64,000 nucleotides of DNA from a virus: IMG/VR virus record IMGVR_UViG_3300018933_000001, positions 1 to 64,000 of that record. One strand, 5' to 3'. The notes beneath the pieces were generated by a model that made no database searches, had not been told where the DNA came from, and saw nothing but the letters and a program-made list of their open reading frames with translations. Made by a program: the position numbers and the translations under genes. Positions 1 through 64,000 of this stretch are shown here, one piece after another (the first letter of the stretch is position 1; the number at the start of each line of letters is the position of its first letter).

Positions 1-248
1 ATTATTCTATTAGGTTCAGTAACTATAGGAGATAGACCACTATAAGTACCATAATTTCCAACACTAAAATTAGTAGTAGAAGTATTGGTAAAAACAGTAA
101 AGTTAACAGATACTCCAACTCCTAATAAAGAGGGATTGTCTGTAGATTCTAAGGTAACTCCTAAAGGTAAATCGTCTGACCTTGGAACAATAGAACCAGA
201 AAGAGGATTATCTTTCCATTCTCTATAAGTAGAGACTTTAATGCTCAT
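1..248 (-). CDS. Hypothetical protein, C-terminus outside window
   Basis: The frame is open from an ATG at 248 to the left edge, so only the first 82 residues are visible. The visible part is rich in Thr, Ser, Val and Gly (for example SVNFTVFTNTSTTNFSVGN) and looks beta-rich. Its start overlaps the stop of the upstream gene by four bases, which implies translational coupling. It is the last visible gene of the leftward head operon. Genes here often encode head-tail joining or tail proteins, but that is positional inference; no family is recognised. Confidence 0.6.
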   Translation of the reverse strand, partial: MSIKVSTYREWKDNPLSGSIVPRSDDLPLGVTLESTDNPSLLGVGVSVNFTVFTNTSTTNFSVGNYGTYSGLSPIVTEPNRI

Positions 249-670
249 GTTAAATAGAAACTTCCTGTATCTGTATATTTGGATATATTAGTTGTAGTTT
301 TCACGGAGATATCTAATTCGTAAACTATATTGTGAACTCTGCTAGAAAAATCTAATCCTTTAGCTTGATATAAAGTAGCAATATCTGAACCGTTAATGTA
401 AAGAATTGCTTTAATATCTTCTTGTTTAATTATAGGAAAGACAAAGCTAGTATTATCGTATTGCTTAAGAACTAATCCTGTGAGTTGGTGTATTAATTTA
501 AACGTCAGCCCTATATTATTTATTTTAATAGGTTCGCTAACACTAATATCTATTACTACTGGAATTGTATCTTTAGTAGAATGACTAGAGTTTTTAAGAT
601 ACACATAAGGTTTTTCTACAGTAGAATCTTTAACTACTTGAAGAGTTGTAACTTTAGATTTGATTAGCAT
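245..670 (-). CDS. Hypothetical protein of head operon
   Basis: A 141-residue protein with a mixed beta-strand pattern and no recognised family. I use the ATG at 670. The frame extends to a TTG at 706, but that extension (a run of Phe and Leu) is the translation of a hairpin plus T-tract that looks like a terminator, so it is probably not coding. The gene follows the helix-hairpin-helix gene and overlaps the next gene by four bases. A head-completion or connector role is only positional inference. Confidence 0.65.
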   Translation of the reverse strand: MLIKSKVTTLQVVKDSTVEKPYVYLKNSSHSTKDTIPVVIDISVSEPIKINNIGLTFKLIHQLTGLVLKQYDNTSFVFPIIKQEDIKAILYINGSDIATLYQAKGLDFSSRVHNIVYELDISVKTTTNISKYTDTGSFYLT

Positions 671-674
671 GAGT

Positions 675-714
675 AATAAAAATAAAAAGTATAGTCCTTC
701 TACCAAACTATACT
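675..714 (-). terminator. Intrinsic terminator or attenuator in head operon
   Basis: On the minus strand AGTATAG (714-708) pairs with CTATACT (694-688). A long U-rich tract (687-675) follows the stem. It lies between the helix-hairpin-helix gene and the next leftward gene, only a few bases before the ATG at 670, so it may lower expression of the distal genes. Confidence 0.6.
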
Positions 715-745
715 TATTTAATAACTAAATTTAGTAGAAGTAGTA

Positions 746-1198
746 TTACTCTTCAGTTGATCCGTATTTAAAATGAAAATCTGCCCAAGTTTTACCTAAA
801 GGAGGCTTAACTCTAGTATTTAAATCTGCCATGCTTTCATAAGGTCTACTAGCAATAATTAAGGTCGCTGTCTTCTCTGCAATTCCTTTAATATTTTTAA
901 TATCTTCTAAAGAAGCAGTATTAATATCTAATCTAGAAATAATAGTTGGAGTAGGTTCTACAAAATTAGAAACTAAAGGAGTAGGATTGTCTTGAGTAGG
1001 ATTTAAATGTCGAACTTCTTGTTCGGGATTAACAGATTTAGATACTGCAACATGAGTTTCAACATCTATCACCGTTACTAATGTAGGATCTTTAACTATC
1101 TTCTCTGGTAAATCCCCCTCATCATAAGGAGTAGTTCTAGCCCAATGAAGATTACCACTTGGGTCGCGAACAGTTTTGTGCAAAATATACTTTTTCAT
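746..1198 (-). CDS. Helix-hairpin-helix (ComEA-like) domain protein
   Basis: A 150-residue protein. Residues about 90-135 carry a ComEA/T2SK-type helix-hairpin-helix signature (INTASLEDIKNIKGIAEKTA), a fold that binds DNA non-specifically. The N-terminal half is polar with no recognised domain. The start lies 2 bases after the capsid gene stop, so it is probably translationally coupled to it. A DNA-binding domain right after the capsid gene suggests a virion or head-interior DNA-contacting protein, but that role is inference. Confidence 0.75.
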   Translation of the reverse strand: MKKYILHKTVRDPSGNLHWARTTPYDEGDLPEKIVKDPTLVTVIDVETHVAVSKSVNPEQEVRHLNPTQDNPTPLVSNFVEPTPTIISRLDINTASLEDIKNIKGIAEKTATLIIASRPYESMADLNTRVKPPLGKTWADFHFKYGSTEE

Positions 1199-1200
1199 AA

Positions 1201-2373
1201 TTAGTTCATTGTCTGAGCCATTAAAAGCTTAGGATTCATAACGATAGGAATAAAACTAGCAATAGTCGTCACTACATCATTTTCCGGGTCAGTATTTTCA
1301 CTACGAATCTTTAAATAGATACCTGCTTTAGGATTGGGAACATCCTTACTTGTACCTCCACCCATAATATTAGTCTTAGACTCCATAGTTGGGCCGATAG
1401 CAGAGATTCCCATATTCTCCTTCATAAAGACAATTCGGTTATCGTTAAGATAATTAACAGTAACCATCTCACCGTTAGGAAGTTCTTCTTGGTACTTCTC
1501 ACCAAAGATGGTAACTTTAGGTAGTTCACGACGTTCTAGTAGAGTTTTAGCCATATCAGTAGAAACAAGACCAATTTCAGAAGTAGTCATTGCACGAGCA
1601 GCATCCTTGGTACTCTTCTGATCTAAAAAGTGATTCCACAACTTTCTAGACATTACGATTTCATCAGGCATAAAACCATTAGTATCATAATAAAGGTCTA
1701 CTAATGTTTGGATATTGCGAAGTCCTTGAGCGTTGTTATAATCACTCCAACGATTAAGAGTAGGTTCAACAGTATTACCAGTAGCAATAAGAGGAACAGG
1801 GAAATGGTTATAAGGTGCATCTGCCTTCTTATAATCAATCTCAAATTTAGCTCCAGTAGCCATATCTTCAATAGATAATGCTCCGGTACTAGCAGCTTGC
1901 CACTTCATCATATCCATCCGGTCAACCATACCATCTAATAGATGTTGAACGTCACCAAACAAAGTAGTAGCCAAATCGTTGTTAGCGCCACGTTGAACAG
2001 TTCCGTCTGGCTTATGAATAGTTTGGATATTGCGCCACATATAATTAGCTAATTTGTAAGCTTCATATAAGTCCCACATATCATGCTCGTCATATCTACG
2101 ACGTTGAGCCAATTTAACTAATTGAGCTGCTACTTTTTCAAAGCTACCATGAGAAGTAACTGGGATTTCAGCACCCCAAGCAACAACTCTTGCAGCAGGA
2201 GCAACTCTACTCGTTAGCATTCCCATAAAGTTCCTAGTCTCAAATGTTTGAGTTGGGAAATACTTATCTATCAGCTTATCTCGTTTTAAAAGATGGCTTT
2301 CTGTTTCATCAACCAAAGCGTTTAATTGCTTGTTGATAAAAGGTTCATTGAAAAAACTTGCTACGTAACTCAT
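1201..2373 (-). CDS. Major capsid protein (HK97-like, E-family type)
   Basis: A 390-residue protein, normal for HK97-fold capsid proteins. The N-terminal part resembles phage capsid protein E relatives: a helix, a conserved arginine-rich stretch, and AQRRRYDEHDMWDLYEAYK. The rest alternates strands and turns and ends with PIVMNPKLLMAQTMN. It lies downstream of the protease, scaffold-like and decoration-like genes in the expected order. It should form the icosahedral shell. The family assignment is from sequence character, not a search. Confidence 0.82.
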   Translation of the reverse strand: MSYVASFFNEPFINKQLNALVDETESHLLKRDKLIDKYFPTQTFETRNFMGMLTSRVAPAARVVAWGAEIPVTSHGSFEKVAAQLVKLAQRRRYDEHDMWDLYEAYKLANYMWRNIQTIHKPDGTVQRGANNDLATTLFGDVQHLLDGMVDRMDMMKWQAASTGALSIEDMATGAKFEIDYKKADAPYNHFPVPLIATGNTVEPTLNRWSDYNNAQGLRNIQTLVDLYYDTNGFMPDEIVMSRKLWNHFLDQKSTKDAARAMTTSEIGLVSTDMAKTLLERRELPKVTIFGEKYQEELPNGEMVTVNYLNDNRIVFMKENMGISAIGPTMESKTNIMGGGTSKDVPNPKAGIYLKIRSENTDPENDVVTTIASFIPIVMNPKLLMAQTMN

Positions 2374-2398
2374 ATTTTTATCTATTTATTATTTGTTA

Positions 2399-3232
2399 TT
2401 AAGACCATACATCGCGAGCTTCAAGGTCAGGACATTCATACATGAGGTTATTGTCATAATAAGGTAAATGTCTCTTATACAAATAAGCTTTATCTACAAT
2501 TCCTAAAATCTGACCAGTAACTCCACCAGGAGTAAAGTCAATTGAATGAGGAAATATACCTAAAACCTCATCTTGAGGAACCCCAATAGAAGAACCTACT
2601 GGTAAAGTACCTACAACAGCACTTCCTAAAACAATTTCTTCTGTTAACGGGTCAATAGAACTTACAGTACCTACAGGAACAGTATTAGCAGCCGTAGTAG
2701 TAACAGTAGAACCTAAAGTACCAGAAGGAGTAAAAGTAATCAGCGGGCGTCCAGCAGGAGAATAAGCATAAAGGCTAGCTCCAGCATTTACGAACTCCAA
2801 ATCTTTGTTAAGAGAAGGAATACGATTAAACTCTGCTGCTAAAATTGCTGCTGCTTCAGTTGCGTTAGCTGCCCCAACAGGAGTAAATTTAAAAGTCTGG
2901 TTATTGTAAGTAATTCCAGCTTCTCCTACCCCAGAGACGGTTAACATTGCAGAAGGGTTGAGAATTTGCAGTACATCTCCTTGAACAAAACAATAAGGAT
3001 TAGCTATTTTAATTCGATTAGCACTTGTAGGAGCAGTTACTCTGCCACGAGGAAGAAACCGCCATTCTCCATTTTTCTTAGAAACAAACATTCCTTCAGG
3101 TAAAGCATATTTACCATCTTTGTTTCGGCTGATATATTTGTTATTTAATGAAACGTGATAAGGAACTCGAATACCACGAGGGTAAACAATAATTGCCTTA
3201 TCTGCTTGAACTTTACCGTATCTTGTAAACAT
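2399..3232 (-). CDS. Probable capsid decoration or head-stabilising protein
   Basis: A 277-residue, beta-rich, Gly/Thr/Val-rich protein encoded just upstream of the capsid gene. It has an N-terminal section rich in Arg, Tyr and Gly, a central Ala/Thr/Val-rich part, and a C-terminal part with several GxVG and VPVG turns typical of beta-sandwich head proteins. Phages often encode a decoration protein next to the capsid gene, which is the basis for the call. No specific family was recognised; a minor tail or fibre protein is less likely here. Confidence 0.55.
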   Translation of the reverse strand: MFTRYGKVQADKAIIVYPRGIRVPYHVSLNNKYISRNKDGKYALPEGMFVSKKNGEWRFLPRGRVTAPTSANRIKIANPYCFVQGDVLQILNPSAMLTVSGVGEAGITYNNQTFKFTPVGAANATEAAAILAAEFNRIPSLNKDLEFVNAGASLYAYSPAGRPLITFTPSGTLGSTVTTTAANTVPVGTVSSIDPLTEEIVLGSAVVGTLPVGSSIGVPQDEVLGIFPHSIDFTPGGVTGQILGIVDKAYLYKRHLPYYDNNLMYECPDLEARDVWS

Positions 3233-3251
3233 ATTTATTTCTCTCTATTAG

Positions 3252-4280
3252 TTATTTAAAACGACGAAAAGCAGGATTTTCTTTTAACTTCTCAATCTGC
3301 AAGCGAGCTAATTCATCTTCTGCACTGTTAGCCGGAGTAATATCTTCAGTAACATAAGAACTAAAATTAACTCGTTCACCACATTCCTCATCTGCTTTAA
3401 GAGAGAAGAGAACTGCGTAAAGTTGAGTTGCTAAATCTACTTTGTTTGCGTTAGCTGTTTTAGAAAATGCTGCTACTCGGTCTTCATCTTTATCAAATGA
3501 ACCTAAAAGCAAGTCGTATTTAGCTCGGGACAACCAACGCTCGTCAAGACCTTGTTTAGCAAATTCTGCAATAGAGTTAAGCTTTTGTTTAAGAGCATTA
3601 GTACGTTCAATGTCAGCCATCTTAAACTCTAATTCTTGAACTCTTGGGTCAACTGCTGAATAATTAGCTTCTGGTTTATCTTCTTCATCCGATTCCTCAT
3701 CATCTAACTCTTCATCTTCGTCGTCTTCCTCATAGCCCTCATCTCCTTCTTTTAGCTCTTCTTCAGTAGTATCCCCACGTTCCAAAGCACCCATAAGTTG
3801 AAGACCTAAAGCAGCTTCCGGGTCAGTAGCAGTTTCCTCAAACATTCCGTTAAGAATATCAATAAACTCGGGAGAAGCTTCTAACTTACCAGCTAAGAAA
3901 TCTTCTAGTTCTTCTTCATCAATTTCTGTGGCATCTATAATATCTTGGAAAGCCTCATCTCGGTCTTCGTAATGATTATCAATTAGTTCCATTACTGCGG
4001 GAACTAAATAGAGACTTGCTGTACTAAAATTTGCGTAATTGTTGTTCATAGAATAGTTTTGTTCTTCTTCAGTATCATCTTCGGTAAAATCATCTAAATT
4101 GTCTTTTGTGAGTCCTCTCAATTCAGCTAAAGCTAATTCAAGTTCAGCTAAAGTTTGAGTTTTTAAATCTATTAACTCATCTTCAGAAATCTCTTCGTTT
4201 GTATAAGCTTCTTCTAAAGAGTCAATTGTCTCACTGTAAAGATTTACATATTCAATTTCTTGTTCTTTTAATTTACTCAT
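3252..4280 (-). CDS. Probable scaffold or acidic head-assembly protein
   Basis: A 342-residue, strongly acidic, helical protein. Residues about 1-75 and the last 130 residues look coiled-coil, joined by an extremely Asp/Glu-rich linker (about 185-215). The C-terminus is short and basic (ENPAFRRFK). Acidic coiled-coil proteins between protease and capsid genes are typical scaffolds removed by the protease. An internal YANFSTA near residue 83 resembles YANFAGG in the neighbour at 4534. The role is inferred from composition and gene order. Confidence 0.6.
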   Translation of the reverse strand: MSKLKEQEIEYVNLYSETIDSLEEAYTNEEISEDELIDLKTQTLAELELALAELRGLTKDNLDDFTEDDTEEEQNYSMNNNYANFSTASLYLVPAVMELIDNHYEDRDEAFQDIIDATEIDEEELEDFLAGKLEASPEFIDILNGMFEETATDPEAALGLQLMGALERGDTTEEELKEGDEGYEEDDEDEELDDEESDEEDKPEANYSAVDPRVQELEFKMADIERTNALKQKLNSIAEFAKQGLDERWLSRAKYDLLLGSFDKDEDRVAAFSKTANANKVDLATQLYAVLFSLKADEECGERVNFSSYVTEDITPANSAEDELARLQIEKLKENPAFRRFK

Positions 4281-4525
4281 TATTTTTTCTTAAGTAATCC
4301 GTAAGCAGCACCAGCACTTAAACCCCCTACAATAGCTGCTCTTTGAATAGTAGGAGCTTTTTTGTTCTTATTTTTCTTTAGTTTACCTTTAGAAAGAATA
4401 GGAACTTTTGCATCTGCTTCCCCTGCTAAATAACTCAAGCTATAACCCAATGCACCGCCAGCACTAGCACTTTTAGCAGCATTAGTAAACATCTTTCTTG
4501 GGCCTAAAGGTAATCTAGGTTTCAT
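4280..4525 (-). CDS. Small basic protein with Gly/Ala-rich segment
   Basis: An 81-residue basic protein with two Gly/Ala-rich stretches: SASAGGALGYSLSYLAGEAD near the N-terminus and AIVGGLSAGAAYGLLKKK at the C-terminus, separated by a Lys-rich hydrophilic stretch. The last segment looks membrane-inserting with a basic tail. Its stop shares one base with the start of the scaffold-like gene. Virion association is inferred from the operon and from neighbours with the same tail type. No known family. Confidence 0.6.
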   Translation of the reverse strand: MKPRLPLGPRKMFTNAAKSASAGGALGYSLSYLAGEADAKVPILSKGKLKKNKNKKAPTIQRAAIVGGLSAGAAYGLLKKK

Positions 4526-4533
4526 TGTAAATA

Positions 4534-4989
4534 TTACTTGGAGTATTGACCGCGTTTCTTACCTTTATCGGAGCGCATCTTACGAGCCATTGCAACTCCA
4601 GCAGCACCTAATGCACCAGCAGCAGCCAAACCCACCCCCACTTTATTTTTAGCAATAAACTTTCCAGCGCTAGATAAACTATTTTTAGCTTTAGCACCAT
4701 AGTATTGACGTTTTCCAGCAGCAGCATCTTTAGCTTTACCAAAGAATCCTTTCTTTTGTTGTGGGCCTACTAACGGTTGTGGGCCAAAAGGTGTAGGTGT
4801 ACTAGCAGCTCTACCTTGCCTTGCCATTGCATTTTGTCGAACTACTTTACTTTCCTGAGCGTTACCTCTAGCAACAGCCCTTTCCCGAATAGATTTACTA
4901 TCTGCGTTAGGCTTGGCTTTTTCACTTCTGTTGCGACCACCAGCAAAATTAGCGTAACCTTTACTGTAATCTGAGTTTAAAAATTTCAT
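4534..4989 (-). CDS. Basic protein with glycine-zipper-like segment, probable virion protein
   Basis: A 151-residue, very basic protein. The N-terminus has KGYANFAGGRNRSEK, similar to motifs at the starts of the proteins encoded at 6524 and 29029. The C-terminal third has a Gly/Ala-rich hydrophobic segment (VGVGLAAAGALGAAGVAMAR) followed by a strongly basic tail. It lies between the protease and scaffold-like genes. An ejected or head-interior protein acting on membranes or DNA is possible, but this is inference. Confidence 0.6.
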   Translation of the reverse strand: MKFLNSDYSKGYANFAGGRNRSEKAKPNADSKSIRERAVARGNAQESKVVRQNAMARQGRAASTPTPFGPQPLVGPQQKKGFFGKAKDAAAGKRQYYGAKAKNSLSSAGKFIAKNKVGVGLAAAGALGAAGVAMARKMRSDKGKKRGQYSK

Positions 4990-5013
4990 AAGTTTCTTTG
5001 TAATTAATATTAT

Positions 5014-6255
5014 TTAGGGAGCTTTATAACCAGGGGGAAGTGCTGGACCTTTACCTCTAAAAGTGGATTTGACTCCAAACTTCTGTCTTTGATTTTGTTG
5101 TTTAACTAACTGTTTCTTTCTAAGTCGTAAACCTGTAGTAGCATTTTCAACTCCACCCGTAAAAGTATTTTTTACTCTAAGAGCAGCATTACCTACACTT
5201 TTAAGCTTACCTCTTGTAGCATTTCCAATCTTGCTAGCTAATTGACCTCCAATTTGACCCACTGATTTACCCGTTACATTTCTATTTCTAAGCTGTTTAA
5301 ATGCTCCAGAAATAGCTTGACGATAACCAAATTCAGCAGTGTAGCCTTGTCCAGTATAGAACATTGCTATTTCATCTGGAGAACTAAATTTGCGAGTAGG
5401 AGCAGTTGGTCTAGAAGGAGTAACAGGGGCAGTTGGCGGAGTTTCTTCTTCTGGGGGCATTCCTAAGAACATATCTCCTAATCTAACACTTAAATCGTCA
5501 ATAGCAGCTTGAATAACTTCTGAAGGGTCTTGAATCCCCATTGAAGCCATTTCTTCTTCATCTATCTCATTAGCACTTTCTATTACTTCTAGAAATGCAG
5601 TGAAGACTTTAAGAGCTTCCTCTCTTTGCTGTTCTATTGTTTGAGAGGCACTCATCGCTTCATCAATAGATAATGCGTAGTTACTCTCTTTAGGCAATAA
5701 TAGATAATTTTTCTTGTTTCGTTTCATGTTGCCTTTTCTTTGGTTTTGATTCTGATAGCTAAACAAAGTAGCATTAGCAATAGCAGGTAAAGCAACTAAT
5801 GAAAGCTCTTTAATAGAAAAAGAATCTAAGTCAATTCCTGCACTTACAGATTTAGCTAAGCCTTGATTCATCTTCTCAATAATTTCAGAAGATTTAATCT
5901 TTACATCATTTACAAATACTCCAACTCGACCCAACAAATGTTTTAGCTTTGGATTACCTTTAGTATAGTCTTCAGTAATAACTTTGGCTTCTAAAGGACT
6001 TTCAATAAATCCAACTACATTATTAACATTCTTTTGATGTTCAGTAAGAACTGGAATTCCCAACTCAGTAGTTTCAAAGTGTTTATTAGTATTTTCTACT
6101 AACTTGATAACTTTATCTGGTGGAAAATCATGAGCAACTTTTCTACTATCTACATGAGGACTTTCATCAGTAGTAGAGTAAAATATCAGACCTTTTTTAA
6201 TAGTTTCGTTTGCGGTATCTTTTAGAGGTAACGCATTAAAGTGGATTGTTGTCAT
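5014..6255 (-). CDS. Prohead-protease-like maturation protein
   Basis: A 413-residue protein. The first about 170 residues follow the pattern of S78-type prohead proteases: a conserved His in LTEHQKNVNNVVGFIE, then SVSAGIDLDSFSIKELSLVALPA, where such enzymes carry the Ser and the typical ending. A Gln/Asn/Lys-rich linker, an acidic helical section and a very basic C-terminal tail follow, so it may be a protease fused to a scaffold-like or DNA-binding part. It would cleave scaffold and head proteins during maturation. The protease call is from motif and gene order. Confidence 0.7.
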   Translation of the reverse strand: MTTIHFNALPLKDTANETIKKGLIFYSTTDESPHVDSRKVAHDFPPDKVIKLVENTNKHFETTELGIPVLTEHQKNVNNVVGFIESPLEAKVITEDYTKGNPKLKHLLGRVGVFVNDVKIKSSEIIEKMNQGLAKSVSAGIDLDSFSIKELSLVALPAIANATLFSYQNQNQRKGNMKRNKKNYLLLPKESNYALSIDEAMSASQTIEQQREEALKVFTAFLEVIESANEIDEEEMASMGIQDPSEVIQAAIDDLSVRLGDMFLGMPPEEETPPTAPVTPSRPTAPTRKFSSPDEIAMFYTGQGYTAEFGYRQAISGAFKQLRNRNVTGKSVGQIGGQLASKIGNATRGKLKSVGNAALRVKNTFTGGVENATTGLRLRKKQLVKQQNQRQKFGVKSTFRGKGPALPPGYKAP

Positions 6256-6322
6256 AGTTTCTTTATATCATTTAATTTCATGCTACTATATTTTTATACT
6301 TTGGTAATTCTTATAGAGAATA

Positions 6323-6529
6323 ATGTTTCATTTAAATATAAACGAAAGATTTGGCAATAAGTTAAAAGAATATCGCTACAAGCACAATATGTCTCAGTAT
6401 GCTTTAGGAAAATTGCTTAGTTATACTCAAGCAGAAATATCTAAAGTAGAAAATGGAAAGAGAGATATCAGTATTAGTAAGTTTGTGTATATTAAAACAG
6501 TTTTAGACTTAATAGATTTCACCTTATGA
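6323..6529 (+). CDS. Xre-family helix-turn-helix regulator
   Basis: A 68-residue protein that is essentially one HTH_3/Xre domain (FGNKLKEYRYKHNMSQYALG followed by SYTQAEISKVENGKR). It should bind operator DNA as a dimer. It is encoded on the strand opposite the head operon, in the gap between the protease and hydrolase genes, and its 3' end overlaps the hydrolase gene end by 6 bases. A repressor or timing role for the antisense leftward transcript is plausible. The domain is clear; the targets are unknown. Confidence 0.85.
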   Translation: MFHLNINERFGNKLKEYRYKHNMSQYALGKLLSYTQAEISKVENGKRDISISKFVYIKTVLDLIDFTL

Positions 6530-7588
6530 TTTCTTTTTAGAAAATAATTCATTAGCAGTTCTAATAGTAGTTTTAGCAGTATTATTAATATCAGGTTTAG
6601 ACCAGTAAGAATATCCACTATGATAAACCTGCATTGCATAGAACTTATCCTTCTGCATTTTCTCTAGCTTTTCTTTATCTACTAAACTCTCAATTGTACC
6701 TTTTGGGGATCTAACCCACTGTGTATTCTTTTTATTTATAGATACATTAGAAAAAGGATCGTCAGAGTGCATAACATATTTAGTTTCTACAATGTCATCT
6801 ACTAATCCGTAATTAGGACTTCCAACACCTAACATTTTTATTTTTTGAGCAGGTACTCCCGCATTTACTAATATATGAGAAGTGTCTCTAGCTATCATAC
6901 CTCCTGCACTTTGAGTAATAAAATGAATATCTTTGTCAGGGTTTAGTTTGTACCACTCAAATATTTCTTGAGCAATACCTTTAGCATCTTCGCTCTCTCC
7001 TTTAACAGCTCCTTTTCTAGCAAAGTTTAATATGTCTTCTTTGATATCCATCTTACCTGCTGCATTTCTAGCTGCAACCATCTCAGTGTAACCCGTTGGA
7101 ATAATTTCTGTTTTTTTTAATAAATCTCTGTTTGTATTTTTTAATCCAAATTGAATCGGCCCCGTCATTTTAGCACCTGCTTCAAACAACTCTTCTTGTT
7201 TTGATAACCCAGGAAATACAAAAGTCATAGAATCTTTTTTATCTCCTAAAGATTTAGGTGGGGAGTAGTTTCTTAAATCAGTTCTCATTCTAACAGTATT
7301 TTTACCTGCTGCCATTTGTTTCCCTAACTTAATTAAATTACTATTATATTTCAACTTAACTACCGCAGCTCCAGCAAGTCCTACTCCTAATAATCCTCCC
7401 AATGTAGCGAGACTTCCAACAGCAACTTTTTTAGCTAACTCACTCTTTTCATTCTTGATATTGACTTTCTGATTTCTGTCAAATGCTCTAACTACTTTTC
7501 CCTTTCTAACAAAGCTCTTTACTTTTACATCTTTCTTAGTTTTTTGTACTTGACCTGCAAACGTAATAAACGTATCTCTTATTTCCAT
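6524..7588 (-). CDS. Alpha/beta-hydrolase (lipase-like) head-operon protein
   Basis: A 354-residue protein. After a basic N-terminus (with TFITFAGQVQ) comes a Gly/Ala-rich hydrophobic segment at about residues 50-75, then an alpha/beta-hydrolase-like domain. The nucleophile elbow appears as HFITQSAGGMIARD, a plausible acid in HSDDPF and a plausible His in VYHSGYSYW. Such a domain could act as an esterase or lipase on host envelope lipids, or may be degenerate. It overlaps the MuF gene by 10 bases, so it is probably a minor virion protein delivered with the genome (inference). Confidence 0.65.
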   Translation of the reverse strand: MEIRDTFITFAGQVQKTKKDVKVKSFVRKGKVVRAFDRNQKVNIKNEKSELAKKVAVGSLATLGGLLGVGLAGAAVVKLKYNSNLIKLGKQMAAGKNTVRMRTDLRNYSPPKSLGDKKDSMTFVFPGLSKQEELFEAGAKMTGPIQFGLKNTNRDLLKKTEIIPTGYTEMVAARNAAGKMDIKEDILNFARKGAVKGESEDAKGIAQEIFEWYKLNPDKDIHFITQSAGGMIARDTSHILVNAGVPAQKIKMLGVGSPNYGLVDDIVETKYVMHSDDPFSNVSINKKNTQWVRSPKGTIESLVDKEKLEKMQKDKFYAMQVYHSGYSYWSKPDINNTAKTTIRTANELFSKKKS

Positions 7589-10500
7589 AAAACAAAGTCT
7601 CTTATATCTGGTAACAACAATATCTTTTCAGACATCTCTTTACTTATAATACTATCATCTCCGTATTGAGAGAACTTAATAGAACTATCTGCTATACTCA
7701 CATCAAAACTACTTAACTTAGATAACATCTCTTCAGTTTCTTCTAAGTAAGATTGGTAAGTATTCCTAATTGTCACTATGTTGCTTACTTCTTCGTATTT
7801 TTTCTTAATGTCCGCTAGTTGTTTCTTATCCCACAGACCTTGACTGTAAGAATAACTCTTATCTACCTTACTCTGAATCTCTGACCTATATAGATTAACA
7901 AAATTATCTAACTCAGTATCAGTAGTAGGTAACTTCCTTAACTCTTGAGATATAATTTTTTGTTGTTCTACTACTTTCTTTATATAAGTCTCTTGAGTAT
8001 CTATTAGTAGGGTTCTATCTATGTTACTCCCATTACTTAATCTAGTCGTACTAATAGACCTAATAGTTTCTTTAGTAGTAGATAAGTTATTAAGTTCCTT
8101 CTTTACTTCATCTATATTAGTTACTACTTTATCTAATGTCCTTATGTTAGGAGTAGTTAAGTTACTTGTTTCTAATGCCCTATACTTGTTAGCTAATTCA
8201 GTAGCTTTCTGTTTAGTATCTATTCCATCTAAGGTAGAATCTAACACTTTACTCTCAATACTTACTTTATCTAATAATCCTTTCTTCTCTAATGCAAGGT
8301 TATCACGTATATTTTTTAGTTGAGTATCTGTAAAGGTTAAAGCATTTCGACTTCTAACACTACTTAAAGCATCTTCTAAAGTCACATTAGTAGGTAAGCT
8401 ATTTCTATTTCGTAATATCTGCCTGTTAGCATCTACTGATATTTGAGACTGAACATTATTTACTGTACTCTTAAAATTACGTGTATTATTTAGATGTTTA
8501 GTAATAAGGTTGTTATATCTATCTCTTGCAGTTATATAAGATTTATAAGTAGCTTGTCTTGTCTCTAATGGAACTGACTTATCATACATAATACTTCTTA
8601 ACCTGTAATGTTCATCTCTTGCAGTAATAACAGGTTTTAAGTTCTGAACATACTCAGGTATCTCCTCAACTACTTGATTAAATGTCTGCTTCTTAGTAGA
8701 TAAGGTTACGTAAGGTTTATTGCTAACTACTTCATCTATATCATCAACTACTTCTACTAATTCAGGCTCAAGGTTAGTAGGTAATTTCAAAGGTATGCGT
8801 AAGAGAGTCTTAGTAGTATCTTCTATTGCTTTAAATGCTTCATTGCTAACATCTAAAACTTCTTTAGTATCTCGTATTTGTTTCTCAGTGAGTTTAAGAG
8901 GTAATTTAACTAAAGGTCTATCTAATATACTATTAACTGCATTAGTAGCATTAGTAGTCACACTCTGAACTACTTCCTTTACTCCTTCTAATATCTTAGG
9001 TACTTGTATCTTATTTTTACCAAACTTACTATAAGCTAGATAAACTCCTGCAACTGATAATAGCCCAATTCCAGATAATATAAGTGAGTCATCAATACTA
9101 GGTACTAACCCTTTCTTTCCACCTTCACCATCTACTCCTACTAAATAGCACCAGCAAGAGACATGGAAAGGAGGAGCAATAGAGTATTTACCTTCCATTT
9201 CTCCATATTTAGTAGATACTTTACCCTGATATAAGGACTTAATATCTAATGGAGGCTCTTTAGCTCTACCTACACAATGAGCGCATAAGATAGGCATATA
9301 TTGTTCGCTGTTTTTAGCTCTATAAGCTTTTGGTATATTTCCAAAACTAGATAAAGCTCTTTGCCTGTTAACTACGTTCTCAGCTTCATTAGTTATCTTT
9401 ACTCTTGTATAACCTAATTCTTCTAATTTCTTGAGACGACCAATGTTATAAGCTATTGATATTTCAGTCTCAGCTATTCTCTTAATTCTATTAAGATTGC
9501 GATTATCTACTAACAAGCTCTCTAATTCTTCTCTTGTCCTGTACTTAGTAGCTTTATTATCCCATGCACCTTCAACATACTCATTTCCTTTCTTAGCGGG
9601 ATGAGTCTCTCTATATTTAATAGAATCAATGATAGGTTTAATAGAACTACTGTACTTAGTTACTTTATTATTTAACTCACTAACTAACTGATTAACCAAG
9701 TCCTCAAATAAAGTACCTTTACTACTTCTTTTAATATTACTTAGTTCCTTCTTACTAGATTCTCTACTCATGTATTCATATACAGACTTGTCGCTTCTAC
9801 CTAAGTTACTAATAAATGATTTTAGGTTATCTGCTGCACTTCTATCTTTAGTAGATAACTTATCCTTACTTCTAATAAGACTTCTGATTCTAGCTTGTTC
9901 ATCTTTACTATTTTTATTAGTAGTAGACTTAGTTAGTGAATCAAATAGAGTAGATTCTCTAGTATTAGGTCTACTTTCATTACTAAAATATTTCTTAATA
10001 GAATCTACAATACCTCTCTTATAATCACTTGCAAAGCTCTTACCGAGTAACAAAGTCCTCTTATTCTGATATATAGTTCCAAATTCACTTGAGTTAAGGA
10101 TATCTATACTATATTCTTTCGGTTCTAATGACTTACTTACTTCATCTATTCTTACTTCCATTACTCGAATAGTTTCTTGTAAATCACGAATTCTAACCTC
10201 AATAGATTTAAATTGTTTAGATACTGAGTTAGGTTTCTTCTCATTAACTTGTCCTAAGAACTGCTGAAGCTCGCTACTATAGCTCTTGAGGATATTTCTA
10301 ATGTCTCTTACCTCTTCATCATCAGGAGTATCTTTACTTAACTGATTATTTAGCCTCTTCTGCTCTCTTGTTACCTTCTTATTAATACTTTGAAGTCTTC
10401 TCTTTTCTTCATTTAGTTCTACTATCTTTTGAGCAGGATTATCGTTAGTAGCAAAAGTAATTAAACTATCTCCCTTACTAAACTTACTTGACTTCCTCTT

Positions 10501-10782
10501 CTCATCATTAAGACAATCTTTCTGACCTAACATCCAGTGACAGTTCCATAACTCATCTAATTGATTCTTAACTAATAGAGCTGGAGAAGATAAGTTCTTT
10601 TCTATATCCGATATTACTGACTTATCTAACTCATCTAACTTTTTCTTATAAGGGGTAAGGAAAGAAGCGTTAAAATCAAGTAACTTACTTTCTACTCTAC
10701 TAACAAAGTCTTCAACGTATTTTGTACTTAGAGAAGAGAAAGACTTTTTATTATTAGTTTTTTTTATCAATGCACTTGTCAT
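7579..10782 (-). CDS. Very long MuF/SPP1 gp7-like minor head protein
   Basis: A 1067-residue protein. Residues about 430-560 carry a phage head morphogenesis (MuF) domain: an RIAETEISIAYNIGRLK helix, then a CAHC pair and HVSCWC near the end of the domain. Before it lies about 400 residues of helical, charged sequence. After it come a membrane-type segment (LILSGIGLLSVAGVYLAYSK, about 570-590) and a further 470 residues of coiled-coil-like sequence. MuF proteins are usually 250-500 residues, so this one is strongly extended. It probably sits at the portal and may be ejected. Confidence 0.75.
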   Translation of the reverse strand: MTSALIKKTNNKKSFSSLSTKYVEDFVSRVESKLLDFNASFLTPYKKKLDELDKSVISDIEKNLSSPALLVKNQLDELWNCHWMLGQKDCLNDEKRKSSKFSKGDSLITFATNDNPAQKIVELNEEKRRLQSINKKVTREQKRLNNQLSKDTPDDEEVRDIRNILKSYSSELQQFLGQVNEKKPNSVSKQFKSIEVRIRDLQETIRVMEVRIDEVSKSLEPKEYSIDILNSSEFGTIYQNKRTLLLGKSFASDYKRGIVDSIKKYFSNESRPNTRESTLFDSLTKSTTNKNSKDEQARIRSLIRSKDKLSTKDRSAADNLKSFISNLGRSDKSVYEYMSRESSKKELSNIKRSSKGTLFEDLVNQLVSELNNKVTKYSSSIKPIIDSIKYRETHPAKKGNEYVEGAWDNKATKYRTREELESLLVDNRNLNRIKRIAETEISIAYNIGRLKKLEELGYTRVKITNEAENVVNRQRALSSFGNIPKAYRAKNSEQYMPILCAHCVGRAKEPPLDIKSLYQGKVSTKYGEMEGKYSIAPPFHVSCWCYLVGVDGEGGKKGLVPSIDDSLILSGIGLLSVAGVYLAYSKFGKNKIQVPKILEGVKEVVQSVTTNATNAVNSILDRPLVKLPLKLTEKQIRDTKEVLDVSNEAFKAIEDTTKTLLRIPLKLPTNLEPELVEVVDDIDEVVSNKPYVTLSTKKQTFNQVVEEIPEYVQNLKPVITARDEHYRLRSIMYDKSVPLETRQATYKSYITARDRYNNLITKHLNNTRNFKSTVNNVQSQISVDANRQILRNRNSLPTNVTLEDALSSVRSRNALTFTDTQLKNIRDNLALEKKGLLDKVSIESKVLDSTLDGIDTKQKATELANKYRALETSNLTTPNIRTLDKVVTNIDEVKKELNNLSTTKETIRSISTTRLSNGSNIDRTLLIDTQETYIKKVVEQQKIISQELRKLPTTDTELDNFVNLYRSEIQSKVDKSYSYSQGLWDKKQLADIKKKYEEVSNIVTIRNTYQSYLEETEEMLSKLSSFDVSIADSSIKFSQYGDDSIISKEMSEKILLLPDIRDFVLWK

Positions 10783-10804
10783 ATATTATATTAGTCACTA
10801 TAAT
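10776..10804 (+). promoter_or_regulatory. Sigma70-type promoter for the HU-like gene
   Basis: TTGTCA (10776-10781) and TATAAT (10799-10804) are separated by exactly 17 bases, a near-consensus promoter about 65 bases upstream of the HU-like start at 10871. It points rightward, away from the MuF gene. Confidence 0.75.
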
Positions 10805-10870
10805 GTATCAGTATAGTCGAATGTCATGAGACCTCGCCTACTAGAATGTATTTGATGAACAGAACAAAGA

Positions 10871-11221
10871 ATGAAGATTCCCAAAGTTACGAAAGAAAAG
10901 TTGATTGAACGAATTCAGTCACGAATTAGAGAAGAAAGTAAAACAATGCTTACCCAAGTATTGCTTAATAAGATTTTTGATGTAGTATTTGAAGTAGTAG
11001 TTAGTTATATAGAAGAAGGTAAAGAAGTTACTCTACCCCACTTAGGAGTTCTTGGAATTAAAGATGTTCCAACTACTAAACGTCGGAATATTGGATTGAA
11101 TACTTTCTTTGAAGTTCCTAGTTACTTTAGACCTAAGCTTAGATTAAATGATGCTTTACGTCATAGATGTATTAATCGTGGTCGAACATTTAAGGAACCT
11201 ACTTTTAAGACGGTAGACTAA
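10871..11221 (+). CDS. HU/IHF-family DNA-bending protein
   Basis: A 116-residue protein matching the histone-like HU/IHF fold: two N-terminal helices (IRIQSR..LLNKIFDVVFEVVVSYI), then GKEVTLPHLGVLGIKDVP, the strand region with the beta-arm, and FEVPSYFRPKLRLNDALR near the end. It should bend or compact DNA. It is encoded on the opposite strand between the terminase and MuF genes, converging on terL with a 2-base gap, and has its own strong promoter. Roles in packaging, replication or silencing are all possible. Confidence 0.8.
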   Translation: MKIPKVTKEKLIERIQSRIREESKTMLTQVLLNKIFDVVFEVVVSYIEEGKEVTLPHLGVLGIKDVPTTKRRNIGLNTFFEVPSYFRPKLRLNDALRHRCINRGRTFKEPTFKTVD

Positions 11222-11223
11222 TT

Positions 11224-12846
11224 CTAATAAAATATAGAACGTCCAGTTGACCTAACAAAATCAGAACTAGGACTTCTATTACTACCAAATATTGAACGAG
11301 AAGGAGAGGAAGTATCAGCAAAGATATTTCTTCTTTCTTTTATGTGTTCTGGGATTTCCATCATCACCTCAGTAGTATCAATAACTCTTTCATTCCTTTC
11401 CAGCCAAAGTATTCCGTAGCAGAAAGCATCCATTACATCATCATTGCGACATAGTGGAAAAGTAGTTAATTGGTCTTTAAGAGTAACTATTTTCTCGCAA
11501 GCTTCTTTAGTAGGAAAATATATCTTACCATCTCTAAAAGCAGGAATAGTAGCTTTAAGTCTAGCTTCTTTTTGGTTGCCATAATCTTTAGGTTCAAGAG
11601 CAATAAAACCAGGATATTCTTTAGATAGGGCATGAACTACAGCAGGCCCAACACTCTTATATTCTATTAACTTATGACGACAAGGGTATTTAGCTAATAA
11701 GTCTTTTAGTTCTAATAATAAATCTTCAAATCTAAGTCTCTTTTCTACTATATCTACAACATAGTATTTATTTTCATAGATGCCAAAAATTACTATCCCG
11801 GTATAGCAAGCATCATCTTCTACTGATTCAGCTAAATCTCCTGCTAGTATGTATGACTCATAAGGGGGGGCATTTTGATATTCTTTGAAGTGTTTGCTAG
11901 AGATAATACTTCCTGCTGCACCTTTAACGTTTTGCTGACACTGCCTCTCAAACTCAAATGGGGTAAACTCAATCTCCATTCGTTTGATAGCTTCTATATC
12001 TAAGAGTTCAGGAACTAATATATCCCCAACATTCTTTCTCCAATCTTTAAAACCTAATTTAGTAGAGCTAGGAGAAACACCAGTATAAAGCAAAGGTAAT
12101 ACTAATCTATCAAACCCCCCTATTTCTTCCATTAAATAACCAGAAGTATCGTTCTCTCTCAATCTCTGTTGAATAACAATTAAAGCTTTTTCTTCACTAG
12201 ACGGATTAAAACGAGAGATTAATGTTCCTCCTACAAACTTATTAGTCTTGAGAACCATTTTCTTTGAGTCTGCTTCACTAGCTTTCAATGGGTCATCTAG
12301 AATAATTACGTCTGCACCTTTACCAGTAATAGAACCACCAATTCCAATAGTATATCTTTTACCTTGATAGTTGTTATAGATTACGTTTTCAGTATCTCTT
12401 GTTAGTTCTATTGGGTCTTCTACTAAATCTTCTATAGTATTTTGAACAAGCTTGTAATAATCATCTTTAACTAATCTCCTAAACTGCTCAGAACATTCTT
12501 TAGCAATATCAAAGGTATAACTACAATAAATAAACTTAAGATGAGGTTTCTTCAACCACCAATAAGCAGGAAAATAAACTCCAGTTAGTAGAGTCTTCAT
12601 AGTACGAGGACTGATATTAATGATTAATCTCTTAATCTGTCCAGCCATTACTGCTTCTAAATGTTCGCTTAATGCTTGAGCTAACCTACTATCTCTAAAT
12701 TCTGTTGATTCTACGTGTTCAAACCCAACTTTAAGAAACTGATAGAGAGAATCAGAAACTTTTGCATATTTCTGCTGATTGAGTAGAAACTCTATTTGCT
12801 CGTCTAATGATTGAAGTTTTTTCTGTATCTTATTATTTTTAGCCAT
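11224..12846 (-). CDS. terL: Terminase large subunit
   Basis: A 540-residue packaging motor. The ATPase half has an atypical Walker A (INISPRTMKTLL), Walker B (ADVIILDDP) and a coupling region VIQQRLRENDTSGYL. The nuclease half has an acidic start (ILAGDLAESVEDDACYTG) and a conserved late acid in DDVMDAFCYG. I chose the ATG at 12846 (MAKNNKIQ); an upstream in-frame Met at 12969 would overlap a rightward gene. It is the first gene of the leftward head operon. The probable small subunit lies 17 kb away at 29747. Confidence 0.92.
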   Translation of the reverse strand: MAKNNKIQKKLQSLDEQIEFLLNQQKYAKVSDSLYQFLKVGFEHVESTEFRDSRLAQALSEHLEAVMAGQIKRLIINISPRTMKTLLTGVYFPAYWWLKKPHLKFIYCSYTFDIAKECSEQFRRLVKDDYYKLVQNTIEDLVEDPIELTRDTENVIYNNYQGKRYTIGIGGSITGKGADVIILDDPLKASEADSKKMVLKTNKFVGGTLISRFNPSSEEKALIVIQQRLRENDTSGYLMEEIGGFDRLVLPLLYTGVSPSSTKLGFKDWRKNVGDILVPELLDIEAIKRMEIEFTPFEFERQCQQNVKGAAGSIISSKHFKEYQNAPPYESYILAGDLAESVEDDACYTGIVIFGIYENKYYVVDIVEKRLRFEDLLLELKDLLAKYPCRHKLIEYKSVGPAVVHALSKEYPGFIALEPKDYGNQKEARLKATIPAFRDGKIYFPTKEACEKIVTLKDQLTTFPLCRNDDVMDAFCYGILWLERNERVIDTTEVMMEIPEHIKERRNIFADTSSPSRSIFGSNRSPSSDFVRSTGRSIFY

Positions 12847-12892
12847 TGTTCTGTTAAAATACTTATTAATCAATAACTTAGCACATTTCACT

Positions 12893-13033
12893 ATGACCAA
12901 ATTAACTTCAAAACAACTAGCAGATAGAAAAAGCTTTCTTAAGTCTGCAAAACTTAGTATTAATTTCACTAACGCTTTTTTAGCAGGTCGTTGTCCAGAA
13001 CCAGAAACCCCTTATTATAAGTATGTAAAATAA
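12893..13033 (+). CDS. Small hypothetical protein
   Basis: A 46-residue basic protein (MTKLTSKQLADRKSFLKSAK..., ending ETPYYKYVK). It starts 47 bases from the divergent terL start, and its TAA overlaps the next ATG (TAATG), implying coupled translation. It is the first gene of the rightward accessory operon. No family is recognised. Confidence 0.55.
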   Translation: MTKLTSKQLADRKSFLKSAKLSINFTNAFLAGRCPEPETPYYKYVK

Positions 13034-13254
13034 TGATTACAAAAAAGACTGTTAACGGGAAAGAAGAAATTACCTCATGTGCTTTAGCTACTTGTTGTCT
13101 AACTGGTACATTAGAAGGAGATAATATTAAACTGACAAATGAAAAGAATGAAGTGTTAACGTGTTCCCTAGCTGAATTTGCAGAGTTAGCACAGCATTTA
13201 CATATGGAAGAGGGTATGAGGTTTTCTAGGTTAGAAGAGGGTTGGCTCCTCTAA
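13033..13254 (+). CDS. Small hypothetical protein with Cys pair
   Basis: A 73-residue protein with CALATCCLTG near residue 20 and a beta-rich middle, then helices. It is coupled by TAATG overlaps to the genes before and after. No family is recognised; the cysteines could bind metal or form a disulfide. Confidence 0.55.
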   Translation: MITKKTVNGKEEITSCALATCCLTGTLEGDNIKLTNEKNEVLTCSLAEFAELAQHLHMEEGMRFSRLEEGWLL

Positions 13255-13454
13255 TGAAAGCTAATAAAGAAAAAGTAATCATAGTTATTCAAAGTAGATT
13301 ACGTGAAAATGATGTAGCAGGACAAATAGCTGAATTAGGCGGGTTTGATACCTTAAAACTTCCTCTACTTTATTCAGGAAAATCCAGCAATGATAAATTA
13401 GGTTTTAAAGATTGGAAAGATGTAAAGTGGAGAACTGAAATAATTAAACCTTAA
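13254..13454 (+). pseudogene. Displaced fragment of terminase large subunit
   Basis: The 66-residue product matches the central part of the window's own TerL over about 55 residues: KVIIVIQSRLREND, GGFDTLKLPLLYSG and KLGFKDWK align with KALIVIQQRLREND, GGFDRLVLPLLYTG and KLGFKDWR. Walker motifs and the nuclease domain are absent, so it cannot be a working terminase. It lies on the opposite strand to terL, 0.4 kb from it, in translational overlap with the previous gene. The nucleotide sequences have diverged, so this is an old duplication or a remnant from another phage. Confidence 0.75.
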
Positions 13455-13457
13455 ATA

Positions 13458-13468
13458 TCTGCTATACT
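13458..13468 (+). promoter_or_regulatory. Extended -10 promoter candidate
   Basis: TCTGCTATACT has a TGn extension and a TATACT box. It resembles the TGTGyTATAAT sites at 21965, 22804, 23461 and 51136. No clear -35 is present. It would drive the genes from 13511 onward. Confidence 0.4.
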
Positions 13469-13476
13469 GTTGGAAG

Positions 13477-13510
13477 AATCTCTACTTAGGTGGGGATTTT
13501 ATTTTTATTA
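13477..13510 (+). terminator. Hairpin plus T-tract before 13511 gene
   Basis: AATCTC (13477-13482) pairs with GGGATT (13493-13498, one G-T pair), followed by TTATTTTTATT. It sits between the terminase fragment and the next gene, about 10 bases after the candidate promoter, so it may be an attenuator rather than a full stop. Confidence 0.4.
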
Positions 13511-13960
13511 ATGGGAGAAAAACAAATAACTAACAAAGAACTTTATGACTACTTTTGGAAAATCTTTTTAGATGGAAACTCTACTAAAGAACAGAAAGCA
13601 GCAATGTTTAACGCTAGACAACTCTGGCATCAGTTTGAAGATAATATTTATGAAAAATACGGTAAAGGGATAGTTGCTCCTAGTAATATTTGTGATACTT
13701 CTAATCCTTTCACAATTCATTTTACTTGGGATGATGATAATGACTTAGAAAGAAATGTTTTAGGATGTTCTATAAATGAAAACCAAGAAGTATATATTTG
13801 CTTTTGTAAAAGTATTTGGGTAAAAGAAAACTTAGATAGTTCTTGTAGAGCAGACGTTGAGAATTGGGCAGAGTATTTAATTTTACCAGATATAGAGATG
13901 CCAGAAAGATTAAGGAGAATTTTTTATCAACACTACTTAAAGAAAAACAATGGTCACTAA
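13511..13960 (+). CDS. Family B paralogue 1, hypothetical
   Basis: A 149-residue protein, first of four tandem paralogues. Shared pattern: an N-terminal helical region, a short loop before a strand, then HFTWDDDNDLERNVLGCSIN and a Tyr/Phe-containing strand. An alternative GTG at 13490 would add seven hydrophobic residues derived from the T-tract. No known family. The acidic, Trp-containing strand (F.W.D.) is the family hallmark. Confidence 0.6.
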   Translation: MGEKQITNKELYDYFWKIFLDGNSTKEQKAAMFNARQLWHQFEDNIYEKYGKGIVAPSNICDTSNPFTIHFTWDDDNDLERNVLGCSINENQEVYICFCKSIWVKENLDSSCRADVENWAEYLILPDIEMPERLRRIFYQHYLKKNNGH

Positions 13961-14357
13961 TTATCAACTGAACAGAAGACAACGAATGAACGAATATTTA
14001 GACTCTCTTAAAGAAGAAGCTATTCGGATTAATGGAGATGAATCAGTTATTTGGTTAGCAAAAGACTTTTTAACTCTATTCATCAATAAGCTAGCTCAAC
14101 AGAACAAAGTATTAGAAGTTCCGGATTGTTGCCCTAGTGAAAGTAACGAAGGAAATTTTCATATAATGTTCATTTGGGATAAAGATGAGCATTATTTAGA
14201 GTGTGAAATATTCAATAGTGGAGTTATTGAATTCTTCTATCGTAATAGAGACAGTGGAGAAGATTGGGGTTGGGATTTAAACTATAGTGTAGTTAAACCA
14301 GGTTTTAATAATCATTCAGATGAGTTAATAGATAAGTTATCTCTATTTGTGGAGTAA
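13950..14357 (+). CDS. Family B paralogue 2, hypothetical
   Basis: A 135-residue protein with the same plan as its neighbours: KVLEVPDCC before the strand, then HIMFIWDKDEHYLECEIFN and IEFFYRN, ending DELIDKLSLFVE. The start overlaps the previous gene by 11 bases; the ATG at 13986 is an alternative. Function unknown. Confidence 0.65.
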   Translation: MVTNYQLNRRQRMNEYLDSLKEEAIRINGDESVIWLAKDFLTLFINKLAQQNKVLEVPDCCPSESNEGNFHIMFIWDKDEHYLECEIFNSGVIEFFYRNRDSGEDWGWDLNYSVVKPGFNNHSDELIDKLSLFVE

Positions 14358-14361
14358 GTAA

Positions 14362-14742
14362 ATGCCAAAACTAAAAAATATAGAGCAGTATTTAGACAGA
14401 CAACAGAAAATAAGAGGTAGGAGTTACGATAAGCTTATTAACATTGCTAGAAGCTACTGGTTCGCATTTAAACTCCAAGCTAAAAATTATAACAGAAAAC
14501 TTAAAGTCCCAGAAGTATCTATTAATAACGGTCACGTAGAATTTCGATGGTGGTTAGAAGAAGATTATAAAGATGTTTCTACTGAGTTAGTAGTAGAGAT
14601 TACTGAAAAAGACTCTTACTACTATTTTGAAAATGATGAAAGAGGATTAGTTTGGGAGAAACATTACGAACCTCTCATTCCTCCTTATGGAATTCCCACT
14701 GACATTTACAATAAAGTTCTATTATTCACTGAGGAAGTATGA
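14362..14742 (+). CDS. Family B paralogue 3, hypothetical
   Basis: A 126-residue protein. It shares RKLKVPEVSI, VEFRWWLEED, ELVVEITEK and a final helix DIYNKVLLFTEE with the adjacent genes. Its stop overlaps the next start by four bases (ATGA). Function unknown. Confidence 0.65.
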   Translation: MPKLKNIEQYLDRQQKIRGRSYDKLINIARSYWFAFKLQAKNYNRKLKVPEVSINNGHVEFRWWLEEDYKDVSTELVVEITEKDSYYYFENDERGLVWEKHYEPLIPPYGIPTDIYNKVLLFTEEV

Positions 14743-15116
14743 GTAAAGAGCAAGAGTTATTTGATGAGATAGAATCTTATCGAGAAACTGTTATTAAAGT
14801 AGATGCTAGTAAGTTAGTATCTACTACAATCAAACATTGGAAGTTTCTTAAGTATTATATTGAACTAAATTGCGGTAAAAAGCTAGCTATCCCAAAGATG
14901 TCCTTTAGTAATAACGATATTCGGTATCCAGAAATAACTTTATACTGGGGCTTGTCCTCTCATCATTTAGATTTAGAAATTGAACAAGACAGAGAAAATA
15001 TCTGGGTGTACTACCATAATGAATCTACTAAAGAAGAAATTAGTTACTGGTACAAGTTAGAAAACATATTAGAAGATAGATTAGTTGATAAGTTACTACT
15101 GTTTATTGAGGAATAA
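14739..15116 (+). CDS. Family B paralogue 4, hypothetical
   Basis: A 125-residue protein with KKLAIPKMSF, ITLYWGLSSHHLDLEIEQD, VYYHNE and the final helix RLVDKLLLFIEE, matching the three preceding genes position by position. The product of 55418 looks like a distant relative. Function unknown. Confidence 0.65.
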   Translation: MSKEQELFDEIESYRETVIKVDASKLVSTTIKHWKFLKYYIELNCGKKLAIPKMSFSNNDIRYPEITLYWGLSSHHLDLEIEQDRENIWVYYHNESTKEEISYWYKLENILEDRLVDKLLLFIEE

Positions 15117-15124
15117 AAACTGGA

Positions 15125-15415
15125 ATGAGCAAATATTTAGTTGAAGTTACAGACCTAGACCCAAAAGGCTTTGGTGGATTATCTGACCCTAAAGCTTTAT
15201 TCGACAAAGACAAATTCAAAGTTAACGGTTATTCTAGTTCGCCCTACTCATCTTCTTTTACCCCACCTCCTCCAAAGAGTTCTTTTCCTTGGGAATTACT
15301 TTTACTGGCTGCTCTAATAGCTCCTATCTTTAGTCCAGATTTAAGGAAGAATATTAACTTCGATTACTCTGCTACTTCTCAATCAGAACAACTTTTACCA
15401 AATATCAAACGTTAA
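15125..15415 (+). CDS. Hypothetical protein with Pro-rich linker and hydrophobic segment
   Basis: A 96-residue protein: polar N-terminus, Ser/Pro-rich linker (FTPPPPKSSFP, about residues 45-55), one hydrophobic stretch (WELLLLAALIAPIF, about 57-70) and a polar tail. It may be a single-pass membrane protein. No family is recognised. Confidence 0.55.
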   Translation: MSKYLVEVTDLDPKGFGGLSDPKALFDKDKFKVNGYSSSPYSSSFTPPPPKSSFPWELLLLAALIAPIFSPDLRKNINFDYSATSQSEQLLPNIKR

Positions 15416-15420
15416 CTACT

Positions 15421-15657
15421 ATGTCACCTTTAGGCGCTGCTCCTCACTATTATGCTTTTCTTTGTTATTACTGGGTGGATGGTAATCTAACTGAACCAAT
15501 CTGGTATCGCAATCCATTAAATAATAAACTTTTAGTATACACAGATAGAGAGACAGCCCTAAAAGTAGCAGATGAATTAAGTACGCATTCTACTCTTATA
15601 GTAGTTAATGAGTATTGGCCTGGAGAAATGGATAATTATCAAATAACAGATGATTAA
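15421..15657 (+). CDS. Family C paralogue 1, hypothetical
   Basis: A 78-residue protein, first of five tandem paralogues. Shared pattern: an aromatic first strand (YYAFLCYYWV), a middle LLVYTDRETALKVADELS strand-helix unit, then a beta-strand ending in a polar turn. Function unknown. Confidence 0.6.
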   Translation: MSPLGAAPHYYAFLCYYWVDGNLTEPIWYRNPLNNKLLVYTDRETALKVADELSTHSTLIVVNEYWPGEMDNYQITDD

Positions 15658-15658
15658 T

Positions 15659-15877
15659 ATGACTTATTATTTTCTTGTAGGGTTAGGTTATGTTCGTCCT
15701 ATAGTAATTACTGAGAATTGTGGACAGATACTACTGTTTCAAAATTTATACGAAGCTGCTACTAAAGCTCAAGAAGTAAAAAACTCAGAAGGTTATAAAA
15801 CAGTTTTAATTTGTACTACTTTAGAGTTAGATTTAAACAATTCAGAAACTAAGCATTTCTATCAACTAGAAAATTAA
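15659..15877 (+). CDS. Family C paralogue 2, hypothetical
   Basis: A 72-residue protein (MTYYFLVGLGYV, ILLFQNLYEAATKAQEVK, KTVLICTTLELDLN). I prefer the ATG at 15659 over 15650 because the paralogues start at the aromatic strand; 15659 lies 2 bases after the previous stop. Function unknown. Confidence 0.55.
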   Translation: MTYYFLVGLGYVRPIVITENCGQILLFQNLYEAATKAQEVKNSEGYKTVLICTTLELDLNNSETKHFYQLEN

Positions 15878-15879
15878 TT

Positions 15880-16071
15880 ATGAACTACTACACTATCTTA
15901 GTTACAGATTTAGAAGGGACTTATATGTATGAAGATGGTAGAGACAATATAGTTCTCTTCCTCAGTCAAGAAAAAGCAGAAATAGAAGCTTGTAAGGTAG
16001 CTCACAATTATCTTCTAGTACAAGTAGTTCCTTATCAGTTAGATATAAACTATGTAATAAGTGATTTATGA
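15880..16071 (+). CDS. Family C paralogue 3, hypothetical
   Basis: A 63-residue protein (MNYYTILVTDLEG, IVLFLSQEKAEIEACKVA, LVQVVPYQLDINYVISDL). It aligns along its whole length with the genes before and after. Its stop overlaps the next start by four bases. Function unknown. Confidence 0.6.
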   Translation: MNYYTILVTDLEGTYMYEDGRDNIVLFLSQEKAEIEACKVAHNYLLVQVVPYQLDINYVISDL

Positions 16072-16289
16072 TGTACTGGATAATTCATTATACGGATGTC
16101 TTAGGTGGAGAAGAGTTAGGTTGGGATGTAATAACTGAAGAAGAAACAGATAAAATAGCTCTCTTTACCAAGAAAAAAACAGCAGAAATAGAATCTAACA
16201 AATTAAGTAACGAGTTTAGGATGACACAAGTTATACCATTAGAACTAACTTACTTGGATAAGAACTATTTCATAATAGTAGATAAATAG
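16068..16289 (+). CDS. Family C paralogue 4, hypothetical
   Basis: A 73-residue protein (MYWIIHYTDVLG, IALFTKKKTAEIESNKLS, MTQVIPLELTYLDKNYFII). It is closest to the preceding paralogue, including the KxAEIE helix and the QV(V/I)P strand. Function unknown. Confidence 0.6.
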   Translation: MMYWIIHYTDVLGGEELGWDVITEEETDKIALFTKKKTAEIESNKLSNEFRMTQVIPLELTYLDKNYFIIVDK

Positions 16290-16302
16290 TTCATTAAGAA
16301 CA

Positions 16303-16518
16303 ATGTTCAATAAAGATGGTAAGTTTGGTTTTACGTTCTGGGTGCTTCTACTAAACAACGATTACATGAGAGATAACGAAACCGGATTAGTTCTAGTTTA
16401 TAGAGTAAAAGAAACTGCTATTTGGGAACAAAGATACTACAAAGAATGTAGAGATTTAGAAGTAGAAATAGTGGAGTTTACAGATTTTAGTATCAATTAT
16501 TTAATTTGTGATTTTTGA
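16303..16518 (+). CDS. Family C paralogue 5, hypothetical
   Basis: A 71-residue protein (FTFWVLLLNND, LVLVYRVKETAIWEQRYY, VEIVEFTDFSINYLICDF). It keeps the strand-strand-helix-strand plan of the family and the IN Y(V/L)I..D ending of paralogue 3. Function unknown. Confidence 0.55.
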   Translation: MFNKDGKFGFTFWVLLLNNDYMRDNETGLVLVYRVKETAIWEQRYYKECRDLEVEIVEFTDFSINYLICDF

Positions 16519-16529
16519 TTAAAGTAAAT

Positions 16530-17297
16530 ATGAATAATTTACAGATTGTTTCGGATTTACATTTAGAGTTTCTTAGTTCAGACCAAGTAAAAGAGTTAGC
16601 AGATAGAATAACTTATAGAACATCAGGAGACACTCTTATCCTTGCTGGAGATATTTGTAGTTGGAGTGAGAAGAGAATAAGCAGATTAGATACATTCTTA
16701 GATTGTGTAGCTAATACTTATGACCACATTCTTTATGTTTTAGGCAATCACGAGTATTACGGATGCTCTTACTCAGAAGTACAGAATACTAAACGCAAAC
16801 TAGAAAATGAATGGGATAACTTATCTATTTTAGATAATGACGAAATTACAATTGATGTTTTAGGGAATAGTACAACATTCTATGGAACTACTCTTTGGTT
16901 TGATGAAACAATACAAACTCAACTATTAAAATACAACTTAAACGATTATAGATGTATCCAAGACTTTAACCCAGATGCTTGGAGTAGAAAAGCTATCCAG
17001 TTTATCAAAAATATCCAGGATGATGAGAGTAAGAAAGTGTTAATTACTCATCACGTTCCACATACTAGATTTATATCTGAGAAATATGTGGGTAATGAAA
17101 TGAATTGTTTCTATTTAAATGAAGTGGGAAAATTCTTGGATAAATTCGATTTAGTTACTTTCGGACATTCTCATGAAAGCGTAGATTGTCAATTTTCAGA
17201 CAGATGTAGAGCAATATCCAATCCCAGAGGCTATATTGATTCAGGTAATGAAGGTTCAAATGATAAGTTCCAATATCAGTTAGTAGTAGAGATTTAA
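16530..17297 (+). CDS. Calcineurin-like metallophosphoesterase
   Basis: A 255-residue protein with all standard metallophosphatase motifs: IVSDLHLEF (DxH) near the start, LAGDIC (GD), VLGNHEYYG (GNHE), ITHHVPH (H) and FGHSHES (GHxH). It binds two metal ions and hydrolyses phosphoesters; the substrate is not evident. Phage homologues have been linked to nucleotide or nucleic acid turnover. I start at ATG 16530; the frame reaches back to a TTG at 16515. Confidence 0.9.
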   Translation: MNNLQIVSDLHLEFLSSDQVKELADRITYRTSGDTLILAGDICSWSEKRISRLDTFLDCVANTYDHILYVLGNHEYYGCSYSEVQNTKRKLENEWDNLSILDNDEITIDVLGNSTTFYGTTLWFDETIQTQLLKYNLNDYRCIQDFNPDAWSRKAIQFIKNIQDDESKKVLITHHVPHTRFISEKYVGNEMNCFYLNEVGKFLDKFDLVTFGHSHESVDCQFSDRCRAISNPRGYIDSGNEGSNDKFQYQLVVEI

Positions 17298-17299
17298 TA

Positions 17300-17536
17300 A
17301 TGCACAAATATTTAGTTCAAACTATTCACGATGACCATTTCAATGCTGATATTTTAGTTACAGTATTACAAGTTCTCCAATTAATAGAATCTGAGCATGG
17401 AACGATAGTAGTAGTTAAACACGATACAGATGAAGGTTGGAGTATTGACCCATATTTCTTAAATGACGTATTAGAACTAGATTACATTTTCTCTGATGAC
17501 GAAAAATACAAAGAACATCTTTCTTGGGAGAACTAA
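17300..17536 (+). CDS. Small hypothetical protein
   Basis: A 78-residue acidic protein (MHKYLVQTIHDDHFNADILV..., ending YKEHLSWEN). Its plan (N-terminal aromatic strand, central helix, strand) loosely recalls family C. Its stop overlaps the next start (TAATG). No known family. Confidence 0.55.
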   Translation: MHKYLVQTIHDDHFNADILVTVLQVLQLIESEHGTIVVVKHDTDEGWSIDPYFLNDVLELDYIFSDDEKYKEHLSWEN

Positions 17537-17928
17537 TGAAAATACTACCTATTACTAATCATTTCGTTTATCTCCCGAGCGGAGTGTCTACAACGCAAAA
17601 TACTTTATTTCCCTCAAGGCAAGACTTTCGGGTCGAGCCAGTAGACCAGAAATTAACTGGTTATATCTATGCAGCAGTTCCAGATATAGTAACATCTACC
17701 AAGATAATCTTTATCCAAAGAGATTGTCTACCTTGGTTTTCTTCTAGTAATATAATTCAGTTTTGGATTGAGAACTTCAAAGTAGAAATAATCGCTTTAG
17801 TAGCTGATTCCCCAGAGAAAGTAGAATTATTATTTGATGAATATAGCAGGTTCTATGAACAGTGGAAAGAGAAACAAGAGAAAGACTCAGTAGTTAATAA
17901 ATTAAATAGATTGTATAAAGAAGAATGA
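17536..17928 (+). CDS. Hypothetical protein
   Basis: A 130-residue protein. ATG 17536 overlaps the upstream TAA and is preferred over a TTG at 17524. It is beta-rich up to about residue 85, then has a C-terminal helix (ELLFDEYSRFYEQWKEKQEK). Its stop overlaps the next ATG by four bases. No known family. Confidence 0.55.
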   Translation: MKILPITNHFVYLPSGVSTTQNTLFPSRQDFRVEPVDQKLTGYIYAAVPDIVTSTKIIFIQRDCLPWFSSSNIIQFWIENFKVEIIALVADSPEKVELLFDEYSRFYEQWKEKQEKDSVVNKLNRLYKEE

Positions 17929-18233
17929 ATCAAGAAACTAATAACATAATCCAAGGTCTTAACTTTCTATTTACTAAATATCCTAATGGCAGAATAGAAG
18001 GCGGAGGTGACAGTTCATCGTCGGATATAAGTTTCATTTTACCTTTTAAAAAAGAGGCAATACCTCAAGAAAATTCACTTTTAGAATCTGATGAATATGA
18101 ATATCTAGAATTGTTAGGTTGGAATGAGTATATGGTAGATTCTACAAATATCTACGGTCATTTACAAACGAATAGACTTTGGAGATTTTATATTCAAAAA
18201 GTAGAAGAAGATAATGAGGAGGAAGAGTTATGA
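17925..18233 (+). CDS. Family D paralogue 1, hypothetical
   Basis: A 102-residue acidic protein sharing NIIQGLNFLFTKYPNGRIE and a Trp-containing end (RFYIQKV) with the next gene (LINRLNFLLALYPKAKVR, RLCFYEE). Tandem duplication is likely. Function unknown. Confidence 0.55.
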   Translation: MNQETNNIIQGLNFLFTKYPNGRIEGGGDSSSSDISFILPFKKEAIPQENSLLESDEYEYLELLGWNEYMVDSTNIYGHLQTNRLWRFYIQKVEEDNEEEEL

Positions 18234-18484
18234 ACTCCACTAATATATCTATTCCAGACAAACATACTAAGAACTTAATCAACAGACTAAACTTCCTATT
18301 AGCTCTTTACCCTAAAGCTAAAGTACGAATGGGATTTTCTAGAGAAGAACTTCATGTTAGAGGAATGGAAGATGACTTAATACTAGAAACTAAGAAAATA
18401 CTAGAAGATTGGGATTGGAGGTTATGTTTTTATGAAGAGACTTATTATTGGGAATACGAACTAATTGGTACTATAGATGATTAA
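18230..18484 (+). CDS. Family D paralogue 2, hypothetical
   Basis: An 84-residue protein, the shorter copy of the preceding gene. It has the same opening helix followed by a (Y/L)P(N/K) turn and a strand. The start overlaps the previous stop by four bases. Function unknown. Confidence 0.55.
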   Translation: MNSTNISIPDKHTKNLINRLNFLLALYPKAKVRMGFSREELHVRGMEDDLILETKKILEDWDWRLCFYEETYYWEYELIGTIDD

Positions 18485-18485
18485 T

Positions 18486-18611
18486 ATGAACAAGATAATT
18501 AACTTTTTCAAATCTCTAACTACACTTGAATGGTTAGCTCTATTTATGATTCCTGTTAGTATAGCTTTAAACATTTCCATTATTATTTGGGTAGTGACAG
18601 TATTTTTATGA
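18486..18611 (+). CDS. Small single-pass membrane protein
   Basis: A 41-residue protein: a short polar N-terminus (MNKIINFFKSLTTLEW) and one long hydrophobic segment to the C-terminus (ALFMIPVSIALNISIIIWVV). It fits the gap between two genes with one-base and four-base junctions. It could be a holin-like or superinfection protein, but nothing specific shows this. Confidence 0.5.
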   Translation: MNKIINFFKSLTTLEWLALFMIPVSIALNISIIIWVVTVFL

Positions 18612-18874
18612 TGAACATAGATTTATTTGATGGTACAAAAACTCACTATTACCCTTATAATATTTTTGAGTTTAGTGAGAAGTTAGGTAAAACATTAGAA
18701 GCAATAGGATTAGCAGATAACGGTCACATAACAATAGTCAAAGATGAAGAAGATGAAATTTATGCAATTGATGGTTGTCTTATGTTCTATGTCTCAGATA
18801 CTTTAGAAGAAGCTATAAAGATATTTAGTAGAAATAAGTTAGAAAAACTAGAAGTAATAATGGAGTTAGATTAA
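18608..18874 (+). CDS. Hypothetical protein
   Basis: An 88-residue acidic protein (MMNIDLFDGTKTHYYPYNIF..., with HITIVKDEEDEIYAIDG). ATG 18608 overlaps the upstream TGA and is preferred over a TTG at 18587. It looks beta-rich with a final helix. No known family. Confidence 0.55.
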   Translation: MMNIDLFDGTKTHYYPYNIFEFSEKLGKTLEAIGLADNGHITIVKDEEDEIYAIDGCLMFYVSDTLEEAIKIFSRNKLEKLEVIMELD

Positions 18875-18877
18875 TAA

Positions 18878-19384
18878 ATGAAAGACAAGTTAATCAATTT
18901 AGTCAAGACAACTGCTAGCAATCTAGATATCAACGATAGACTAACTATTGCTATTTACTCAATGGGATTATCTGGAGAAATAGGAGAAACAATAGAAGCT
19001 TATAACATATCTGAAGAAGAATTTAAGACAGAACTAGCAGATATAGTTTGGTACACTGTAGCTCTTAGTATTATGCTTGATAAGGAAGAGTTATTGGATG
19101 ATATTAATTTTAGTAGTAAAGAGCTTTACTATCACGGTTTATATCCTGAATCAGATATGGAAAATCTACAAGAATGTCTACTAGAAAGTCTTAAGTATCT
19201 TGAGAAAGCTAAGAAATATGTAAGAGATTATCCTAGTAGAGATATTAGTTCTTTGAATACCTTTATCGAACCACTTAAGTTAATTAGTACAGGATTTGAT
19301 TTATCAGATAGTTTTGATATCTTGAATAAAAAGTTAGGAACTAGATATCCAAATGGATTTGTCATTAAAGGGATAAGAGAATGA
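18878..19384 (+). CDS. MazG-like nucleotide pyrophosphohydrolase
   Basis: A 168-residue protein. Residues about 20-75 have the MazG pattern IYSMGLSGEIGETIEAYN and FKTELADIVWYTVALSIML, where the two acidic pairs (ExxE, ExxD) bind magnesium. It would hydrolyse NTPs or (p)ppGpp-like nucleotides; phage MazG proteins are thought to alter host nucleotide signalling. The C-terminal half is helical with no recognised domain. The next gene overlaps its stop. Confidence 0.75.
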   Translation: MKDKLINLVKTTASNLDINDRLTIAIYSMGLSGEIGETIEAYNISEEEFKTELADIVWYTVALSIMLDKEELLDDINFSSKELYYHGLYPESDMENLQECLLESLKYLEKAKKYVRDYPSRDISSLNTFIEPLKLISTGFDLSDSFDILNKKLGTRYPNGFVIKGIRE

Positions 19385-19542
19385 TATATTTACGGTTCAT
19401 AGTATTTCTTCTAATAACTGGTTTTCTACTATGTCTGTTCGGTTCTCTATATGAAGAGTATCTAGTTAATAAAGAGATAGATATGAGAAAGTGGTTAAGT
19501 AGATTTAGTTCTTGGTTACTTTGGTTGTTTAAGGATTTATAA
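19381..19542 (+). CDS. Small membrane protein
   Basis: A 53-residue protein with one N-terminal membrane segment (FIVFLLITGFLLCLFGSLY), a charged middle and an amphipathic Trp-rich end (SRFSSWLLWLFKDL). Its ATG overlaps the preceding TGA. No known family. Confidence 0.5.
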   Translation: MIYLRFIVFLLITGFLLCLFGSLYEEYLVNKEIDMRKWLSRFSSWLLWLFKDL

Positions 19543-19565
19543 ATCAAACTAAAAGGATAAAAATT

Positions 19566-19718
19566 ATGCAATTTGAATATAACGGCTACATTTTAGACAT
19601 TGAAGAAGTAGAAGAAATTGACCAAGCAAATCATTATAGAGCTTCTTGTTCTGAATTAAACTATTATTCAGCAGGATTTTGGAATACTAACTTAGCTCGA
19701 CTCGAAAGTCTCACTTGA
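19566..19718 (+). pseudogene. Short protein, probably frameshifted near its C-terminus
   Basis: The gene encodes 50 residues (MQFEYNGYILDIEEVEEIDQ...) and then hits TGA at 19716. A different frame continues smoothly over the stop with HLRETVKDNFKREVDRKNK, ending at a TAA near 19771, which reads like the natural amphipathic C-terminal helix. A single-base change before 19716 would explain this. A good Shine-Dalgarno (AAAGGATAA) precedes the ATG. Function unknown. Confidence 0.5.
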
Positions 19719-19792
19719 GAGAAACGGTAAAAGATAATTTTAAAAGAGAAGTAGATAGAAAGAATAAATAAAGATAAATAGTAAGTAAATAG

Positions 19793-19840
19793 AAAAGAGG
19801 TAGTAGAACAACATCTATCACCTCTTCTATATTTATTTTT
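19793..19840. terminator. Bidirectional intrinsic terminator
   Basis: AGAGGT (19796-19801) pairs with ACCTCT (19820-19825). A T-rich tract follows on the plus strand (ATATTTATTTTT), and an A-rich tract precedes it, giving a U-rich tract for the minus strand. It lies between converging genes, ending the rightward operon at 19718 and the leftward gene at 19849. Confidence 0.7.
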
Positions 19841-19848
19841 AGTTGTTG

Positions 19849-19998
19849 TTACTTACTTTGTCCAACTTCAGCTTCTACTAACTTCTGCCATAACATCTTA
19901 GTAGCTTTATTACGTCTTTCTTCTTGTTCTGTAGTTTCTGGATAGTTGATATCACAGGCAACTCTCTGAACAATAAACCCAATAGCTTCCTTAGTCAT
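19849..19998 (-). CDS. Small hypothetical protein
   Basis: A 49-residue protein (MTKEAIGFIVQRVACDINYP..., ending VEAEVGQSK), helical and charged. A Shine-Dalgarno GAGGA lies 8 bases upstream on the minus strand. It is downstream of the helicase gene on the same strand. No known family. Confidence 0.6.
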   Translation of the reverse strand: MTKEAIGFIVQRVACDINYPETTEQEERRNKATKMLWQKLVEAEVGQSK

Positions 19999-20035
19999 TA
20001 GTTAGTCCTCAGTTTTTTTATTTTGTGAATTGAAG

Positions 20036-20066
20036 AGATAAGACTTTAGTATCTCACCTCTTATCT
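20036..20066 (-). terminator. Hairpin between helicase and small gene
   Basis: AGATAAGA (20036-20043) and TCTTATCT (20059-20066) form an 8-bp stem. There is no U-tract directly after it on the minus strand, so it could be an mRNA-stabilising hairpin instead of a terminator. Confidence 0.35.
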
Positions 20067-20140
20067 ATTATAACAGATAAATTACTTTTTTAAATCTTTT
20101 AAGCTATAAGAAATATAAACTAGCAAAAAAAGTAACAATC

Positions 20141-21817
20141 TTATTCCACTACATATCCAGCTATTGTTTTACCCTCCACACTTTTCCGAGTTGGTTTAAT
20201 CTCAAATACTTTCTCTACGTCGCTAGCCTTAGCTTTCTTATCCATTCCTAAGTCTTTATATAGATTACTTAAGATAATCTTTATGTCTTTAGAACTATGA
20301 AATCCCGGTTGAAATTTATTTTTTATTTCTAGCAGAATAACATCTTGCGACCTACGATTATTTAATTCAGTTCTTATCTTGCTAGGTTGGAAACATAATC
20401 GTTTATAATCATCTTTAACCATTAAGTCTTTACTTTCTTCTATTAAAGAACACAACTTACTAGCAGCTTCCAAATCAATAGTTCCTTCACAATAAGCTTT
20501 GATAATGTTCTTAGCATTCTTAGTTACCATGAAGTTTAGTTTAAGAGACTTGTTAGCTGCTAACTCAAATCTATTACTGTTTTCGTAGAAGTTATTAATA
20601 GATAATCCGTTCTTATAAACTTCTATTACATCTTTAAAGATTCTCTTCTCTAGTAGAACTAATAGCTCATCGAAATATACTACTCCATCGTCATTAATAG
20701 CTAAATAACTCTCATCAGTAAATCCTTTAGCTAAAGCTTCTTTCTCTTCATTAGTCCCTTTATTGTATAAACTCAACCAATGATTAGTAGTTTTAGTTTT
20801 AGTCTCTACTAAAGAATCAAACTCTTCTTTAGTCATTAGTAGAGGATTTTCATTAAAGATATGGAAGATAATACTTCTAAAAGGATTAGTCTCAGTTCGT
20901 ATTCTTCCAGCTACTTGATAAATATCCGTATCAATAGAAATTAATGTATTCTTATTTCTGTTGTTAGATATTACAAATGCGACTCCTAAATCTGAATAGA
21001 TATCGACTCCTTTAAATGCACAAGAAGTAACAAAGTTAAACATTTTCTCTGGGTCGTTAGGAGTAGAGATATCATAATCTCCTAATTTCTTCTTATTCTC
21101 AGGAGAGTTACTACAAATGATTCTACATTCACTAGATAGCATTTCTGACTTATCTAGTATTTCCCTAATCATAGTTACAGAGTTGACATAGAAATAAGCA
21201 GTTTCAGGTTTATGGTTGTTAATGATGTCCATAGTACCTGTTCTATATTTCTCAATAATACAAGTAGCAGCATAAAGAGGCCGAGATGTTTGATGGGGTT
21301 CTACTTGTACTGGAGTTATGTTCTCCCATTCAAGTTCTGTGTAAGGTAAATTGACTAACTCTTTAGGTAAGAATTCCTTATCAATTGGAGTAGCAGATAT
21401 ATAGCTTACTAATGGAAAAGATATTAGAGTTGTTAGTAGAGAGTTAATAGCTTTATTTCGATACGAATACGCATCAAGTAAATCGCTAAACTCATCTATT
21501 ACGATATGGTAAGAAGGACTAATTAGATTAGCTACTCGACAAAAGCTATCGTAAGTAACCATTATTTTAGGAACTTCTACTTCCTTGAGATAGTTAGATA
21601 TATCTTTAGTTGAGATACCTGAGTAAACTCCTAATATGTTTTTTTGTCTTCTATTATTGGGATATTGAGCTACTTTGTTCTTAATCATTGCTACTGTAGG
21701 AACTACTAGAACTAAGGGTTCTGAGTTCTCTAAAGCAAATGAAGACATTCCACAGCCAGTAATCTTCTTATCTACTATTCCAAGAGGGATTGAATAGTAT
21801 TTATCCGAGTAATACAT
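20141..21817 (-). CDS. SF2 helicase (DEAD/DEAH-like)
   Basis: A 558-residue protein. Motif I appears as the variant KITGCGMSSFAL, motif Ia as LVVPTVAMIKNK, motif II as HIVIDEF (DEEF/DEAH-like), motif III as YISATP, motif V near CAFKGVDIYS and motif VI as IYQVAGRIR. The lysine of classical Walker A is missing, which recurs in some phage helicases. It would unwind DNA or RNA in replication or recombination. The C-terminal 200 residues are helical with no recognised domain. It is a single leftward gene with its own upstream promoter. Confidence 0.8.
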   Translation of the reverse strand: MYYSDKYYSIPLGIVDKKITGCGMSSFALENSEPLVLVVPTVAMIKNKVAQYPNNRRQKNILGVYSGISTKDISNYLKEVEVPKIMVTYDSFCRVANLISPSYHIVIDEFSDLLDAYSYRNKAINSLLTTLISFPLVSYISATPIDKEFLPKELVNLPYTELEWENITPVQVEPHQTSRPLYAATCIIEKYRTGTMDIINNHKPETAYFYVNSVTMIREILDKSEMLSSECRIICSNSPENKKKLGDYDISTPNDPEKMFNFVTSCAFKGVDIYSDLGVAFVISNNRNKNTLISIDTDIYQVAGRIRTETNPFRSIIFHIFNENPLLMTKEEFDSLVETKTKTTNHWLSLYNKGTNEEKEALAKGFTDESYLAINDDGVVYFDELLVLLEKRIFKDVIEVYKNGLSINNFYENSNRFELAANKSLKLNFMVTKNAKNIIKAYCEGTIDLEAASKLCSLIEESKDLMVKDDYKRLCFQPSKIRTELNNRRSQDVILLEIKNKFQPGFHSSKDIKIILSNLYKDLGMDKKAKASDVEKVFEIKPTRKSVEGKTIAGYVVE

Positions 21818-21853
21818 GAATTTTCTCTGTTACTTTTTTTCACCGATATTGTT

Positions 21854-21883
21854 ATTATAACGTTAAAAGATACGAAAAAGTAA
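21854..21883 (-). promoter_or_regulatory. Promoter candidate for the helicase gene
   Basis: On the minus strand TTACTT (21883-21878) and TATAAT (21859-21854) are 18 bases apart, 37 bases before the helicase ATG at 21817. Confidence 0.55.
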
Positions 21884-21964
21884 CTTTAGCTAAAATAATT
21901 CTTATTAAGTCTATGAGAAAAAACTAAGAAAATGCAACTAGATATCTACTACTCTCTACCTTCT

Positions 21965-21975
21965 TGTGTTAGAAT
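21965..21975 (+). promoter_or_regulatory. Extended -10 promoter candidate
   Basis: TGTGTTAGAAT lies 24 bases before the ATG at 22000 and matches the extended -10 type shared with 22804 and 23461. It starts the second rightward accessory operon. Confidence 0.45.
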
Positions 21976-21999
21976 CAAGTAAATCAACTATTAGAAGCT

Positions 22000-22368
22000 A
22001 TGATTAATCAACCTGAATTCAAAAAGAAAAAGTTATATAAGATTAATGCTAAGACTCAACAGTTAGTAGGAATTGGTGAGTTAGTTAAAGATAGGTCTGA
22101 AGGTGAATATTTAGCTTATCAAAGAGCAGCTTGTATTTTAAGAACTGATAAATGGAATGATGCTAAAGAAGATTTGTCTAATGTCAATATCTATTTACCT
22201 GGTTTCTATGTATTAAGAGGTAAAGTTCCTGTTTTAGTTAGTTTACCAGAATTAGAAAGTAAAGAAGTAATTCATCCTGCTTACTATAAATATAAAGAAC
22301 CTAGTGAAGTAATTGGTTTTAGAGATACTCAAGATAATATGTGGTATTACGATCAATATCTTAGATAA
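22000..22368 (+). CDS. YDQ family protein 1, hypothetical
   Basis: A 122-residue protein. It opens with KLYKINAKTQQLVGIGEL and ends with IGFRDTQDNMWYYDQYLR. These two blocks recur in five other proteins of this operon, with a variable aromatic-rich middle (NIYLPGFYVLRGK). The plan suggests a small beta-domain. No known family. The first promoter of the operon lies directly upstream. Confidence 0.7.
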   Translation: MINQPEFKKKKLYKINAKTQQLVGIGELVKDRSEGEYLAYQRAACILRTDKWNDAKEDLSNVNIYLPGFYVLRGKVPVLVSLPELESKEVIHPAYYKYKEPSEVIGFRDTQDNMWYYDQYLR

Positions 22369-22373
22369 AAAAT

Positions 22374-22781
22374 ATGAAAGTATTTGTATTTGGTAATGGT
22401 AACATCCCGTTTTATAGCTTCATGGGTGATTATGAAGATTACTTAAGACGTTTAATTGGTGAAGATGTTCACTTTATAGTTTGTGATTTTAGAGGTGTAG
22501 ATACATTAACTATGGAATATCTCAAGACTGAAACAGAAAATGTAAGTGTTTATTATATAGGAGAAAAACCTAGGTATCTTCCAGATAAATTCAATACTAA
22601 AGTTTCTAAATGGGGAAATAAAGGTGGATTTAAGAGTGATAGTGAAAGAGATTTGGCAGCAATAGAAGATTGTACTCATTTCTTAGCTACAGATTTTAAT
22701 TCAGATAATAAGAGAGTAAGTGGTACTAAGAAGAACATTGATATGTGTTTGAGTTTAGGTAAAATCCCTATTATAGATTAA
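22374..22781 (+). CDS. SLOG/Rossmann-like nucleotide-binding protein
   Basis: A 135-residue protein. MKVFVFGNGNIP starts a Rossmann-type strand and loop; GEDVHFIVCDFRGVDTLTMEYL follows, then WGNKGGFKSDSERDLAAIEDCTHFLATDF and a final IPIID strand. This order (strand, GxD turn, DxxM/DxxI helix, final strand) is typical of SLOG proteins, which bind nucleotides or their derivatives. The role is unknown; interference with nucleotide signalling is one possibility. Confidence 0.55.
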   Translation: MKVFVFGNGNIPFYSFMGDYEDYLRRLIGEDVHFIVCDFRGVDTLTMEYLKTETENVSVYYIGEKPRYLPDKFNTKVSKWGNKGGFKSDSERDLAAIEDCTHFLATDFNSDNKRVSGTKKNIDMCLSLGKIPIID

Positions 22782-22788
22782 ATTCTAT

Positions 22789-22814
22789 TAGTCCTTACAT
22801 TACTGTGTTATAAT
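22789..22814 (+). promoter_or_regulatory. Promoter with extended -10 and shared upstream box
   Basis: TAGTCCTTA, six bases, then TGTGTTATAAT. The same arrangement and spacing recurs at 23446. The -10 box is perfect (TATAAT) with a TGTG extension; there is no consensus -35. It drives the gene at 22843. Confidence 0.6.
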
Positions 22815-22842
22815 ACTTTTATAATCAAAGAAACTAACTATC

Positions 22843-23448
22843 ATGGGTAAACATAACAAAGACAAAGAGTACGAACTATTTCATCCAGATTACGGAATAA
22901 TTTTAGGTACAAGAGAAGACTTCATTGAGTTAGAACCTAAATTGAGAAGAAGTTTACATCATTTAACTACTGGTAAGTTAAAGAGAGCTTATGGTTGGAT
23001 ATTGGCAGATAACTTAGGTTTAGTAAAGACTCCGTATACTCCAAGAAATAGAAATATAGCAAGGAAGTTCTATTGTCCTGAAGAAGGAGTAATAGAATTG
23101 ACTATATCTAAGTTTTATGAAAAATATATCAAAGAAGAAGGAGGTACTTATGTCAATGTATCTTCTTTATGTTCTGGAGTAATTAAGACTTTATATAACA
23201 GATGGGTCTTGGCTGAGAATAAAGATAAATATGATAACTGGATAAGAAAAGATAAAGAATTGACGCTAGGAAATAAGTCTAGATATGCAAAACCAATAAA
23301 AATAGTGGAGTTATCTCATCCTGATTATGGGACTCATAAGTTAAGTAGAAAAGAATTTATAGATAGATTTGGGTTAGATAAACAATGTCTTACTGATTTA
23401 GTAACTGGTAGAGCAAAGAGTCGTAAAGGATGGAATTTAGTTGGATAG
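22843..23448 (+). CDS. Stand-alone homing-endonuclease-type DNA-binding repeats
   Basis: A 201-residue protein made of three copies of an about 60-residue module: (L/F)xHPDYGxxxxxRxxFI...L..L..GxxKxxxGW. The first is at about 9-55, the second at 65-130, the third at 150-200. The same three modules follow the GIY-YIG nuclease domain in the protein encoded at 48492. No nuclease motif is present here, so it is probably a DNA-binding remnant or a regulator derived from a homing endonuclease. It is flanked on both sides by copies of the same promoter-like sequence. Confidence 0.7.
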   Translation: MGKHNKDKEYELFHPDYGIILGTREDFIELEPKLRRSLHHLTTGKLKRAYGWILADNLGLVKTPYTPRNRNIARKFYCPEEGVIELTISKFYEKYIKEEGGTYVNVSSLCSGVIKTLYNRWVLAENKDKYDNWIRKDKELTLGNKSRYAKPIKIVELSHPDYGTHKLSRKEFIDRFGLDKQCLTDLVTGRAKSRKGWNLVG

Positions 23449-23471
23449 TCCTTATTCTGTTGTGTTATTAT
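23446..23471 (+). promoter_or_regulatory. Promoter, second copy of shared motif
   Basis: TAGTCCTTA, six bases, then TGTGTTATTAT. The stop codon of the preceding gene lies inside the upstream box. It precedes the gene at 23502. Confidence 0.55.
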
Positions 23472-23501
23472 GGAGTTAATTAGTTAAGAGAAATTAAGTT
23501 T

Positions 23502-23825
23502 ATGAAAGTATACAAATACAATGAAGATTTAGGTAAGATGATTGAAATTGGGACTTTAGTCAATAATGAATTAATATTTAATGTAACGAAGTCTTGTTTT
23601 GATAATGACGCTATACGTTTTATTGACAGAGATAGATTTTTATATGGTCATGATATTTCGTTGTATAACTATAAATTTTTTATCAAACTAGATAACGGTA
23701 AGTGGGATGAAGCAAGACCTAATAATGTTATTCAAGTAACTACTGGGACTGAAGGCATTACTTATACTTTAGGTCATATTAAAGATGGAGTTGTTATATT
23801 TTATGACCAATACATTGGAGAATAA
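23502..23825 (+). CDS. YDQ family protein 2, hypothetical
   Basis: A 107-residue protein, the most compact family member: KVYKYNEDLGKMIEIGTL at the start, a tyrosine-rich middle (LYGHDISLYNYKFFIKLDNG) and GHIKDGVVIFYDQYIGE at the end. This shows that about 105 residues form the complete domain. A TTAAGAGAAATTAAG leader precedes the ATG. No known family. Confidence 0.7.
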   Translation: MKVYKYNEDLGKMIEIGTLVNNELIFNVTKSCFDNDAIRFIDRDRFLYGHDISLYNYKFFIKLDNGKWDEARPNNVIQVTTGTEGITYTLGHIKDGVVIFYDQYIGE

Positions 23826-23829
23826 ATAA

Positions 23830-24645
23830 ATGTCAGATAAAATAGTAGATTGGAATTCCAAACCAACTGGTCATTGTGATGAAGAGGGAGTATGGGTAGA
23901 ACCAGATAAAGAAGAAGATTTAGTTAGATTAGCTATGACTAGGAAATATGAAGAAGATAAATCAATGAATAACTTTGAAGGCTATAAAACTATTTTTTTG
24001 GATATAAACAAAGAGTTAGATTATTTGTTTATGAATTATGGACAACTCCCTTTAAAGACTTTAAGTAGTTTAATAGATACGTTATCTGAACGAATTGCTT
24101 ATGATAAAGAAATTCTTAGTACCGATATGGAAGAAGTAACTCAAGTAGAACCAGTTGAATGGATTAAAGATATTCAGTTTATTAAAGAGCAAATGCATTA
24201 TATAGCTCAAGTTCTATCAAAAGAAGTTAAAGAAGTTGAATTAGATTTAGATGCTTTGGATACTTATGCTTATAAAGCTAAGATTCTACCTAACAATGAG
24301 ATAGAAATGGTGAAGATAGGTAAGATTGATAGTTTTGGTAAGTTGGAGTTATTTGCTGTTGAGACTTATCCGCCTATTGTTCCTAATTTCTATCAACCTG
24401 AGTTTTATTATATTGGCAGTGGAAGTACATCAACTAATGCACCAAGTAATAACTCTTGGAATAGATTAGTACATACAGTAACTCCTAGTTATAAGAAGTT
24501 TGTTCATAAGAATGTTATTAACCAAATAGTAATTAGTAAAGAAGATATTAAGTATTCTACTGGCTATATTAATGCTGATGGTATAGCTATTTACTATGAC
24601 CAGCTTCCTAAGATAGTAAAAGATGAGGTAAAGAAGAATGATTAA
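23830..24645 (+). CDS. YDQ family protein 3 with N-terminal extension
   Basis: A 271-residue protein. About 140 acidic, helical residues precede the YDQ domain, which opens at TYAYKAKILPNNEIEMVKIG and ends GYINADGIAIYYDQLPK. The N-terminal part may be a partner-binding or regulatory domain. It overlaps the next gene by 8 bases. No known family. Confidence 0.65.
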   Translation: MSDKIVDWNSKPTGHCDEEGVWVEPDKEEDLVRLAMTRKYEEDKSMNNFEGYKTIFLDINKELDYLFMNYGQLPLKTLSSLIDTLSERIAYDKEILSTDMEEVTQVEPVEWIKDIQFIKEQMHYIAQVLSKEVKEVELDLDALDTYAYKAKILPNNEIEMVKIGKIDSFGKLELFAVETYPPIVPNFYQPEFYYIGSGSTSTNAPSNNSWNRLVHTVTPSYKKFVHKNVINQIVISKEDIKYSTGYINADGIAIYYDQLPKIVKDEVKKND

Positions 24646-25105
24646 TAAAGTCTCTGTTTATAAGAGAAATGCTTTTACTAATCAAATGGTTCCAGTTGGG
24701 AAGGGTAAAGAGTTAGATGGTATTACTGAAATAGATATCTTCTATCCTCAGAATAAGACTTTTAATAGCTGTAGTTTTCTCAATCTATATACTCCAGAGT
24801 TTTATAGTTATGAAGGAAATAGACAAGTTATTAATTATTCTGATTATTATTATTTTGATGAGAACTACAAAGAGTTAGATTCTATTAAATATTTAGATGG
24901 ATGGATTAGTCAGATAGAGTTTGATAAATATGTTGTGGGATATATCTTAGGAACTGGTGTTAATCCTTATAATGCTATGATTTGGCTTTACGACCAGTTT
25001 TTAGATAAAGAGATGTTTGATAAGCAAAGTCAAGAAGCTAAAAATGCTGCATCTATTAAAACTGTTTATGCTAATAAATTTGAGAGATTACATAAAGGAA
25101 GATAA
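24638..25105 (+). CDS. YDQ family protein 4, hypothetical
   Basis: A 155-residue protein: VSVYKRNAFTNQMVPVGKG at the start, a Tyr-rich middle, then GYILGTGVNPYNAMIWLYDQ. A charged helical tail of about 35 residues follows the YDQ block, unlike in the paralogues. No known family. Confidence 0.65.
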   Translation: MINKVSVYKRNAFTNQMVPVGKGKELDGITEIDIFYPQNKTFNSCSFLNLYTPEFYSYEGNRQVINYSDYYYFDENYKELDSIKYLDGWISQIEFDKYVVGYILGTGVNPYNAMIWLYDQFLDKEMFDKQSQEAKNAASIKTVYANKFERLHKGR

Positions 25106-25110
25106 ATCAG

Positions 25111-25605
25111 ATGAGCGATTATAACTATCTAACTTATTCTCAAGAACAACTAAATAGAGCAATTAAGTTATTAGACAATACTTCTTTGAAAGATAATCCT
25201 TATGCAATAGTAGAAGCTCTTGAGGCATTAGAAATATTAGCTAGAACTAAACCAATCTACAAGAAAGCTTACGGTACTGGTGAATTTGTTCAAGTAGGTA
25301 AGTTAACTGCTAAGAATGAAATTATATTTGATAAGCCTAAATCATCTCTTTATTCTACGACAAAGAATCTAGGTAGAAGTAGTAAAGTATATTATGCTGG
25401 ATGGTTCACTCTAACAGACTGGAATACTGAAGGAGATTACTATTCTTATTACGAGATAGTTAATAGACAAATGTTTTCAGAGATTCTTTATGAACCTAGT
25501 AAATACAGTGAAGAGATTGAGCTAGTTAACTGTCCGGTATTAGGATTTATGATGGGTGATTATCGAACAGCAAAAGTAGTATTTTATGACCAGTATTTAA
25601 CTTAG
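25111..25605 (+). CDS. YDQ family protein 5, hypothetical
   Basis: A 164-residue protein with a 45-residue helical N-terminus (QEQLNRAIKLLDNTSLKDNP), then the family domain from KKAYGTGEFVQVGKLT to MMGDYRTAKVVFYDQYLT at the C-terminus. No known family. Confidence 0.65.
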   Translation: MSDYNYLTYSQEQLNRAIKLLDNTSLKDNPYAIVEALEALEILARTKPIYKKAYGTGEFVQVGKLTAKNEIIFDKPKSSLYSTTKNLGRSSKVYYAGWFTLTDWNTEGDYYSYYEIVNRQMFSEILYEPSKYSEEIELVNCPVLGFMMGDYRTAKVVFYDQYLT

Positions 25606-25616
25606 TTAAGTAGATG

Positions 25617-25639
25617 AGAGGAGGTTAACTGCTTCCTCT
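25617..25639 (+). promoter_or_regulatory. Intercistronic hairpin with SD-like AGGAGG
   Basis: AGAGGA pairs with TCCTCT across GGTTAACTGCT. The 5' arm and loop contain GAGGAGG, resembling a Shine-Dalgarno, but the next ATG is farther downstream. Similar hairpins occur at 40557, 44377 and 63616. No U-tract follows, so it is not a typical terminator. Confidence 0.4.
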
Positions 25640-25656
25640 TAGTTATATAAGGATGA

Positions 25657-25809
25657 ATGATTCGTTTGCTAAATGGTCAAGTGATATTAGAGGTAGATAT
25701 GAATAAAGATAAATATAAGATTATACGTATTGAAGATAATGATTGGTTAGTACCTAAACAGAAATATAAAGTATTGATTGATAAGTCAGAAGATAAGAAG
25801 GAGAAGTAG
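25657..25809 (+). CDS. Small hypothetical protein
   Basis: A 50-residue, charged, beta-rich protein (MIRLLNGQVILEVDMNKDKY..., EDNDWLVPKQKYKVLIDK). An AAGGATG context precedes it. An alternative ATG at 25653 is in another frame and gives only 17 residues. No known family. Confidence 0.5.
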   Translation: MIRLLNGQVILEVDMNKDKYKIIRIEDNDWLVPKQKYKVLIDKSEDKKEK

Positions 25810-25811
25810 AT

Positions 25812-26060
25812 ATGAATGATTTAATAAACTTAATAAAAGATAAGAAAGTAACTGAGCTATATCAAAAGACTTCTACTAAGATGATTTCAACTATTAAGAT
25901 AGGTAGAGGACAGATACTATTAAGTCCTATTACTTATAATCTACCTTCTGAGTATTATGTTAGGAAGTCTAAGTATCCTAAACCTAAATATGAGTTAGTA
26001 GAACAATATAGTAACTTGAAAGAATGGGTTAAGTTATATTCTGAGACTAATGGGTTTTGA
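25812..26060 (+). CDS. Hypothetical protein
   Basis: An 82-residue basic protein with a helical start (MNDLINLIKDKKVTELYQKT), a strand region and many Tyr and Pro residues. It starts 2 bases after the previous stop (TAGATATG). No known family. Confidence 0.55.
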   Translation: MNDLINLIKDKKVTELYQKTSTKMISTIKIGRGQILLSPITYNLPSEYYVRKSKYPKPKYELVEQYSNLKEWVKLYSETNGF

Positions 26061-26061
26061 T

Positions 26062-26400
26062 ATGAATAAATTAGCTATTGAGTCTTTAGTAGAATGGTTA
26101 GAAAATACTATTGACGAGTATCATGTATATTTTGCTAACTTTATTAAAGGTATTCCATTAGAAGATGTTAGAAACTTATTAGCAGCTCTTAGTGATGTCG
26201 AGTTTAAAACTGATAATGAAACTTTGATGATTTCTGTTTGTTCTTTTATGTATTCAGAAGATAAACATTTAGCTCAAACTGCTGCTTCTTTTTTACTATG
26301 GTGTGGAGGTGATTTAGGTAGAGACTTTGTATTTCAAGAGCTATCTACTAAAAAGATTCCTCATGAACGATTAGTTAAAGGATTGACTGAATTGATATGA
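26062..26400 (+). CDS. Hypothetical helical protein
   Basis: A 112-residue, all-helical protein (MNKLAIESLVEWLENTIDEY, IPLEDVRNLLAALSDVEF, AQTAASFLLWCGGDLGRDFV). The repeated helix pairs could form a small HEAT-like or armadillo-like bundle. ATG 26050 is an upstream alternative. Its stop overlaps the next start. No known family. Confidence 0.55.
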   Translation: MNKLAIESLVEWLENTIDEYHVYFANFIKGIPLEDVRNLLAALSDVEFKTDNETLMISVCSFMYSEDKHLAQTAASFLLWCGGDLGRDFVFQELSTKKIPHERLVKGLTELI

Positions 26401-26918
26401 AAGATAATGAATATTCTTTTTTACAGAAATTAACTCCAGATGAAGTTAAAGATAAACTAAGACCCTTTATCGTTAATGGGAGGGAAGTATTTGAAAGAGG
26501 TGATTACTCATTAGTGTTTATTGATAGTAAAGAGACTGTTTATGCTTTACATTCTAGTTTGTTTACTGATGAAGAGGAAGAGTATTATTGGTGGGTAAGT
26601 GTAGATGTATTAAGTCTCTATCATGCTCATTATCCTGAACTAATTAAGGGAGATGACATTATTGCTCTTAAGATTAAGAACTTAGATGATTGTTATGTAG
26701 CAGTTCCTAGTAAGTTTAATTCTCAAGATTGGGAAGCTACCTATGTTTCTAGAAGAGGATTTTTTGATATTTTTCTTACAAATAAGAAGACTAATGAGAT
26801 TGTTAAATTAAAGTCGGGTATTAATTCTACTGCTCAAATAGCTATTGATTCAGCTTATAAATGGTTTAGGGAAAGAGAGTTGGACATTACAGATTTGAGT
26901 AATTGGTTAGTTGAGTAA
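26397..26918 (+). CDS. Family E paralogue 1, hypothetical
   Basis: A 173-residue protein whose last 30 residues (AIDSAYKWFRERELDITDLSNWLVE in two blocks: KWFRERELDI and SNWLVE) match the end of the next gene (SWFKKNKLDI, NDWLV). The middle is beta-rich with many aromatics. Function unknown. Confidence 0.6.
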   Translation: MKDNEYSFLQKLTPDEVKDKLRPFIVNGREVFERGDYSLVFIDSKETVYALHSSLFTDEEEEYYWWVSVDVLSLYHAHYPELIKGDDIIALKIKNLDDCYVAVPSKFNSQDWEATYVSRRGFFDIFLTNKKTNEIVKLKSGINSTAQIAIDSAYKWFRERELDITDLSNWLVE

Positions 26919-26920
26919 TT

Positions 26921-27277
26921 ATGCAGTATATAGCAAGTTTTTTTAACAGTCCAAAGAATACTTATGGGTTACAGACTTTATCTACAGAAAATAGTCTAGC
27001 TCCTATTCGTGAGTATTTTGTTATGCCTATTGAGTTAATGGATTTATATACTGGATTAGGTGGCAGAATTACTACTAAGAAAACTGATGATGGTTGGATT
27101 GTTACTATTATTAGTTACAAAGATATATTGAGAACAGTTAGTTATTTACCTATAACTTTTAGAACGTTTGTAGGTAGAGATGAAGAGAAGATAAAAGATG
27201 AAGCTATTAGTTGGTTCAAGAAGAATAAGTTAGATATTTGTAATATTAATGATTGGTTAGTAAGAGATTCGTTATGA
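26921..27277 (+). CDS. Family E paralogue 2, hypothetical
   Basis: A 118-residue protein, a shorter relative of the preceding gene with the same C-terminal WFKKNKLDICNINDWLV helix. It opens with MQYIASFFNSPKNTYGLQ. Its stop overlaps the next start by four bases. Function unknown. Confidence 0.6.
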   Translation: MQYIASFFNSPKNTYGLQTLSTENSLAPIREYFVMPIELMDLYTGLGGRITTKKTDDGWIVTIISYKDILRTVSYLPITFRTFVGRDEEKIKDEAISWFKKNKLDICNINDWLVRDSL

Positions 27278-27573
27278 GTGAAAGTAAAAAGATACTAGAT
27301 AACTTAGATTCAACTATTAAAAGTATTTCTCAAAATCCAATAACTCAGTTAGATGAGGTAAATACTATTTTGCATATTTTTGCAGTTAAGGAGGAGATAG
27401 CTAAAACTACAGATGAGAAACTAAAGAAAGATTATCAGTGGTTACTTAATGAATTAGAGATACATCTTGAAGAGTTGAGGAGGAAGAGTGATAATAAGTG
27501 GTTAAGTTATAGTCCGTTAGAAGAAATTATTAATAAAGATTGTGAAAGAACACTTAGCAGATTTACTTTTTAG
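27274..27573 (+). CDS. Hypothetical coiled-coil protein
   Basis: A 99-residue, charged helical protein (SESKKILDNLDSTIKSISQN, LKKDYQWLLNELEIHLEELR). ATG 27274 overlaps the upstream TGA and is preferred over a TTG at 27253. No known family. Confidence 0.55.
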   Translation: MSESKKILDNLDSTIKSISQNPITQLDEVNTILHIFAVKEEIAKTTDEKLKKDYQWLLNELEIHLEELRRKSDNKWLSYSPLEEIINKDCERTLSRFTF

Positions 27574-27584
27574 GAGATAAGAAG

Positions 27585-28091
27585 ATGAAGAAAGCTATAT
27601 CGTATTTGTATCGTGAAATTTTGTTGAAAGTAGATGAGAAATTAGAAGGTTGGTATACATCTGAGTACGAGTATGATGCTAGATATAAAGAACCTATTGA
27701 AGACTTTCGTTCTGAGTTAGATAAAGTAAATATTCAAGATGCAAAGAACTTTGATGAGAAACTTTTAAAAGAATTGTATGAAGAAGCTACTGATGAAAGT
27801 TGGATTGAACAAGAATTAGAACTTATAAGTGATATTAAAAATGATTTGAGATATGGTGATTTTCACATCGGAGATGAAATAGATGAAGGTGCCTCTTTTT
27901 ATCCTAGTAGAGAAGTTGGGATAGCTATTACTGGATTAGATAGTTATTGTCTTGGATGGACTTACTATTTTGGAGGAGGAGATTACGGTTGTCCTGATGA
28001 AGTTGAATGGGTGGAAGATTGTTATTTACTCAAAGTTAGAGAAGTTGAAGAGACAAGAATAGTTAAAATTTATGAGAAAATAGAGAAGTAA
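27585..28091 (+). CDS. Hypothetical acidic protein
   Basis: A 168-residue protein: a helical acidic half, then a Gly/Tyr-rich region (GLDSYCLGWTYYFGGGDYG) and a final strand-helix. A good Shine-Dalgarno (TAGGAGATAAGAAG) precedes the ATG. No known family. Confidence 0.55.
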   Translation: MKKAISYLYREILLKVDEKLEGWYTSEYEYDARYKEPIEDFRSELDKVNIQDAKNFDEKLLKELYEEATDESWIEQELELISDIKNDLRYGDFHIGDEIDEGASFYPSREVGIAITGLDSYCLGWTYYFGGGDYGCPDEVEWVEDCYLLKVREVEETRIVKIYEKIEK

Positions 28092-28095
28092 ACAA

Positions 28096-28932
28096 ATGAA
28101 TCCAGAAGAAGAACTAGAACTATTATTAAAAGTGTTGAGAGAACAACCCTTACCAAAAAATGGATCTAATCCAAATCAACAAAACATCTTAAAGCTAGAT
28201 GATAAAACTTTAAAAAAGCTAACTGATATGGTAGAAGTAAGAAGTGTTAATTTTAGTGTTGAAGAGAAACTAGATAAAATTATTGAGCTGTTAGAGAAAT
28301 TAGTACCTCAACCAGTAGTTCTTAATACTCCAATAACTGTTAAGAGTGAAGACGATAACAATGTTGGTATTGATATTAACAAGTCTTTATATGAGTTAGT
28401 TAATAAGGTAGAGAAAAGACAGAAATCAGTTGGAATAGGTCAAGAAGATTTTATTAAGAGATTGAATGAAATAGATTGGGATAAGTTAGTAAATTCTTTT
28501 GGTGTACTACCTGATAATAGTTTGGAGAATCAAGTAAAAAAGAATTTGTTACCTAAAGTATTAGTAGAGAATGAGAGAAAGAGAAAGTCTAGTATTTTTA
28601 CTCCTGATGGAAAGCAGTTCTGGGTATTTAAGAAAAAGAAAGAAAAGTTTGTAAAAGTAGGTACAGCAGAAATAGTAGGAGAGCCACCTATTGTACGTAT
28701 TACTTTCTTAACTGATTATAAGAAGGAGTATATAGGTAATCCTAGTAGTTATGAATATGGCTTTTGGACAATGACTGACTATGGTGGTAGTTCTTGGCTA
28801 GGTTATCAGAAGAATCTATTAGAGTCTTATCAGTTTAAATATAATTTTACTGAGCTTCCATCTCCTGAAGGTGTTACTGGATATTTAACTGATGAAGGTC
28901 GAGTAGTTTATTATGACCAGTATCTTGAGTAG
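28096..28932 (+). CDS. YDQ family protein 6 with coiled-coil N-terminus
   Basis: A 278-residue protein. About 165 N-terminal residues are helical and charged (KLDKIIELLEKLVPQ and similar), then the family domain runs from KQFWVFKKKKEKFVKVGTAE through YGFWTMTDYGG to TGYLTDEGRVVYYDQYLE. It is the last gene of the operon, followed by a terminator. No known family. Confidence 0.65.
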   Translation: MNPEEELELLLKVLREQPLPKNGSNPNQQNILKLDDKTLKKLTDMVEVRSVNFSVEEKLDKIIELLEKLVPQPVVLNTPITVKSEDDNNVGIDINKSLYELVNKVEKRQKSVGIGQEDFIKRLNEIDWDKLVNSFGVLPDNSLENQVKKNLLPKVLVENERKRKSSIFTPDGKQFWVFKKKKEKFVKVGTAEIVGEPPIVRITFLTDYKKEYIGNPSSYEYGFWTMTDYGGSSWLGYQKNLLESYQFKYNFTELPSPEGVTGYLTDEGRVVYYDQYLE

Positions 28933-28970
28933 TTGAAGCCAACGTGGCTCTTACTCTTCTAACTAAAAAG

Positions 28971-29005
28971 AAGCTCCCTAAGTTGATACTCGGGGAGTTT
29001 TATTA
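28971..29005. terminator. Intrinsic terminator between converging operons
   Basis: AAGCTCCC (28971-28978) pairs with GGGAGTTT (28993-29000) and a TTTTATTATG tract follows. It ends the rightward operon; the leftward gene at 29029 ends just beyond it. A smaller hairpin (AGCCA/TGGCT) lies upstream near 28936-28948. Confidence 0.7.
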
Positions 29006-29028
29006 TGTTTATTTAGTTTATAAGCTTC

Positions 29029-29757
29029 TTATCTCTTCTTATTGTTTTTCATTTTTTTATAAGTTTTGTAACCTAATGCTCCTACTCCAGCTCCAAGGGC
29101 TGCTCCACTAGCTACCGGATTACGTTTAATTGTATTTCCTATCTTATTTAAAAGACCAGATTTCTTAAAAGGTATACTATTTACTTTTACTTTAGGAGCT
29201 GTTGCTTTTACACCTTTAGTAGCATTTTTTTCCCAAGAAGATTGTTCAAAAGGATTAAGAGTGGGTGTGGTAAGAGGAGTTTTATATTTACCTTGTCCGG
29301 TTACTTTATCCGCTTGATTTTGTAGCCTTCTAGTGATTGCATTAGCTTTATTAGTAGTTTGGTTTTTAGCACCTTGTTTAAAAGAGTTAGCTGATTTAGA
29401 ACTGAGTTGGTTTTTAGCTCCTTTTGTTTTTAATAGACCTCTTTGAGTAGTAGGTTTCATAGTTCTATTAGAAGAACCAGCCTTAGTCAACATTGCTTGT
29501 TTACCGGATGCACTTAGTTTTTGACTTTTAGCTATCCCCTGTTCTAAGTCTTTATATCCTTGTGACATAGGATAGATACCTTTACTAACACTCTTTTTGT
29601 TAATAGCTGTTGTTCTAGCTACGGCTTTACCTCTGGCTACTGATTCAGGAGAAAATTTTTGTTTCCATCTACTAGCAAATTCAGCTAATGATTCTTGATA
29701 TATTTCTGTTTGACCTGGAAAATTGAAGTTTGGCATGATTGTTGTATTATTCTTCAT
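29029..29757 (-). CDS. Basic virion-type protein with Gly/Ala-rich tail
   Basis: A 242-residue, strongly basic, Gln/Asn/Lys-rich protein. Near the N-terminus it has MPNFNFPGQTEIYQES, resembling the F(A/P)G motifs at 4534 and 6524. Its C-terminus has a Gly/Ala-rich membrane-type segment (NPVASGAALGAGVGALGYKT) and a Lys-rich tail. It overlaps the terminase-like gene, so it probably belongs to the packaging or head module. The function is unknown; virion association is inference. Confidence 0.6.
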   Translation of the reverse strand: MKNNTTIMPNFNFPGQTEIYQESLAEFASRWKQKFSPESVARGKAVARTTAINKKSVSKGIYPMSQGYKDLEQGIAKSQKLSASGKQAMLTKAGSSNRTMKPTTQRGLLKTKGAKNQLSSKSANSFKQGAKNQTTNKANAITRRLQNQADKVTGQGKYKTPLTTPTLNPFEQSSWEKNATKGVKATAPKVKVNSIPFKKSGLLNKIGNTIKRNPVASGAALGAGVGALGYKTYKKMKNNKKR

Positions 29758-30505
29758 CTTCTTCTAAATCTAAATCATTTGATAACTCATTGTCATTATC
29801 AGATTGATTAGGAATATTACCTCCTAAAGTCGGTTCATTATTGTTAGCTAATCTAGCCTGAACCTTTTGTTTTTCTTTGAGTAACATATCTAGTTGACTT
29901 TCTATTCCCTTACCTCCTTTTAATTTAGATATAGATTTAGCTTTGTCTTTAATTTTGATATCTTCTACTGCTACTTGTAATTGTTCTTCTCCTAAAATAG
30001 ATTTCTTGAGTAAATGTACTTCTTTGATGATTGATACTATATCTTTGATATCTCTTGGATTAATCTTCTTAACATCTTCATCTCCTAAAACTTCAGTGTT
30101 AGATAGTCCATCTTCATTGATGATAGTTCTAACTGAGATATTTTGGTTTCTGTCTGAGTCTATTAGATTTAAGTAGGGTTCTAGATAAGCATCTATTATT
30201 GTGTTTATCTTTCCTAGTTGTTTTAGTGTGTAACTAGAAGAGATTACGGATTCTCCAAAAATCTGAGTTACTTTATCTTCAGTTACTCTTCTTTTGAGTT
30301 CTATATCTAATCTGTTTTTGTCTTGTACCCATTTATCTTTATGACATCTATCAGCAAGAGTGTTGAAAGGAATCCCGTGTTTCTCTGCTAATCGTTTAGT
30401 TGAGTAAGGCTTTCTAGTTTCATTACCGAATTCATCAGTTACTAACTCTCCGATTATGTATTCTAGTCGGACAGCTTCCCAATCCCATTTTTTTTGATAT
30501 GCCAT
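29747..30505 (-). CDS. Probable terminase small subunit
   Basis: A 252-residue protein. The N-terminal 60 residues contain a helix-turn-helix like that of small terminases: YSTKRLAEKHGIPFNTLADR followed by CHKDKWVQDKNR. A helical middle (possible oligomerisation region) and a very acidic C-terminus (LSNDLDLEEDEE) follow, a layout found in small terminases. It lies next to the 1.25-kb non-coding region, a sensible position for a packaging site, but 17 kb from terL. Confidence 0.6.
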   Translation of the reverse strand: MAYQKKWDWEAVRLEYIIGELVTDEFGNETRKPYSTKRLAEKHGIPFNTLADRCHKDKWVQDKNRLDIELKRRVTEDKVTQIFGESVISSSYTLKQLGKINTIIDAYLEPYLNLIDSDRNQNISVRTIINEDGLSNTEVLGDEDVKKINPRDIKDIVSIIKEVHLLKKSILGEEQLQVAVEDIKIKDKAKSISKLKGGKGIESQLDMLLKEKQKVQARLANNNEPTLGGNIPNQSDNDNELSNDLDLEEDEE

Positions 30506-31167
30506 CTTTATGTATTCTTATGTGTATTCTCTCTCTTAAGTTTAAATGATTTTAGGTGTAGATAGAGACTTTTGTGTTTTGTGAATTTTTAATAGATTTT
30601 AGTCTTTATGTGTTTGAGGAGTAAATAACTCACACTTATAAGCTTATCTTATTCTCCCAGCTACACCTATTTACCCTACTAATATCTGCTTTCTCATAAT
30701 TTGCCCTTATCTCTCCCCTCTTCACTCATCACTACTTTTTATCCCCTATTGACTAAGCTAATCAAGTATGTATAGTGTATTTTAGCTCAAATAACTTGTT
30801 CTTATTAGTTCTCTTAATTATATTATATCAACTTAACTCCCTTGACTTGTATCTCTACTTATGCTATTAAGTTACTCCTTATCTATATAACTACCTAAGT
30901 TAGGGTAATCATTTTAACTATCTATAGTCACGTAACTTCTATATCCTTATTACTCTTCATCTGTCTTATCTGATGTACTCAATAGCTCTATCTACCTACA
31001 TTAGAACTAACTACAGTACATCCCGCTCTTAACTACTCTTATATCCTTATATAGTGTCTGATGTGCCTACTCAACTCATAAGTAACATAACTAATCCAGA
31101 TGTACCTTCATCAGGAAGACTAATAGTTAACCTCTTTACAAGTCAGGAAGTAATCGTTTAGTATGTG

Positions 31168-31295
31168 TACAGGTTGAGAAAGAGGCGACAAGCTAATGAC
31201 TTAACCTATTAATGCTATCTCAGCCGAGGTGGTAAACCAAAGAGTAAAGGATATCTAGCTAAGATATGCCGGAGACTCACTCTCTTATACCTGTA
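31168..31295 (+). ncRNA. Candidate structured RNA in non-coding region
   Basis: A closing stem TACAGGT (31168-31174)/ACCTGTA (31289-31295) is followed by AAGAG (31180-31184)/CTCTT (31282-31286). Inside are small hairpins: AGC(TAAT)/(ATTA)GCT at 31191-31216, CTC-agcc-GAG at 31219-31228, TGG-taaa-CCA at 31230-31239, and ATATCT-agcta-AGATAT at 31251-31267. A multibranched RNA of about 128 bases is plausible. No known family is recognised. Confidence 0.4.
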
Positions 31296-31698
31296 GGTTA
31301 GTTAACTATGTCTGCTATTAGTTAAGCATCTGTTAAACTCATCTACACTGATAAGAGATAACTACCCTAACTAAACCTGCTTATATCTGTTGATAGTTTG
31401 CACAATGGTTAAGTTACTCGTAATCTATTCTTTAGTAAGGGAGATAACACACAACTAACATAACTCACATACCTTAGTTACAATCAGCTTCTATAGTCGA
31501 GAACATCCGGCGAAGTATCTGGTAATAACAAAGGTTACATCTAAATAAGTTACCTGTCACGCTAAGTACATCTACACGACAGAATAAGACAGAACCTTGA
31601 AAACAGAATAGTATTACCTGCAAAAGGAGTTAACTAGGTGTCACTGATAATTAGTCACTAGATTAGTTATCTACCCTATTAACTGAAGCTTGACGTGC

Positions 31699-31727
31699 TA
31701 TCTCGCTGAGTTCAGGTACTCAAGATA
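31699..31727 (+). other. Bulged minihelix upstream of 31752 gene
   Basis: TATCT (31699-31703) pairs with AGATA (31723-31727), and TGAGT (31707-31711) with ACTCA (31718-31722), with a 3-base CGC insertion only on the 5' strand and a 6-base loop. The topology (two stacked stems with an insertion on the 5' strand) is the same as in the tRNA-like elements that follow. Confidence 0.4.
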
Positions 31728-31751
31728 AGTAACCTAACTAATCTATCTTCT

Positions 31752-32402
31752 ATGATGAGTAAGGGAACTGAGACAAGAGTATCTAACATAAGAAACAAGT
31801 ACAGAACAAAGCAAGACAACATCTACTCTTATCTAACTAGCAATTGGTTAAGAGGTGCGATAGATGAAGATAAGCGGAGTAATAATGGTTCGATTCCATT
31901 AGCAGGTGTTCCGGAATTGATTTGTAATTCAGCAAGTCATTTTCACCGGGTGATTAAGATGATGCGTAAGATTGAAAGAGAAATGATTGAAGCTATCAAA
32001 GCTCAGAAAAACTACTCAAACGACAATACTAGAGTAGCTATTTCTTCCAATGGCGAAGTGATTAAAATAGAGTTGCACGGTCAAACGATAGCTAGTATAG
32101 AGAATAACTTCCTATATCTTGACGATTGCGGTTATCAAACTAAAACTACCAAGTCAAGACTAAATCGCTTACTCAATCATTACCATCTACCTACTATCTG
32201 CTCTAAAAAAGGTAAATGGTGGATAGGCAGCAGTCTCTGGTTAGGTCATACCAGTTTTATCCTAATTTTAGGTATGAACGGAAACAAAGTAAAAGAATCT
32301 CTCCAATATGCAGCAGTGTTAGGGGGACAATCTCAACCACGACCCTATGATGCTGTCTTAGGTGGAAAGACATTAAAGAGTGGTCTAAGTTCTACTTTCT
32401 AA
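31752..32402 (+). CDS. Hypothetical protein
   Basis: A 216-residue basic protein. The first 55 residues are charged; the middle holds HFHRVIKMMRKIEREMIEAI and a beta-rich section (GEVIKIELHGQTIASIEN). The tail has two AAVLGG/DAVLGG-type repeats. No Shine-Dalgarno precedes ATG 31752, and a T-arm-like sequence (AATGG TTCGATT CCATT, near 31888) lies inside the frame, so translation may really begin at an internal Met such as the MMRK pair. No known family. Confidence 0.55.
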   Translation: MMSKGTETRVSNIRNKYRTKQDNIYSYLTSNWLRGAIDEDKRSNNGSIPLAGVPELICNSASHFHRVIKMMRKIEREMIEAIKAQKNYSNDNTRVAISSNGEVIKIELHGQTIASIENNFLYLDDCGYQTKTTKSRLNRLLNHYHLPTICSKKGKWWIGSSLWLGHTSFILILGMNGNKVKESLQYAAVLGGQSQPRPYDAVLGGKTLKSGLSSTF

Positions 32403-32409
32403 TCTGTTT

Positions 32410-32458
32410 GCTCAGGTTAAAGGTAACTATCTTATCTACGTTCGATTCGTAGCTGAGC
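32410..32458 (+). other. Miniature tRNA-like element A
   Basis: An acceptor-like stem GCTCAG (32410-32415)/CTGAGC (32453-32458) stacks on a T-arm CTACG (32436-32440) TTCGATT CGTAG (32448-32452). The T-loop matches the tRNA consensus TTCRANN. In place of D and anticodon arms there is a 20-base insertion with a 4-bp tetraloop hairpin (GTTA-aagg-TAAC). It lies 55 bases before the next start codon. Confidence 0.6.
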
Positions 32459-32513
32459 TTTTACTTAGTTCATTCTAAGTTATTCGTCAACTAACAACCA
32501 AGGAAAACCCATT

Positions 32514-32810
32514 ATGTCTGTAATCAACAAACAAGTCAAGCAAGTATTATCTAATTTCCCTTACTACCTGTCTGATTGTTTGATAGTAGAAAAAAGTGAT
32601 TATACTACTCAACTTAACAGAGAGTATGAAATCTATCGAGTTGAAGTGATTGTCAAAGGTAATGTGGGCTACTTAGATTTAATCACTACTATTAGTCAGT
32701 CTTTTAAGGCAATAGGAGGATTCTACCGAGATAAGTCATCTACACACTCTATAGCTGAAACAATATGTGAGTCAATAGCCGTTCAAGCTTATATTGAGGA
32801 AGCTTACTAA
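32514..32810 (+). CDS. Hypothetical protein
   Basis: A 98-residue protein (MSVINKQVKQVLSNFPYYLS..., VEVIVKGNVGYLDLITTI). It has a helix, a beta-hairpin and a C-terminal helix with two Ser-rich turns. A Shine-Dalgarno-like CCAAGGAAAA precedes the ATG. The 5' leader carries element A. No known family. Confidence 0.6.
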   Translation: MSVINKQVKQVLSNFPYYLSDCLIVEKSDYTTQLNREYEIYRVEVIVKGNVGYLDLITTISQSFKAIGGFYRDKSSTHSIAETICESIAVQAYIEEAY

Positions 32811-32811
32811 T

Positions 32812-32903
32812 CTCTACTCAACTTCTAAAAATTGGTTACTAAGTAACATTAGTCTAGGTTCAATTGCTCTCAGCAAAAGCTTCCGAGCTTATTCCTAGTA
32901 GAG
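32812..32903 (+). other. tRNA-like fold with enlarged loops
   Basis: CTCTA (32812-32816)/TAGAG (32899-32903) stacks on CTAGG (32854-32858)/CCTAG (32894-32898); on the 3' side the two strands are contiguous, as in a tRNA. The 5' insertion holds GTTAC-taa-GTAAC, and the distal loop starts with TTCAATT and has a GCTC/GAGC stem. It is weaker than its neighbours. Confidence 0.35.
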
Positions 32904-32946
32904 GTCTAGTTACTCAACAACGGGTAACATTATCAAAGGAGACAAA

Positions 32947-33939
32947 ATGACTCAAACAGTAACAGCACAAGAACTAATGTCAGAAAGTCCGTCAACAGTT
33001 AAGGACATTATCGACTTAATCCTAGCTGACACCGTAACTATAATAGTAAATACTGAGTTAGGCTACAAACTGCAATTCTCTAACTACTTCTCTCAATGCG
33101 GATTAGATGTAGTAGAACTCTACAAGACTGCTAAAGAAGATTTAGACTTATCTGCTGAATACCTAGCTTTACATCCTTTAGTAGAACAAGTCATTGACAA
33201 TATCGGTGCTGACTTATTCACTGATATGTTAGACACTGATGAAAATTCAGCTTACTCTGAGGTATTGAGATGTTTTGGTCATGGTGTATCTTTCTGGGAC
33301 AATCATGATTACAAAGACTTTGGATTTTTTGAGATGCCTAGATTGAAAACTACTCTAGAACATCCTTATGACATAGCAACTCAAATTCTAGATAAGATTG
33401 CAGAAGCTCATCCCGAGTTAGTAGGAGATGATGAAGAGGAGACGGAACCTGATAACGTAACTACCTACCAAATACCAACAATCTACTTACCTCTGATATT
33501 TAATGCCGATGCAACTGGGTTAGAAGATGAAGACATCGAGTTATTTGATGAGTTCATAGAAAGAGAGGGATTAGCAGACAATAAAGGTTACTGGAGTTAT
33601 CCAGATAATCAAGAGTCTTACTTCTCTCATGTTAACGATGTCACTAGATTAGGTAATGATGTGATTGACCTTCAATGGGCTAACACATCTACTCAAGACA
33701 ATGACTTTGATATTTGGTTATCTCAAAACTATATCCCTGCTGGTGAAGATGCTAGTAACGGTGGACAGTGGTACTTATCAGCTAATCCTAATGAGTTAAG
33801 GCACATATACTACTCAGAAGATAAAGTCCTAATGAGAAGTAGTTCAGGTCATCCAATAACACTGCATATTTCAGAGGAAAGAATCATTGTAGACACTGAG
33901 ACTGACTCTCGTGACTTCTACAATATTATTTACTCCTAA
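32947..33939 (+). CDS. Hypothetical acidic protein, two-part
   Basis: A 330-residue acidic protein. The first about 150 residues are helical with a conserved-looking FGHGVSFWDNHDYKDFGFFE block. After an Asp/Glu/Thr linker a second domain begins at YQIPTIYLPLIFNADATGLE; such IP.IYLP.(I/L)(I/F)NGD.TGL patterns recur in small phage proteins of unknown role. It has a good Shine-Dalgarno (AAAGGAGACAAA). Function unknown. Confidence 0.65.
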   Translation: MTQTVTAQELMSESPSTVKDIIDLILADTVTIIVNTELGYKLQFSNYFSQCGLDVVELYKTAKEDLDLSAEYLALHPLVEQVIDNIGADLFTDMLDTDENSAYSEVLRCFGHGVSFWDNHDYKDFGFFEMPRLKTTLEHPYDIATQILDKIAEAHPELVGDDEEETEPDNVTTYQIPTIYLPLIFNADATGLEDEDIELFDEFIEREGLADNKGYWSYPDNQESYFSHVNDVTRLGNDVIDLQWANTSTQDNDFDIWLSQNYIPAGEDASNGGQWYLSANPNELRHIYYSEDKVLMRSSSGHPITLHISEERIIVDTETDSRDFYNIIYS

Positions 33940-33948
33940 TCAACAACA

Positions 33949-34005
33949 AGTCTAAAGTCAATGGTGGCAACTCCTTAGTTACAGAGTTCGATTCTCTGTT
34001 AGGCT
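33949..34005 (+). other. Miniature tRNA-like element B
   Basis: A full 7-bp acceptor-like stem AGTCTAA (33949-33955)/TTAGGCT (33999-34005, one G-T) stacks on a T-arm CAGAG (33982-33986) TTCGATT CTCTG (33994-33998). The 26-base insertion contains AACT-cctt-AGTT, again a 4-bp tetraloop hairpin instead of D and anticodon arms. It does not end with CCA in the proper place. Confidence 0.65.
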
Positions 34006-34029
34006 CTTCCAGGTGTAAGATTAGTACGT

Positions 34030-34269
34030 ATTGAGTACGGAGTAGTAGCTGATTTTACAGAAGCTAGACTTCCTTATACTTGCCCGAATTATCTAATGCT
34101 TGTCTTTAGAAGAGGTACACAAGAAATAAAAGAGGTGTGGAAAGTTGTGGGTGATATGTCCGGTGTTGACCTAACTCCCTTTCTTAATAAAATAGTTGAG
34201 AGAAAAGAAGGGGATTGGGAGTGTTGTAGTTATTATTTTACAGATGGAACAGTCATAAAAGTTACTTAA
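34030..34269 (+). CDS. Hypothetical protein lacking a standard start codon
   Basis: The frame is open from a TAG at 34000 to TAA at 34267 and looks coding (EARLPYTCPNYLMLVFRRG, DLTPFLNKIVERKEGDWECC, YYFTDGTVIKVT), but has no ATG, GTG or TTG. The best candidate is ATT at 34030. It may be a 5'-truncated gene cut by the arrival of element B, or it may use a rare start. No known family. Confidence 0.4.
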   Translation: MEYGVVADFTEARLPYTCPNYLMLVFRRGTQEIKEVWKVVGDMSGVDLTPFLNKIVERKEGDWECCSYYFTDGTVIKVT

Positions 34270-34281
34270 CTACTCACTAAC

Positions 34282-34334
34282 GACTATTAGGTAAATAATA
34301 AGCCTGCTACTAAGGTGCAATGCCTTAGATAGTC
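34282..34334 (+). other. Miniature tRNA-like element C
   Basis: GACTATT (34282-34288)/GATAGTC (34328-34334) forms a 7-bp acceptor-like stem stacked on TAAGG (34311-34315) TGCAATG CCTTA (34323-34327). The loop keeps T54, C56, R57 and A58 of the T-loop pattern. The 22-base insertion has only a weak AGG/CCT stem. It lies 33 bases before the next ATG. Confidence 0.6.
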
Positions 34335-34366
34335 TTTGCCCACTAACTACCTTAAGGAGACTTATC

Positions 34367-34699
34367 ATGAATAACGTAAAGATTTGTTCTGAGATAGTTT
34401 ACAATCCTGAAGCTTTTGATAACCGTTACGCAATCTATCTACCTGATTGTATTAACCTTGATATGGTAGACCAACTAGCTATTGAGTTAGATGCAGTTAA
34501 TTACTCTTTAACTAAATCTCATAGCGGAAAACTTTACCTCACAGCCGAGAAGTTTGGGAGATTAGAAAACCAAATTAAGGGAGCTTGGTTACAGCACATG
34601 GTTGATATTTATCCTTCAGTAATAGAGGATAACGAAACTCAACTAATACATATCGAGCATTGGCTATTTACTGAGGTTAGTTACATCAAGGTAGTTTAA
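34367..34699 (+). CDS. Hypothetical protein
   Basis: A 110-residue protein (MNNVKICSEIVYNPEAFDNR, AIYLPDCINLDMVDQLAIEL, HIEHWLFTEVSYIKVV). Beta-alpha-beta plan, acidic. A strong Shine-Dalgarno (TAAGGAGACTTATC) and element C lie in the leader. No known family. Confidence 0.6.
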   Translation: MNNVKICSEIVYNPEAFDNRYAIYLPDCINLDMVDQLAIELDAVNYSLTKSHSGKLYLTAEKFGRLENQIKGAWLQHMVDIYPSVIEDNETQLIHIEHWLFTEVSYIKVV

Positions 34700-34711
34700 C
34701 CTTTTCTATCA

Positions 34712-34749
34712 GCCCGATTGGTGTAGTAACGTTCGACTCGTTACCGGGC
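34712..34749 (+). other. Miniature tRNA-like element D
   Basis: GCCCG (34712-34716)/CGGGC (34745-34749) stacks on GTAACG (34726-34731) TTCGACT CGTTAC (34739-34744), an 11-bp continuous helix close to the 12 bp of a tRNA acceptor/T domain. The only insertion is ATTGGTGTA, which resembles a tRNA D-arm sequence. This is the smallest and cleanest element of the series. Confidence 0.65.
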
Positions 34750-34790
34750 AATTACCTTATACTTCCTTTATCAATAGGGTTTACTTTACC

Positions 34791-37700
34791 ATGACTACTA
34801 ACTTAACAACTGCTCAAATCAAAACCAAAGCACTTTGCTCAGTTAATCTCTTAACTCTGATTGACCTATCTGCTTTCGATACACAAGTAGAGTATGTCAA
34901 GTTCAACATTCTACTAAGTAATACTCCTACTTCTCCTATTGAGGTTACTTATAAAGTAAGCAATGGGACTCCTGAGTTAGTAAATGATGTTAAAGCAAAA
35001 ATTCTTCAAACTATCTGTAAAGAGTTTGATACTGCTTTTGACTTTTCTATCTCTATTTCATCTGTACTTCATTTCTTCCCTGCTAGTAACTTATGGAATA
35101 AAGACAGACAAGTAATGGTACTTACCCCACAATATAAGGACATTAGCTCACAAGTACCTAACATCCCTCAAGAAGTTACTGAGATAGTAGAGCAAGTAGC
35201 AGAGGTCATCACAACATCAGAAGATAAAGATGATAGTGCTTCAATTCAGGAAGTAATATCACAACCTACTGATATTTCTATAACTTCCCCTACTCAGGCA
35301 GAAGACACACATATATCCGAAGTAGTAGAAGAACCTGCACAACCTCTACTCAACAAGACATCTACTAACAAGTCACTCAATATCTATGTGGCTCGGACTA
35401 ACTCTGAAGGGTTAACTCAGAAGATACTAATTGAGGATATGTTCTCATCTGAACTATTTAGTATTATTAAGCCCTGGTTAGTAGCTATTGGTAAGTTGTC
35501 GGAGTTCAAGAAAGAACTACAAGAGACAAAGCACAATAGTATTGTTCTCTACCTTAATCCTTCCTATGAATGGGAGATACGGGAAGTTACAAGAGATGTG
35601 CCTAGCAATTTATTAGAACAGTTTCTTGAGAAGACGAAGGAAGATAGGGAGTTATTGGGGGTAGAAAAGTTTTCTGATGAGCTTTTCCAATACTTAAAAG
35701 ATGTCAAGAAGTGGAGAGCTGAGGAGTTAATACAAGCTTACAGCATTAAGGCATCCGTAGAAGTAAATGGAAACTTTCATCTTCAACCAGTAACTAAGAA
35801 AGAAACAACCTTCAGACCTTTTAAGAAAGATGTCTTATCTGCCTATGTAAGTCGCATTACTAATAGAGCAGGAAGCATTGAAGAAAGAAGGAAAAAAGAT
35901 GCAGTTCCGGAGTTAGGTAGCTTAGAAAATATCTCACCTATCTTAGTAGAAGGTATTTACTTAGCTCAAAGTTATATTCTCTTTAATCCTCTGACATTAG
36001 AACATGAGAGAGTAGTAAGGAAAATAGCAATACAAAATGGTGGTAAATTCTACTATTACTCTGATTTATCTAAGGAAGATAGAGACTTACACAACATCGA
36101 ACCTAGTCTCTACTGTCCTAGTTCTATCCTAGAAACAGATGAAGAAATAGAAGCAGAAAGAAAAAAGGTAGAAGGTAAAGAGGTATTTCCCGACTTGACC
36201 ATCCAAATGGTGCAGTTTGAGTCTCTAGACCCAGATGGAAACACTTTAAAACTACAACACTACCAAAAGACATCAGGTATTTGGGTATTGTCTAACTCTA
36301 TTACCTCAACAGATAATCTTGCTAGAACTCCTGATGGTCAATTAGTTACTGACTTGAGATTTATTGCAGCACCAGTAGCTTTTCTAGGATTCCAACATCC
36401 CAACATTAAGGTCAAGGAATCATTCAGAAATGAAGATGGTAGTTTTGCTATATCTTCTACTATCCAAAGACAACCAACTAAAAAAGCTCGGTTGACTAAC
36501 TTAAGTGATGCTCGATTAGTAGCCCAGAACTCTCTTGAGTGGGTAGGATTTTTAGCTAATGTGCCTTGTATTGTCAACTTAGTTAACTCACATGACCATT
36601 GGCAGTTAGAAGCATTACCAATTCAAGAAATACCTTCTTATCCTCTGTTATATTGCTTAGCTAATAAGGCAATAGAAGGTTATTGGACTGAAGAAGACTT
36701 GCACACCCAGATTATCAGTCCATTAGACAAGGAAATGGAAAGACTAGGGGAGATAGCTGGAAAGACTCAAGATGTGGAAAAGTTAGAAAAGATAGGGAGG
36801 AGGGAAACTAATTTACAAAGATTGAGAAAAGCAGTTCTTAATCGTGAGAAGTTAGATCCTAAAGTGTTAATTGAGTGTACCAAGATAGTGTCTGAGGCGA
36901 TGAAATCTGCTAGTTACAGACCTACTGTAGTAGATAAGTATTACTCTCGTTATATATTGGCTCAAGTCTACTTCATAAGTACAAATGAGTCAGAGATAAC
37001 CTACTTGTTAGATGATCATATGAGTCACAAACGAGTAGCTAGTCAGGTAATTAGTGCTGTCCGATGGCTTAGTTTAGTGCCTAACAACCTACAAAAGCAG
37101 TTCCCCAAGCAAAAACCGACTATTGAGCAGTTGAGAAAGTTTCTTGTTTCTAAATTTAACGAGAAGTTCCGAGAAGTAGAGCTAAAAGTCAGAGAAAGTG
37201 GAGGGAAAATTCTACTAGACATTGTTTATCTCGATAAAATCCAAGTTACTCAGGTACTAACCATCAAAATGCCTGTTTCAGACGCTAAGAATAGAGGAAA
37301 AGTATCAACAAAAGTCAACGCAACCCCTAATTTTAGCGATAGAAGCGTGTTTGAGAAGTTTTTGAGGACTAAAGATGGGAGATTTATAGCTGAATGTCAA
37401 AATAAACTCATTCAATTAGTAGATATCTTCATCTCTCGCAGTTTTAACACTTTAGTAGGAGAAGGAAAAGTCGGAAAACAGCGGAAAGTATCGGAAATTA
37501 TTGGTTTTGAGAAGTCAAAGTCAGGATGGAGTGAGATAAAGAAGGGATTCGTCAAGCATCTAGTACCTTATAGCTCGGATTCAAGAGTAGAAGCAGGCAA
37601 ATTGACTTATTTAGCCACTAATCAAGTGCTTTCTTCTCAAGATTTAGAACATCTTATCATCCTAATAGCTGAAAATTGGAGTAATTGGAGCAGAAAAGAC

Positions 37701-38174
37701 CAACAAAGGATAAAAATTGGCGTTTCTTCTAGTAAGTCTCAAGACCCTGAGATATTAGTCCATGTTCTCACTAAAAAAATCCTCTCTGGTAATTTTGAGG
37801 AAGATAGAGAAGCTTGGCAAGATACTCTAAATTGGGTAGCTGAGGTTTGTAAGTCTTCTCCTAAGTATCGAGCAATAGGTTTCCGCTGTGATAATGGCGT
37901 GATTCTAACTCCGGATTGCGTCTATAACACTGATTTAGAAAAGTGGGAACATAGAATCAAAATAAACCTAAGTAATCTATTTCTTGACTCAAATGCAGGA
38001 AATATTGAGGCTTGGTTGAGCAAGTCAGTGGATAAACTTTACGATTCATTAGAGAAAATAAAACCTAATTGGGAGGAGACTAACAAATCGGTTAAGGAAC
38101 ATTTAGCTAACTTACATGATTCTCACGGTATCTGTATGCAAGTAGAAAGAAGTAAACTGGAGATACTTGTCTAA
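34791..38174 (+). CDS. Very large hypothetical protein (1127 aa)
   Basis: The longest protein of the rightward operon. Residues about 1-115 form a beta-rich domain; 120-195 is an acidic, Thr/Ser/Pro linker (low complexity); then a mostly helical region with alternating charged segments extends to the C-terminus. There is a Cys-free basic region around 820-900 (KNRGKVSTKV, SDRSVFEKFLRTKDG). I see no polymerase, helicase or nuclease motif. It is followed by an apparently paired gene at 38287. A virion or replication-complex protein are both possible. Confidence 0.65.
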   Translation: MTTNLTTAQIKTKALCSVNLLTLIDLSAFDTQVEYVKFNILLSNTPTSPIEVTYKVSNGTPELVNDVKAKILQTICKEFDTAFDFSISISSVLHFFPASNLWNKDRQVMVLTPQYKDISSQVPNIPQEVTEIVEQVAEVITTSEDKDDSASIQEVISQPTDISITSPTQAEDTHISEVVEEPAQPLLNKTSTNKSLNIYVARTNSEGLTQKILIEDMFSSELFSIIKPWLVAIGKLSEFKKELQETKHNSIVLYLNPSYEWEIREVTRDVPSNLLEQFLEKTKEDRELLGVEKFSDELFQYLKDVKKWRAEELIQAYSIKASVEVNGNFHLQPVTKKETTFRPFKKDVLSAYVSRITNRAGSIEERRKKDAVPELGSLENISPILVEGIYLAQSYILFNPLTLEHERVVRKIAIQNGGKFYYYSDLSKEDRDLHNIEPSLYCPSSILETDEEIEAERKKVEGKEVFPDLTIQMVQFESLDPDGNTLKLQHYQKTSGIWVLSNSITSTDNLARTPDGQLVTDLRFIAAPVAFLGFQHPNIKVKESFRNEDGSFAISSTIQRQPTKKARLTNLSDARLVAQNSLEWVGFLANVPCIVNLVNSHDHWQLEALPIQEIPSYPLLYCLANKAIEGYWTEEDLHTQIISPLDKEMERLGEIAGKTQDVEKLEKIGRRETNLQRLRKAVLNREKLDPKVLIECTKIVSEAMKSASYRPTVVDKYYSRYILAQVYFISTNESEITYLLDDHMSHKRVASQVISAVRWLSLVPNNLQKQFPKQKPTIEQLRKFLVSKFNEKFREVELKVRESGGKILLDIVYLDKIQVTQVLTIKMPVSDAKNRGKVSTKVNATPNFSDRSVFEKFLRTKDGRFIAECQNKLIQLVDIFISRSFNTLVGEGKVGKQRKVSEIIGFEKSKSGWSEIKKGFVKHLVPYSSDSRVEAGKLTYLATNQVLSSQDLEHLIILIAENWSNWSRKDQQRIKIGVSSSKSQDPEILVHVLTKKILSGNFEEDREAWQDTLNWVAEVCKSSPKYRAIGFRCDNGVILTPDCVYNTDLEKWEHRIKINLSNLFLDSNAGNIEAWLSKSVDKLYDSLEKIKPNWEETNKSVKEHLANLHDSHGICMQVERSKLEILV

Positions 38175-38181
38175 TCCTACT

Positions 38182-38258
38182 GCTCTTAATATGGCTGGTA
38201 ACTGTATTAAGAGCTTAGTACAAATTAATAACCCCTCCTTAAGGTTAAAGGTTTGTAC
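38182..38258 (+). promoter_or_regulatory. Two-hairpin leader upstream of 38287
   Basis: A perfect 9-bp stem GCTCTTAAT (38182-38190)/ATTAAGAGC (38206-38214) with a 15-base loop is followed 3 bases later by a perfect 7-bp stem GTACAAA (38218-38224)/TTTGTAC (38252-38258) enclosing CCTT/AAGG. Neither is followed by a U-tract, so this is a structured leader, not a terminator. Confidence 0.5.
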
Positions 38259-38286
38259 TTGTTCACCAACACAAAATAAGGTCACT

Positions 38287-39183
38287 ATGTCACGTTTAAA
38301 TCTTGAGGAATTGGATGCAGTTTGGGTAGATGAAGCTACAGATATTCTTACTTGGTTCTTCTATCCAGGTGAGAGCAAGAAGGATAAGAAAGGTACGGTT
38401 ACCTTCGATAAGAAGAAAGAGGGTAAGACAACAGTTCCCGAACAGTATCTACAGATTTGTCGGTCGGAAGAATCAGGGAAGCAAAGTCTTGCATTTTTCT
38501 TAAATGAGGAGAAAGTTGCGGTTTTTCAGTTTACTAGCAAAGGGGTTGAGTTTCTACCTACTCCTAAGTGGAGTCAACCTAAAATGTATATCTGCATTCC
38601 CACAGATAGAACTTTTGATGACATAGTAGCTGAGACTTTATCAGGTGTGTTCAAGAAGTGGCTGCAATCACAAAGGTTTGAGCAATACCTGATTAATCAA
38701 GCTACAGACTCTACTTACACTATCGAGTTTGTACTACTAATGCTTTTGTTGTTTGCTTATCTATCTAACCGCGACAAAGTAAACGAGAAAGGCAACGTTG
38801 AAATCATTAAAAAAGGAGTAGATTTAGACGCAGTTGGACGTAGCTACCTAACTCTAGTAACTAAGCTGCACAACAGCAGTCCAAGAGCTAAAAAACTTTT
38901 TCCAATCCGTCCTCTATTATCCCCTGCTGCTGAAGTTCCCAATCAATTAGAAGAAGAAGCAGAGCCTAATACCTCAAGTGAGTCCAAAGAAGAAAAAGAA
39001 ACTGACCCAATTGTTAAAGTAGATTCTGATGAACTCAAGGAAGAAACAGAAGAAAACAAAGAAGCAGATGTAACTCCTCTGGAACCTCTTCCTAATACTT
39101 CTATGCCAATTGATACTACTGCTGTGGAATCGACAGAAGACAAACCAGAAGAGCCATCTACTCAACCAAAGAAGAAGAAATAA
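38287..39183 (+). CDS. Hypothetical protein with acidic linker and Lys tail
   Basis: A 298-residue protein. I prefer ATG 38287 (TAAGG upstream) to a TTG at 38167, because the sequence between folds into two strong hairpins. Residues 1-150 are beta-rich with many Lys/Trp; 150-225 are helical with one hydrophobic helix (FVLLMLLLFAYLS); the last 80 are very acidic, Ser/Thr/Pro-rich, ending PKKKK. Its linker composition matches the preceding 1127-residue protein, suggesting partners. No known family. Confidence 0.6.
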   Translation: MSRLNLEELDAVWVDEATDILTWFFYPGESKKDKKGTVTFDKKKEGKTTVPEQYLQICRSEESGKQSLAFFLNEEKVAVFQFTSKGVEFLPTPKWSQPKMYICIPTDRTFDDIVAETLSGVFKKWLQSQRFEQYLINQATDSTYTIEFVLLMLLLFAYLSNRDKVNEKGNVEIIKKGVDLDAVGRSYLTLVTKLHNSSPRAKKLFPIRPLLSPAAEVPNQLEEEAEPNTSSESKEEKETDPIVKVDSDELKEETEENKEADVTPLEPLPNTSMPIDTTAVESTEDKPEEPSTQPKKKK

Positions 39184-39210
39184 CTCTCTTCTACTGACCG
39201 CTCATTGATT

Positions 39211-39270
39211 TTTAGCCTTTAGCCTCTGCCTTAATGAGAACTAACACTTCTCTTAGGGTGGAGGTTTTTT
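39211..39270 (+). promoter_or_regulatory. Attenuator-like overlapping hairpins
   Basis: CTCATT (39211-39216) can pair with AATGAG (39233-39238), or CCTCTGCC (39223-39230) with GGTGGAGG (39257-39264) followed by TTTTTT. The CCTCTGCC arm lies in the loop of the first stem, so the two folds compete. The second is a standard terminator form. It precedes the gene at 39311. Confidence 0.5.
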
Positions 39271-39310
39271 GTGTTTGTACGTTACAAGATTTTGGATTCT
39301 AGGAGAACTT

Positions 39311-39538
39311 ATGGATAGTGAATTTCTTTCTCAAGTAGAAAAATCTAAGTCAAAAATGAAAGAAGCTCAGATGTTAATAGCGGAAGAACAGCAGAAATTA
39401 TACGAGCTAGTACAAAGTAGAGGTTACAAAATGTATGGGAATTTGTACATCCATCCTGATTATTGGGATGAATATGTAAAACATACGTGGAGAGGGAAAT
39501 ATCCAAAAGGAGCTGTCATTTGCTACTATACTATCTAA
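39311..39538 (+). CDS. Hypothetical protein
   Basis: A 75-residue protein: a charged coiled-coil first half (FLSQVEKSKSKMKEAQMLIA) and an aromatic second half (GYKMYGNLYIHPDYWDEYVK). ATG 39311 has AGGAGA 7 bases upstream; an earlier in-frame ATG at 39269 lies in the terminator hairpin region. No known family. Confidence 0.6.
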   Translation: MDSEFLSQVEKSKSKMKEAQMLIAEEQQKLYELVQSRGYKMYGNLYIHPDYWDEYVKHTWRGKYPKGAVICYYTI

Positions 39539-39541
39539 TTA

Positions 39542-39754
39542 ATGAGGAAGATTTTTGTGAATACTTACATTCGTAAATGCAGCCTTGAGTTACTTTTTGT
39601 TTGGTTCTGCGATACTGATTTAGAAGATGAATTAGGTAATCTAAGTAAGCTATTAGAAGATTCGCAAACTATTCAGATTCTAGTTAATTTGGCAAAAGAC
39701 AAGACACTAGACCAAATTCTTAACACGATTGATGAATTGGTAGAAGCTATCTAG
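39542..39754 (+). CDS. Hypothetical protein
   Basis: A 70-residue acidic, helical protein (MRKIFVNTYIRKCSLELLFV, LGNLSKLLEDSQTIQILVNL). It starts 3 bases after the previous stop. No known family. Confidence 0.5.
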   Translation: MRKIFVNTYIRKCSLELLFVWFCDTDLEDELGNLSKLLEDSQTIQILVNLAKDKTLDQILNTIDELVEAI

Positions 39755-39783
39755 TATTTAAATCTGAGAACAACTATCCAGGA

Positions 39784-39858
39784 GTGTCAGTTTTTAACGA
39801 GATAATTACTGATGAATTAGCTCTTAGTTTCTTGTATCGACTAGCAAAGTTAGTTTAA
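39784..39858 (+). CDS. Possible 24-residue peptide
   Basis: A GTG-started frame gives VSVFNEIITDELALSFLYRL followed by AKLV. The AGGAG abuts the GTG with no spacing, so initiation would be poor. It may be a leader peptide or chance. Confidence 0.25.
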   Translation: MSVFNEIITDELALSFLYRLAKLV

Positions 39859-39890
39859 TTATCTCACAAGTTTGTTTTTAGGAGTTCAAA

Positions 39891-40052
39891 ATGATTCAGT
39901 ATGTTGTCAAATTTGGTTCTTACCGTCAAGAGGTATTAACCCGAGGAATGGTTGAGATACTAGCAAATGAACTAATCTCTCAGAATTTTGAAGGTTGTCG
40001 AGATGAAGGTAAAACTGCTCAAGATTTAATTAGTGTAGAGGAGAGAAAATAA
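39891..40052 (+). CDS. Small hypothetical protein
   Basis: A 53-residue protein (MIQYVVKFGSYRQEVLTRGM, AQDLISVEERK) with a good Shine-Dalgarno (TTAGGAGTTCAAA). The H-type pseudoknot follows its stop by 6 bases. No known family. Confidence 0.55.
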   Translation: MIQYVVKFGSYRQEVLTRGMVEILANELISQNFEGCRDEGKTAQDLISVEERK

Positions 40053-40057
40053 TCTAC

Positions 40058-40092
40058 TGCTCATGACTCGTGGGAGCAATAAAAGAACGAGT
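40058..40092 (+). promoter_or_regulatory. H-type RNA pseudoknot upstream of 40119
   Basis: Stem 1 is TGCTC (40058-40062)/GAGCA (40074-40078). Stem 2 is ACTCGT (40066-40071)/ACGAGT (40087-40092). Loop 1 is ATG, loop 3 is the A-rich ATAAAAGA. Lengths suit a classical H-type pseudoknot. It ends 26 bases before a GTG start with AGGAGA, so it may control translation of that gene. Confidence 0.55.
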
Positions 40093-40118
40093 AACAACAA
40101 TTACTTAGGAGAAATCTC

Positions 40119-40544
40119 GTGACTATTAAGAGTGACAAGTCGGATGAACAATACTGGTTTCCTGTAACTAGAGAAGGTATTAACTCCTATCTGGTTAATC
40201 AATCAGTAAAGACTAAACAATACTTTGAGTTATTGCTCTCTGATGATATCATACGTAGTATTTTGAAGAGAACATTTATTAAGTTAGAGAAAAAGCAATT
40301 GTCCAAAACTTTAGAAGAGTATAGCTCTATATTTGAAATGGTATTAGATTTTGAAACAACTTCTAAAAAAAGACAAGAGAATAAGAATTGGTTCAGCAAA
40401 CGTTTCGACAAATACTTGATCATACCCTTTGTTGCAGGGTATTTAAATTCAAGATTAGACATTGATTTAGGTTCTCTGAGAGAAAAGAAACAAGAAGAAT
40501 TTGCCAAAGCATTCTTTTTAGCTTCTGTCTACTTACATCTGTAA
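40119..40544 (+). CDS. Hypothetical protein
   Basis: A 141-residue, charged, helical protein starting at GTG (TAGGAGA 8 bases upstream). The central segment is Lys-rich (KRTFIKLEKKQLSKTLEEYS); the end is FAKAFFLASVYLHL. A pseudoknot precedes it. No known family. Confidence 0.6.
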   Translation: MTIKSDKSDEQYWFPVTREGINSYLVNQSVKTKQYFELLLSDDIIRSILKRTFIKLEKKQLSKTLEEYSSIFEMVLDFETTSKKRQENKNWFSKRFDKYLIIPFVAGYLNSRLDIDLGSLREKKQEEFAKAFFLASVYLHL

Positions 40545-40556
40545 TATTAATTCTAT

Positions 40557-40589
40557 AAGAGGAGGTTACTAAATCTCTTAACTTAGTAA
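40557..40589 (+). promoter_or_regulatory. Possible second pseudoknot overlapping the SD
   Basis: AAGAG (40557-40561)/CTCTT (40575-40579) and TTACTAA (40566-40572)/TTAGTAA (40583-40589) interleave in pseudoknot order. Loop 3 is only AAC for a 5-bp stem, so the stems may instead alternate. The second stem ends inside the Shine-Dalgarno (AAGGAG) of the gene at 40603. Confidence 0.4.
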
Positions 40590-40602
40590 GGAGAAACAAA
40601 TA

Positions 40603-40830
40603 ATGAACTGGCAAACTAAAGAAGTTAGAGATTGGTTAGATGAAACAGGTATTAAAAACTCTGAAAGAGAAGATATAGCTAAGTTACAAGAGTTAGTAGA
40701 ATCCCGTTTATTAGTTCAAGGAAACATTGGTTATACAGACCGAATAAAAAATCTAGCGGTGTTGTTATTTTTAAAGCACGTCCAATGGAGCCAATTGCTT
40801 CATTATGATTATGTAGTTAAAGGAGGATGA
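40603..40830 (+). CDS. Hypothetical protein
   Basis: A 75-residue helical protein (MNWQTKEVRDWLDETGIKNS, ending LLHYDYVVKGG). The structured leader includes its Shine-Dalgarno. Its end carries AGGAGG followed directly by ATGA, a coupled junction with the next frame. No known family. Confidence 0.55.
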   Translation: MNWQTKEVRDWLDETGIKNSEREDIAKLQELVESRLLVQGNIGYTDRIKNLAVLLFLKHVQWSQLLHYDYVVKGG

Positions 40831-40834
40831 AACT

Positions 40835-40859
40835 AGACGAGTGTTCGCTACGCTCGTCT
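40835..40859. repeat. Palindromic element with TTCGCTA loop
   Basis: AGACGAGTG (40835-40843) and CGCTCGTCT (40851-40859) form a 9-bp stem with a 7-base loop TTCGCTA. It is far richer in CG than its surroundings. The core TTCGCTACGC is like the dispersed palindromic repeats of many cyanobacterial genomes, so it may be host-derived (inference). Confidence 0.5.
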
Positions 40860-40895
40860 TCGAGAACTCTCTATCAACAGTACGGGAAAATAATT

Positions 40896-41186
40896 ATGCT
40901 GCAATCACAAACAATTTCTACTACTGAACTACTAGAATTTTTAAAATCTTTAGTAGATGAAAGAGGTTTTGCTACTAAAACTTTTAGAGATTGGGAAGAA
41001 GAATCCTTTGGAGTTACAAGTATCTTCTTAAAGGATAATGAAAAAATAAAGTATTGCTTTAGAGTGTGTACTCTAGGAGAAACAGTTATGGCTTGTGTAA
41101 AGGGGTCTGAAAATGAATTGGTAGTCAACAAAAACACTCTTTGGGTTACTTTTGAAGAGTTTAAAAAATTAGTAGAAGGAAGCTAA
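40896..41186 (+). CDS. Hypothetical protein
   Basis: A 96-residue protein (MLQSQTISTTELLEFLKSLV..., NTLWVTFEEFKKLVEGS). The frame extends upstream to ATG 40827, which overlaps the previous stop; in that case the palindromic repeat would encode an N-terminal extension. I prefer 40896 because the extension has foreign codon use. No known family. Confidence 0.5.
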   Translation: MLQSQTISTTELLEFLKSLVDERGFATKTFRDWEEESFGVTSIFLKDNEKIKYCFRVCTLGETVMACVKGSENELVVNKNTLWVTFEEFKKLVEGS

Positions 41187-41190
41187 GAAA

Positions 41191-41571
41191 ATGCCTGCTT
41201 ATTCTACATCTACTAATGTCCGATACTCTGAAATCCCACAAGAGGTGATTGACTACTTAAGAATGGTTCCTGTTCGAGATTCTAATGTTGCTAGATGGAA
41301 AACGTACAAAGACTTTGGAGGATTGAGGAAAGGAGAACCAATAGTAGTTCCTCAATGTATTTCTGGCGATTATGCGGAAATTAATTTTTCTATTGCTGGT
41401 AACTCTGCTCTGGTTGGAGGACATACTTGGATTAATATCTATCAATCTATTTCAGATGTATGGACAGATGCTTATTGGGATGGTTGGATAGCTAACGGTA
41501 AAGTAGATTCACCTAAAGCTATTCAAGAAGCAGTTAGTAGAATTAAGTCAGAAAGATGGTGGACTAATTAA
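41191..41571 (+). CDS. Hypothetical protein
   Basis: A 126-residue protein, Trp/Gly/Asn-rich in its second half (GNSALVGGHTWINIYQSISD, DAYWDGWIANGK), opening MPAYSTSTNVRYSEIPQEVI. It starts 4 bases after the previous stop. No known family. Confidence 0.55.
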   Translation: MPAYSTSTNVRYSEIPQEVIDYLRMVPVRDSNVARWKTYKDFGGLRKGEPIVVPQCISGDYAEINFSIAGNSALVGGHTWINIYQSISDVWTDAYWDGWIANGKVDSPKAIQEAVSRIKSERWWTN

Positions 41572-41631
41572 GTAGCAGGGAAAACTATGACTCTAAAAAA
41601 GTGGAAAGAGTTAAATAGTGGGGAGGAAACC

Positions 41632-42168
41632 ATGTCAGAAGATTATTATGTCAGTGACTTTGAGACAGTTTCGTTACCTAAAGAGCTTTACGATAAGTTA
41701 AGTAAGATAGCAGAAGAGAGATTTGGTTACACAGGTCGAGGAATAGTTTCTGATTTAATAGGGGGACTTGTTAATGTGGGGTTGGAAGAAGAAAAGATTA
41801 AAAGGAGAAAGAAAATGACTAATTGGGAATATGTTCAAGTAGATATCCCTAAAGGACTTTACGATAGAATTGCAAGATTTGCTGATGTAGAAAGGGTAAT
41901 AGTTCAAGATATGACAGAATGGGTAGAAATAATGGAAGATGAAGAAAGAAGAGTTGAGATAGAAACAAGTAAAGTAAAGTTTCAAATCAGTAAGAAAGGA
42001 GAATGTTATTTTGAAGTAACAGCTCTTAAAGAAGAAGACCAAAATAATGATTTTATAGGTGTGTTTGAAAGTATTTGTACTGAAGAAGCTCTACTAAGAG
42101 TGGCTAAAGACGGTTATGGAATAGAATCAGATGAGATTGAGTTCGTTAAAGGTGCATCTAATGGCTAG
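41632..42168 (+). CDS. Tandem ribbon-helix-helix-like protein with internal start
   Basis: A 178-residue protein with two similar units: FETVSLPKELYDKLSKIAEE (about 8-27) and VQVDIPKGLYDRIARFADVE (about 66-85), each with the V.(L/I)PK.LYD(K/R) pattern of a ribbon-helix-helix-type DNA-binding motif. ATG 41632 has a strong GGGGAGGAAACC upstream. An internal in-frame ATG at 41815 has its own AAAGGAGAAAG, so a shorter product with one unit plus the C-terminal domain is likely. It may be a regulator; no named family. Confidence 0.6.
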   Translation: MSEDYYVSDFETVSLPKELYDKLSKIAEERFGYTGRGIVSDLIGGLVNVGLEEEKIKRRKKMTNWEYVQVDIPKGLYDRIARFADVERVIVQDMTEWVEIMEDEERRVEIETSKVKFQISKKGECYFEVTALKEEDQNNDFIGVFESICTEEALLRVAKDGYGIESDEIEFVKGASNG

Positions 42169-42361
42169 ATTTAAAGTAGGTTATCTTTCACGTCCAGGTA
42201 TGGGCAGTTGGTGGTATGTAGAAGGAGTTACCTATGAAGATGAGCAACATCCTTTTGCTAAACAACAGTTATTTGACGGAGACTTGAGTTTTGAGTCTTT
42301 TCTATGGCAAGCTAAAAGACAATTTAATGTAGAGAATCATGAGATTAAACGTTGTCAATAA
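42161..42361 (+). CDS. Family H paralogue 1, hypothetical
   Basis: A 66-residue protein (MARFKVGYLSRPGMGSWWYV, FESFLWQAKRQFNVENHEIK). It aligns with the gene at 44981 (MTRFKV, LEDSSHE, KEHYQVEESEL). Its start overlaps the previous stop. Function unknown. Confidence 0.55.
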   Translation: MARFKVGYLSRPGMGSWWYVEGVTYEDEQHPFAKQQLFDGDLSFESFLWQAKRQFNVENHEIKRCQ

Positions 42362-42397
42362 AGACAGATAATTAAGCAAATTAGTTCTAAGAAGATA

Positions 42398-42435
42398 CTC
42401 GACATCATTTTCTAGTTTAAAGTGTCTTAAACGAG
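42398..42435 (+). other. Weak tRNA-like minihelix
   Basis: CTCG (42398-42401)/CGAG (42432-42435) stacks on TTTAA (42416-42420)/TTAAA (42427-42431) with a 14-base insertion only on the 5' strand and loop AGTGTC. The topology resembles elements A to D, but stems are short and the T-loop motif is absent. Confidence 0.3.
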
Positions 42436-42461
42436 CAAATAAAGGCATCTGAGAGGACATT

Positions 42462-42749
42462 ATGAGTACAACACCTAGGAAAGTTACCGGAACAGTAGTT
42501 TTAACCATAACTTATGGATTTGTAGGTTATTGGGGAAAAGGTTTTGTAAATTCGACAGCAAGTGCTACCTGGCAGTTTGATTTTAAAGACCAAGATATAA
42601 CTATCATGGTTGCGGGATTAAGAGAAAAACTAAAAAGTAAACTTCATGAGGAACTTACACTGGCAGAGCGACAAAAGTTTGGTGCTAATGCTGAGATGAT
42701 TTTTAAATTCTATAATGTGATATCGGAAGCTCAAATGTTTATACCTTAA
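42462..42749 (+). CDS. Hypothetical protein
   Basis: A 95-residue protein: a beta-rich first half (VTGTVVLTITYGFVGYWGKG) and a helical, charged second half (LREKLKSKLHEELTLAERQK). A GAGAGGACATT sequence precedes the ATG. No known family. Confidence 0.55.
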   Translation: MSTTPRKVTGTVVLTITYGFVGYWGKGFVNSTASATWQFDFKDQDITIMVAGLREKLKSKLHEELTLAERQKFGANAEMIFKFYNVISEAQMFIP

Positions 42750-42765
42750 CAATCGGAAAGATACT

Positions 42766-42846
42766 ATGACAGAAGTAGAGCAAACAAGGTCACATTACTT
42801 ATCGGACTCTTTAGAGAAGCAATTTTCTGACAGTTTTTTACATTAG
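42766..42846 (+). CDS. Possible 26-residue peptide
   Basis: An ATG frame encodes MTEVEQTRSHYLSDSLEKQF plus six residues and fits between two genes. A weak CGGAAAG lies upstream. It may be a real micro-protein. Confidence 0.35.
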   Translation: MTEVEQTRSHYLSDSLEKQFSDSFLH

Positions 42847-42858
42847 GAGAATAATCAA

Positions 42859-43317
42859 ATGAACTCTGAAAAGCCTCAAAAACTAGAGGAAACTGCTATG
42901 AACCAACTAATTCAAAGCAAACAGTATTTTGAGAAATGGGGAGTAAAGACTTTAAATCTGCAACAGTACCTCGAAAATCAAAAGAAACTGCGACAATCTA
43001 TTCAACAATTAAACAGTATACGTCCTCAGTTAGAGAAATATGTGAAAGATTATATCAAAGATAAAGAGTTGTTATCTCAAGTAAAGGTTTCTCGTATTGC
43101 TGAAATGACTTTTGTTCACATTCTTGAATATAAAGGTTATAGCGGTGTTATAGAGGTAGATGTTGAAGAAAATATGCTTTGTGGTAAAGTGATTGATATT
43201 AAAGACGTTATTACTTTTAAAGCTGAAACCGTAGAACAAGCGAAGATAGAGTTTGCTAAATCTGTAGATGATTATCTTGAGTTCTACCAAGAGTTAAAAA
43301 ATGAAGGTGAGTTATGA
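42859..43317 (+). CDS. Hypothetical coiled-coil protein
   Basis: A 152-residue protein: a coiled-coil N-terminal half (LQQYLENQKKLRQSIQQLNS) and a beta-alpha C-terminal half with GYSGVIEVDVEENMLCGKVI. TAGGAGAATAATCAA precedes ATG 42859. Its stop overlaps the next start. No known family. Confidence 0.6.
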   Translation: MNSEKPQKLEETAMNQLIQSKQYFEKWGVKTLNLQQYLENQKKLRQSIQQLNSIRPQLEKYVKDYIKDKELLSQVKVSRIAEMTFVHILEYKGYSGVIEVDVEENMLCGKVIDIKDVITFKAETVEQAKIEFAKSVDDYLEFYQELKNEGEL

Positions 43318-43808
43318 AATTTGAAAAACTGATTAGATGGAAACGAAACTCTTCAGGAAATCTATTCTTAGAAGTTTTGCAGTTATTACCTGACTCGGAT
43401 AAAGCTAGTTGGGTAAATTACACTCAAGCAACTCATAAGCAACCTGATTATCAAATGCCCGGTGTGACTATGAGTAAAGGGTTTGCTACTGCTCAGAAGT
43501 ACCTTAAATTAGGTTATAAGTACATTAGTTATCAAAAAGAGTTTACTATGTCTTACATTGAATTACTCACTGAGTTTGTAGAAGGAACAGTTACAGTAGA
43601 CCAGTTCCAAGAATCATTTCTAAATAAGTTCAAGCAAGAAGAATCTTTTGTATCTGATGAAGAGTTTAAGATATTAGATACATTCTTTGGAGATGTAGAT
43701 TCTTACTGTGATGAAGATACCGAATTGTTTAACCCTGATTTCGATTTAACAGAAGAAGAACTAAGACAATCTGCTCAAGAAACACTTACTTTACTAAAAG
43801 CACTCTAA
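43314..43808 (+). CDS. Hypothetical protein
   Basis: A 164-residue protein with a basic first half (KLIRWKRNSSGNLFLEVLQL, KGFATAQKYLKLGYKYISYQ) and an acidic second half. No known family. It is coupled to the preceding gene by a four-base overlap. Confidence 0.55.
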   Translation: MKFEKLIRWKRNSSGNLFLEVLQLLPDSDKASWVNYTQATHKQPDYQMPGVTMSKGFATAQKYLKLGYKYISYQKEFTMSYIELLTEFVEGTVTVDQFQESFLNKFKQEESFVSDEEFKILDTFFGDVDSYCDEDTELFNPDFDLTEEELRQSAQETLTLLKAL

Positions 43809-43810
43809 CT

Positions 43811-44368
43811 ATGACAACTCTACTAAACTTATTCAAAAATGTTCAATCTACTGAAGATGCTGGCCTTAAGCATACTTTAGAGGTAATGTTTGCTAAATCT
43901 GCTGCTCAAATACCTGAAGATAGTAATTACTACTATGAAAATCAAGATAAAGTAGTTCTTCAAGGTTCTGCTATTAAGTCACTTGAGCCTCTGAGATACT
44001 TAACTAATGTGAAGATTTTAGTATTAGAAGACAACAGTATTAGTGATATATCTCCTCTCTTTGACTTACCTAATCTACAACATCTCAACTTAATAGGTAA
44101 TGAGATTAGTTCAGTAGATGGGATTGCTAAGCTACAGTCATTAGAAGAGTTGTATTTAGGACTTAATTTAATTAAAGATATTACTCCTCTTAGTACCTTA
44201 ACTAATTTAAGAATGTTAGGACTTAGAGGTAACGTGAGGATATCTGATATAAGTTCCTTAACTAAGCTAACTAATTTAGTAGAAGTAAACTTATCTGGTA
44301 CTTCTGTTAGTCAGGAAGATGCGAATACTTTATTTGGTGCATTACCTGGATGTAAGGTCATAATTTAA
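43811..44368 (+). CDS. Leucine-rich repeat protein (internalin-like)
   Basis: A 185-residue protein with four to five 22-residue LRR units from about residue 58: LRYLTNVKILVLEDNSISDI, LPNLQHLNLIGNEISSV, LQSLEELYLGLNLIKDI, LTNLRMLGLRGNVRISDI. There is no signal peptide, so it is probably cytoplasmic and binds a protein partner. LRR proteins are uncommon in phages and suggest host-derived interaction machinery. The partner is unknown. Confidence 0.85.
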   Translation: MTTLLNLFKNVQSTEDAGLKHTLEVMFAKSAAQIPEDSNYYYENQDKVVLQGSAIKSLEPLRYLTNVKILVLEDNSISDISPLFDLPNLQHLNLIGNEISSVDGIAKLQSLEELYLGLNLIKDITPLSTLTNLRMLGLRGNVRISDISSLTKLTNLVEVNLSGTSVSQEDANTLFGALPGCKVII

Positions 44369-44376
44369 TTGTTTTT

Positions 44377-44402
44377 ACTAGGGAGGAGACTAACCTAGTT
44401 TT
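44377..44402 (+). terminator. Short hairpin with T-run
   Basis: ACTAGG (44377-44382) pairs with CCTAGT (44394-44399), followed by TTT and then G. The loop contains GGAGGAG. It could be a weak terminator or one of the AGGAGG-bearing intercistronic hairpins. Confidence 0.4.
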
Positions 44403-44434
44403 GCTTAACCCATTAGTAAATTAAGGAGTTCATC

Positions 44435-44698
44435 ATGAAACCTAAGTATTCAGCAAGTATTGGTCTTTCTGGAAGCACGTTTGTAGATATCTACTTTGCT
44501 CAACCACTGTCTCCTGAGACTACTAAGTTAATTAAGGAGTTAGAGAGGTTTAATGGTATCAAAATAAAGAATCAACCTAGTGCTATTGGTTTTTGGATTA
44601 CTTTTCCACCTATTTGGGATAAAGATGAAATAGTACAAGAAGTTGTGAATATTCTAGTCTTAGAAGGTTTTGATAGAACTAGCATTTTAGTCAAGTAA
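44435..44698 (+). CDS. Hypothetical protein
   Basis: An 87-residue protein (MKPKYSASIGLSGSTFVDIY, IGFWITFPPIWDKDEIVQEV) with a beta-alpha plan. TAAGGAGTTCATC precedes the ATG. No known family. Confidence 0.55.
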   Translation: MKPKYSASIGLSGSTFVDIYFAQPLSPETTKLIKELERFNGIKIKNQPSAIGFWITFPPIWDKDEIVQEVVNILVLEGFDRTSILVK

Positions 44699-44745
44699 TA
44701 AGTCGAATAGTAGAAGGTAACTAACTACTATAAGTTAGGAGAAAA

Positions 44746-44988
44746 ATGACTGAACAAAAAGATTTAGAAAAGGTTATGACTTCTTGGAGAGATACACATG
44801 AAAATATTTTCCTTCAAGCTCATATCAATCATGTAATTAGAGTTTTTGGCATATGTCCAAATATTCCATCTGATAAAGTTCAATTAGTAATAGAAAGAGC
44901 TAAGAAACATTATGAGAGATTTCCTGACCAAATAGATATCCTAGAACAAGAGATTGCCAAGTTAGTAGGAACTAATCACTATGACTAG
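44746..44988 (+). CDS. Hypothetical helical protein
   Basis: An 80-residue helical protein (MTEQKDLEKVMTSWRDTHEN, DKVQLVIERAKKHYERFPDQ). TTAGGAGAAAA precedes it. It overlaps the next gene by 8 bases. No known family. Confidence 0.55.
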   Translation: MTEQKDLEKVMTSWRDTHENIFLQAHINHVIRVFGICPNIPSDKVQLVIERAKKHYERFPDQIDILEQEIAKLVGTNHYD

Positions 44989-45190
44989 ATTCAAAGTAAC
45001 AACATATCCTTGGAATCCAGATGGTTTAAGAGATTGTTCTGAGTTTGATAGTTACCTAGTAGAAGCTATCAGTCTGGAAGATTCTAGTCACGAGTGCTTA
45101 GGAAAATATAATGGATGTGGAAAGATTGAACTACTCAGAAGATTGAAGGAACATTATCAAGTAGAAGAATCTGAATTGTTTTTTACTTAG
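44981..45190 (+). CDS. Family H paralogue 2, hypothetical
   Basis: A 69-residue protein (MTRFKVTTYPWNPDGLRDCS, LLRRLKEHYQVEESELFFT). It is the counterpart of the gene at 42161, sharing the RFKV strand, the (Y/L)VE..(Y/L)ED.(Q/S)H block and the final helix. A strong terminator follows. Function unknown. Confidence 0.55.
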   Translation: MTRFKVTTYPWNPDGLRDCSEFDSYLVEAISLEDSSHECLGKYNGCGKIELLRRLKEHYQVEESELFFT

Positions 45191-45216
45191 TTAGTAGTTA
45201 GTTACGAAATTAATAG

Positions 45217-45252
45217 ACCTCTGCTCTTTATTGGGTAGAGGTTGTTTTTTAT
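45217..45252 (+). terminator. Strong intrinsic terminator
   Basis: ACCTCTGCTC (45217-45226) pairs with GGGTAGAGGT (45233-45242) as a 10-bp stem with two wobble pairs and a TTTATT loop, followed by TGTTTTTTAT. Confidence 0.75.
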
Positions 45253-45271
45253 ATTAGTAGGAAAAAATACT

Positions 45272-45625
45272 ATGGGCGGTCAAACTAAAGTAGATTGTAA
45301 TAGTTTAGTAGTAAATACGGAATTAGGTACGCAGTTTATTATTAAAGTCACAGAGTTTTATGCAAGTAATAGTGAAGGTACTTTTTATATAGATAGTTGT
45401 TATAAAGAAACCGAAGACGCAAACTTTAATGGATTTATGGAGTATCTAAAAGTAGATGTATTCACTGAAGAGTGGAAGAGTAGAAAGAGGTTTGCTTTAG
45501 AATATAGAACTCCAGACTTTGGAAAACGAATATACACGTTTAGCTGGACATCTAGAGCAAACAGTCAACGTAGAGTAGAAAAGATAGATTTTATTCCACT
45601 ATCTCTCTACCCTTGTACCATTTAA
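45272..45625 (+). CDS. Hypothetical protein
   Basis: A 117-residue, beta-rich protein (MGGQTKVDCNSLVVNTELGT, GTFYIDSCYKETEDANFNGF). I start at ATG 45272 (TAGGAAAAAATAC upstream), because an earlier ATG at 45242 lies in the terminator T-tract. No known family. Confidence 0.55.
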   Translation: MGGQTKVDCNSLVVNTELGTQFIIKVTEFYASNSEGTFYIDSCYKETEDANFNGFMEYLKVDVFTEEWKSRKRFALEYRTPDFGKRIYTFSWTSRANSQRRVEKIDFIPLSLYPCTI

Positions 45626-45649
45626 CGTCAGTTCTTCAGGAGTAAATAA

Positions 45650-46243
45650 ATGCTTAAAGTAGTTAAAACTAAGATTACTCAAGAGGAATTTATCAAAGAA
45701 GTAGAAGCACTATTTCCTAGTAAGTTTACTGAAGAAGGTTTAAGAGTTTTATTTGATAAGATTGATGATTGTGGAGAAGGTGAATATGAGTTATCTAAAA
45801 TTGGGGACGATTTTGAGGAGTGGACATTTAAGAGATATCAAGACTATATAGTTGAGAGATATGGAAAAGTAGGAGATGTGTATGATGAACCAATGGGTAA
45901 GAAAGAGTTAGAAAGTTTCTTAAATGAGGAAGTTCATGAAGACGATTGGAGTGATTCAGTAGTGGATTTTACAGATTCTACTATTATATTTTCTACTTAC
46001 TACACTTCTCAGCTAGCTTATGAACTCAAGAAGATGTATGAAAGGATGAGGACTCTATCTATTGAAAAGTTTTGTGAGGAATTTGATTGTACTCAGGATA
46101 CTATTGAAGAGGTATTTAATAGATATAGAGATGGAGGAGCTTTAGATTTTAGTCTTATCAATAATAAGGAGATTCAAATCGTTCATCTAACTTACAGAGG
46201 TAAGACAGATACAGAGATAACTTTTGAACAATTTGAGGTCTAA
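45650..46243 (+). CDS. Hypothetical acidic protein
   Basis: A 197-residue acidic protein with several Glu-rich helices (KITQEEFIKEVEALFPSKFT, MYERMRTLSIEKFCEEFDCT). The second is HTH-like in spacing, but this is not certain. CAGGAGTAAATA precedes the ATG. No known family. Confidence 0.55.
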   Translation: MLKVVKTKITQEEFIKEVEALFPSKFTEEGLRVLFDKIDDCGEGEYELSKIGDDFEEWTFKRYQDYIVERYGKVGDVYDEPMGKKELESFLNEEVHEDDWSDSVVDFTDSTIIFSTYYTSQLAYELKKMYERMRTLSIEKFCEEFDCTQDTIEEVFNRYRDGGALDFSLINNKEIQIVHLTYRGKTDTEITFEQFEV

Positions 46244-46245
46244 CA

Positions 46246-46704
46246 ATGAATCAAGACATTCTATACGTTACTTTTATCTTAGGAATTAAGAGACACGTTT
46301 TCTTATTACCTCTGAAGTCTATTAAGAAGCTAGAAGCAGCAGGGTTAGAAGTAGGTAGAATTTATAAGTTAAATGTTTCTTCTCCTACTTTTTTAGTGTT
46401 CTATAGGTATGTCAGAGAGATTTACGGGTTTTTAGAAAGCACTTTCATTGTAGTTACTGAGAAAGCTTTAAACCCTAATAAAGCGACTATAACTCAGATT
46501 AAAGAGGATGTTATTAGCAGCCATTTATTAACTGTTGAGGAAGATTCGTTAGTAGAAAAGATTGTATTTTTTCCAGATATTTGTGAACTAGAAAATGAAG
46601 AGGAAGATGCTGAGTATCAAGAAGAATTGAAAAGAGCAGAGATGATAGATTCTCTTGTCACCACTTTACCTGAAGAATATAGAGATACAGATATTAAGGA
46701 GTGA
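46246..46704 (+). CDS. Hypothetical protein
   Basis: A 152-residue protein: a beta-rich N-terminus (ILYVTFILGIKRHVFLLPLK) and an acidic helical C-terminus (CELENEEEDAEYQEELKRAE). It starts 2 bases after the previous stop. No known family. Confidence 0.55.
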   Translation: MNQDILYVTFILGIKRHVFLLPLKSIKKLEAAGLEVGRIYKLNVSSPTFLVFYRYVREIYGFLESTFIVVTEKALNPNKATITQIKEDVISSHLLTVEEDSLVEKIVFFPDICELENEEEDAEYQEELKRAEMIDSLVTTLPEEYRDTDIKE

Positions 46705-46707
46705 GAC

Positions 46708-47049
46708 ATGAGTTTCTTTAGTAGATTTTTTAATATTAATAAAGTAGAAACTCCTGATGAAAATATTCTAGATAGATTTGAGAGGTTAGAGAACGAGAAA
46801 GATTGCTATATTTACAACGGTTTTGTCATTAAACTATCTCCTTTAAGAGAACATACTTATCCGGAACAGCAGGTTATCTGGGTATATGACTTATATGAGG
46901 CTAAATACGAAGGTGATAAAGTCAGCAAAGGAACTCATCACCAATATTACTTAGTAAAAGGAGGTAAAGAAGAAGCTATGGTTCGTGCTTGTGAACGAAT
47001 AGAAGAAACTATTTTGAATGAAGCAGGTATAAGAACAATTAAGGAGTAA
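46708..47049 (+). CDS. Hypothetical protein
   Basis: A 113-residue protein (MSFFSRFFNINKVETPDENI, ending ERIEETILNEAGIRTIKE). The middle resembles a small beta-domain with QVIWVYDLYEAKYEGDKV. AAGGAGTGAGAC precedes it. No known family. Confidence 0.55.
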   Translation: MSFFSRFFNINKVETPDENILDRFERLENEKDCYIYNGFVIKLSPLREHTYPEQQVIWVYDLYEAKYEGDKVSKGTHHQYYLVKGGKEEAMVRACERIEETILNEAGIRTIKE

Positions 47050-47051
47050 AA

Positions 47052-47378
47052 ATGAGTAGAAATCTTTGTCAGTCTAGTTGTTGTGATAATGTTCTCCGTA
47101 TATCTGATTTAAGAGGTAAACCTATTGAATTTCGTAGATACTAAAAGAGTCCTCCAGTTATAGGTACTCGCTGGGACTGTCCTACTTGTAAAACTGCTTA
47201 TTTTGCTTGGTGGAGAGAAGGTCGGTGGTATCATTCTACTAATACATACGGAAACTTTGTAATTGACCTTAGTTATTATGAATCTTTTAACGATGAACCG
47301 GGTTGTCCAGAAGAGATGGATAATCCGAGATATTTGTGTTTAGATAATGCTGAAGATGTACAAGATATTTGGGGGTAG
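47052..47378 (+). pseudogene. Zinc-ribbon protein gene with in-frame stop
   Basis: One frame runs from ATG 47052 to TAG 47376 and looks coding throughout, but a TAA at 47142 interrupts it after 30 residues. The first part ends FRGKPIEFRRY-like (LRGKPIEFRRY); the second begins KSPPVIGTRWDCPTCKTAYF. Cys pairs (CQSSCC, CPTC) suggest a zinc ribbon split by the stop. Loss by mutation, sequencing error or stop readthrough are possible. An AAGGAGTAAAA precedes the ATG. Confidence 0.55.
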
Positions 47379-47380
47379 TT

Positions 47381-47913
47381 ATGGAATGGTCAGATATTTC
47401 TAGATTTTCAGCTTGGGGTAGATATACTTGCGATGTGACTTGGAATGACTTAGAATATCAAATCCAGCGATACATTGAAGAGTACAACCTTAACTTAGAC
47501 CCTGATTTTCAAAGAGGTCACGTTTGGTCAGAAGAGAAAAGATTGCTTATATCGAATATGTTCTAAAAGGTGGAAATCAAAATAGACACATTATCTTCAA
47601 TCATCCGGGTTGGTTTACTAACTTCAAAGGAGAGATGACTTTAGTAGATGGAAAGCAAAGATTAGAGTCTACCAGAAGATTTCTCAATAATGAGTTACCA
47701 GTATTTAATGGAATTTATAGAAAAGACTTTACTAGAAATGGGGGACTAAGCAGTAGAATTTCTTCTGATATTTGTTTTAAGTTCTATATCAATGACTTGC
47801 GTACTAGAAAAGAGTTGTTGCAGTTTTACTTAGATTTAAATACTGGTGGAGTTGTTCACACTGATGAAGAGATTAATAGAGTTAAAGAGTTATTAGCAAA
47901 GGAAGGAAGTTAA
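47381..47913 (+). pseudogene. DUF262-like (GmrSD/ParB-type) gene with frameshift
   Basis: The first frame (47381-47566) encodes LDPDFQRGHVWSEEKR, the hallmark of DUF262 N-terminal domains, then ends out of frame. The -1 frame (to 47913) continues with IAYIEYVLKGGN, LVDGKQRLESTRRFLN and IRFYIND-like (CFKFYINDLRT), the expected next blocks. The joint is at about 47540, in an AAAAG run, where loss of one A explains it. DUF262 proteins include nucleases of type IV restriction and are common in defence and counter-defence. Slippage or a sequencing error cannot be excluded. Confidence 0.65.
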
Positions 47914-47915
47914 TT

Positions 47916-48482
47916 ATGGAAGTCATTGGATTAGTAGGACACATTGAAAGCGGAAAGAATCACATTGCAAGTCTATTGGAGAAGCAATATGGTTATAAAT
48001 GCTTGATGATGGCGGGATTGGCTAAATTTATAGTATCTCAAATTGAAGGTATCTCTTTAGAACAGTTAGAAGATAGGAAATATAAAGAAGAATTTCGTCC
48101 TAAAGTTAAAGCTGCTGCTGAATCTCTTAAAAAAGCATTAGGAGAAACTGTTCATTGTAAATATGTTGATAACCTAATCAATCAACTTTGTTTTACTGAA
48201 AATAGATACTCAAGATTTGTTATATCTGATATTCGATGGCCATACGAGTATCTATTTTTTAGAGAACGATTTAGGTTAATAAAAACTCCTATCGATTTCA
48301 AAATTCTAAAAGTAGAAAGCGATTTAATAGATAAGACCAAAGCTAATAAAGTAGAAAGTGAGTCTTATATTGATACTTATTTCTCTCAACATAACGATGG
48401 AATAATCTTTAATGGTGAAGAACAAAGATATGACAGAGATAATTTAGATTTGATTGGTCAATTAGTTAAGTTTGTAAATTAA
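47916..48482 (+). CDS. Deoxynucleoside monophosphate kinase
   Basis: A 188-residue P-loop kinase. Walker A is GLVGHIESGKNHIASLL; the dNMP-kinase block FVISDIRWPYEYLFFRER matches the (V/I)SD(V/I)R(F/W)P.E motif of T4 gp1-type kinases. It phosphorylates dNMPs to dNDPs for phage DNA synthesis. Length fits the family. It starts 2 bases after the previous gene. Confidence 0.85.
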   Translation: MEVIGLVGHIESGKNHIASLLEKQYGYKCLMMAGLAKFIVSQIEGISLEQLEDRKYKEEFRPKVKAAAESLKKALGETVHCKYVDNLINQLCFTENRYSRFVISDIRWPYEYLFFRERFRLIKTPIDFKILKVESDLIDKTKANKVESESYIDTYFSQHNDGIIFNGEEQRYDRDNLDLIGQLVKFVN

Positions 48483-48491
48483 TAAGGAGTT

Positions 48492-49385
48492 ATGTATATG
48501 TCTAATAAGCTTACTGGAATCATTTATAGAGCTTATAACATTGTTTCTGGTAAGTCTTACATAGGACAAACAACTGGCTCGTTGGAAATTAGAAGAAGTA
48601 AACATTTGACAAATGCTAAGAGATTTAACTTTAAATTTGCAAATGCTTTAAAAGCTTATCCCAGAGAATGCTGGCAATGGAGTATTTTAATAGAGGTAGA
48701 AGTAGAAAAACTTAATGAATATGAGAGATTCTTTATTGCTGATTTAGATACTCAAAATAATGGATATAACTGCTACTCCGGAGGTTCGGGTAGCCAAAAT
48801 TATGATTTTATAGTTAACTCTACTAAATGCTCTAAAGTCTATGAACTATATCATCCTGATTTTGGGTTAATTTCCGGTACTAGGAGTGAGTTAATTAACC
48901 TAAATCCAGTTTTTCAAGAGATTCATAAATTAGTTAGTGGAAGAAGAATACACCTGACGGGCTGGGTTTTAGCTGAGAATAAAGATAACTATCCTAATCT
49001 TCGTAAAAAACATGACAGAAATAAAGCATACCGTTTTTATCATGTAGATTTTGGTACTATTACTCTCACTTTTAATGAGTTTTGTGAGAAGTATTTAGAT
49101 AAAAAAGAGAACAAGGTGTTTATACGAAGACTTATAAACGGAAGTCGTAAGCAATACCTTGGTTGGATAATGAATGAAAACAAAGAAAACTATGTAGAAT
49201 TAGTGTCTTTACAGTATAAAGTCCCCACAATTTATACTCTTACTCATAAAGAATATGGGACTCATTCTTTAACTAGAGCAGAGTTTGTAGAAAGGTTTGG
49301 AATTAATGGTTTTAAAATTTATGACTTAGCTCGAAAGACTAGAAAAAGTCATAAGGGCTGGATATTAGCAAAGGAAGAAGATTAA
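48492..49385 (+). CDS. GIY-YIG homing endonuclease
   Basis: A 297-residue protein. Residues about 5-95 form a GIY-YIG nuclease domain: TGIIYRAYNIVSGKSYIGQT, IRRSKHLTNA, and an EYERFFIADLDTQNNGYNC ending. Three DNA-binding modules follow (YHPDFGLISGTRSELI...GW, FYHVDFGTITLT...GW, LTHKEYGTHSLTRAEFVERF...GW). It cuts DNA to spread itself; it is free-standing with no intron visible. The protein at 22843 carries the same modules. Alternative start at 48498. Confidence 0.9.
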   Translation: MYMSNKLTGIIYRAYNIVSGKSYIGQTTGSLEIRRSKHLTNAKRFNFKFANALKAYPRECWQWSILIEVEVEKLNEYERFFIADLDTQNNGYNCYSGGSGSQNYDFIVNSTKCSKVYELYHPDFGLISGTRSELINLNPVFQEIHKLVSGRRIHLTGWVLAENKDNYPNLRKKHDRNKAYRFYHVDFGTITLTFNEFCEKYLDKKENKVFIRRLINGSRKQYLGWIMNENKENYVELVSLQYKVPTIYTLTHKEYGTHSLTRAEFVERFGINGFKIYDLARKTRKSHKGWILAKEED

Positions 49386-49386
49386 T

Positions 49387-50244
49387 ATGCCTACATTAAA
49401 AGAATCATTACAATCAAAAGTAGATACGTTACAGGTAGGTTACATTACTCATTTACATACTTATTCACCAGATAAACTTCAGGCAGTAGCAGCTAGGTCG
49501 ATATGGAATGACCCTAGAATATACAAACCTATCTTCTCATTAGATAATCTAGGCATAAATAAAACACTTAAGTCAGTAGTTCTAGAAGTAAGGGACTCAA
49601 TAGCTAGAATTTACTATATATTAGACTCATCTTGCTTCTTCATTGACTTTGAATGTGACTACCAGACATTAGAATTAATAAAAGAACTACCTACGGAGGT
49701 CATTTACTATTTAAGGATATTGTGTAGTAAGAAAGGTAGATTAGAGTTAATAGGGAGAGAAGATAACTTATATCTACTATTTGAAGATACTTTTCCTTCT
49801 AAGATGAGTACGAAAGAAAGAAAGGAGAAAGAAGTAGATAAGTATGTTCTATCTATCTCACTCAAGGAAGTAAATGAGTTAGATTCCTCAGTTATTGAGT
49901 TTGTTAAGGAAGTAGTCGAGTTAGATGTAGTAAGTCATATAGTTAAAGAGAATCTTAGCTTACCTATAGACCTTAGCACTATATCTATCAACAAAGAACC
50001 TATCGAGTATTGGGGTTCGTTAGTAAGTACACCTAAAGGAGATTTCAAGATAGTAGATACATCAGGTATTAACTCTACTTTAGTGATATGTCCCGTAGAA
50101 GTAAGCATGAGACAATCTACTACCTTAACTAATGAAGTAGTACAGGAACTTAATCTTGAGGAAGGTACATCAGAACCTTTATCTGAACCAACAGAAGATG
50201 AGCTAGAACTATTACACGACATTATGGAAGAAGTATATGAGTAG
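49387..50244 (+). CDS. Hypothetical protein
   Basis: A 285-residue protein. Beta-rich segments (LKSVVLEVRDSIARIYYILD) alternate with charged helices; the C-terminal 50 residues are acidic (EEGTSEPLSEPTEDELELLH). It overlaps the next gene by 8 bases. No known family. Confidence 0.55.
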   Translation: MPTLKESLQSKVDTLQVGYITHLHTYSPDKLQAVAARSIWNDPRIYKPIFSLDNLGINKTLKSVVLEVRDSIARIYYILDSSCFFIDFECDYQTLELIKELPTEVIYYLRILCSKKGRLELIGREDNLYLLFEDTFPSKMSTKERKEKEVDKYVLSISLKEVNELDSSVIEFVKEVVELDVVSHIVKENLSLPIDLSTISINKEPIEYWGSLVSTPKGDFKIVDTSGINSTLVICPVEVSMRQSTTLTNEVVQELNLEEGTSEPLSEPTEDELELLHDIMEEVYE

Positions 50245-50632
50245 TGAAGATTATCTACCTATTGATATAAGGATAAGCAATCTAATCTCTTCCCTTAAAG
50301 AGGTAGGAATTGATTTAAAAGATGCAAATATTCAGAAAGAGATACAGAGAGTAATTCTAGATATACTGACTTCTTCTAAGGTTGTTGTAGATACTTCAGA
50401 CACAACTAACTATATAACTATAGTAGCAAGAGCCGAGCAATTAGGTTATAAATTTAAAAATGAAAAGCACAAAGAAATGTTAGAGTCATTTGCGGGCAAG
50501 TTGTTTTGGGAAGGTAATATAAATTTAAAATGGAAAAGACCTGAAGATAACTCTCCTATTCCTATTTGGTTAGTAACCCTTGAATTAGACAAGGCTATTC
50601 ATAAATTTTTTACTACTAATGAAGATGAGTAA
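50237..50632 (+). CDS. Hypothetical protein
   Basis: A 131-residue protein, mostly helical (PIDIRISNLISSLKEVGIDL, YKFKNEKHKEMLESFAGKLF). No known family. It overlaps the next gene's start. Confidence 0.55.
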   Translation: MSSEDYLPIDIRISNLISSLKEVGIDLKDANIQKEIQRVILDILTSSKVVVDTSDTTNYITIVARAEQLGYKFKNEKHKEMLESFAGKLFWEGNINLKWKRPEDNSPIPIWLVTLELDKAIHKFFTTNEDE

Positions 50633-50945
50633 TTTAGATGAAGCACTTTCACATACAAGACTATTAATAGACCAAGATACTTATCATAAAGACATAGATG
50701 AACCTACCCCATTAGCAGATAAAGTAGCATTAGTAGCTGAAGTAAAGCAGATGTTAGTAGATGACCTATTATCTCAAGGAGTACATTTATCAACTATCTT
50801 ATTTGCTTGGGATATGGCTGAAAGTACAGAAGGAGCAGATGAGGCACTTAATAAAGGGTTCTTATATAGTGTACTTAGCAACATTCAAGATTTAGAAGAG
50901 TATTACTCAGAGAGACTAGGGGATGATTTAGGTGTACTGTTCTAA
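50625..50945 (+). CDS. Hypothetical acidic protein
   Basis: A 106-residue acidic, helical protein (MSNLDEALSHTRLLIDQDTY, LVAEVKQMLVDDLLSQGVHL). ATG 50625 is preferred over 50619. It overlaps the zinc-finger gene by 14 bases. No known family. Confidence 0.55.
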   Translation: MSNLDEALSHTRLLIDQDTYHKDIDEPTPLADKVALVAEVKQMLVDDLLSQGVHLSTILFAWDMAESTEGADEALNKGFLYSVLSNIQDLEEYYSERLGDDLGVLF

Positions 50946-51129
50946 ATGTAAAGGAGACATCTACTTAACTAAAACTATGTTAACTATCAAAGGAAGTGAT
51001 AAATCTATAACATTAAAAGTTCCTACCTATATGTGTACTGTATGTAAGAAGATGACTTTTAAGAAGAAGGTTATAGATAAGTTAGAAAGAATCAGATTAG
51101 CTTTAACTCATCAAATCTATCCAAGTTAA
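50932..51129 (+). CDS. YgiT-type zinc-finger protein
   Basis: A 65-residue protein with CSKCKGD at 3-9 and CTVCKK near 35-40, plus connecting strands, as in the YgiT/MqsA-N zinc-binding domain. In toxin-antitoxin systems this domain is part of the antitoxin, but no partner toxin is adjacent. It could also be an accessory regulator. Confidence 0.7.
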   Translation: MYCSKCKGDIYLTKTMLTIKGSDKSITLKVPTYMCTVCKKMTFKKKVIDKLERIRLALTHQIYPS

Positions 51130-51135
51130 AAAGTT

Positions 51136-51146
51136 TGTGCTATATT
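51136..51146 (+). promoter_or_regulatory. Extended -10 promoter candidate
   Basis: TGTGCTATATT lies 31 bases upstream of the ATG at 51178, in the short gap after the zinc-finger gene. It is of the same TGTGyTATAAT type as 22804 and 23461. Confidence 0.45.
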
Positions 51147-51177
51147 GTGAATACACGTAGTTTGGGATTAGTGAATA

Positions 51178-51990
51178 ATGACAATTCAAATGGTTCAGAA
51201 GGAAGTAGATGGAATTGAGTTTTATGTATCAGCAGACGGAACTCAAAGTGGAATGAGTGAAAGTGGTTTAGCTAGAATGTCAGGAGTTGACAGGTCTAGT
51301 GTTCACAACCTACTTCAGAAAGCTGCTGCGGATAAAAAGGTTCCGGAAACTCTGAAACCTATATTAGGTAAGGATTTCTACCTACTAATAGGTGCGGATA
51401 AAAACGCTCAAGTAGTGCCAGCAAATATTTGTGCCTTAGTAATTGAGTATTACGCTTTTGAAAGTAAAGCTGCTAATGAAACAGCTAGATTCTCTTTTCG
51501 CAAATTTGCTAGTAAAGGAATTAGTTCTTGGATTAAAGAAATAACAGGTTATAAAGAAGACCAAATTCCAGAGTCTAAAGAAATACTTTCTATCTTGAAA
51601 GAAGTATTAACTAAAGTAGATAGCTTAGAAAAAGACTCAAAAGAATATAGAAATCTTAAAGGTAGAAGTGTCCAAGTTTTTCCTGCTTTAGATAAAACAC
51701 TTGAAGAGTTTGCTATTGAAGGAGAGTCATTACTTGAAGAGAATCCACAGAACTACACTCTTACTGAATGGGTGCATCTAACAAAGAGAGGCATTACTCT
51801 TGATAATTCTACTAAACATAGGTTTGCTTTGTTAGTTAGTGAAACTTATAAGAGCGTAACAGGTAATGAGCCTAAGAAAGAACATAGACAAGATAAAGAA
51901 ACTAAGAAGAGAAATAATAGTGTATCTGTTTATAGTTATACTGAGTTTCCCATTCTTCAGTTAGCTTGGAATAAGTTGTTTAATGTTTAA
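51178..51990 (+). CDS. Antirepressor-like DNA-binding protein
   Basis: A 270-residue protein. Residues about 17-45 (GTQSGMSESGLARMSGVDRS) look like a helix-turn-helix followed by a conserved helical domain (LVIEYYAFES, FRKFASKGISSWIKEITGY), a plan seen in phage antirepressors and in cyanobacterial phage-like proteins. A coiled coil follows near 130-160. It has its own promoter. It may control lysogeny or middle genes; no name is assigned. Confidence 0.6.
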   Translation: MTIQMVQKEVDGIEFYVSADGTQSGMSESGLARMSGVDRSSVHNLLQKAAADKKVPETLKPILGKDFYLLIGADKNAQVVPANICALVIEYYAFESKAANETARFSFRKFASKGISSWIKEITGYKEDQIPESKEILSILKEVLTKVDSLEKDSKEYRNLKGRSVQVFPALDKTLEEFAIEGESLLEENPQNYTLTEWVHLTKRGITLDNSTKHRFALLVSETYKSVTGNEPKKEHRQDKETKKRNNSVSVYSYTEFPILQLAWNKLFNV

Positions 51991-52013
51991 ATTTAACTAA
52001 GTGGATTATTATC

Positions 52014-53141
52014 ATGACTAAACCAGTTGAAATTGTAACAGTTACTCGTATTATCCCAATCTTCAAAAATTCTGAGCCTGCTAATGCAATTGAGGTAATA
52101 AACTTTAATTTCCTAAACGGAGATGAGTGCGGATTTAATGTAGTTTCTCAGAAAGGTCTTTATCAAGTAGGTGACTCAGCAATCTATATCCAACCAGACT
52201 ATTGTCTTCCGAATACAGAGTTATTTAAATCTTTTACTGCTCCAAACGGTGATCCAAATAAGTCTAAGTTAGGAAAACAGAATCGAATTAAAGCTATTAA
52301 ATTTAATTTTCAGTTTGAAGATTCTTCTGACCCAATCTATTCAAACGGTATTTTATTACCTTTATCTGAAGTTGGATTACCTAATGATAAAGATGAAGAA
52401 TTTAATATAGCAGAGTTCTTAGGAATTACTAAGTACGAAGAACCGGAGAAGTTTAAGACTGGTAATGCTAAGGGAAATTTACCAGGTTTTCTTTATAAAA
52501 CAGATGAGGAAAACGCAGCTAACCTCAAATCTCATATTAATAGAGTTTTAGCAGCAGGTGAAAGAATTGGTTGGTCACTTAAGTATGATGGGAGTTCTCT
52601 TACTTACTATTGTCGAAAAGGAGTAGACGGTTGGGAACGAGGTATTTGCTCTAGAGTTATGGAAAAGAAGATTCCTGAAGACTTATCTACTACCTCGGAC
52701 GGTTGGGTTTCTTTAGCTGTATCATCGGGTTTATTTGAGAGAGGGCTACAGTATTGTCAAGATAATGACAGAGAACTAGCTTTTAGAGGAGAGATTTATG
52801 GCAATGATGTAACAAAAGGCTCAGGTAATAAATTGAACCCCCACAGTAAATGTAAACCGTCTTTGGTTATCTATGGTATTGATACTTTAGAATCTGGATT
52901 TGCTACTAAACTCCTACCTATGGAGGTTGAAGGTATCTGTAAGAGGTTAGAAGTAAACTATGTACCTTACTTACAGATATTTCCCAAGAATTATGATGAA
53001 TTAATTGAAGTAGCTAATAAGGTATTTGAGAACTATAGAGAACAAAAGAACTGGATAATTGAAGGGGTTGTAGTTAGAACTTTAGACTCTAATAAGTTAT
53101 CAGCGAAAGTCATGAATAACGCCTACGATGCTAAGAAGTAA
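52014..53141 (+). CDS. RNA ligase (DRB0094/Rnl5-like)
   Basis: A 375-residue nucleotidyltransferase. Motif I is SLKYDGSSLTYY (Lys is the AMP-acceptor), motif III-like LAFRGEIYG, motif IV IEGVVVR and motif V KLSAKVMNNAY. The N-terminal 150 residues resemble the DRB0094-type adaptor domain (VGDSAIYIQPDYCLPNT). It seals RNA ends, probably 3'-OH/5'-PO4 breaks in duplexes. In a phage with tRNA-like elements it may counter host anticodon nucleases, which is inference. Confidence 0.85.
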   Translation: MTKPVEIVTVTRIIPIFKNSEPANAIEVINFNFLNGDECGFNVVSQKGLYQVGDSAIYIQPDYCLPNTELFKSFTAPNGDPNKSKLGKQNRIKAIKFNFQFEDSSDPIYSNGILLPLSEVGLPNDKDEEFNIAEFLGITKYEEPEKFKTGNAKGNLPGFLYKTDEENAANLKSHINRVLAAGERIGWSLKYDGSSLTYYCRKGVDGWERGICSRVMEKKIPEDLSTTSDGWVSLAVSSGLFERGLQYCQDNDRELAFRGEIYGNDVTKGSGNKLNPHSKCKPSLVIYGIDTLESGFATKLLPMEVEGICKRLEVNYVPYLQIFPKNYDELIEVANKVFENYREQKNWIIEGVVVRTLDSNKLSAKVMNNAYDAKK

Positions 53142-53203
53142 GTAATTTATTTTAGAGGAAAGTGACTAACCTCTGTTAACCAACTAATCAAAGGAAGAAA
53201 ACA

Positions 53204-54001
53204 ATGACCAAATACTCTAAGAGAATTGACGAGTTAGAAATTGGGGATATCATACGTTTTTCAAGTAGTAAACAACCTAAGATAGTAGAAACTATAGAGT
53301 TACTGAAAGATAAGCCATACAGAAAGCTAAGTTTCCAAGATATACCTGAAGAACATATGTATTATGATGACATTTATGTTACTTACTTAGGCAATAACAA
53401 AGAAGAGAAAGTAATTACTCACAAAGGATATGTACTTAAAATAGGAAGGTATAACCATGCTCTTTTCAACGGAGAATGTGATGAGTTAAATTATTATGTT
53501 CCTGCAGCACCATTAGAATTCTTACAACAAGATTTTCCTAAATTTGTGGAGAAAAAGATGAAAGAGCTAAACAAAGAAAGACAGCCTCAAAAGGTAAATT
53601 ACTCAGTTCTCTACCCCTACTTCGATTTACTAGCTAATGATGAAGTTAGTTCTACACATACTAATGTTCCTCTTTATGTAAAACAGCAACTTCGATTTAT
53701 TTATGAACTATTTGAAGGAGTTCTTGACCTTACATTAGAAGAAATGAAAACACTTTACTTTGAAAGGAAGATGAGTAAGCAAGAACCTAAAATTGAAAAG
53801 TCACCTAAAACTAAGAAAGCAAAAGATTTATGTCTTGGAGATAGAGTAATACTACCTATAGTTGGAGAAATAACTGTTACTAAACTAACAGAAGTTAGCC
53901 CTGAGTATTATGAGTCTGTTATGAGAGTAGAGTGGTTACAAGAAGATGTAACTAGATTTGACTTAATCAGAAAGGAAGCTGAATTAGTTCTTGTTGGTTA
54001 G
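53204..54001 (+). CDS. Hypothetical protein with duplicated beta-domain
   Basis: A 265-residue protein. IDELEIGDIIRFSSSKQPKI at the start and KAKDLCLGDRVILPIVGEIT near 200 look like two copies of a small beta-barrel that opens with L..GD.(I/V). The middle is helical. TAAAAGGAAGAAAACA precedes the ATG. No known family. Confidence 0.55.
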   Translation: MTKYSKRIDELEIGDIIRFSSSKQPKIVETIELLKDKPYRKLSFQDIPEEHMYYDDIYVTYLGNNKEEKVITHKGYVLKIGRYNHALFNGECDELNYYVPAAPLEFLQQDFPKFVEKKMKELNKERQPQKVNYSVLYPYFDLLANDEVSSTHTNVPLYVKQQLRFIYELFEGVLDLTLEEMKTLYFERKMSKQEPKIEKSPKTKKAKDLCLGDRVILPIVGEITVTKLTEVSPEYYESVMRVEWLQEDVTRFDLIRKEAELVLVG

Positions 54002-54033
54002 TTCATGCTAAGCTGTAAGTAAAAAACAGCAAC

Positions 54034-54495
54034 ATGAATACAATCTACTTAGATACTGGTTTTTCTAGATTAGGTTGGGCTATAAGTAAGAGAAGTAATC
54101 TCATCACTTACGGAACTTACACTACTTCACCTAAACAAGATAATGGAGAAAGGTTAGACAGTATCTACAAATATTTATCTAGCCTTATCCTTACTCATGA
54201 GATTAAAGATTGTCTAGTTGAGTTACCTGTATTAGCAGGAGTTAATGGGTCTAACCTATCTAAAGTAGTTGGATTAGTAGAGATGCTTTGTTACTTACAT
54301 TCTATTAAGTATAGATGTATCTCTCCTAAATCAATGAAGTTACAGCTTACTGGTAAAGGTAATGCTAGTAAGGAGGAAGTCAGGTTTTGGGTTGCTAAAG
54401 AGATAGATGTGTCTAAGATTCCTAAGAAAGAGTTAGATACAATAGATGCTATTGGGCTATTTGTAGTAGATAGGAGAAATCAGAGTGAAGTATGA
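54034..54495 (+). CDS. RuvC-like Holliday-junction resolvase
   Basis: A 153-residue RNase H-fold nuclease: motif I IYLDTGFSRLGWA (Asp), motif II CLVELPVLAG (Glu), RuvC-like block SPKSMKLQLTGKGNASKEEV, and acidic end LDTIDAIGLFVV. Length fits RuvC. It resolves branched DNA during recombination, replication or packaging. Confidence 0.82.
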   Translation: MNTIYLDTGFSRLGWAISKRSNLITYGTYTTSPKQDNGERLDSIYKYLSSLILTHEIKDCLVELPVLAGVNGSNLSKVVGLVEMLCYLHSIKYRCISPKSMKLQLTGKGNASKEEVRFWVAKEIDVSKIPKKELDTIDAIGLFVVDRRNQSEV

Positions 54496-54796
54496 ATATA
54501 TTTTGGTAGTAGCAGATTATGGTAAAGAGTCTGTTTTCGTAGATTCTAAAAATATAGAATTAAACCAGAGAGAAATAAATTTACTTTCGGAAGGACTTTG
54601 GTTCTATAGTTGGCTGCTAGATATTCCTTTAGAAGTTAAAGGTAGAAGAGAACCAAAAGAGTGGGAATTTATTATAGACGAGAAACTAGATAATAAACCT
54701 TTAATAGAATCTGTTGCTAAAAAATTAATAGAAAAGATTAAAGAGTTGTTTCCTGATAAGGGACTTGAGTTTAGTGAGGAAAATAAATATGACTAA
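54485..54796 (+). CDS. Hypothetical protein
   Basis: A 103-residue acidic protein starting at GTG with GGAGAAATCA upstream. It opens MKYEYILVVADYGKESVFVD and ends with an amphipathic helix. No known family. Confidence 0.55.
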   Translation: MKYEYILVVADYGKESVFVDSKNIELNQREINLLSEGLWFYSWLLDIPLEVKGRREPKEWEFIIDEKLDNKPLIESVAKKLIEKIKELFPDKGLEFSEENKYD

Positions 54797-54959
54797 ATTA
54801 CAAGCTTGGAAATTAGTAATAGTTAGTTTAATATTTGGTATTAGTGACAGAACGATTAACACTATTACTCATGACTATTCAGTAGATAGTTTACTTCAAG
54901 TAGTTTTAGGAGTAGTTCTACTTGCATTAGTGTATCAACTTTATCCCTATAATCATTAG
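54789..54959 (+). CDS. Small two-segment membrane protein
   Basis: A 56-residue protein (MTKLQAWKLVIVSLIFGISD, VDSLLQVVLGVVLLALVYQL) with two hydrophobic stretches. ATG 54789 overlaps the previous stop and is preferred over a TTG at 54765. No known family. Confidence 0.55.
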   Translation: MTKLQAWKLVIVSLIFGISDRTINTITHDYSVDSLLQVVLGVVLLALVYQLYPYNH

Positions 54960-54976
54960 TCACCTCCAAGAAATTT

Positions 54977-55408
54977 ATGTCTTATCATGAACTGAAAGAA
55001 CGATTTGAGAAGTTACAAGATATTGATTTTGACGAGTATCCTGATAAGAGAGTATCACTAATTACTGACTTAGCAGAAGATATGCTATTTGAGTTAGGTA
55101 GATTAGAACGAGCTTGGTATTTATTTAAGAATAATGTTCCATCTGAAATACGTTCTTTCTATCCAAGAATAACTAAAGACCCTACTGTTAGTTGTTACAA
55201 AAATAATCATCAATTAGTAGGTACTCAATCTTTAAAGAATCTAGACTTTATTAAGTTACATGAGTTAGGACTTTATGTTCTGAGTAGTTATGAAGTTTAC
55301 TATATTAGGACAAGAGAACAAATAGGTTATATCTCTAATTTTTTAGAAGGAGAGCTAAAAGAAGTTGTAGCTTTTGAAGATTATCATTACGAAATAAACT
55401 TTGATTAA
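54977..55408 (+). CDS. Hypothetical protein
   Basis: A 143-residue protein (MSYHELKERFEKLQDIDFDE, YLSN-like region ISNFLEGELKEVVAFEDYHY), helix-rich then beta-rich. No known family. Confidence 0.5.
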   Translation: MSYHELKERFEKLQDIDFDEYPDKRVSLITDLAEDMLFELGRLERAWYLFKNNVPSEIRSFYPRITKDPTVSCYKNNHQLVGTQSLKNLDFIKLHELGLYVLSSYEVYYIRTREQIGYISNFLEGELKEVVAFEDYHYEINFD

Positions 55409-55417
55409 GGGGCTGAA

Positions 55418-55765
55418 ATGAACAACCTTACTAATACATCTAGTGTTTTATGGAAGTTAAGAGATAAGTACCCTCAGTACGAGTTATCTGATGTAACTTT
55501 AGAAACTGCTGAGAAGTTAGTAGATAAATTATACATAACAGCTAGGAAGCAAAAGTTATGGTGGTTCCCTCCTAGAGTAGGTGGAGATTATTATCAAGTA
55601 GACTTGTATTGGGAACATAATAGAAAGAGGTATGACATATTTATAGAAGAGAATGAAATAAATTATATTGCTTATTGGGGAAACAAAACTGATGCAGAAA
55701 GAGAGCATGGAGACATAAATATAAAGAATGATTTAACTGATTTTTGGGAATGGATAGCTGAGTAA
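55418..55765 (+). CDS. Distant family B relative, hypothetical
   Basis: A 115-residue protein with LWWFPPRVGGDYYQVDLYWE, RYDIFIEENEINYIAYWGNK and a Trp-rich final helix. The LYW.....(Y/L)(D/E)(I/L).IE pattern resembles family B at 13511-15116, suggesting a dispersed copy. Function unknown. Confidence 0.5.
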   Translation: MNNLTNTSSVLWKLRDKYPQYELSDVTLETAEKLVDKLYITARKQKLWWFPPRVGGDYYQVDLYWEHNRKRYDIFIEENEINYIAYWGNKTDAEREHGDINIKNDLTDFWEWIAE

Positions 55766-55800
55766 TTAAATTAATAACATCTACTAATAAGGAGACTACT

Positions 55801-56106
55801 ATGAATAGAAAGACATTACCAAGATTTCTCAACAGACGGAAAATAGTAATAGAAGCTTTAGTTAAGGCTAGGGGTAATGGGGGTAACTCAGGAGATATAT
55901 TATACAATCCTAAATCTCTAGTTATAAGTAATAAGTTGTTTAAAAACTCTCCTTCATCTATCATTTCTACTGGTGATAAACCTAAGAACTACAAATATTC
56001 TAGTAAATCCAGAGGTAATAAGAAGTTAGGAGATAAAGCCAGAGACATTTATGAAGATGATTGGGATAAACTAGAAACACCTTCTATTAAGAAAAGGAGA
56101 TATTAA
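55801..56106 (+). CDS. Small basic hypothetical protein
   Basis: A 101-residue protein, basic at both ends (MNRKTLPRFLNRRKIVIEAL, ending SIKKRRY), Ser/Gly/Asn-rich in the middle. TAAGGAGACTACT precedes the ATG. It overlaps the next start by one base. No known family. Confidence 0.55.
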   Translation: MNRKTLPRFLNRRKIVIEALVKARGNGGNSGDILYNPKSLVISNKLFKNSPSSIISTGDKPKNYKYSSKSRGNKKLGDKARDIYEDDWDKLETPSIKKRRY

Positions 56107-56264
56107 TGAAGAAAGTAATACCTCAAAAAGTAGCTAATAAGGTTTATATCTTACTCCAACCAAAGAATCAGAGAAGATTAGGAATAGCAAATAATTGGAT
56201 AGAAGAGAAAGCTTATAAATCTGGAACTACTGAACTATCTAATAGGTTATACAAAATTCAGTAG
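56106..56264 (+). CDS. Small basic hypothetical protein
   Basis: A 52-residue basic protein (MKKVIPQKVANKVYILLQPK, IANNWIEEKAYKSGTTELSN). Coupled to the previous gene by a one-base overlap (TAATG). No known family. Confidence 0.5.
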   Translation: MKKVIPQKVANKVYILLQPKNQRRLGIANNWIEEKAYKSGTTELSNRLYKIQ

Positions 56265-56360
56265 GTTTTCTTTCTTTAGTAGATAAGAGGCATAAACCAC
56301 AAGTTGACCTAAAACGTCATAAACTCAATAAGCTATTAATCCAGTCACAAGAGAAACTAA

Positions 56361-56834
56361 ATGATTATCTACAAGAGAAATAAAAGTATTTTTGATAGTT
56401 CTGCTGCTTTTTTGGTTAACCCAGTTAATACTAAAGGAGTTAGTGGAGCTGGATTAGCCTTGGAAATGAAAAAGAAGTTTCCAGAGAACTTCAAATATTA
56501 CCATGAGTATTGTTCTAAGTCTTCTCCAAAAGGAGGGGATTTGATTTGGTATATTCCAGAAGCTTCTCAAGTAATTAACGGTGAACGTGCAATCATTAAC
56601 TTTTGTACTAAGGAAGATTGGAAGAAACCTTCTAAATTGGAATGGATTGAGAAAGGTATTAAACAGATAATTAGTATATTTGAAGAGAAATATCTTGATG
56701 GCAAATATCCAACTCCATTATTATCTCTACCAATGTTGGGATGTGGAAAAGGAGGATTAGAAGTAGATAAAGTTTTGGGTGTATTTACTAATGAATTTAA
56801 AAGTTGTAAATATGATGTGGAGATTTATTTATGA
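56361..56834 (+). CDS. Macro-domain protein, DarG-like
   Basis: A 157-residue macro domain: AFLVNPVNTKGVSGAGLALE (ADP-ribose pocket), FPENFKYYHEYC, IINFCTKEDWKKPSKLEWIE (a block like that of DarG, NFPTK.HW...S.LE.IE.GL), and SLPMLGCGKGGLE. It should bind ADP-ribose and remove it from DNA or protein. Because DarT toxins ADP-ribosylate phage DNA, a counter-DarT role is plausible. It is coupled to the WLExK family gene. Confidence 0.82.
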   Translation: MIIYKRNKSIFDSSAAFLVNPVNTKGVSGAGLALEMKKKFPENFKYYHEYCSKSSPKGGDLIWYIPEASQVINGERAIINFCTKEDWKKPSKLEWIEKGIKQIISIFEEKYLDGKYPTPLLSLPMLGCGKGGLEVDKVLGVFTNEFKSCKYDVEIYL

Positions 56835-57199
56835 TGACTATTTATCCTTTAACTTTTGTAGAATTTAAAACCTGGTTAGAGTCTAAGAAAGAAGATGCGA
56901 TAGTAGGAAGAATAAAAGATGGAAATCGCTGTCCAATAGCTAGAGCTTTAAAAGAAAACAATAGATTAAGATTAGTTTTCGTAGATGATATTGATACTCA
57001 GATTAGTTATGAAAGAATAATAAATCCACTTTGGGTACATTATTTCACAAGAGGAGTAGACTCTAATTGGCAAACTGAAAAAGTAGTAACAGCTAAGAAA
57101 GCGTTAGAAGTTCTTAACAACCTCTATATTTGTACAGTTTGCAATCAATATAACCCAGAAGGAACTAACTGCGGAAAGAAAGATAATTGTCCTTGGTAG
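56831..57199 (+). CDS. WLExK family protein 1 with C-terminal zinc ribbon
   Basis: A 122-residue protein. The first about 95 residues carry the family pattern FVEFKTWLESKKEDAIVG, RCPIARALKENN, NPLWVHYFTRG and VTAKKALEVLNNL; the end has CTVCNQYNPEGTNCGKKDNC, a probable zinc ribbon. It overlaps the macro-domain gene by four bases. Function unknown. Confidence 0.65.
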   Translation: MMTIYPLTFVEFKTWLESKKEDAIVGRIKDGNRCPIARALKENNRLRLVFVDDIDTQISYERIINPLWVHYFTRGVDSNWQTEKVVTAKKALEVLNNLYICTVCNQYNPEGTNCGKKDNCPW

Positions 57200-57219
57200 C
57201 TAATAAAGAGGTAGAGTAG

Positions 57220-57618
57220 ATGGGTATTTCAACTACAGGATTTGTATTAACCGAGAATAAGGATGTCTTTGCAGTATTAACTACGATTGAAGATACTTTA
57301 ATTGAATTGGTAAAGAAGTATTCTACCGGAGAGATTATATTTCTAGATAAGACAAGTAGATTTCCAAAAATTGTATGTAGTCCTCGTTCTATATCTTTTC
57401 ATATCCATTTTAAAGTTAATGATGAAAATAGAATACTCGGTGTCTACTTTGATTGCGATTGTGATTACAAAGAATATGGAGATTCTAAGATTATCTGGAA
57501 CGTTACTAAGTGGGGGATGGCTGAAGAAATAATACTAGCTGTCTGTAAAGCTATGAAACAATACGGTCAAGTCTTTTACGAAGCTAATGATTGTGATGGT
57601 GAAGTAGTAGAAGTTTAA
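57220..57618 (+). CDS. Hypothetical protein
   Basis: A 132-residue protein with an aromatic, acidic middle (LGVYFDCDCDYKEYGDSKII). The run of Cys and Asp residues may bind metal. No known family. GAGGTAGAGTAG precedes the ATG. Confidence 0.5.
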   Translation: MGISTTGFVLTENKDVFAVLTTIEDTLIELVKKYSTGEIIFLDKTSRFPKIVCSPRSISFHIHFKVNDENRILGVYFDCDCDYKEYGDSKIIWNVTKWGMAEEIILAVCKAMKQYGQVFYEANDCDGEVVEV

Positions 57619-57630
57619 GGTTGGTTAATC

Positions 57631-57897
57631 ATGAAATATTCACTAGACTTTACTGATTTAGACCAAATGAAGAAGTGGTTAGATGAAATTCAAGAAGATA
57701 TAGAGTGGACGGGAAAGATATGGACTGCTACTACTCTTGAAGCGTTAATGAAGTACAAGGAGTATTTTGAAGTAAACGTGTCTGTAGATGATACTCAGGA
57801 CTTATTTCACTTACGTCAGATAAATGATTTAGTTCTTGCTTACACACAGCGACTTATTGAGTTTACTTTAGGTAAAATAGCAGATTTACCTAGCTAA
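57631..57897 (+). CDS. Hypothetical protein
   Basis: An 88-residue acidic, helical protein (MKYSLDFTDLDQMKKWLDEI, YTQRLIEFTLGKIADLPS). No known family. Confidence 0.5.
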   Translation: MKYSLDFTDLDQMKKWLDEIQEDIEWTGKIWTATTLEALMKYKEYFEVNVSVDDTQDLFHLRQINDLVLAYTQRLIEFTLGKIADLPS

Positions 57898-57967
57898 TTA
57901 AGAAACTAAGAGTGCTTGTATTGGAGAACTGATATGAGCATTTCTTTTTATTATGGAGATTATTAAT

Positions 57968-58831
57968 ATGACTTATATTAGTGAGAAAGAGTCAGAACAG
58001 TGGTATCAAATATCTAGGAAAGAGTTTAGAGCTTGGCTGGAGTCTAAAGAGGATAATGTAATAGTCGGTCAAAGTATTGTTTACGGGAATGACCCAATTG
58101 CAACAGCTATCAATGAAAAAGAAAATGAATGGGAAACAGCAATAATAGACTCAGAAATGAGTATGACAACCTTTGATGGATGGATGAAAGTGGATAATCC
58201 TCGTTGGATAAATAGATTTATAGAAAAGATAGACAGAGACACTTTAGGAGATGAACCTGTAAATATTACAGCTAAACAAGCATTAAAAGTGCTAACTGAA
58301 GTAGAGGAGGAGCGAGGGAAAACTATAGATACAGAACGTCTCCAAGAAATTGAGAAAGCTAAAGGAATGTTTCTAACAGATTCTTATAATATGTCTGTTG
58401 GAGAACTACTTTCTTTACACGCAGATGGGGGGTTAACTCTTTCTAGCAATAATGTTTATAACTCAATTAGTTATCTCTCAGTTACTCAGCAAAATGAGTT
58501 TATAGAATCTATTTTTCTAGGTTTACCTTCTCAACCATTATTTGTGAAACAAGATAGTAACGGGAAATGGAAAGTATTATCTGGAAGTTGGATGCTAAAA
58601 ACCGTTCTAAACTTCTTAGATAAAAATGAAGGGGGTAGATTAGTGTTAAGAGCTACCGACTTACTACCTTGTTTATACGGTTTAACCTGGGATGATTTAT
58701 CAGATAGAGAGAGGTTTCAGTTTAAGAGATACAGGTTTCAAGTTCATATCTTAGCTGAGAACACAGAAGATAGGTATTTGAGAGATAGAGTACAGTCAAT
58801 TTTTTGGAGGTATAGCTCTTATGATTATTAA
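57968..58831 (+). CDS. WLExK family protein 2 fused to DUF262-like domain
   Basis: A 287-residue protein. Residues about 10-105 match the WLExK family (SRKEFRAWLESKEDNVIVG, NDPIATAINE, RWINRFIEKI, ITAKQALKVL), but the CPIA Cys is Asp. Residues about 135-285 look DUF262-like (FIESIFLGLPSQPLFVKQDS, GSWMLKTVLNFLD, YRFQVHILAE). It links the family to the DNA-targeting nuclease or adaptor domain. ATG 57968 has ATGGAGATTATTAA upstream; 57953 is an alternative. Confidence 0.65.
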   Translation: MTYISEKESEQWYQISRKEFRAWLESKEDNVIVGQSIVYGNDPIATAINEKENEWETAIIDSEMSMTTFDGWMKVDNPRWINRFIEKIDRDTLGDEPVNITAKQALKVLTEVEEERGKTIDTERLQEIEKAKGMFLTDSYNMSVGELLSLHADGGLTLSSNNVYNSISYLSVTQQNEFIESIFLGLPSQPLFVKQDSNGKWKVLSGSWMLKTVLNFLDKNEGGRLVLRATDLLPCLYGLTWDDLSDRERFQFKRYRFQVHILAENTEDRYLRDRVQSIFWRYSSYDY

Positions 58832-58849
58832 CTTTAGGAGGTTACTGAG

Positions 58850-59194
58850 ATGACAGAATATCAAATAGACATTAACGAATTCAGAGCCTGGTTAGAAACT
58901 AAAAATAATGACGATGTAGTAGGAGTTATAAAGCTATGTCGCTCATGCCCGATAGCTAATTTTTTAGAAGAGACTCAAAAAATTACTAATGTACTCATTT
59001 CCCCTTGGGGGATAGAGGTAGTAGAACCCGTGATTAAGCTAAAAAGAAAAGTTACAAGTTTCAATCATACTCCTTGGGTAGCAAAGTTTATAGAAAAAAT
59101 TGACGCTATAGATGCAGCTTTTACCCCAGTAGTTGCAAAACAAGCATTAGAAGTATTAGAGGAAGTAGAAGGGAAACATGACTTACTTAACTAG
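58850..59194 (+). CDS. WLExK family protein 3
   Basis: A 114-residue protein containing only the family domain: DINEFRAWLETKNNDDVVGV, CRSCPIANFLEETQ, TPWVAKFIEKID, VAKQALEVLEEVEG. TTTAGGAGGTTACTGAG precedes the ATG. Its end overlaps the SUKH gene by 17 bases. Function unknown. Confidence 0.7.
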   Translation: MTEYQIDINEFRAWLETKNNDDVVGVIKLCRSCPIANFLEETQKITNVLISPWGIEVVEPVIKLKRKVTSFNHTPWVAKFIEKIDAIDAAFTPVVAKQALEVLEEVEGKHDLLN

Positions 59195-59636
59195 AACTAA
59201 ACATTTGTTACGCGACTTAGAAGTAGTAGAATGTTCTATTCCAGAGATAGTAGATTTAGAGAAAGAGCTAAATATCTTTCTTCCAGAAGCTTATCGGGAA
59301 TTTCTGCTATGGATGGGTAAAGATACTGGTAAATTTCTACAAGGTTCAGAAGTTACTTACAAACATTTAGTCAAAATTCAAAGTTGGTCTAATGAGCTGT
59401 TAGAAGAAAGAAAATTACCACTTTTACCTACAGATGCTTTTGTTTTCTACATTCATGGAGGTTATCAATTTGCTTACTTTCTACTAAATGGAGAGGATGA
59501 CCCTAAAGTTTACTTCTTTGATGAGTGTATAACTAAAGGAGTTGAGTTACTAAGAGAATCTTACTCTGAATGGTTAACTACTGAAGCTGAAATCTTTTGT
59601 CAGTATCAAAGAGCTGAAAATTATGAAGAGAATTAA
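59178..59636 (+). CDS. SMI1/KNR4 (SUKH) family protein
   Basis: A 152-residue protein with a SUKH signature: CSIPEIVDLEKELNIFLPEA followed by YREFLLWMG and a central VFYIHGGYQFAYFLL strand pair. SUKH proteins often act as immunity proteins against toxins in bacteria and viruses. In a phage it may neutralise a host toxin; no partner is visible. Confidence 0.78.
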   Translation: MTYLTRTKHLLRDLEVVECSIPEIVDLEKELNIFLPEAYREFLLWMGKDTGKFLQGSEVTYKHLVKIQSWSNELLEERKLPLLPTDAFVFYIHGGYQFAYFLLNGEDDPKVYFFDECITKGVELLRESYSEWLTTEAEIFCQYQRAENYEEN

Positions 59637-59973
59637 GTTATCTATTTCTGGTGATTCTGGTAATATTCCTGTTAGTGGGAGTCCTTTTTGGAGATACTCT
59701 TTAAATCTTAGTTGGGAAGAAGTTATTGGAGTTTTAGGTTTAGATGACAGTCTCATATCTAGACTCAAAAACTGGAAAGATAGTGTATTACAAGCTGACA
59801 ATCTTTATAGTTGGGAAGGTAAACGAGAAGAATTAGTTAAATGTGAAATAGAAGGTTTAGCTATTTTACTAGAACTAAGAAAAAAATTACCTGATTATCA
59901 GATTACTTATTCTAGTAATTTTAATAGTTATAATTGTGTACTCAATGAGGAGCAAGTTGATGACAGTTACTAA
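59623..59973 (+). CDS. Family G paralogue 1, hypothetical
   Basis: A 116-residue protein (MKRIKLSISGDSGNIPVSGS, LGLDDSLISRLKNWKDSVLQ, GLAILLELRKKLPDYQITYS). The last two blocks match the next gene. It overlaps both neighbours. Function unknown. Confidence 0.6.
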   Translation: MKRIKLSISGDSGNIPVSGSPFWRYSLNLSWEEVIGVLGLDDSLISRLKNWKDSVLQADNLYSWEGKREELVKCEIEGLAILLELRKKLPDYQITYSSNFNSYNCVLNEEQVDDSY

Positions 59974-60328
59974 AAAACTTATACTATCTCCTGAGTATAA
60001 ATGTCTTAGTCCAGTTTGGGAAGATAAAGAAACAGAAAAGAGAAATTTTGAATTTGAGGAGTTGTTTGATTTAGGGATAGATGGTTGTGTTATTTCTAAA
60101 CTACGGACTTGGCAAAATATGTCTAACTCTGTTTTTGAGAAAATAAAAAACTGTTCTTTTACCGAGAGATTCTACACAAAAGAAGAGGCACTAGAATTTG
60201 ATAAGTTAGGGATAACTATTCTACTAGAACTAAGAGAACAACTACCTAACTGCTTAATTAGTTACTACAGCTCTTTTTTCAAGCAAAGAATTATTTTAGG
60301 AGGTTCAGATGTCTACTACTATCACTGA
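59960..60328 (+). CDS. Family G paralogue 2, hypothetical
   Basis: A 122-residue protein sharing LGIDGCVISKLRTWQNMSNS and GITILLELREQLPNCLISYY with its neighbour. ATG 59960 has GAGGAGCAAGTTG upstream and is preferred over 59936. Function unknown. Confidence 0.6.
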   Translation: MTVTKKLILSPEYKCLSPVWEDKETEKRNFEFEELFDLGIDGCVISKLRTWQNMSNSVFEKIKNCSFTERFYTKEEALEFDKLGITILLELREQLPNCLISYYSSFFKQRIILGGSDVYYYH

Positions 60329-60728
60329 AGTTCAACAAGCACTAATCAAGTCACAAGTGACTCAGCAGTATTGGGTAGATGGAGGTTGGGAAGCTTTATC
60401 CAATCAACTAGAAGAAGAACTAGCAAAGGAGAACCAGATAGTAGACGTGTATCCTTATGTTGAGATAGATATTAGTGTAGATATAACCATTGTTCTTCCT
60501 GATAAAGTTTACAGGGTTCCACTAGAGGATGTTTCTAATATTCATGTTAACGACTCTTTAGTTATTAGCGTTGAGGATTTATATCCGGATTGGGAAGAAA
60601 GAGTTAGAGCAAAAATCGAGAAGAGTTCAATAGGTATTAGAAAGATGAGTATAGATAGGGTGTTTATTGTAACTTCTTTTCTTGGTACTGATGATAAAGT
60701 TCGTATTCTGAAAGAGAAGGTAAAGTAG
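60309..60728 (+). CDS. Hypothetical protein
   Basis: A 139-residue protein: a helical N-terminus (TTITEVQQALIKSQVTQQYW) and a beta-rich second half (VEIDISVDITIVLPDKVYRV). TTAGGAGGTTCAG precedes the ATG. No known family. Confidence 0.55.
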   Translation: MSTTITEVQQALIKSQVTQQYWVDGGWEALSNQLEEELAKENQIVDVYPYVEIDISVDITIVLPDKVYRVPLEDVSNIHVNDSLVISVEDLYPDWEERVRAKIEKSSIGIRKMSIDRVFIVTSFLGTDDKVRILKEKVK

Positions 60729-60769
60729 TAAGGTGCATCTATTCAAGTAAGCTAAGTAGAGGACTTCTC

Positions 60770-61138
60770 ATGAACATCATAAGAGTTGAGTATAGATTCC
60801 TTCGACTATCTGCTAATCTACTTGCTTTAGTAGAGTTACTACCAGGATGTAATATTCCTCAACCTACTACTTGTCTTTATCCTGAATTTCCTTATTTGAC
60901 AGATAGTAGAAAATCCAAAGCTAACAACATCTTTGAGAATCTAGAAGAGTGGATAGAAGACCAAAGTTTAGCTCTAGAATTGGCAGTAGAAGAAGCTAAG
61001 AGAAAATCAATAATAGAGTTTAACTGCAATCATCCAGAATATAGAGAAGTTTGTCTTTGGGTTTATCGTGACCCATTAGTATATTGGGATGAGTATTGCC
61101 CGATATTTGACAATGAGTTTAATTATGTATTAAGGTAA
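60770..61138 (+). CDS. Hypothetical protein
   Basis: A 122-residue protein with a hydrophobic start (FLRLSANLLALVELLPGCNI) and a Trp/Tyr/Cys-rich end (REVCLWVYRDPLVYWDEYCP). No known family. Confidence 0.5.
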   Translation: MNIIRVEYRFLRLSANLLALVELLPGCNIPQPTTCLYPEFPYLTDSRKSKANNIFENLEEWIEDQSLALELAVEEAKRKSIIEFNCNHPEYREVCLWVYRDPLVYWDEYCPIFDNEFNYVLR

Positions 61139-61140
61139 GA

Positions 61141-61404
61141 GTGATGGACTTAGCTAAAGAATTTGCACGAGCTATTAGAGTAATTAAAGAACAGACTAAA
61201 GAACAGGACAGAAAAGCAATAGAGGATTGGATTACTAACTGTTCAAAAGAAGATTTACCTGAGTTAAAGAGGCAGGCACTACAACTATTTAAAGCTTACA
61301 ATCATCAACAAGCAATGTTAGAGATTTCCATGATGCAGAATTTGATAGGTACTTATCCTCCACAGGATTCTACTATCTCTTTTCCAATTATTGAAGAAGA
61401 ATAA
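61141..61404 (+). CDS. Hypothetical helical protein
   Basis: An 87-residue helical protein (AKEFARAIRVIKEQTKEQDR, ELKRQALQLFKAYNHQQAML). GTG 61141 or ATG 61144 could start it. A terminator-like hairpin follows. No known family. Confidence 0.55.
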   Translation: MMDLAKEFARAIRVIKEQTKEQDRKAIEDWITNCSKEDLPELKRQALQLFKAYNHQQAMLEISMMQNLIGTYPPQDSTISFPIIEEE

Positions 61405-61421
61405 TCACGTAGGTCAAACTC

Positions 61422-61456
61422 TGCTACCTGGTTAACCTTAAAAGTAGCAACTTTTT
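61422..61456 (+). terminator. Candidate terminator
   Basis: TGCTAC (61422-61427) pairs with GTAGCA (61444-61449), followed by ACTTTTTC. The loop of 16 bases is long for a terminator. Confidence 0.4.
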
Positions 61457-61477
61457 CAACCAATAGGAGTCCTCATC

Positions 61478-62146
61478 ATGAGTCACTATAGCATCTTGGC
61501 AATCTTCAATGAAGGTAATTTAAATGAAGTTGAAACAGTTCTCAACCAACTAACTCTATTGAGACAAGGGGAAAAAAACTCTTTGATTAAGGCAGTTGAA
61601 GATTATCACTTCCTTAAGTCATTAGCAGTAAGAGGGTTTACTCAGCAAATTGTACTCTTCCTACTTAACCCCGATTCTATTAGTTCTGAAGAAGTTGTAG
61701 AACAGTTTCTATCGAGGCTAGAAATTTGGTTGATGATAGTAGAAAGTAAAGATGAGCAACGGAAATACGCAGAAATTGTCAATCGGTACCGAGATATTGT
61801 CTACTGTTTTAATGATGATGAGATTCTAGCTTTACGTTTCAGCTTACTAGATGTTCTTCGAGAGTTAGAAGAGTCTAAAGCTGCTAAGAAAGAAAAGAAA
61901 AGACATGATTTGTGGGAAAGGTACAATTTCTTAACTCAGTTTGAAGCACCTATGCAGTCTCAACCTGGTTATGAAGCTTATGAAACAGTAATGGAAGAAT
62001 ATGGTAAGCTCTTTGATTTAGAAAGTCAAGTTCCAAACATAAAAGGAACTATGAGCGAAGAACAACCTGACTTTATTGAAGCTTTCATGGGTACTTGGAA
62101 AATACCTGAAGGTTATGTAAGCCCTGTTCTCTATCAAGATAACTAA
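61478..62146 (+). CDS. Hypothetical protein
   Basis: A 222-residue, strongly helical protein (EVETVLNQLTLLRQGEKNSL, VEQFLSRLEIWLMIVESKDE) with a charged coiled-coil-like middle. ATAGGAGTCCTCATC precedes the ATG. A terminator follows. No known family. Confidence 0.55.
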   Translation: MSHYSILAIFNEGNLNEVETVLNQLTLLRQGEKNSLIKAVEDYHFLKSLAVRGFTQQIVLFLLNPDSISSEEVVEQFLSRLEIWLMIVESKDEQRKYAEIVNRYRDIVYCFNDDEILALRFSLLDVLRELEESKAAKKEKKRHDLWERYNFLTQFEAPMQSQPGYEAYETVMEEYGKLFDLESQVPNIKGTMSEEQPDFIEAFMGTWKIPEGYVSPVLYQDN

Positions 62147-62155
62147 AAAGATAAG

Positions 62156-62186
62156 AAGGCTTAGTAGATGTCTGCTAGGTCTTTTT
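62156..62186 (+). terminator. Strong intrinsic terminator
   Basis: GGCTTAGTAG (62158-62167) pairs with CTGCTAGGTC (62072-type arm at 62172-62181) as a 10-bp stem with three wobbles and an ATGT loop, followed by TTTTT. Confidence 0.75.
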
Positions 62187-62227
62187 GCTGTCTTGGTGTA
62201 TCTACTTTTTAACTCCGGAGGAAAAAC

Positions 62228-62953
62228 ATGGTCAGCTTTGGATTTTACCACAAACCTACAGTTATCAGTCAAGAAGAGTTTAGGATTCTTTCATCTATTG
62301 GATTAGAGGAAGATGGGGCTATCTCTAACAACTATGTACCTCAAGATGATTATTTCATGTTCTTAGGAAGAGAAGTAGGTACTAAACAAGGTCTACGTAC
62401 TGAAAAGCAAATACTTAATGCTTGTAGATTGCTTCAAGTAGATAAGGTACTGAGAACACCTAAAAACTCAATACTAAGACTCCGACTCCGAGCTAATCTA
62501 GTAGTTCAAATAGGAGATAGTGTAGTCTACTTTCAGACTAAAGCAGGGGAAGTAGCAGCTAATGAGTATGTAAATAATTGTGTAGGTAGAAAGGTAGGAA
62601 TCTATCATCGCCGAGACAATAAGGAGGATAAACCAGAAGGCATTGAAGACTGTTACTTAGCGCCGGGAGTAATTTACCTCAACACTACTTATGGAGAAGA
62701 TACTTTAGCTCTATTTCTTTCAGAGTTATCTACTTGGCTCAAATGTCCTGTAAAAAAAGAATATCGAGAGTTATTAGCTTACTTAAGGACTAAAGCTACT
62801 AAGAAACATATCACTTCTCAAGCACTAGAGTCTATCTTTGGTAGAAAAGTGATGGAAAGAGTTTCTACTTTGAATGTTTTTTATCCAATAGAAATGGGAG
62901 GTGGTTATGTCAGACTCAACTCAGAAACCCAGATGCAACCAAACTACAGATAA
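62228..62953 (+). CDS. Hypothetical protein
   Basis: A 241-residue protein (MVSFGFYHKPTVISQEEFRI, LRLRLRANLVVQIGDSVVYF). Alpha-beta, basic middle, with a helical end. CCGGAGGAAAAAC precedes the ATG. The next gene starts inside its 3' end. No known family. Confidence 0.55.
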   Translation: MVSFGFYHKPTVISQEEFRILSSIGLEEDGAISNNYVPQDDYFMFLGREVGTKQGLRTEKQILNACRLLQVDKVLRTPKNSILRLRLRANLVVQIGDSVVYFQTKAGEVAANEYVNNCVGRKVGIYHRRDNKEDKPEGIEDCYLAPGVIYLNTTYGEDTLALFLSELSTWLKCPVKKEYRELLAYLRTKATKKHITSQALESIFGRKVMERVSTLNVFYPIEMGGGYVRLNSETQMQPNYR

Positions 62954-63071
62954 GGATATCGTGATTCTTGTCCTAAATGGCAAAACTCAAAAGCCTTGTA
63001 GTAGAGATGAAGCTTTAACTACTGTGGCTAATTTAGATGACCAAACAACTACTTGGAGCATAATCTCATGA
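62907..63071 (+). CDS. Small hypothetical protein overlapping two genes
   Basis: A 54-residue protein (MSDSTQKPRCNQTTDKDIVI, TVANLDDQTTTWSIIS) read in another frame from inside the previous gene, with GGGAGGTGGTT just upstream. Its TGA overlaps the next ATG. No known family. Confidence 0.55.
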   Translation: MSDSTQKPRCNQTTDKDIVILVLNGKTQKPCSRDEALTTVANLDDQTTTWSIIS

Positions 63072-63601
63072 CTGTTACTACTTTGACCGTTTTACCGTAT
63101 ATTTTCCCAATCGTTGAATTAGCTATTTCTGATAGACAAACAGATGTAGTAGAAAGAAACAATCTACTTGAAGACTTCCTTCTCTCTAAATTTGACGAGA
63201 TGAAAGAGCTACCTGAGTCATTCAACATTAATGATTTAGCTACTTACTGTTTTGGGAATCAGTATCAAGCCAGTTATCTGCAAGTACGAAACTTCATTAT
63301 CCGAACTAAAGAAGATTTGAAGATTTGTAATAAGGATGTTTTATCTACTGGACTTGCATTAGTATTCGATGAAGGTCTTGAGCTAAAAGAAGCTTGTAAG
63401 AAAGTTCATAAACATTACCGTTCAGGAGGAGCTTATCTCTTTAGTAGAAAGTTTCTGTTCATGCTTTTACTAACTAAGTCTGTTGATTTTCGGATGTTCA
63501 TTCGTAATATTCTAGATGATGAGGGAAAACAAGTCTATGATGTTCCTCATAATTTAGAGGAAAAGTACAACCGAATCACTGATGCAATGTTAGCTGCTTA
63601 G
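63068..63601 (+). CDS. Hypothetical helical protein
   Basis: A 177-residue helical protein (TVLPYIFPIVELAISDRQTD, LLEDFLLSKFDEMKELPESF, ending YNRITDAMLAA). ATG 63068 overlaps the upstream stop and is preferred over 63053. No known family. Confidence 0.55.
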   Translation: MTVTTLTVLPYIFPIVELAISDRQTDVVERNNLLEDFLLSKFDEMKELPESFNINDLATYCFGNQYQASYLQVRNFIIRTKEDLKICNKDVLSTGLALVFDEGLELKEACKKVHKHYRSGGAYLFSRKFLFMLLLTKSVDFRMFIRNILDDEGKQVYDVPHNLEEKYNRITDAMLAA

Positions 63602-63615
63602 TAGTAATCTAATCT

Positions 63616-63643
63616 TAGGAGGTGGGATAAAACTCATCTCCTA
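63616..63643 (+). promoter_or_regulatory. Hairpin burying an AGGAGGTG sequence
   Basis: TAGGAGGTG (63616-63624) pairs with CATCTCCTA (63635-63643) as a 9-bp stem. A perfect Shine-Dalgarno-like core is inside the stem, and the ATG at 63658 has no other Shine-Dalgarno, so the stem could gate expression or protect the message. Confidence 0.45.
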
Positions 63644-63657
63644 CACTTATTTAACTT

Positions 63658-63915
63658 ATGGAAGAAGAAAAGCTTCACGTTTACTTAATGGCTATGGGGT
63701 TATTAAAAGCTAATAGTCATCTAAGTAGAAAACAATTAGAACTTCTACTAAAAACTGATTCTGATAAATATAGTTTAATGTTCTTTCCTACTGAACCAGG
63801 AATAGACAATCAAGTAAATGCTAGAGTTACTCATATCCAAGATATATTTCTAGCTTATCAAATCTGCTATACTCATTTGCTTTCCTTATATGAAAGACCT
63901 ATTACCTCTATCTGA
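63658..63915 (+). CDS. Hypothetical protein
   Basis: An 85-residue helical protein (MEEEKLHVYLMAMGLLKANS, HLSRKQLELLLKTDSDKYSL). There is no Shine-Dalgarno at normal distance. It overlaps the last gene of the window. No known family. Confidence 0.5.
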   Translation: MEEEKLHVYLMAMGLLKANSHLSRKQLELLLKTDSDKYSLMFFPTEPGIDNQVNARVTHIQDIFLAYQICYTHLLSLYERPITSI

Positions 63916-64000
63916 AGAGTTAAAAGAAAAACTAATAAATGTTCTTAGAGAAACAGTCCAAGAGCTATCTCAGCATAAAGATATTTACTCTACTGCTTTC
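63890..64000 (+). CDS. Hypothetical protein, C-terminus outside window
   Basis: The frame starts at ATG 63890 inside the preceding gene and runs off the right edge. The 37 visible residues (MKDLLPLSEELKEKLINVLR, ETVQELSQHKDIYS) form an acidic-basic amphipathic helix. No family can be judged from this fragment. Confidence 0.5.
   Translation, partial: MKDLLPLSEELKEKLINVLRETVQELSQHKDIYSTAF

Follow-up and report, generated by a model that had tools for sequence, protein, structure and literature searches.

We found that the spacers of one operon in a viral genome carry a series of small tRNA-like elements, which we read as cis-acting tRNA mimics that host RNase P and/or RNase Z would cleave in a viral form of "tRNA punctuation"; we put the probability of this reading at about 0.6. 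The window, that is, the whole stretch of 64,000 nucleotides that was analysed, corresponds to positions 1 to 64,000 of IMG/VR record IMGVR_UViG_3300018933_000001, whose whole contig spans 146.5 kb. An element occupies each of the five spacers of the window operon, from 32403 to 34790 (Table 1), and 43 such elements were found in eight related phage contigs, with up to nine in one operon. They share a tRNA-like structure, its upkeep by compensatory change, signatures of tRNA type and placement between genes; from these features we infer cleavage, the enzyme that may perform it and a benefit to the phage.

Table 1. Genes and tRNA-like elements of the punctuated operon, in window positions
Feature	Position	Strand	Characteristics	Basis
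Gene 1	31752..32402	+	216-aa ORF as called; PF23790 (Kyanoviridae Gp96)	
Sixth element, decayed	about 31830..31911	+	5' of gene 1, within the N-terminal part predicted for ORF 31752-32402	T-arm match 31880-31900
Element 1, family F1	32410..32458	+	6-bp acceptor; D-arm-like hairpin GTTA-AAGG-TAAC; 5-bp T-arm, loop TTCGATT; no anticodon arm	
Gene	32514..32810	+	98 aa; between elements 1 and 2	
Element 2, family F4	32821..32905	+	7-bp acceptor; 5-bp T-arm; 28-nt insert in T-loop	found by covariance models built without it; alignment of matching spacers
Gene	32947..33939	+	330 aa; weak DUF6926 match; between elements 2 and 3	
Element 3, family F3	33949..34005	+	small cloverleaf; D-arm GTCA-ATGG-TGGC; 4-bp tetraloop hairpin replacing the anticodon arm; T-arm loop TTCGATT	includes minimum-energy fold
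Small ORF	34096..34269	+	57 aa from its ATG; between elements 3 and 4	
Element 4, family F6	34282..34334	+	6-bp acceptor; 6-bp T-arm, loop TGCAATG	
Gene	34367..34699	+	110 aa; between elements 4 and 5	
Element 5, family F7	34712..34749	+	shortest form; 5-bp acceptor; 9-nt linker that contains GG; 6-bp T-arm, loop TTCGACT	
Gene	34791..38174	+	1127 aa; ends the punctuated part of the operon; locus marker in all relatives	

The hosts of this group of uncultivated viruses are probably cyanobacteria. Searches of cellular genomes with the terminase and with the antirepressor-like protein returned no relative, the operon DNA had no match when searched against known phages, and the 1127-aa protein had none in phages or plasmids. 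The true start of the first ORF probably lies near 31917, since the gene of the relatives begins at a TTG directly behind their element, and its N-terminus as called is probably unreliable. Among the genes of the phage is one for an RNA ligase (PF09414), an enzyme type able to repair cut tRNA.

The original prediction had named four folds in operon gaps, at 32410, 33949, 34282 and 34712, and all four are present on the plus strand with the loops it gave; it overlooked a fifth element (32821-32905) and a decayed sixth (about 31830-31911). The T-loop insert of the former is missing from L044 and L046. The T-arm of the latter is intact (TAATGG-TTCGATT-CCATTA), its acceptor is paired only in part, and it resembles L048 7270-7345, with which it can be aligned by eye. 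A constrained scan of the whole 146.5-kb contig recovered only the four predicted elements and three real tRNA genes, and the minus strand of the contig gave no match. On their own, the elements of the window have folding energies that depart only mildly from the norm (z -1.0 to -2.0) and are not exceptionally stable; the evidence for them is comparative.

A pairing-only scan of 47.5 kb of operon from the eight related contigs yielded 43 matches on the plus strand, 4 on the minus strand and 5.9±2.4 in shuffles. The signature G53-T54-NNN-A58-NN-C61 was carried by 39 of the 43 matches (shuffle mean, 0.05) and was strand specific, occurring 39 times on the coding strand versus 0 on the other. When the same scan was applied to 33 unrelated viral contigs, only four full-length tRNA-type folds were recovered. 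Related phages were also searched with a covariance model, as had been suggested. Because a first MAFFT alignment had misplaced the 5' acceptor strand, all linkers were brought to the same length by adding N before the model was built; the model, derived from three phages, found elements in four other contigs and then in a fifth. Searching for a 17-nt motif of family F3 gave 36 stretches, consisting of three known relatives and chance matches. Rfam at its gathering cutoff had no match for the elements, and neither an Rfam family for them nor a matching published family was found, in agreement with the earlier statement that no named family of this kind is known. We regard the tRNA-like structure of the elements as secure.

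Covariation counts on the N-padded alignments were set aside as biased, the elements having been chosen by pairing, and the covariation argument thus rests on structure-blind alignments of matching spacers. In these, 260 of 267 base pairs were kept, with 42 compensatory double changes, 6 single changes and 7 breaks, counts that carry a remaining, smaller bias in that the aligned members were mostly found by structure first. Selection for structure had been predicted from the window, with homologues lacking compensatory pairing named as the contrary outcome; the 42 double changes against 7 breaks in matching spacers show that the structure of the elements is indeed under selection.

Acceptor and T-stem together amount to 11-12 bp in 40 of the 43 elements (11 rather than 12 bp in 16 of the 43). 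In five elements a 5-bp acceptor is joined to a T-stem of 6-7 bp, and their linker therefore leaves the stack at a height differing from that in tRNA. R57, which was no scan criterion, is present in all 43 elements and a purine is the first base in 37, while some T-loops (TGAAAGT, TTTAACT) deviate from the usual one. A D-arm-like hairpin was found in 23 of 43 elements, including those at 32410 and 33949, compared with 6.9±2.4 after linker shuffling; no D-arm could be recognised in roughly half of the elements. D-loop GG, GC or AG matched T-loop TC, TG or GC, respectively, in 20 of 21 classed cases (T-loop 55-56/D-loop: TC/GG 15, TG/GC 3, GC/AG 2, TC/GC 1), indicating an elbow contact between the two loops in these elements. 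The anticodon arm, on the other hand, is reduced, odd or absent, and nearly all elements lack a normal one: the 9-26-nt linkers of the window are too short for a normal arm with its 7-nt loop, and at L049 5695 a 7-nt loop lacking U33 sits on a stem of 8 bp. The linker lengths had been given correctly for the window (relatives reach 45 nt), and the accompanying view that a linker replaces the D/anticodon part holds for the anticodon arm but not for the D-arm, given the hairpins above.

On the 3' side, T occurs at position 74 in 34 of the 43 elements (p = 6e-8) and at position 75 in 32 (p = 2e-6), without base enrichment at 73 or 76; 42 elements have T at one or other position, as looked for in an RNase Z substrate, and none has CCA. 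The same N-T-T flank, also without CCA, was found in the contig's three real tRNA genes. The 5' flank showed no strong conservation, and a missing G at position -1 was discarded as evidence because the stem-extension procedure itself depletes G there. ARAGORN detected no tRNA gene in the window or the operon loci; the best sub-threshold Rfam tRNA match was L049 6697-6764, at 21.3 bits against a cutoff of 29, and one member has 76 nt (L048 7270-7345). Canonical tRNA genes were thus rejected: the T-loop features G53-C61, T54, R57 and A58 are present, but the elements fail the tRNA finder and the Rfam cutoff and have no normal anticodon arm. The same operons also contain a second kind of spacer element: a 12-bp hairpin with a 7-nt loop and an N-U-U flank, behind which lies another hairpin with a loop that covaries with the first one.

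The elements start at a median of 10.5 nt 3' of the upstream stop codon (30 close cases). No scan-passing element was found in 26 of the 64 spacers of at least 45 nt, of which at least 2 hold one by other evidence. Members of F1 and F3 adjoin different genes in different phages.

In the proposed mechanism, the acceptor stem stacks on the T-arm and, in about half of the elements, a small D-arm would dock on the T-loop to form the tRNA elbow; the anticodon arm, which a tRNA needs for decoding, is shrunken, irregular or lost. Host tRNA-maturation enzymes would recognise the elbow and use the stacked helix as a ruler of about 12 bp to place their cuts. The 5' cut, directly past the stop codon of the preceding gene, would fall to RNase P and the 3' cut, one nucleotide beyond the acceptor, to RNase Z, with the conserved U74/U75 as a putative activator and the blocking CCA absent, so that a long message would be divided into mRNAs of a single gene or a few genes. 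Supportively, RNase P cuts model substrates consisting of acceptor and T-arm and measures 12 bp from the T-loop to the cleavage site (PMC11143913, PMC4919913), the elbow is read by RNase Z (PMC4810234), and cyanobacterial RNase P prefers CCA-less substrates (PMC4264200). A U within 2 nt of the discriminator stimulates RNase Z about 200-fold, a rule that was measured in B. subtilis and not in cyanobacteria (PMC10100781). The suggestion in the original prediction that the elements are RNase P or RNase Z sites thereby gains support, as we infer from the 11-12-bp ruler, R57, the D-loop/T-loop covariation, U74/U75 without CCA and the placement behind stop codons. Counting against it are the helices of 11 bp, the shifted linker exit in five elements, the elements in which no D-arm was recognised, the deviating T-loops and the spacers that gave no scan-passing element.

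As in the tRNA punctuation of organelles (mitochondria), tRNA-shaped marks between genes lie at the expected RNase P and RNase Z cutting points of a polycistronic message; the mitochondrial marks are mostly functional tRNAs, whereas those of this bacterial virus are read as dedicated mimics in which the anticodon arm is reduced or missing. The tRNA-like domain of tmRNA combines an acceptor and T-arm with a diminished D part and lacks an ordinary anticodon arm. The phage elements share this layout but have neither tag reading frame nor CCA, and no tmRNA was found in the window by ARAGORN or Rfam. The t-elements of plant mitochondria and the mascRNA/menRNA of MALAT1/MENbeta are likewise tRNA-like structures that are no tRNAs, at which cutting by RNase P (and RNase Z) produces an mRNA or lncRNA end (PMC4919922, PMC12016569). 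The coaxial acceptor and T-stem of about 12 bp with a T-loop is common to these and the phage elements; the former, however, occur singly in eukaryotic or organellar RNAs, whereas the phage operon has up to nine elements with far smaller D/anticodon parts. Minihelix model substrates of RNase P (PMC11143913) have the same minimal architecture and helix length, but are synthetic, whereas the phage elements are natural and have linkers, D-arms and the U74/U75 flank. According to citing papers, RNase P also acts within or between genes of bacterial operon mRNAs, E. coli his and others (Li and Altman 2003, cited in PMC12016569 and PMC4919922), at sites that by these accounts are isolated, unlike the repeated, covarying family with T-loop and elbow in the phage. 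The C4 antisense RNA precursor of phages P1 and P7, as cited in PMC4919922, is likewise a phage transcript that RNase P of the host processes; going by that citation it is one regulatory RNA, in contrast to the series of operon spacers here.

An unlikely alternative is that the elements stabilise 3' ends, being cut by RNase Z on the 3' side only, or hardly cut, so that a tRNA-like cap, possibly with added CCA, would shield the upstream message from 3' exonucleases, like some plant RNA virus ends. The U74/U75 flank, which is the best-conserved feature outside the elements, the location close behind stop codons and the weakly conserved 5' flank would all suit such a role; nevertheless, the length of 11-12 bp and the preference for a purine as first base are also in keeping with RNase P, and a plain hairpin, without any tRNA signature, would shield a 3' end. 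We consider it improbable that the elements are DNA-level boundaries for the exchange of operon genes between phages, comparable to integron attC sites or T4-like promoter-stem-loop cassettes. Although the differing neighbour genes of F1 and F3 members and the position directly behind stop codons point in this direction, the signature is confined to one strand (39 versus 0), R57, the D-loop/T-loop covariation and the N-U-U flank are RNA-like traits, and compensatory divergence of the stems would hinder homologous exchange. Integron attC sites themselves were rejected, the core motifs RYYYAAC and GTTRRRY occurring together in 1 of 43 elements, with 0.3 expected.

It also seems very unlikely that the transcribed elements are decoys absorbing tRNA-acting host or phage-defence factors (nucleases, modification enzymes), an earlier suggestion that fits the placement poorly. 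Several copies per genome, the faithful elbow and the phage-encoded RNA ligase would favour it; but known tRNA-cutting defence enzymes mostly cut in the anticodon loop, which the elements lack, and a decoy array needs no copy in each gene gap at a fixed short distance behind stops. A role as transcription terminators or attenuators is highly improbable: the elements are stem-loops behind stop codons and 34310-34328 was also caught by a terminator scan, but neither T-loop nor elbow would be required, and the intrinsic terminator reading was rejected because the hairpins are not followed by a U tract (T enrichment is limited to 74 and 75 and does not extend to 73 or 76) and no excess of terminator-like sites (3 in the region versus 3.7±1.8 in shuffles). 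Finally, functionless decaying tRNA genes or chance hairpins are scarcely credible: the 76-nt member, the weak Rfam tRNA match and the one visibly decayed window element make the earlier label of degenerate tRNA genes probably right about ancestry but not about the present state, since the pairs are being maintained (42 compensatory double changes versus 7 breaks), and chance hairpins are excluded by the shuffles, the other strand and the 33 unrelated viral contigs.

Going beyond the preferred reading, cleavage of tRNA mimics by host RNase P and/or RNase Z, we further propose, at even odds overall, that this lineage turned captured tRNA genes into dedicated, largely decoding-incompetent mimics, which host RNase P and RNase Z would excise to free individual viral mRNAs, and that the second spacer element with its 12-bp hairpin is a minihelix version of the device. 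The 43 natural variants, with linkers of 9-45 nt, D-arms present or absent and exchanged 18-19/55-56 contacts, form a ready test set for the substrate needs of RNase P and RNase Z. tRNA finders and Rfam overlook tRNA folds that lack a normal anticodon arm, and the finding suggests examining the spacers of other phage operons for them. Should the reading be confirmed, tRNA punctuation would reach beyond organelles to a bacterial virus, whose mimics are stripped to the parts that the processing enzymes recognise.

The original prediction had placed four tRNA-like folds between the genes of one operon, and all four were present at those sites on the + strand, each a gapless stack of an acceptor-like stem on a T-arm whose loop has 7 bases. 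The window spans bases 1-64000 of a 146,537-base contig; searching this whole contig for a T-loop and an acceptor stacked on it returned three ordinary tRNA genes, these four elements and no others, with no match on the minus strand; ARAGORN found no tRNA in the window, and no Rfam family matched the window's elements. A covariance model, built from 14 elements of three phages (the window's and the related L002/L044 and L009/L046), detected a further, previously overlooked element. Its T-loop carries a 28-nt insert, absent from L044 and L046 in the spacer alignment, that could itself form a small hairpin. The 216-aa ORF that opens the operon overlaps a decayed family member at its N-terminal end, and in relatives the gene starts at a TTG behind their element, so this stretch is probably non-coding.

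Features in the window, its contig and related phage contigs (L044, L046-L049)
Feature	Sequence	Position	Strand	Remark
tRNA-like element	window	32410-32458	+	acceptor-like stem on T-arm
tRNA-like element	window	33949-34005	+	acceptor-like stem on T-arm
tRNA-like element	window	34282-34334	+	acceptor-like stem on T-arm
tRNA-like element	window	34712-34749	+	acceptor-like stem on T-arm
Further element	window	32821-32905		insert at 32850-32880
Decayed family member	window	~31830-31911
Probably non-coding ORF part	window	31752-31916
Full-length family member	L048	7270-7345		76 nt
Sub-threshold Rfam tRNA match	L049	6697-6764
Second-kind elements	L044	8443
Second-kind elements	L046	9420
Second-kind elements	L047	8479
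Second-kind elements	L048	9362, 20670
Second-kind elements	L049	7733, 8759, 9107, 22006
13-bp hairpin	window	38182-38214
13-bp hairpin	L044	13344
Antirepressor-like protein	window	51178-51990
RNA ligase	window	52014-53141		PF09414
tRNA Lys-TTT	contig	93277		ordinary gene; contig stretch L005 9277-9348
tRNA Met-CAT	contig	109635		ordinary gene; contig stretch L006 5635-5706
tRNA Pro-TGG	contig	109710		ordinary gene; contig stretch L006 5710-5783

The model also found elements in four contigs not used for building it and in a fifth (L047). The full inventory is 43 elements in eight contigs that pass a scan with the T-loop signature. L002/L044, with 73% identity in the 1127-aa protein, holds nine in ~8 kb, and L009/L046 at least seven. 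They occupy the spacers of one operon, from the small terminase gene to the ~1100-aa gene, with a few farther downstream in some phages. A pairing-only scan of 47.5 kb of operon regions (score >= 26), with any 7-base loop allowed so that the outcome was not preselected, gave 43 matches on the coding strand versus 4 on the other strand and 5.9±2.4 in dinucleotide shuffles; this 43 equals the inventory by coincidence, the latter having been drawn up at a lower score, over slightly wider regions and with the signature required. The tRNA signature G53-T54-NNN-A58-NN-C61 was present in 39 of the 43 pairing-only matches (shuffles, 0.05), and a signature-filtered scan of 33 unrelated viral contigs, drawn by motif search, gave only four matches, all full-length tRNA-type folds.

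Matching spacers of seven families were aligned by MAFFT blind to structure. Pairing was kept in 260 of 267 informative pair cells, 42 through two-sided and 6 through one-sided change, and broken in 7. In family F3, for instance, the acceptor and T-stem read AGTCTAA/TTAGGCT and CAGAG/CTCTG in the window, AGTCTAG/CTAGACT and CTAGG/CCTAG in L046, and AGTCTAG/CTAGACT and CCAAG/CTTGG in L050. The predicted selection for structure thus survives the refuting condition that had been named with it, a lack of compensatory pairing in homologous phages, and decay or chance is contradicted by these compensatory changes together with the scan counts.

The summed length of acceptor and T-stem is 11 or 12 bp (12 in tRNA) for 40 of the 43 elements; R57 is invariant, C56 occurs in 35 and a purine first base in 37. 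The prediction that the D/anticodon part had been replaced holds for the anticodon arm, which is reduced or lost: 34712 has nothing at all, 33949 a 4-bp tetraloop hairpin in its minimum-energy fold, and L049 5695 an 8-bp hairpin (z = -5.2). In about half of the elements, however, the acceptor is directly followed by a retained D-arm-like hairpin (23/43, loop sequence unconstrained, versus 6.9±2.4 in shuffled linkers). Their T-loop 55-56/D-loop pairings were TC/GG in 15, TG/GC in 3, GC/AG in 2, TC/GC in 1 and unclassed in 2. This covariation is that of the G18-Psi55 and G19-C56 contacts, which form the elbow of a tRNA (PMC4810234). The 19-56 pair seems to have been exchanged twice independently, since two of the three cases of TG/GC are close relatives of each other. 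The full-length member in L048 lacks a regular anticodon arm and is a possible link to an ancestral tRNA gene; together with the decayed member and the L049 Rfam match, it points to tRNA genes as ancestors.

Behind the acceptor, position 73 is mixed, whereas T occupies 74 in 34 elements (p = 6e-8) and 75 in 32 (p = 2e-6), p-values that assume independent elements and are too small given relatedness (8e-7 and 2e-5 for 37 distinct flanks). T stands at 74 or 75 in 42 of 43, is not enriched at 76, and CCA follows in none. The three ordinary tRNA genes likewise lack an encoded CCA and all carry the N-T-T flank. Bacillus subtilis RNase Z is stimulated ~200-fold by U <=2 nt from the discriminator (PMC10100781), and the RNase P of cyanobacteria favours CCA-less substrates (PMC4264200). 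For the 30 elements that lie within 30 nt of the upstream stop codon, the median distance to it is 10.5 nt, roughly the spacing at which a ribosome terminating there would just clear the fold. The phage also encodes an RNA ligase, which could bear on cut-tRNA repair or RNA processing.

Two other hairpin types were observed. Nine spacers outside the window hold a 12-bp hairpin (13-bp in two) with loop TT[C/G]GTT[G/A], followed 2-4 nt on by a hairpin with loop TAYC[G/C]NNAAA; none matched Rfam, and in all nine the first hairpin is followed by N-T-T. Their loops covary (TTCG with CG in 4, TTGG with CC in 5), which suggests a loop-loop contact. A conserved 13-bp hairpin, GCTCTTAATATGG-ctggtaa-CTGTATTAAGAGC, lies just 3' of the 1127-aa gene in the window and L044, within the start of the next, overlapping ORF, whose start may be misplaced.

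RNase P and RNase Z read the elbow-to-cleavage-site helix length, T-loop, elbow and 3' flank (PMC11143913, PMC4919913, PMC4810234); these are the features that the elements conserve, while decoding features are lost. The elements are therefore best read as tRNA mimics that act in cis, where the host's enzymes of tRNA maturation would cut the operon message. The comparisons show the structure and its upkeep, the tRNA-type signatures and the placement; cleavage, the enzyme responsible and a benefit to the phage are what we infer. A 3' stability module, cut by RNase Z alone, is unlikely, and sequence does not separate it from full punctuation. Somewhat less probable still are joints of gene exchange between phages. 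The small genes next to same-family elements (F1, F3) differ from phage to phage and are mostly unrelated, which makes exchange around these elements likely, as if operon genes had been swapped between conserved spacers in the eight phages; yet this leaves the strand-specific RNA signatures unexplained, and the two attC core motifs occur together in only 1 of 43 elements (0.3 expected). Decoys are improbable, as placement and the missing anticodon loop speak against them. Terminators are rejected, there being no U tract behind the elements.

Among records matching the first operon gene's protein (PF23790), 381 of 415 are named Synechococcus phage, Cyanophage or Prochlorococcus phage, and the antirepressor-like protein matches cyanobacterial plasmids, so far as match records carry names; a cyanobacterial host is therefore likely. 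Several source metagenomes are presumably desert soil crusts. No description of such elements in a phage was found in published open-licence papers. tRNA punctuation, t-elements, mascRNA and single RNase P sites in operons are already known, and the phage elements would be a variant of that kind, tRNA mimics at which host RNase P and/or RNase Z would cut a polycistronic phage message.
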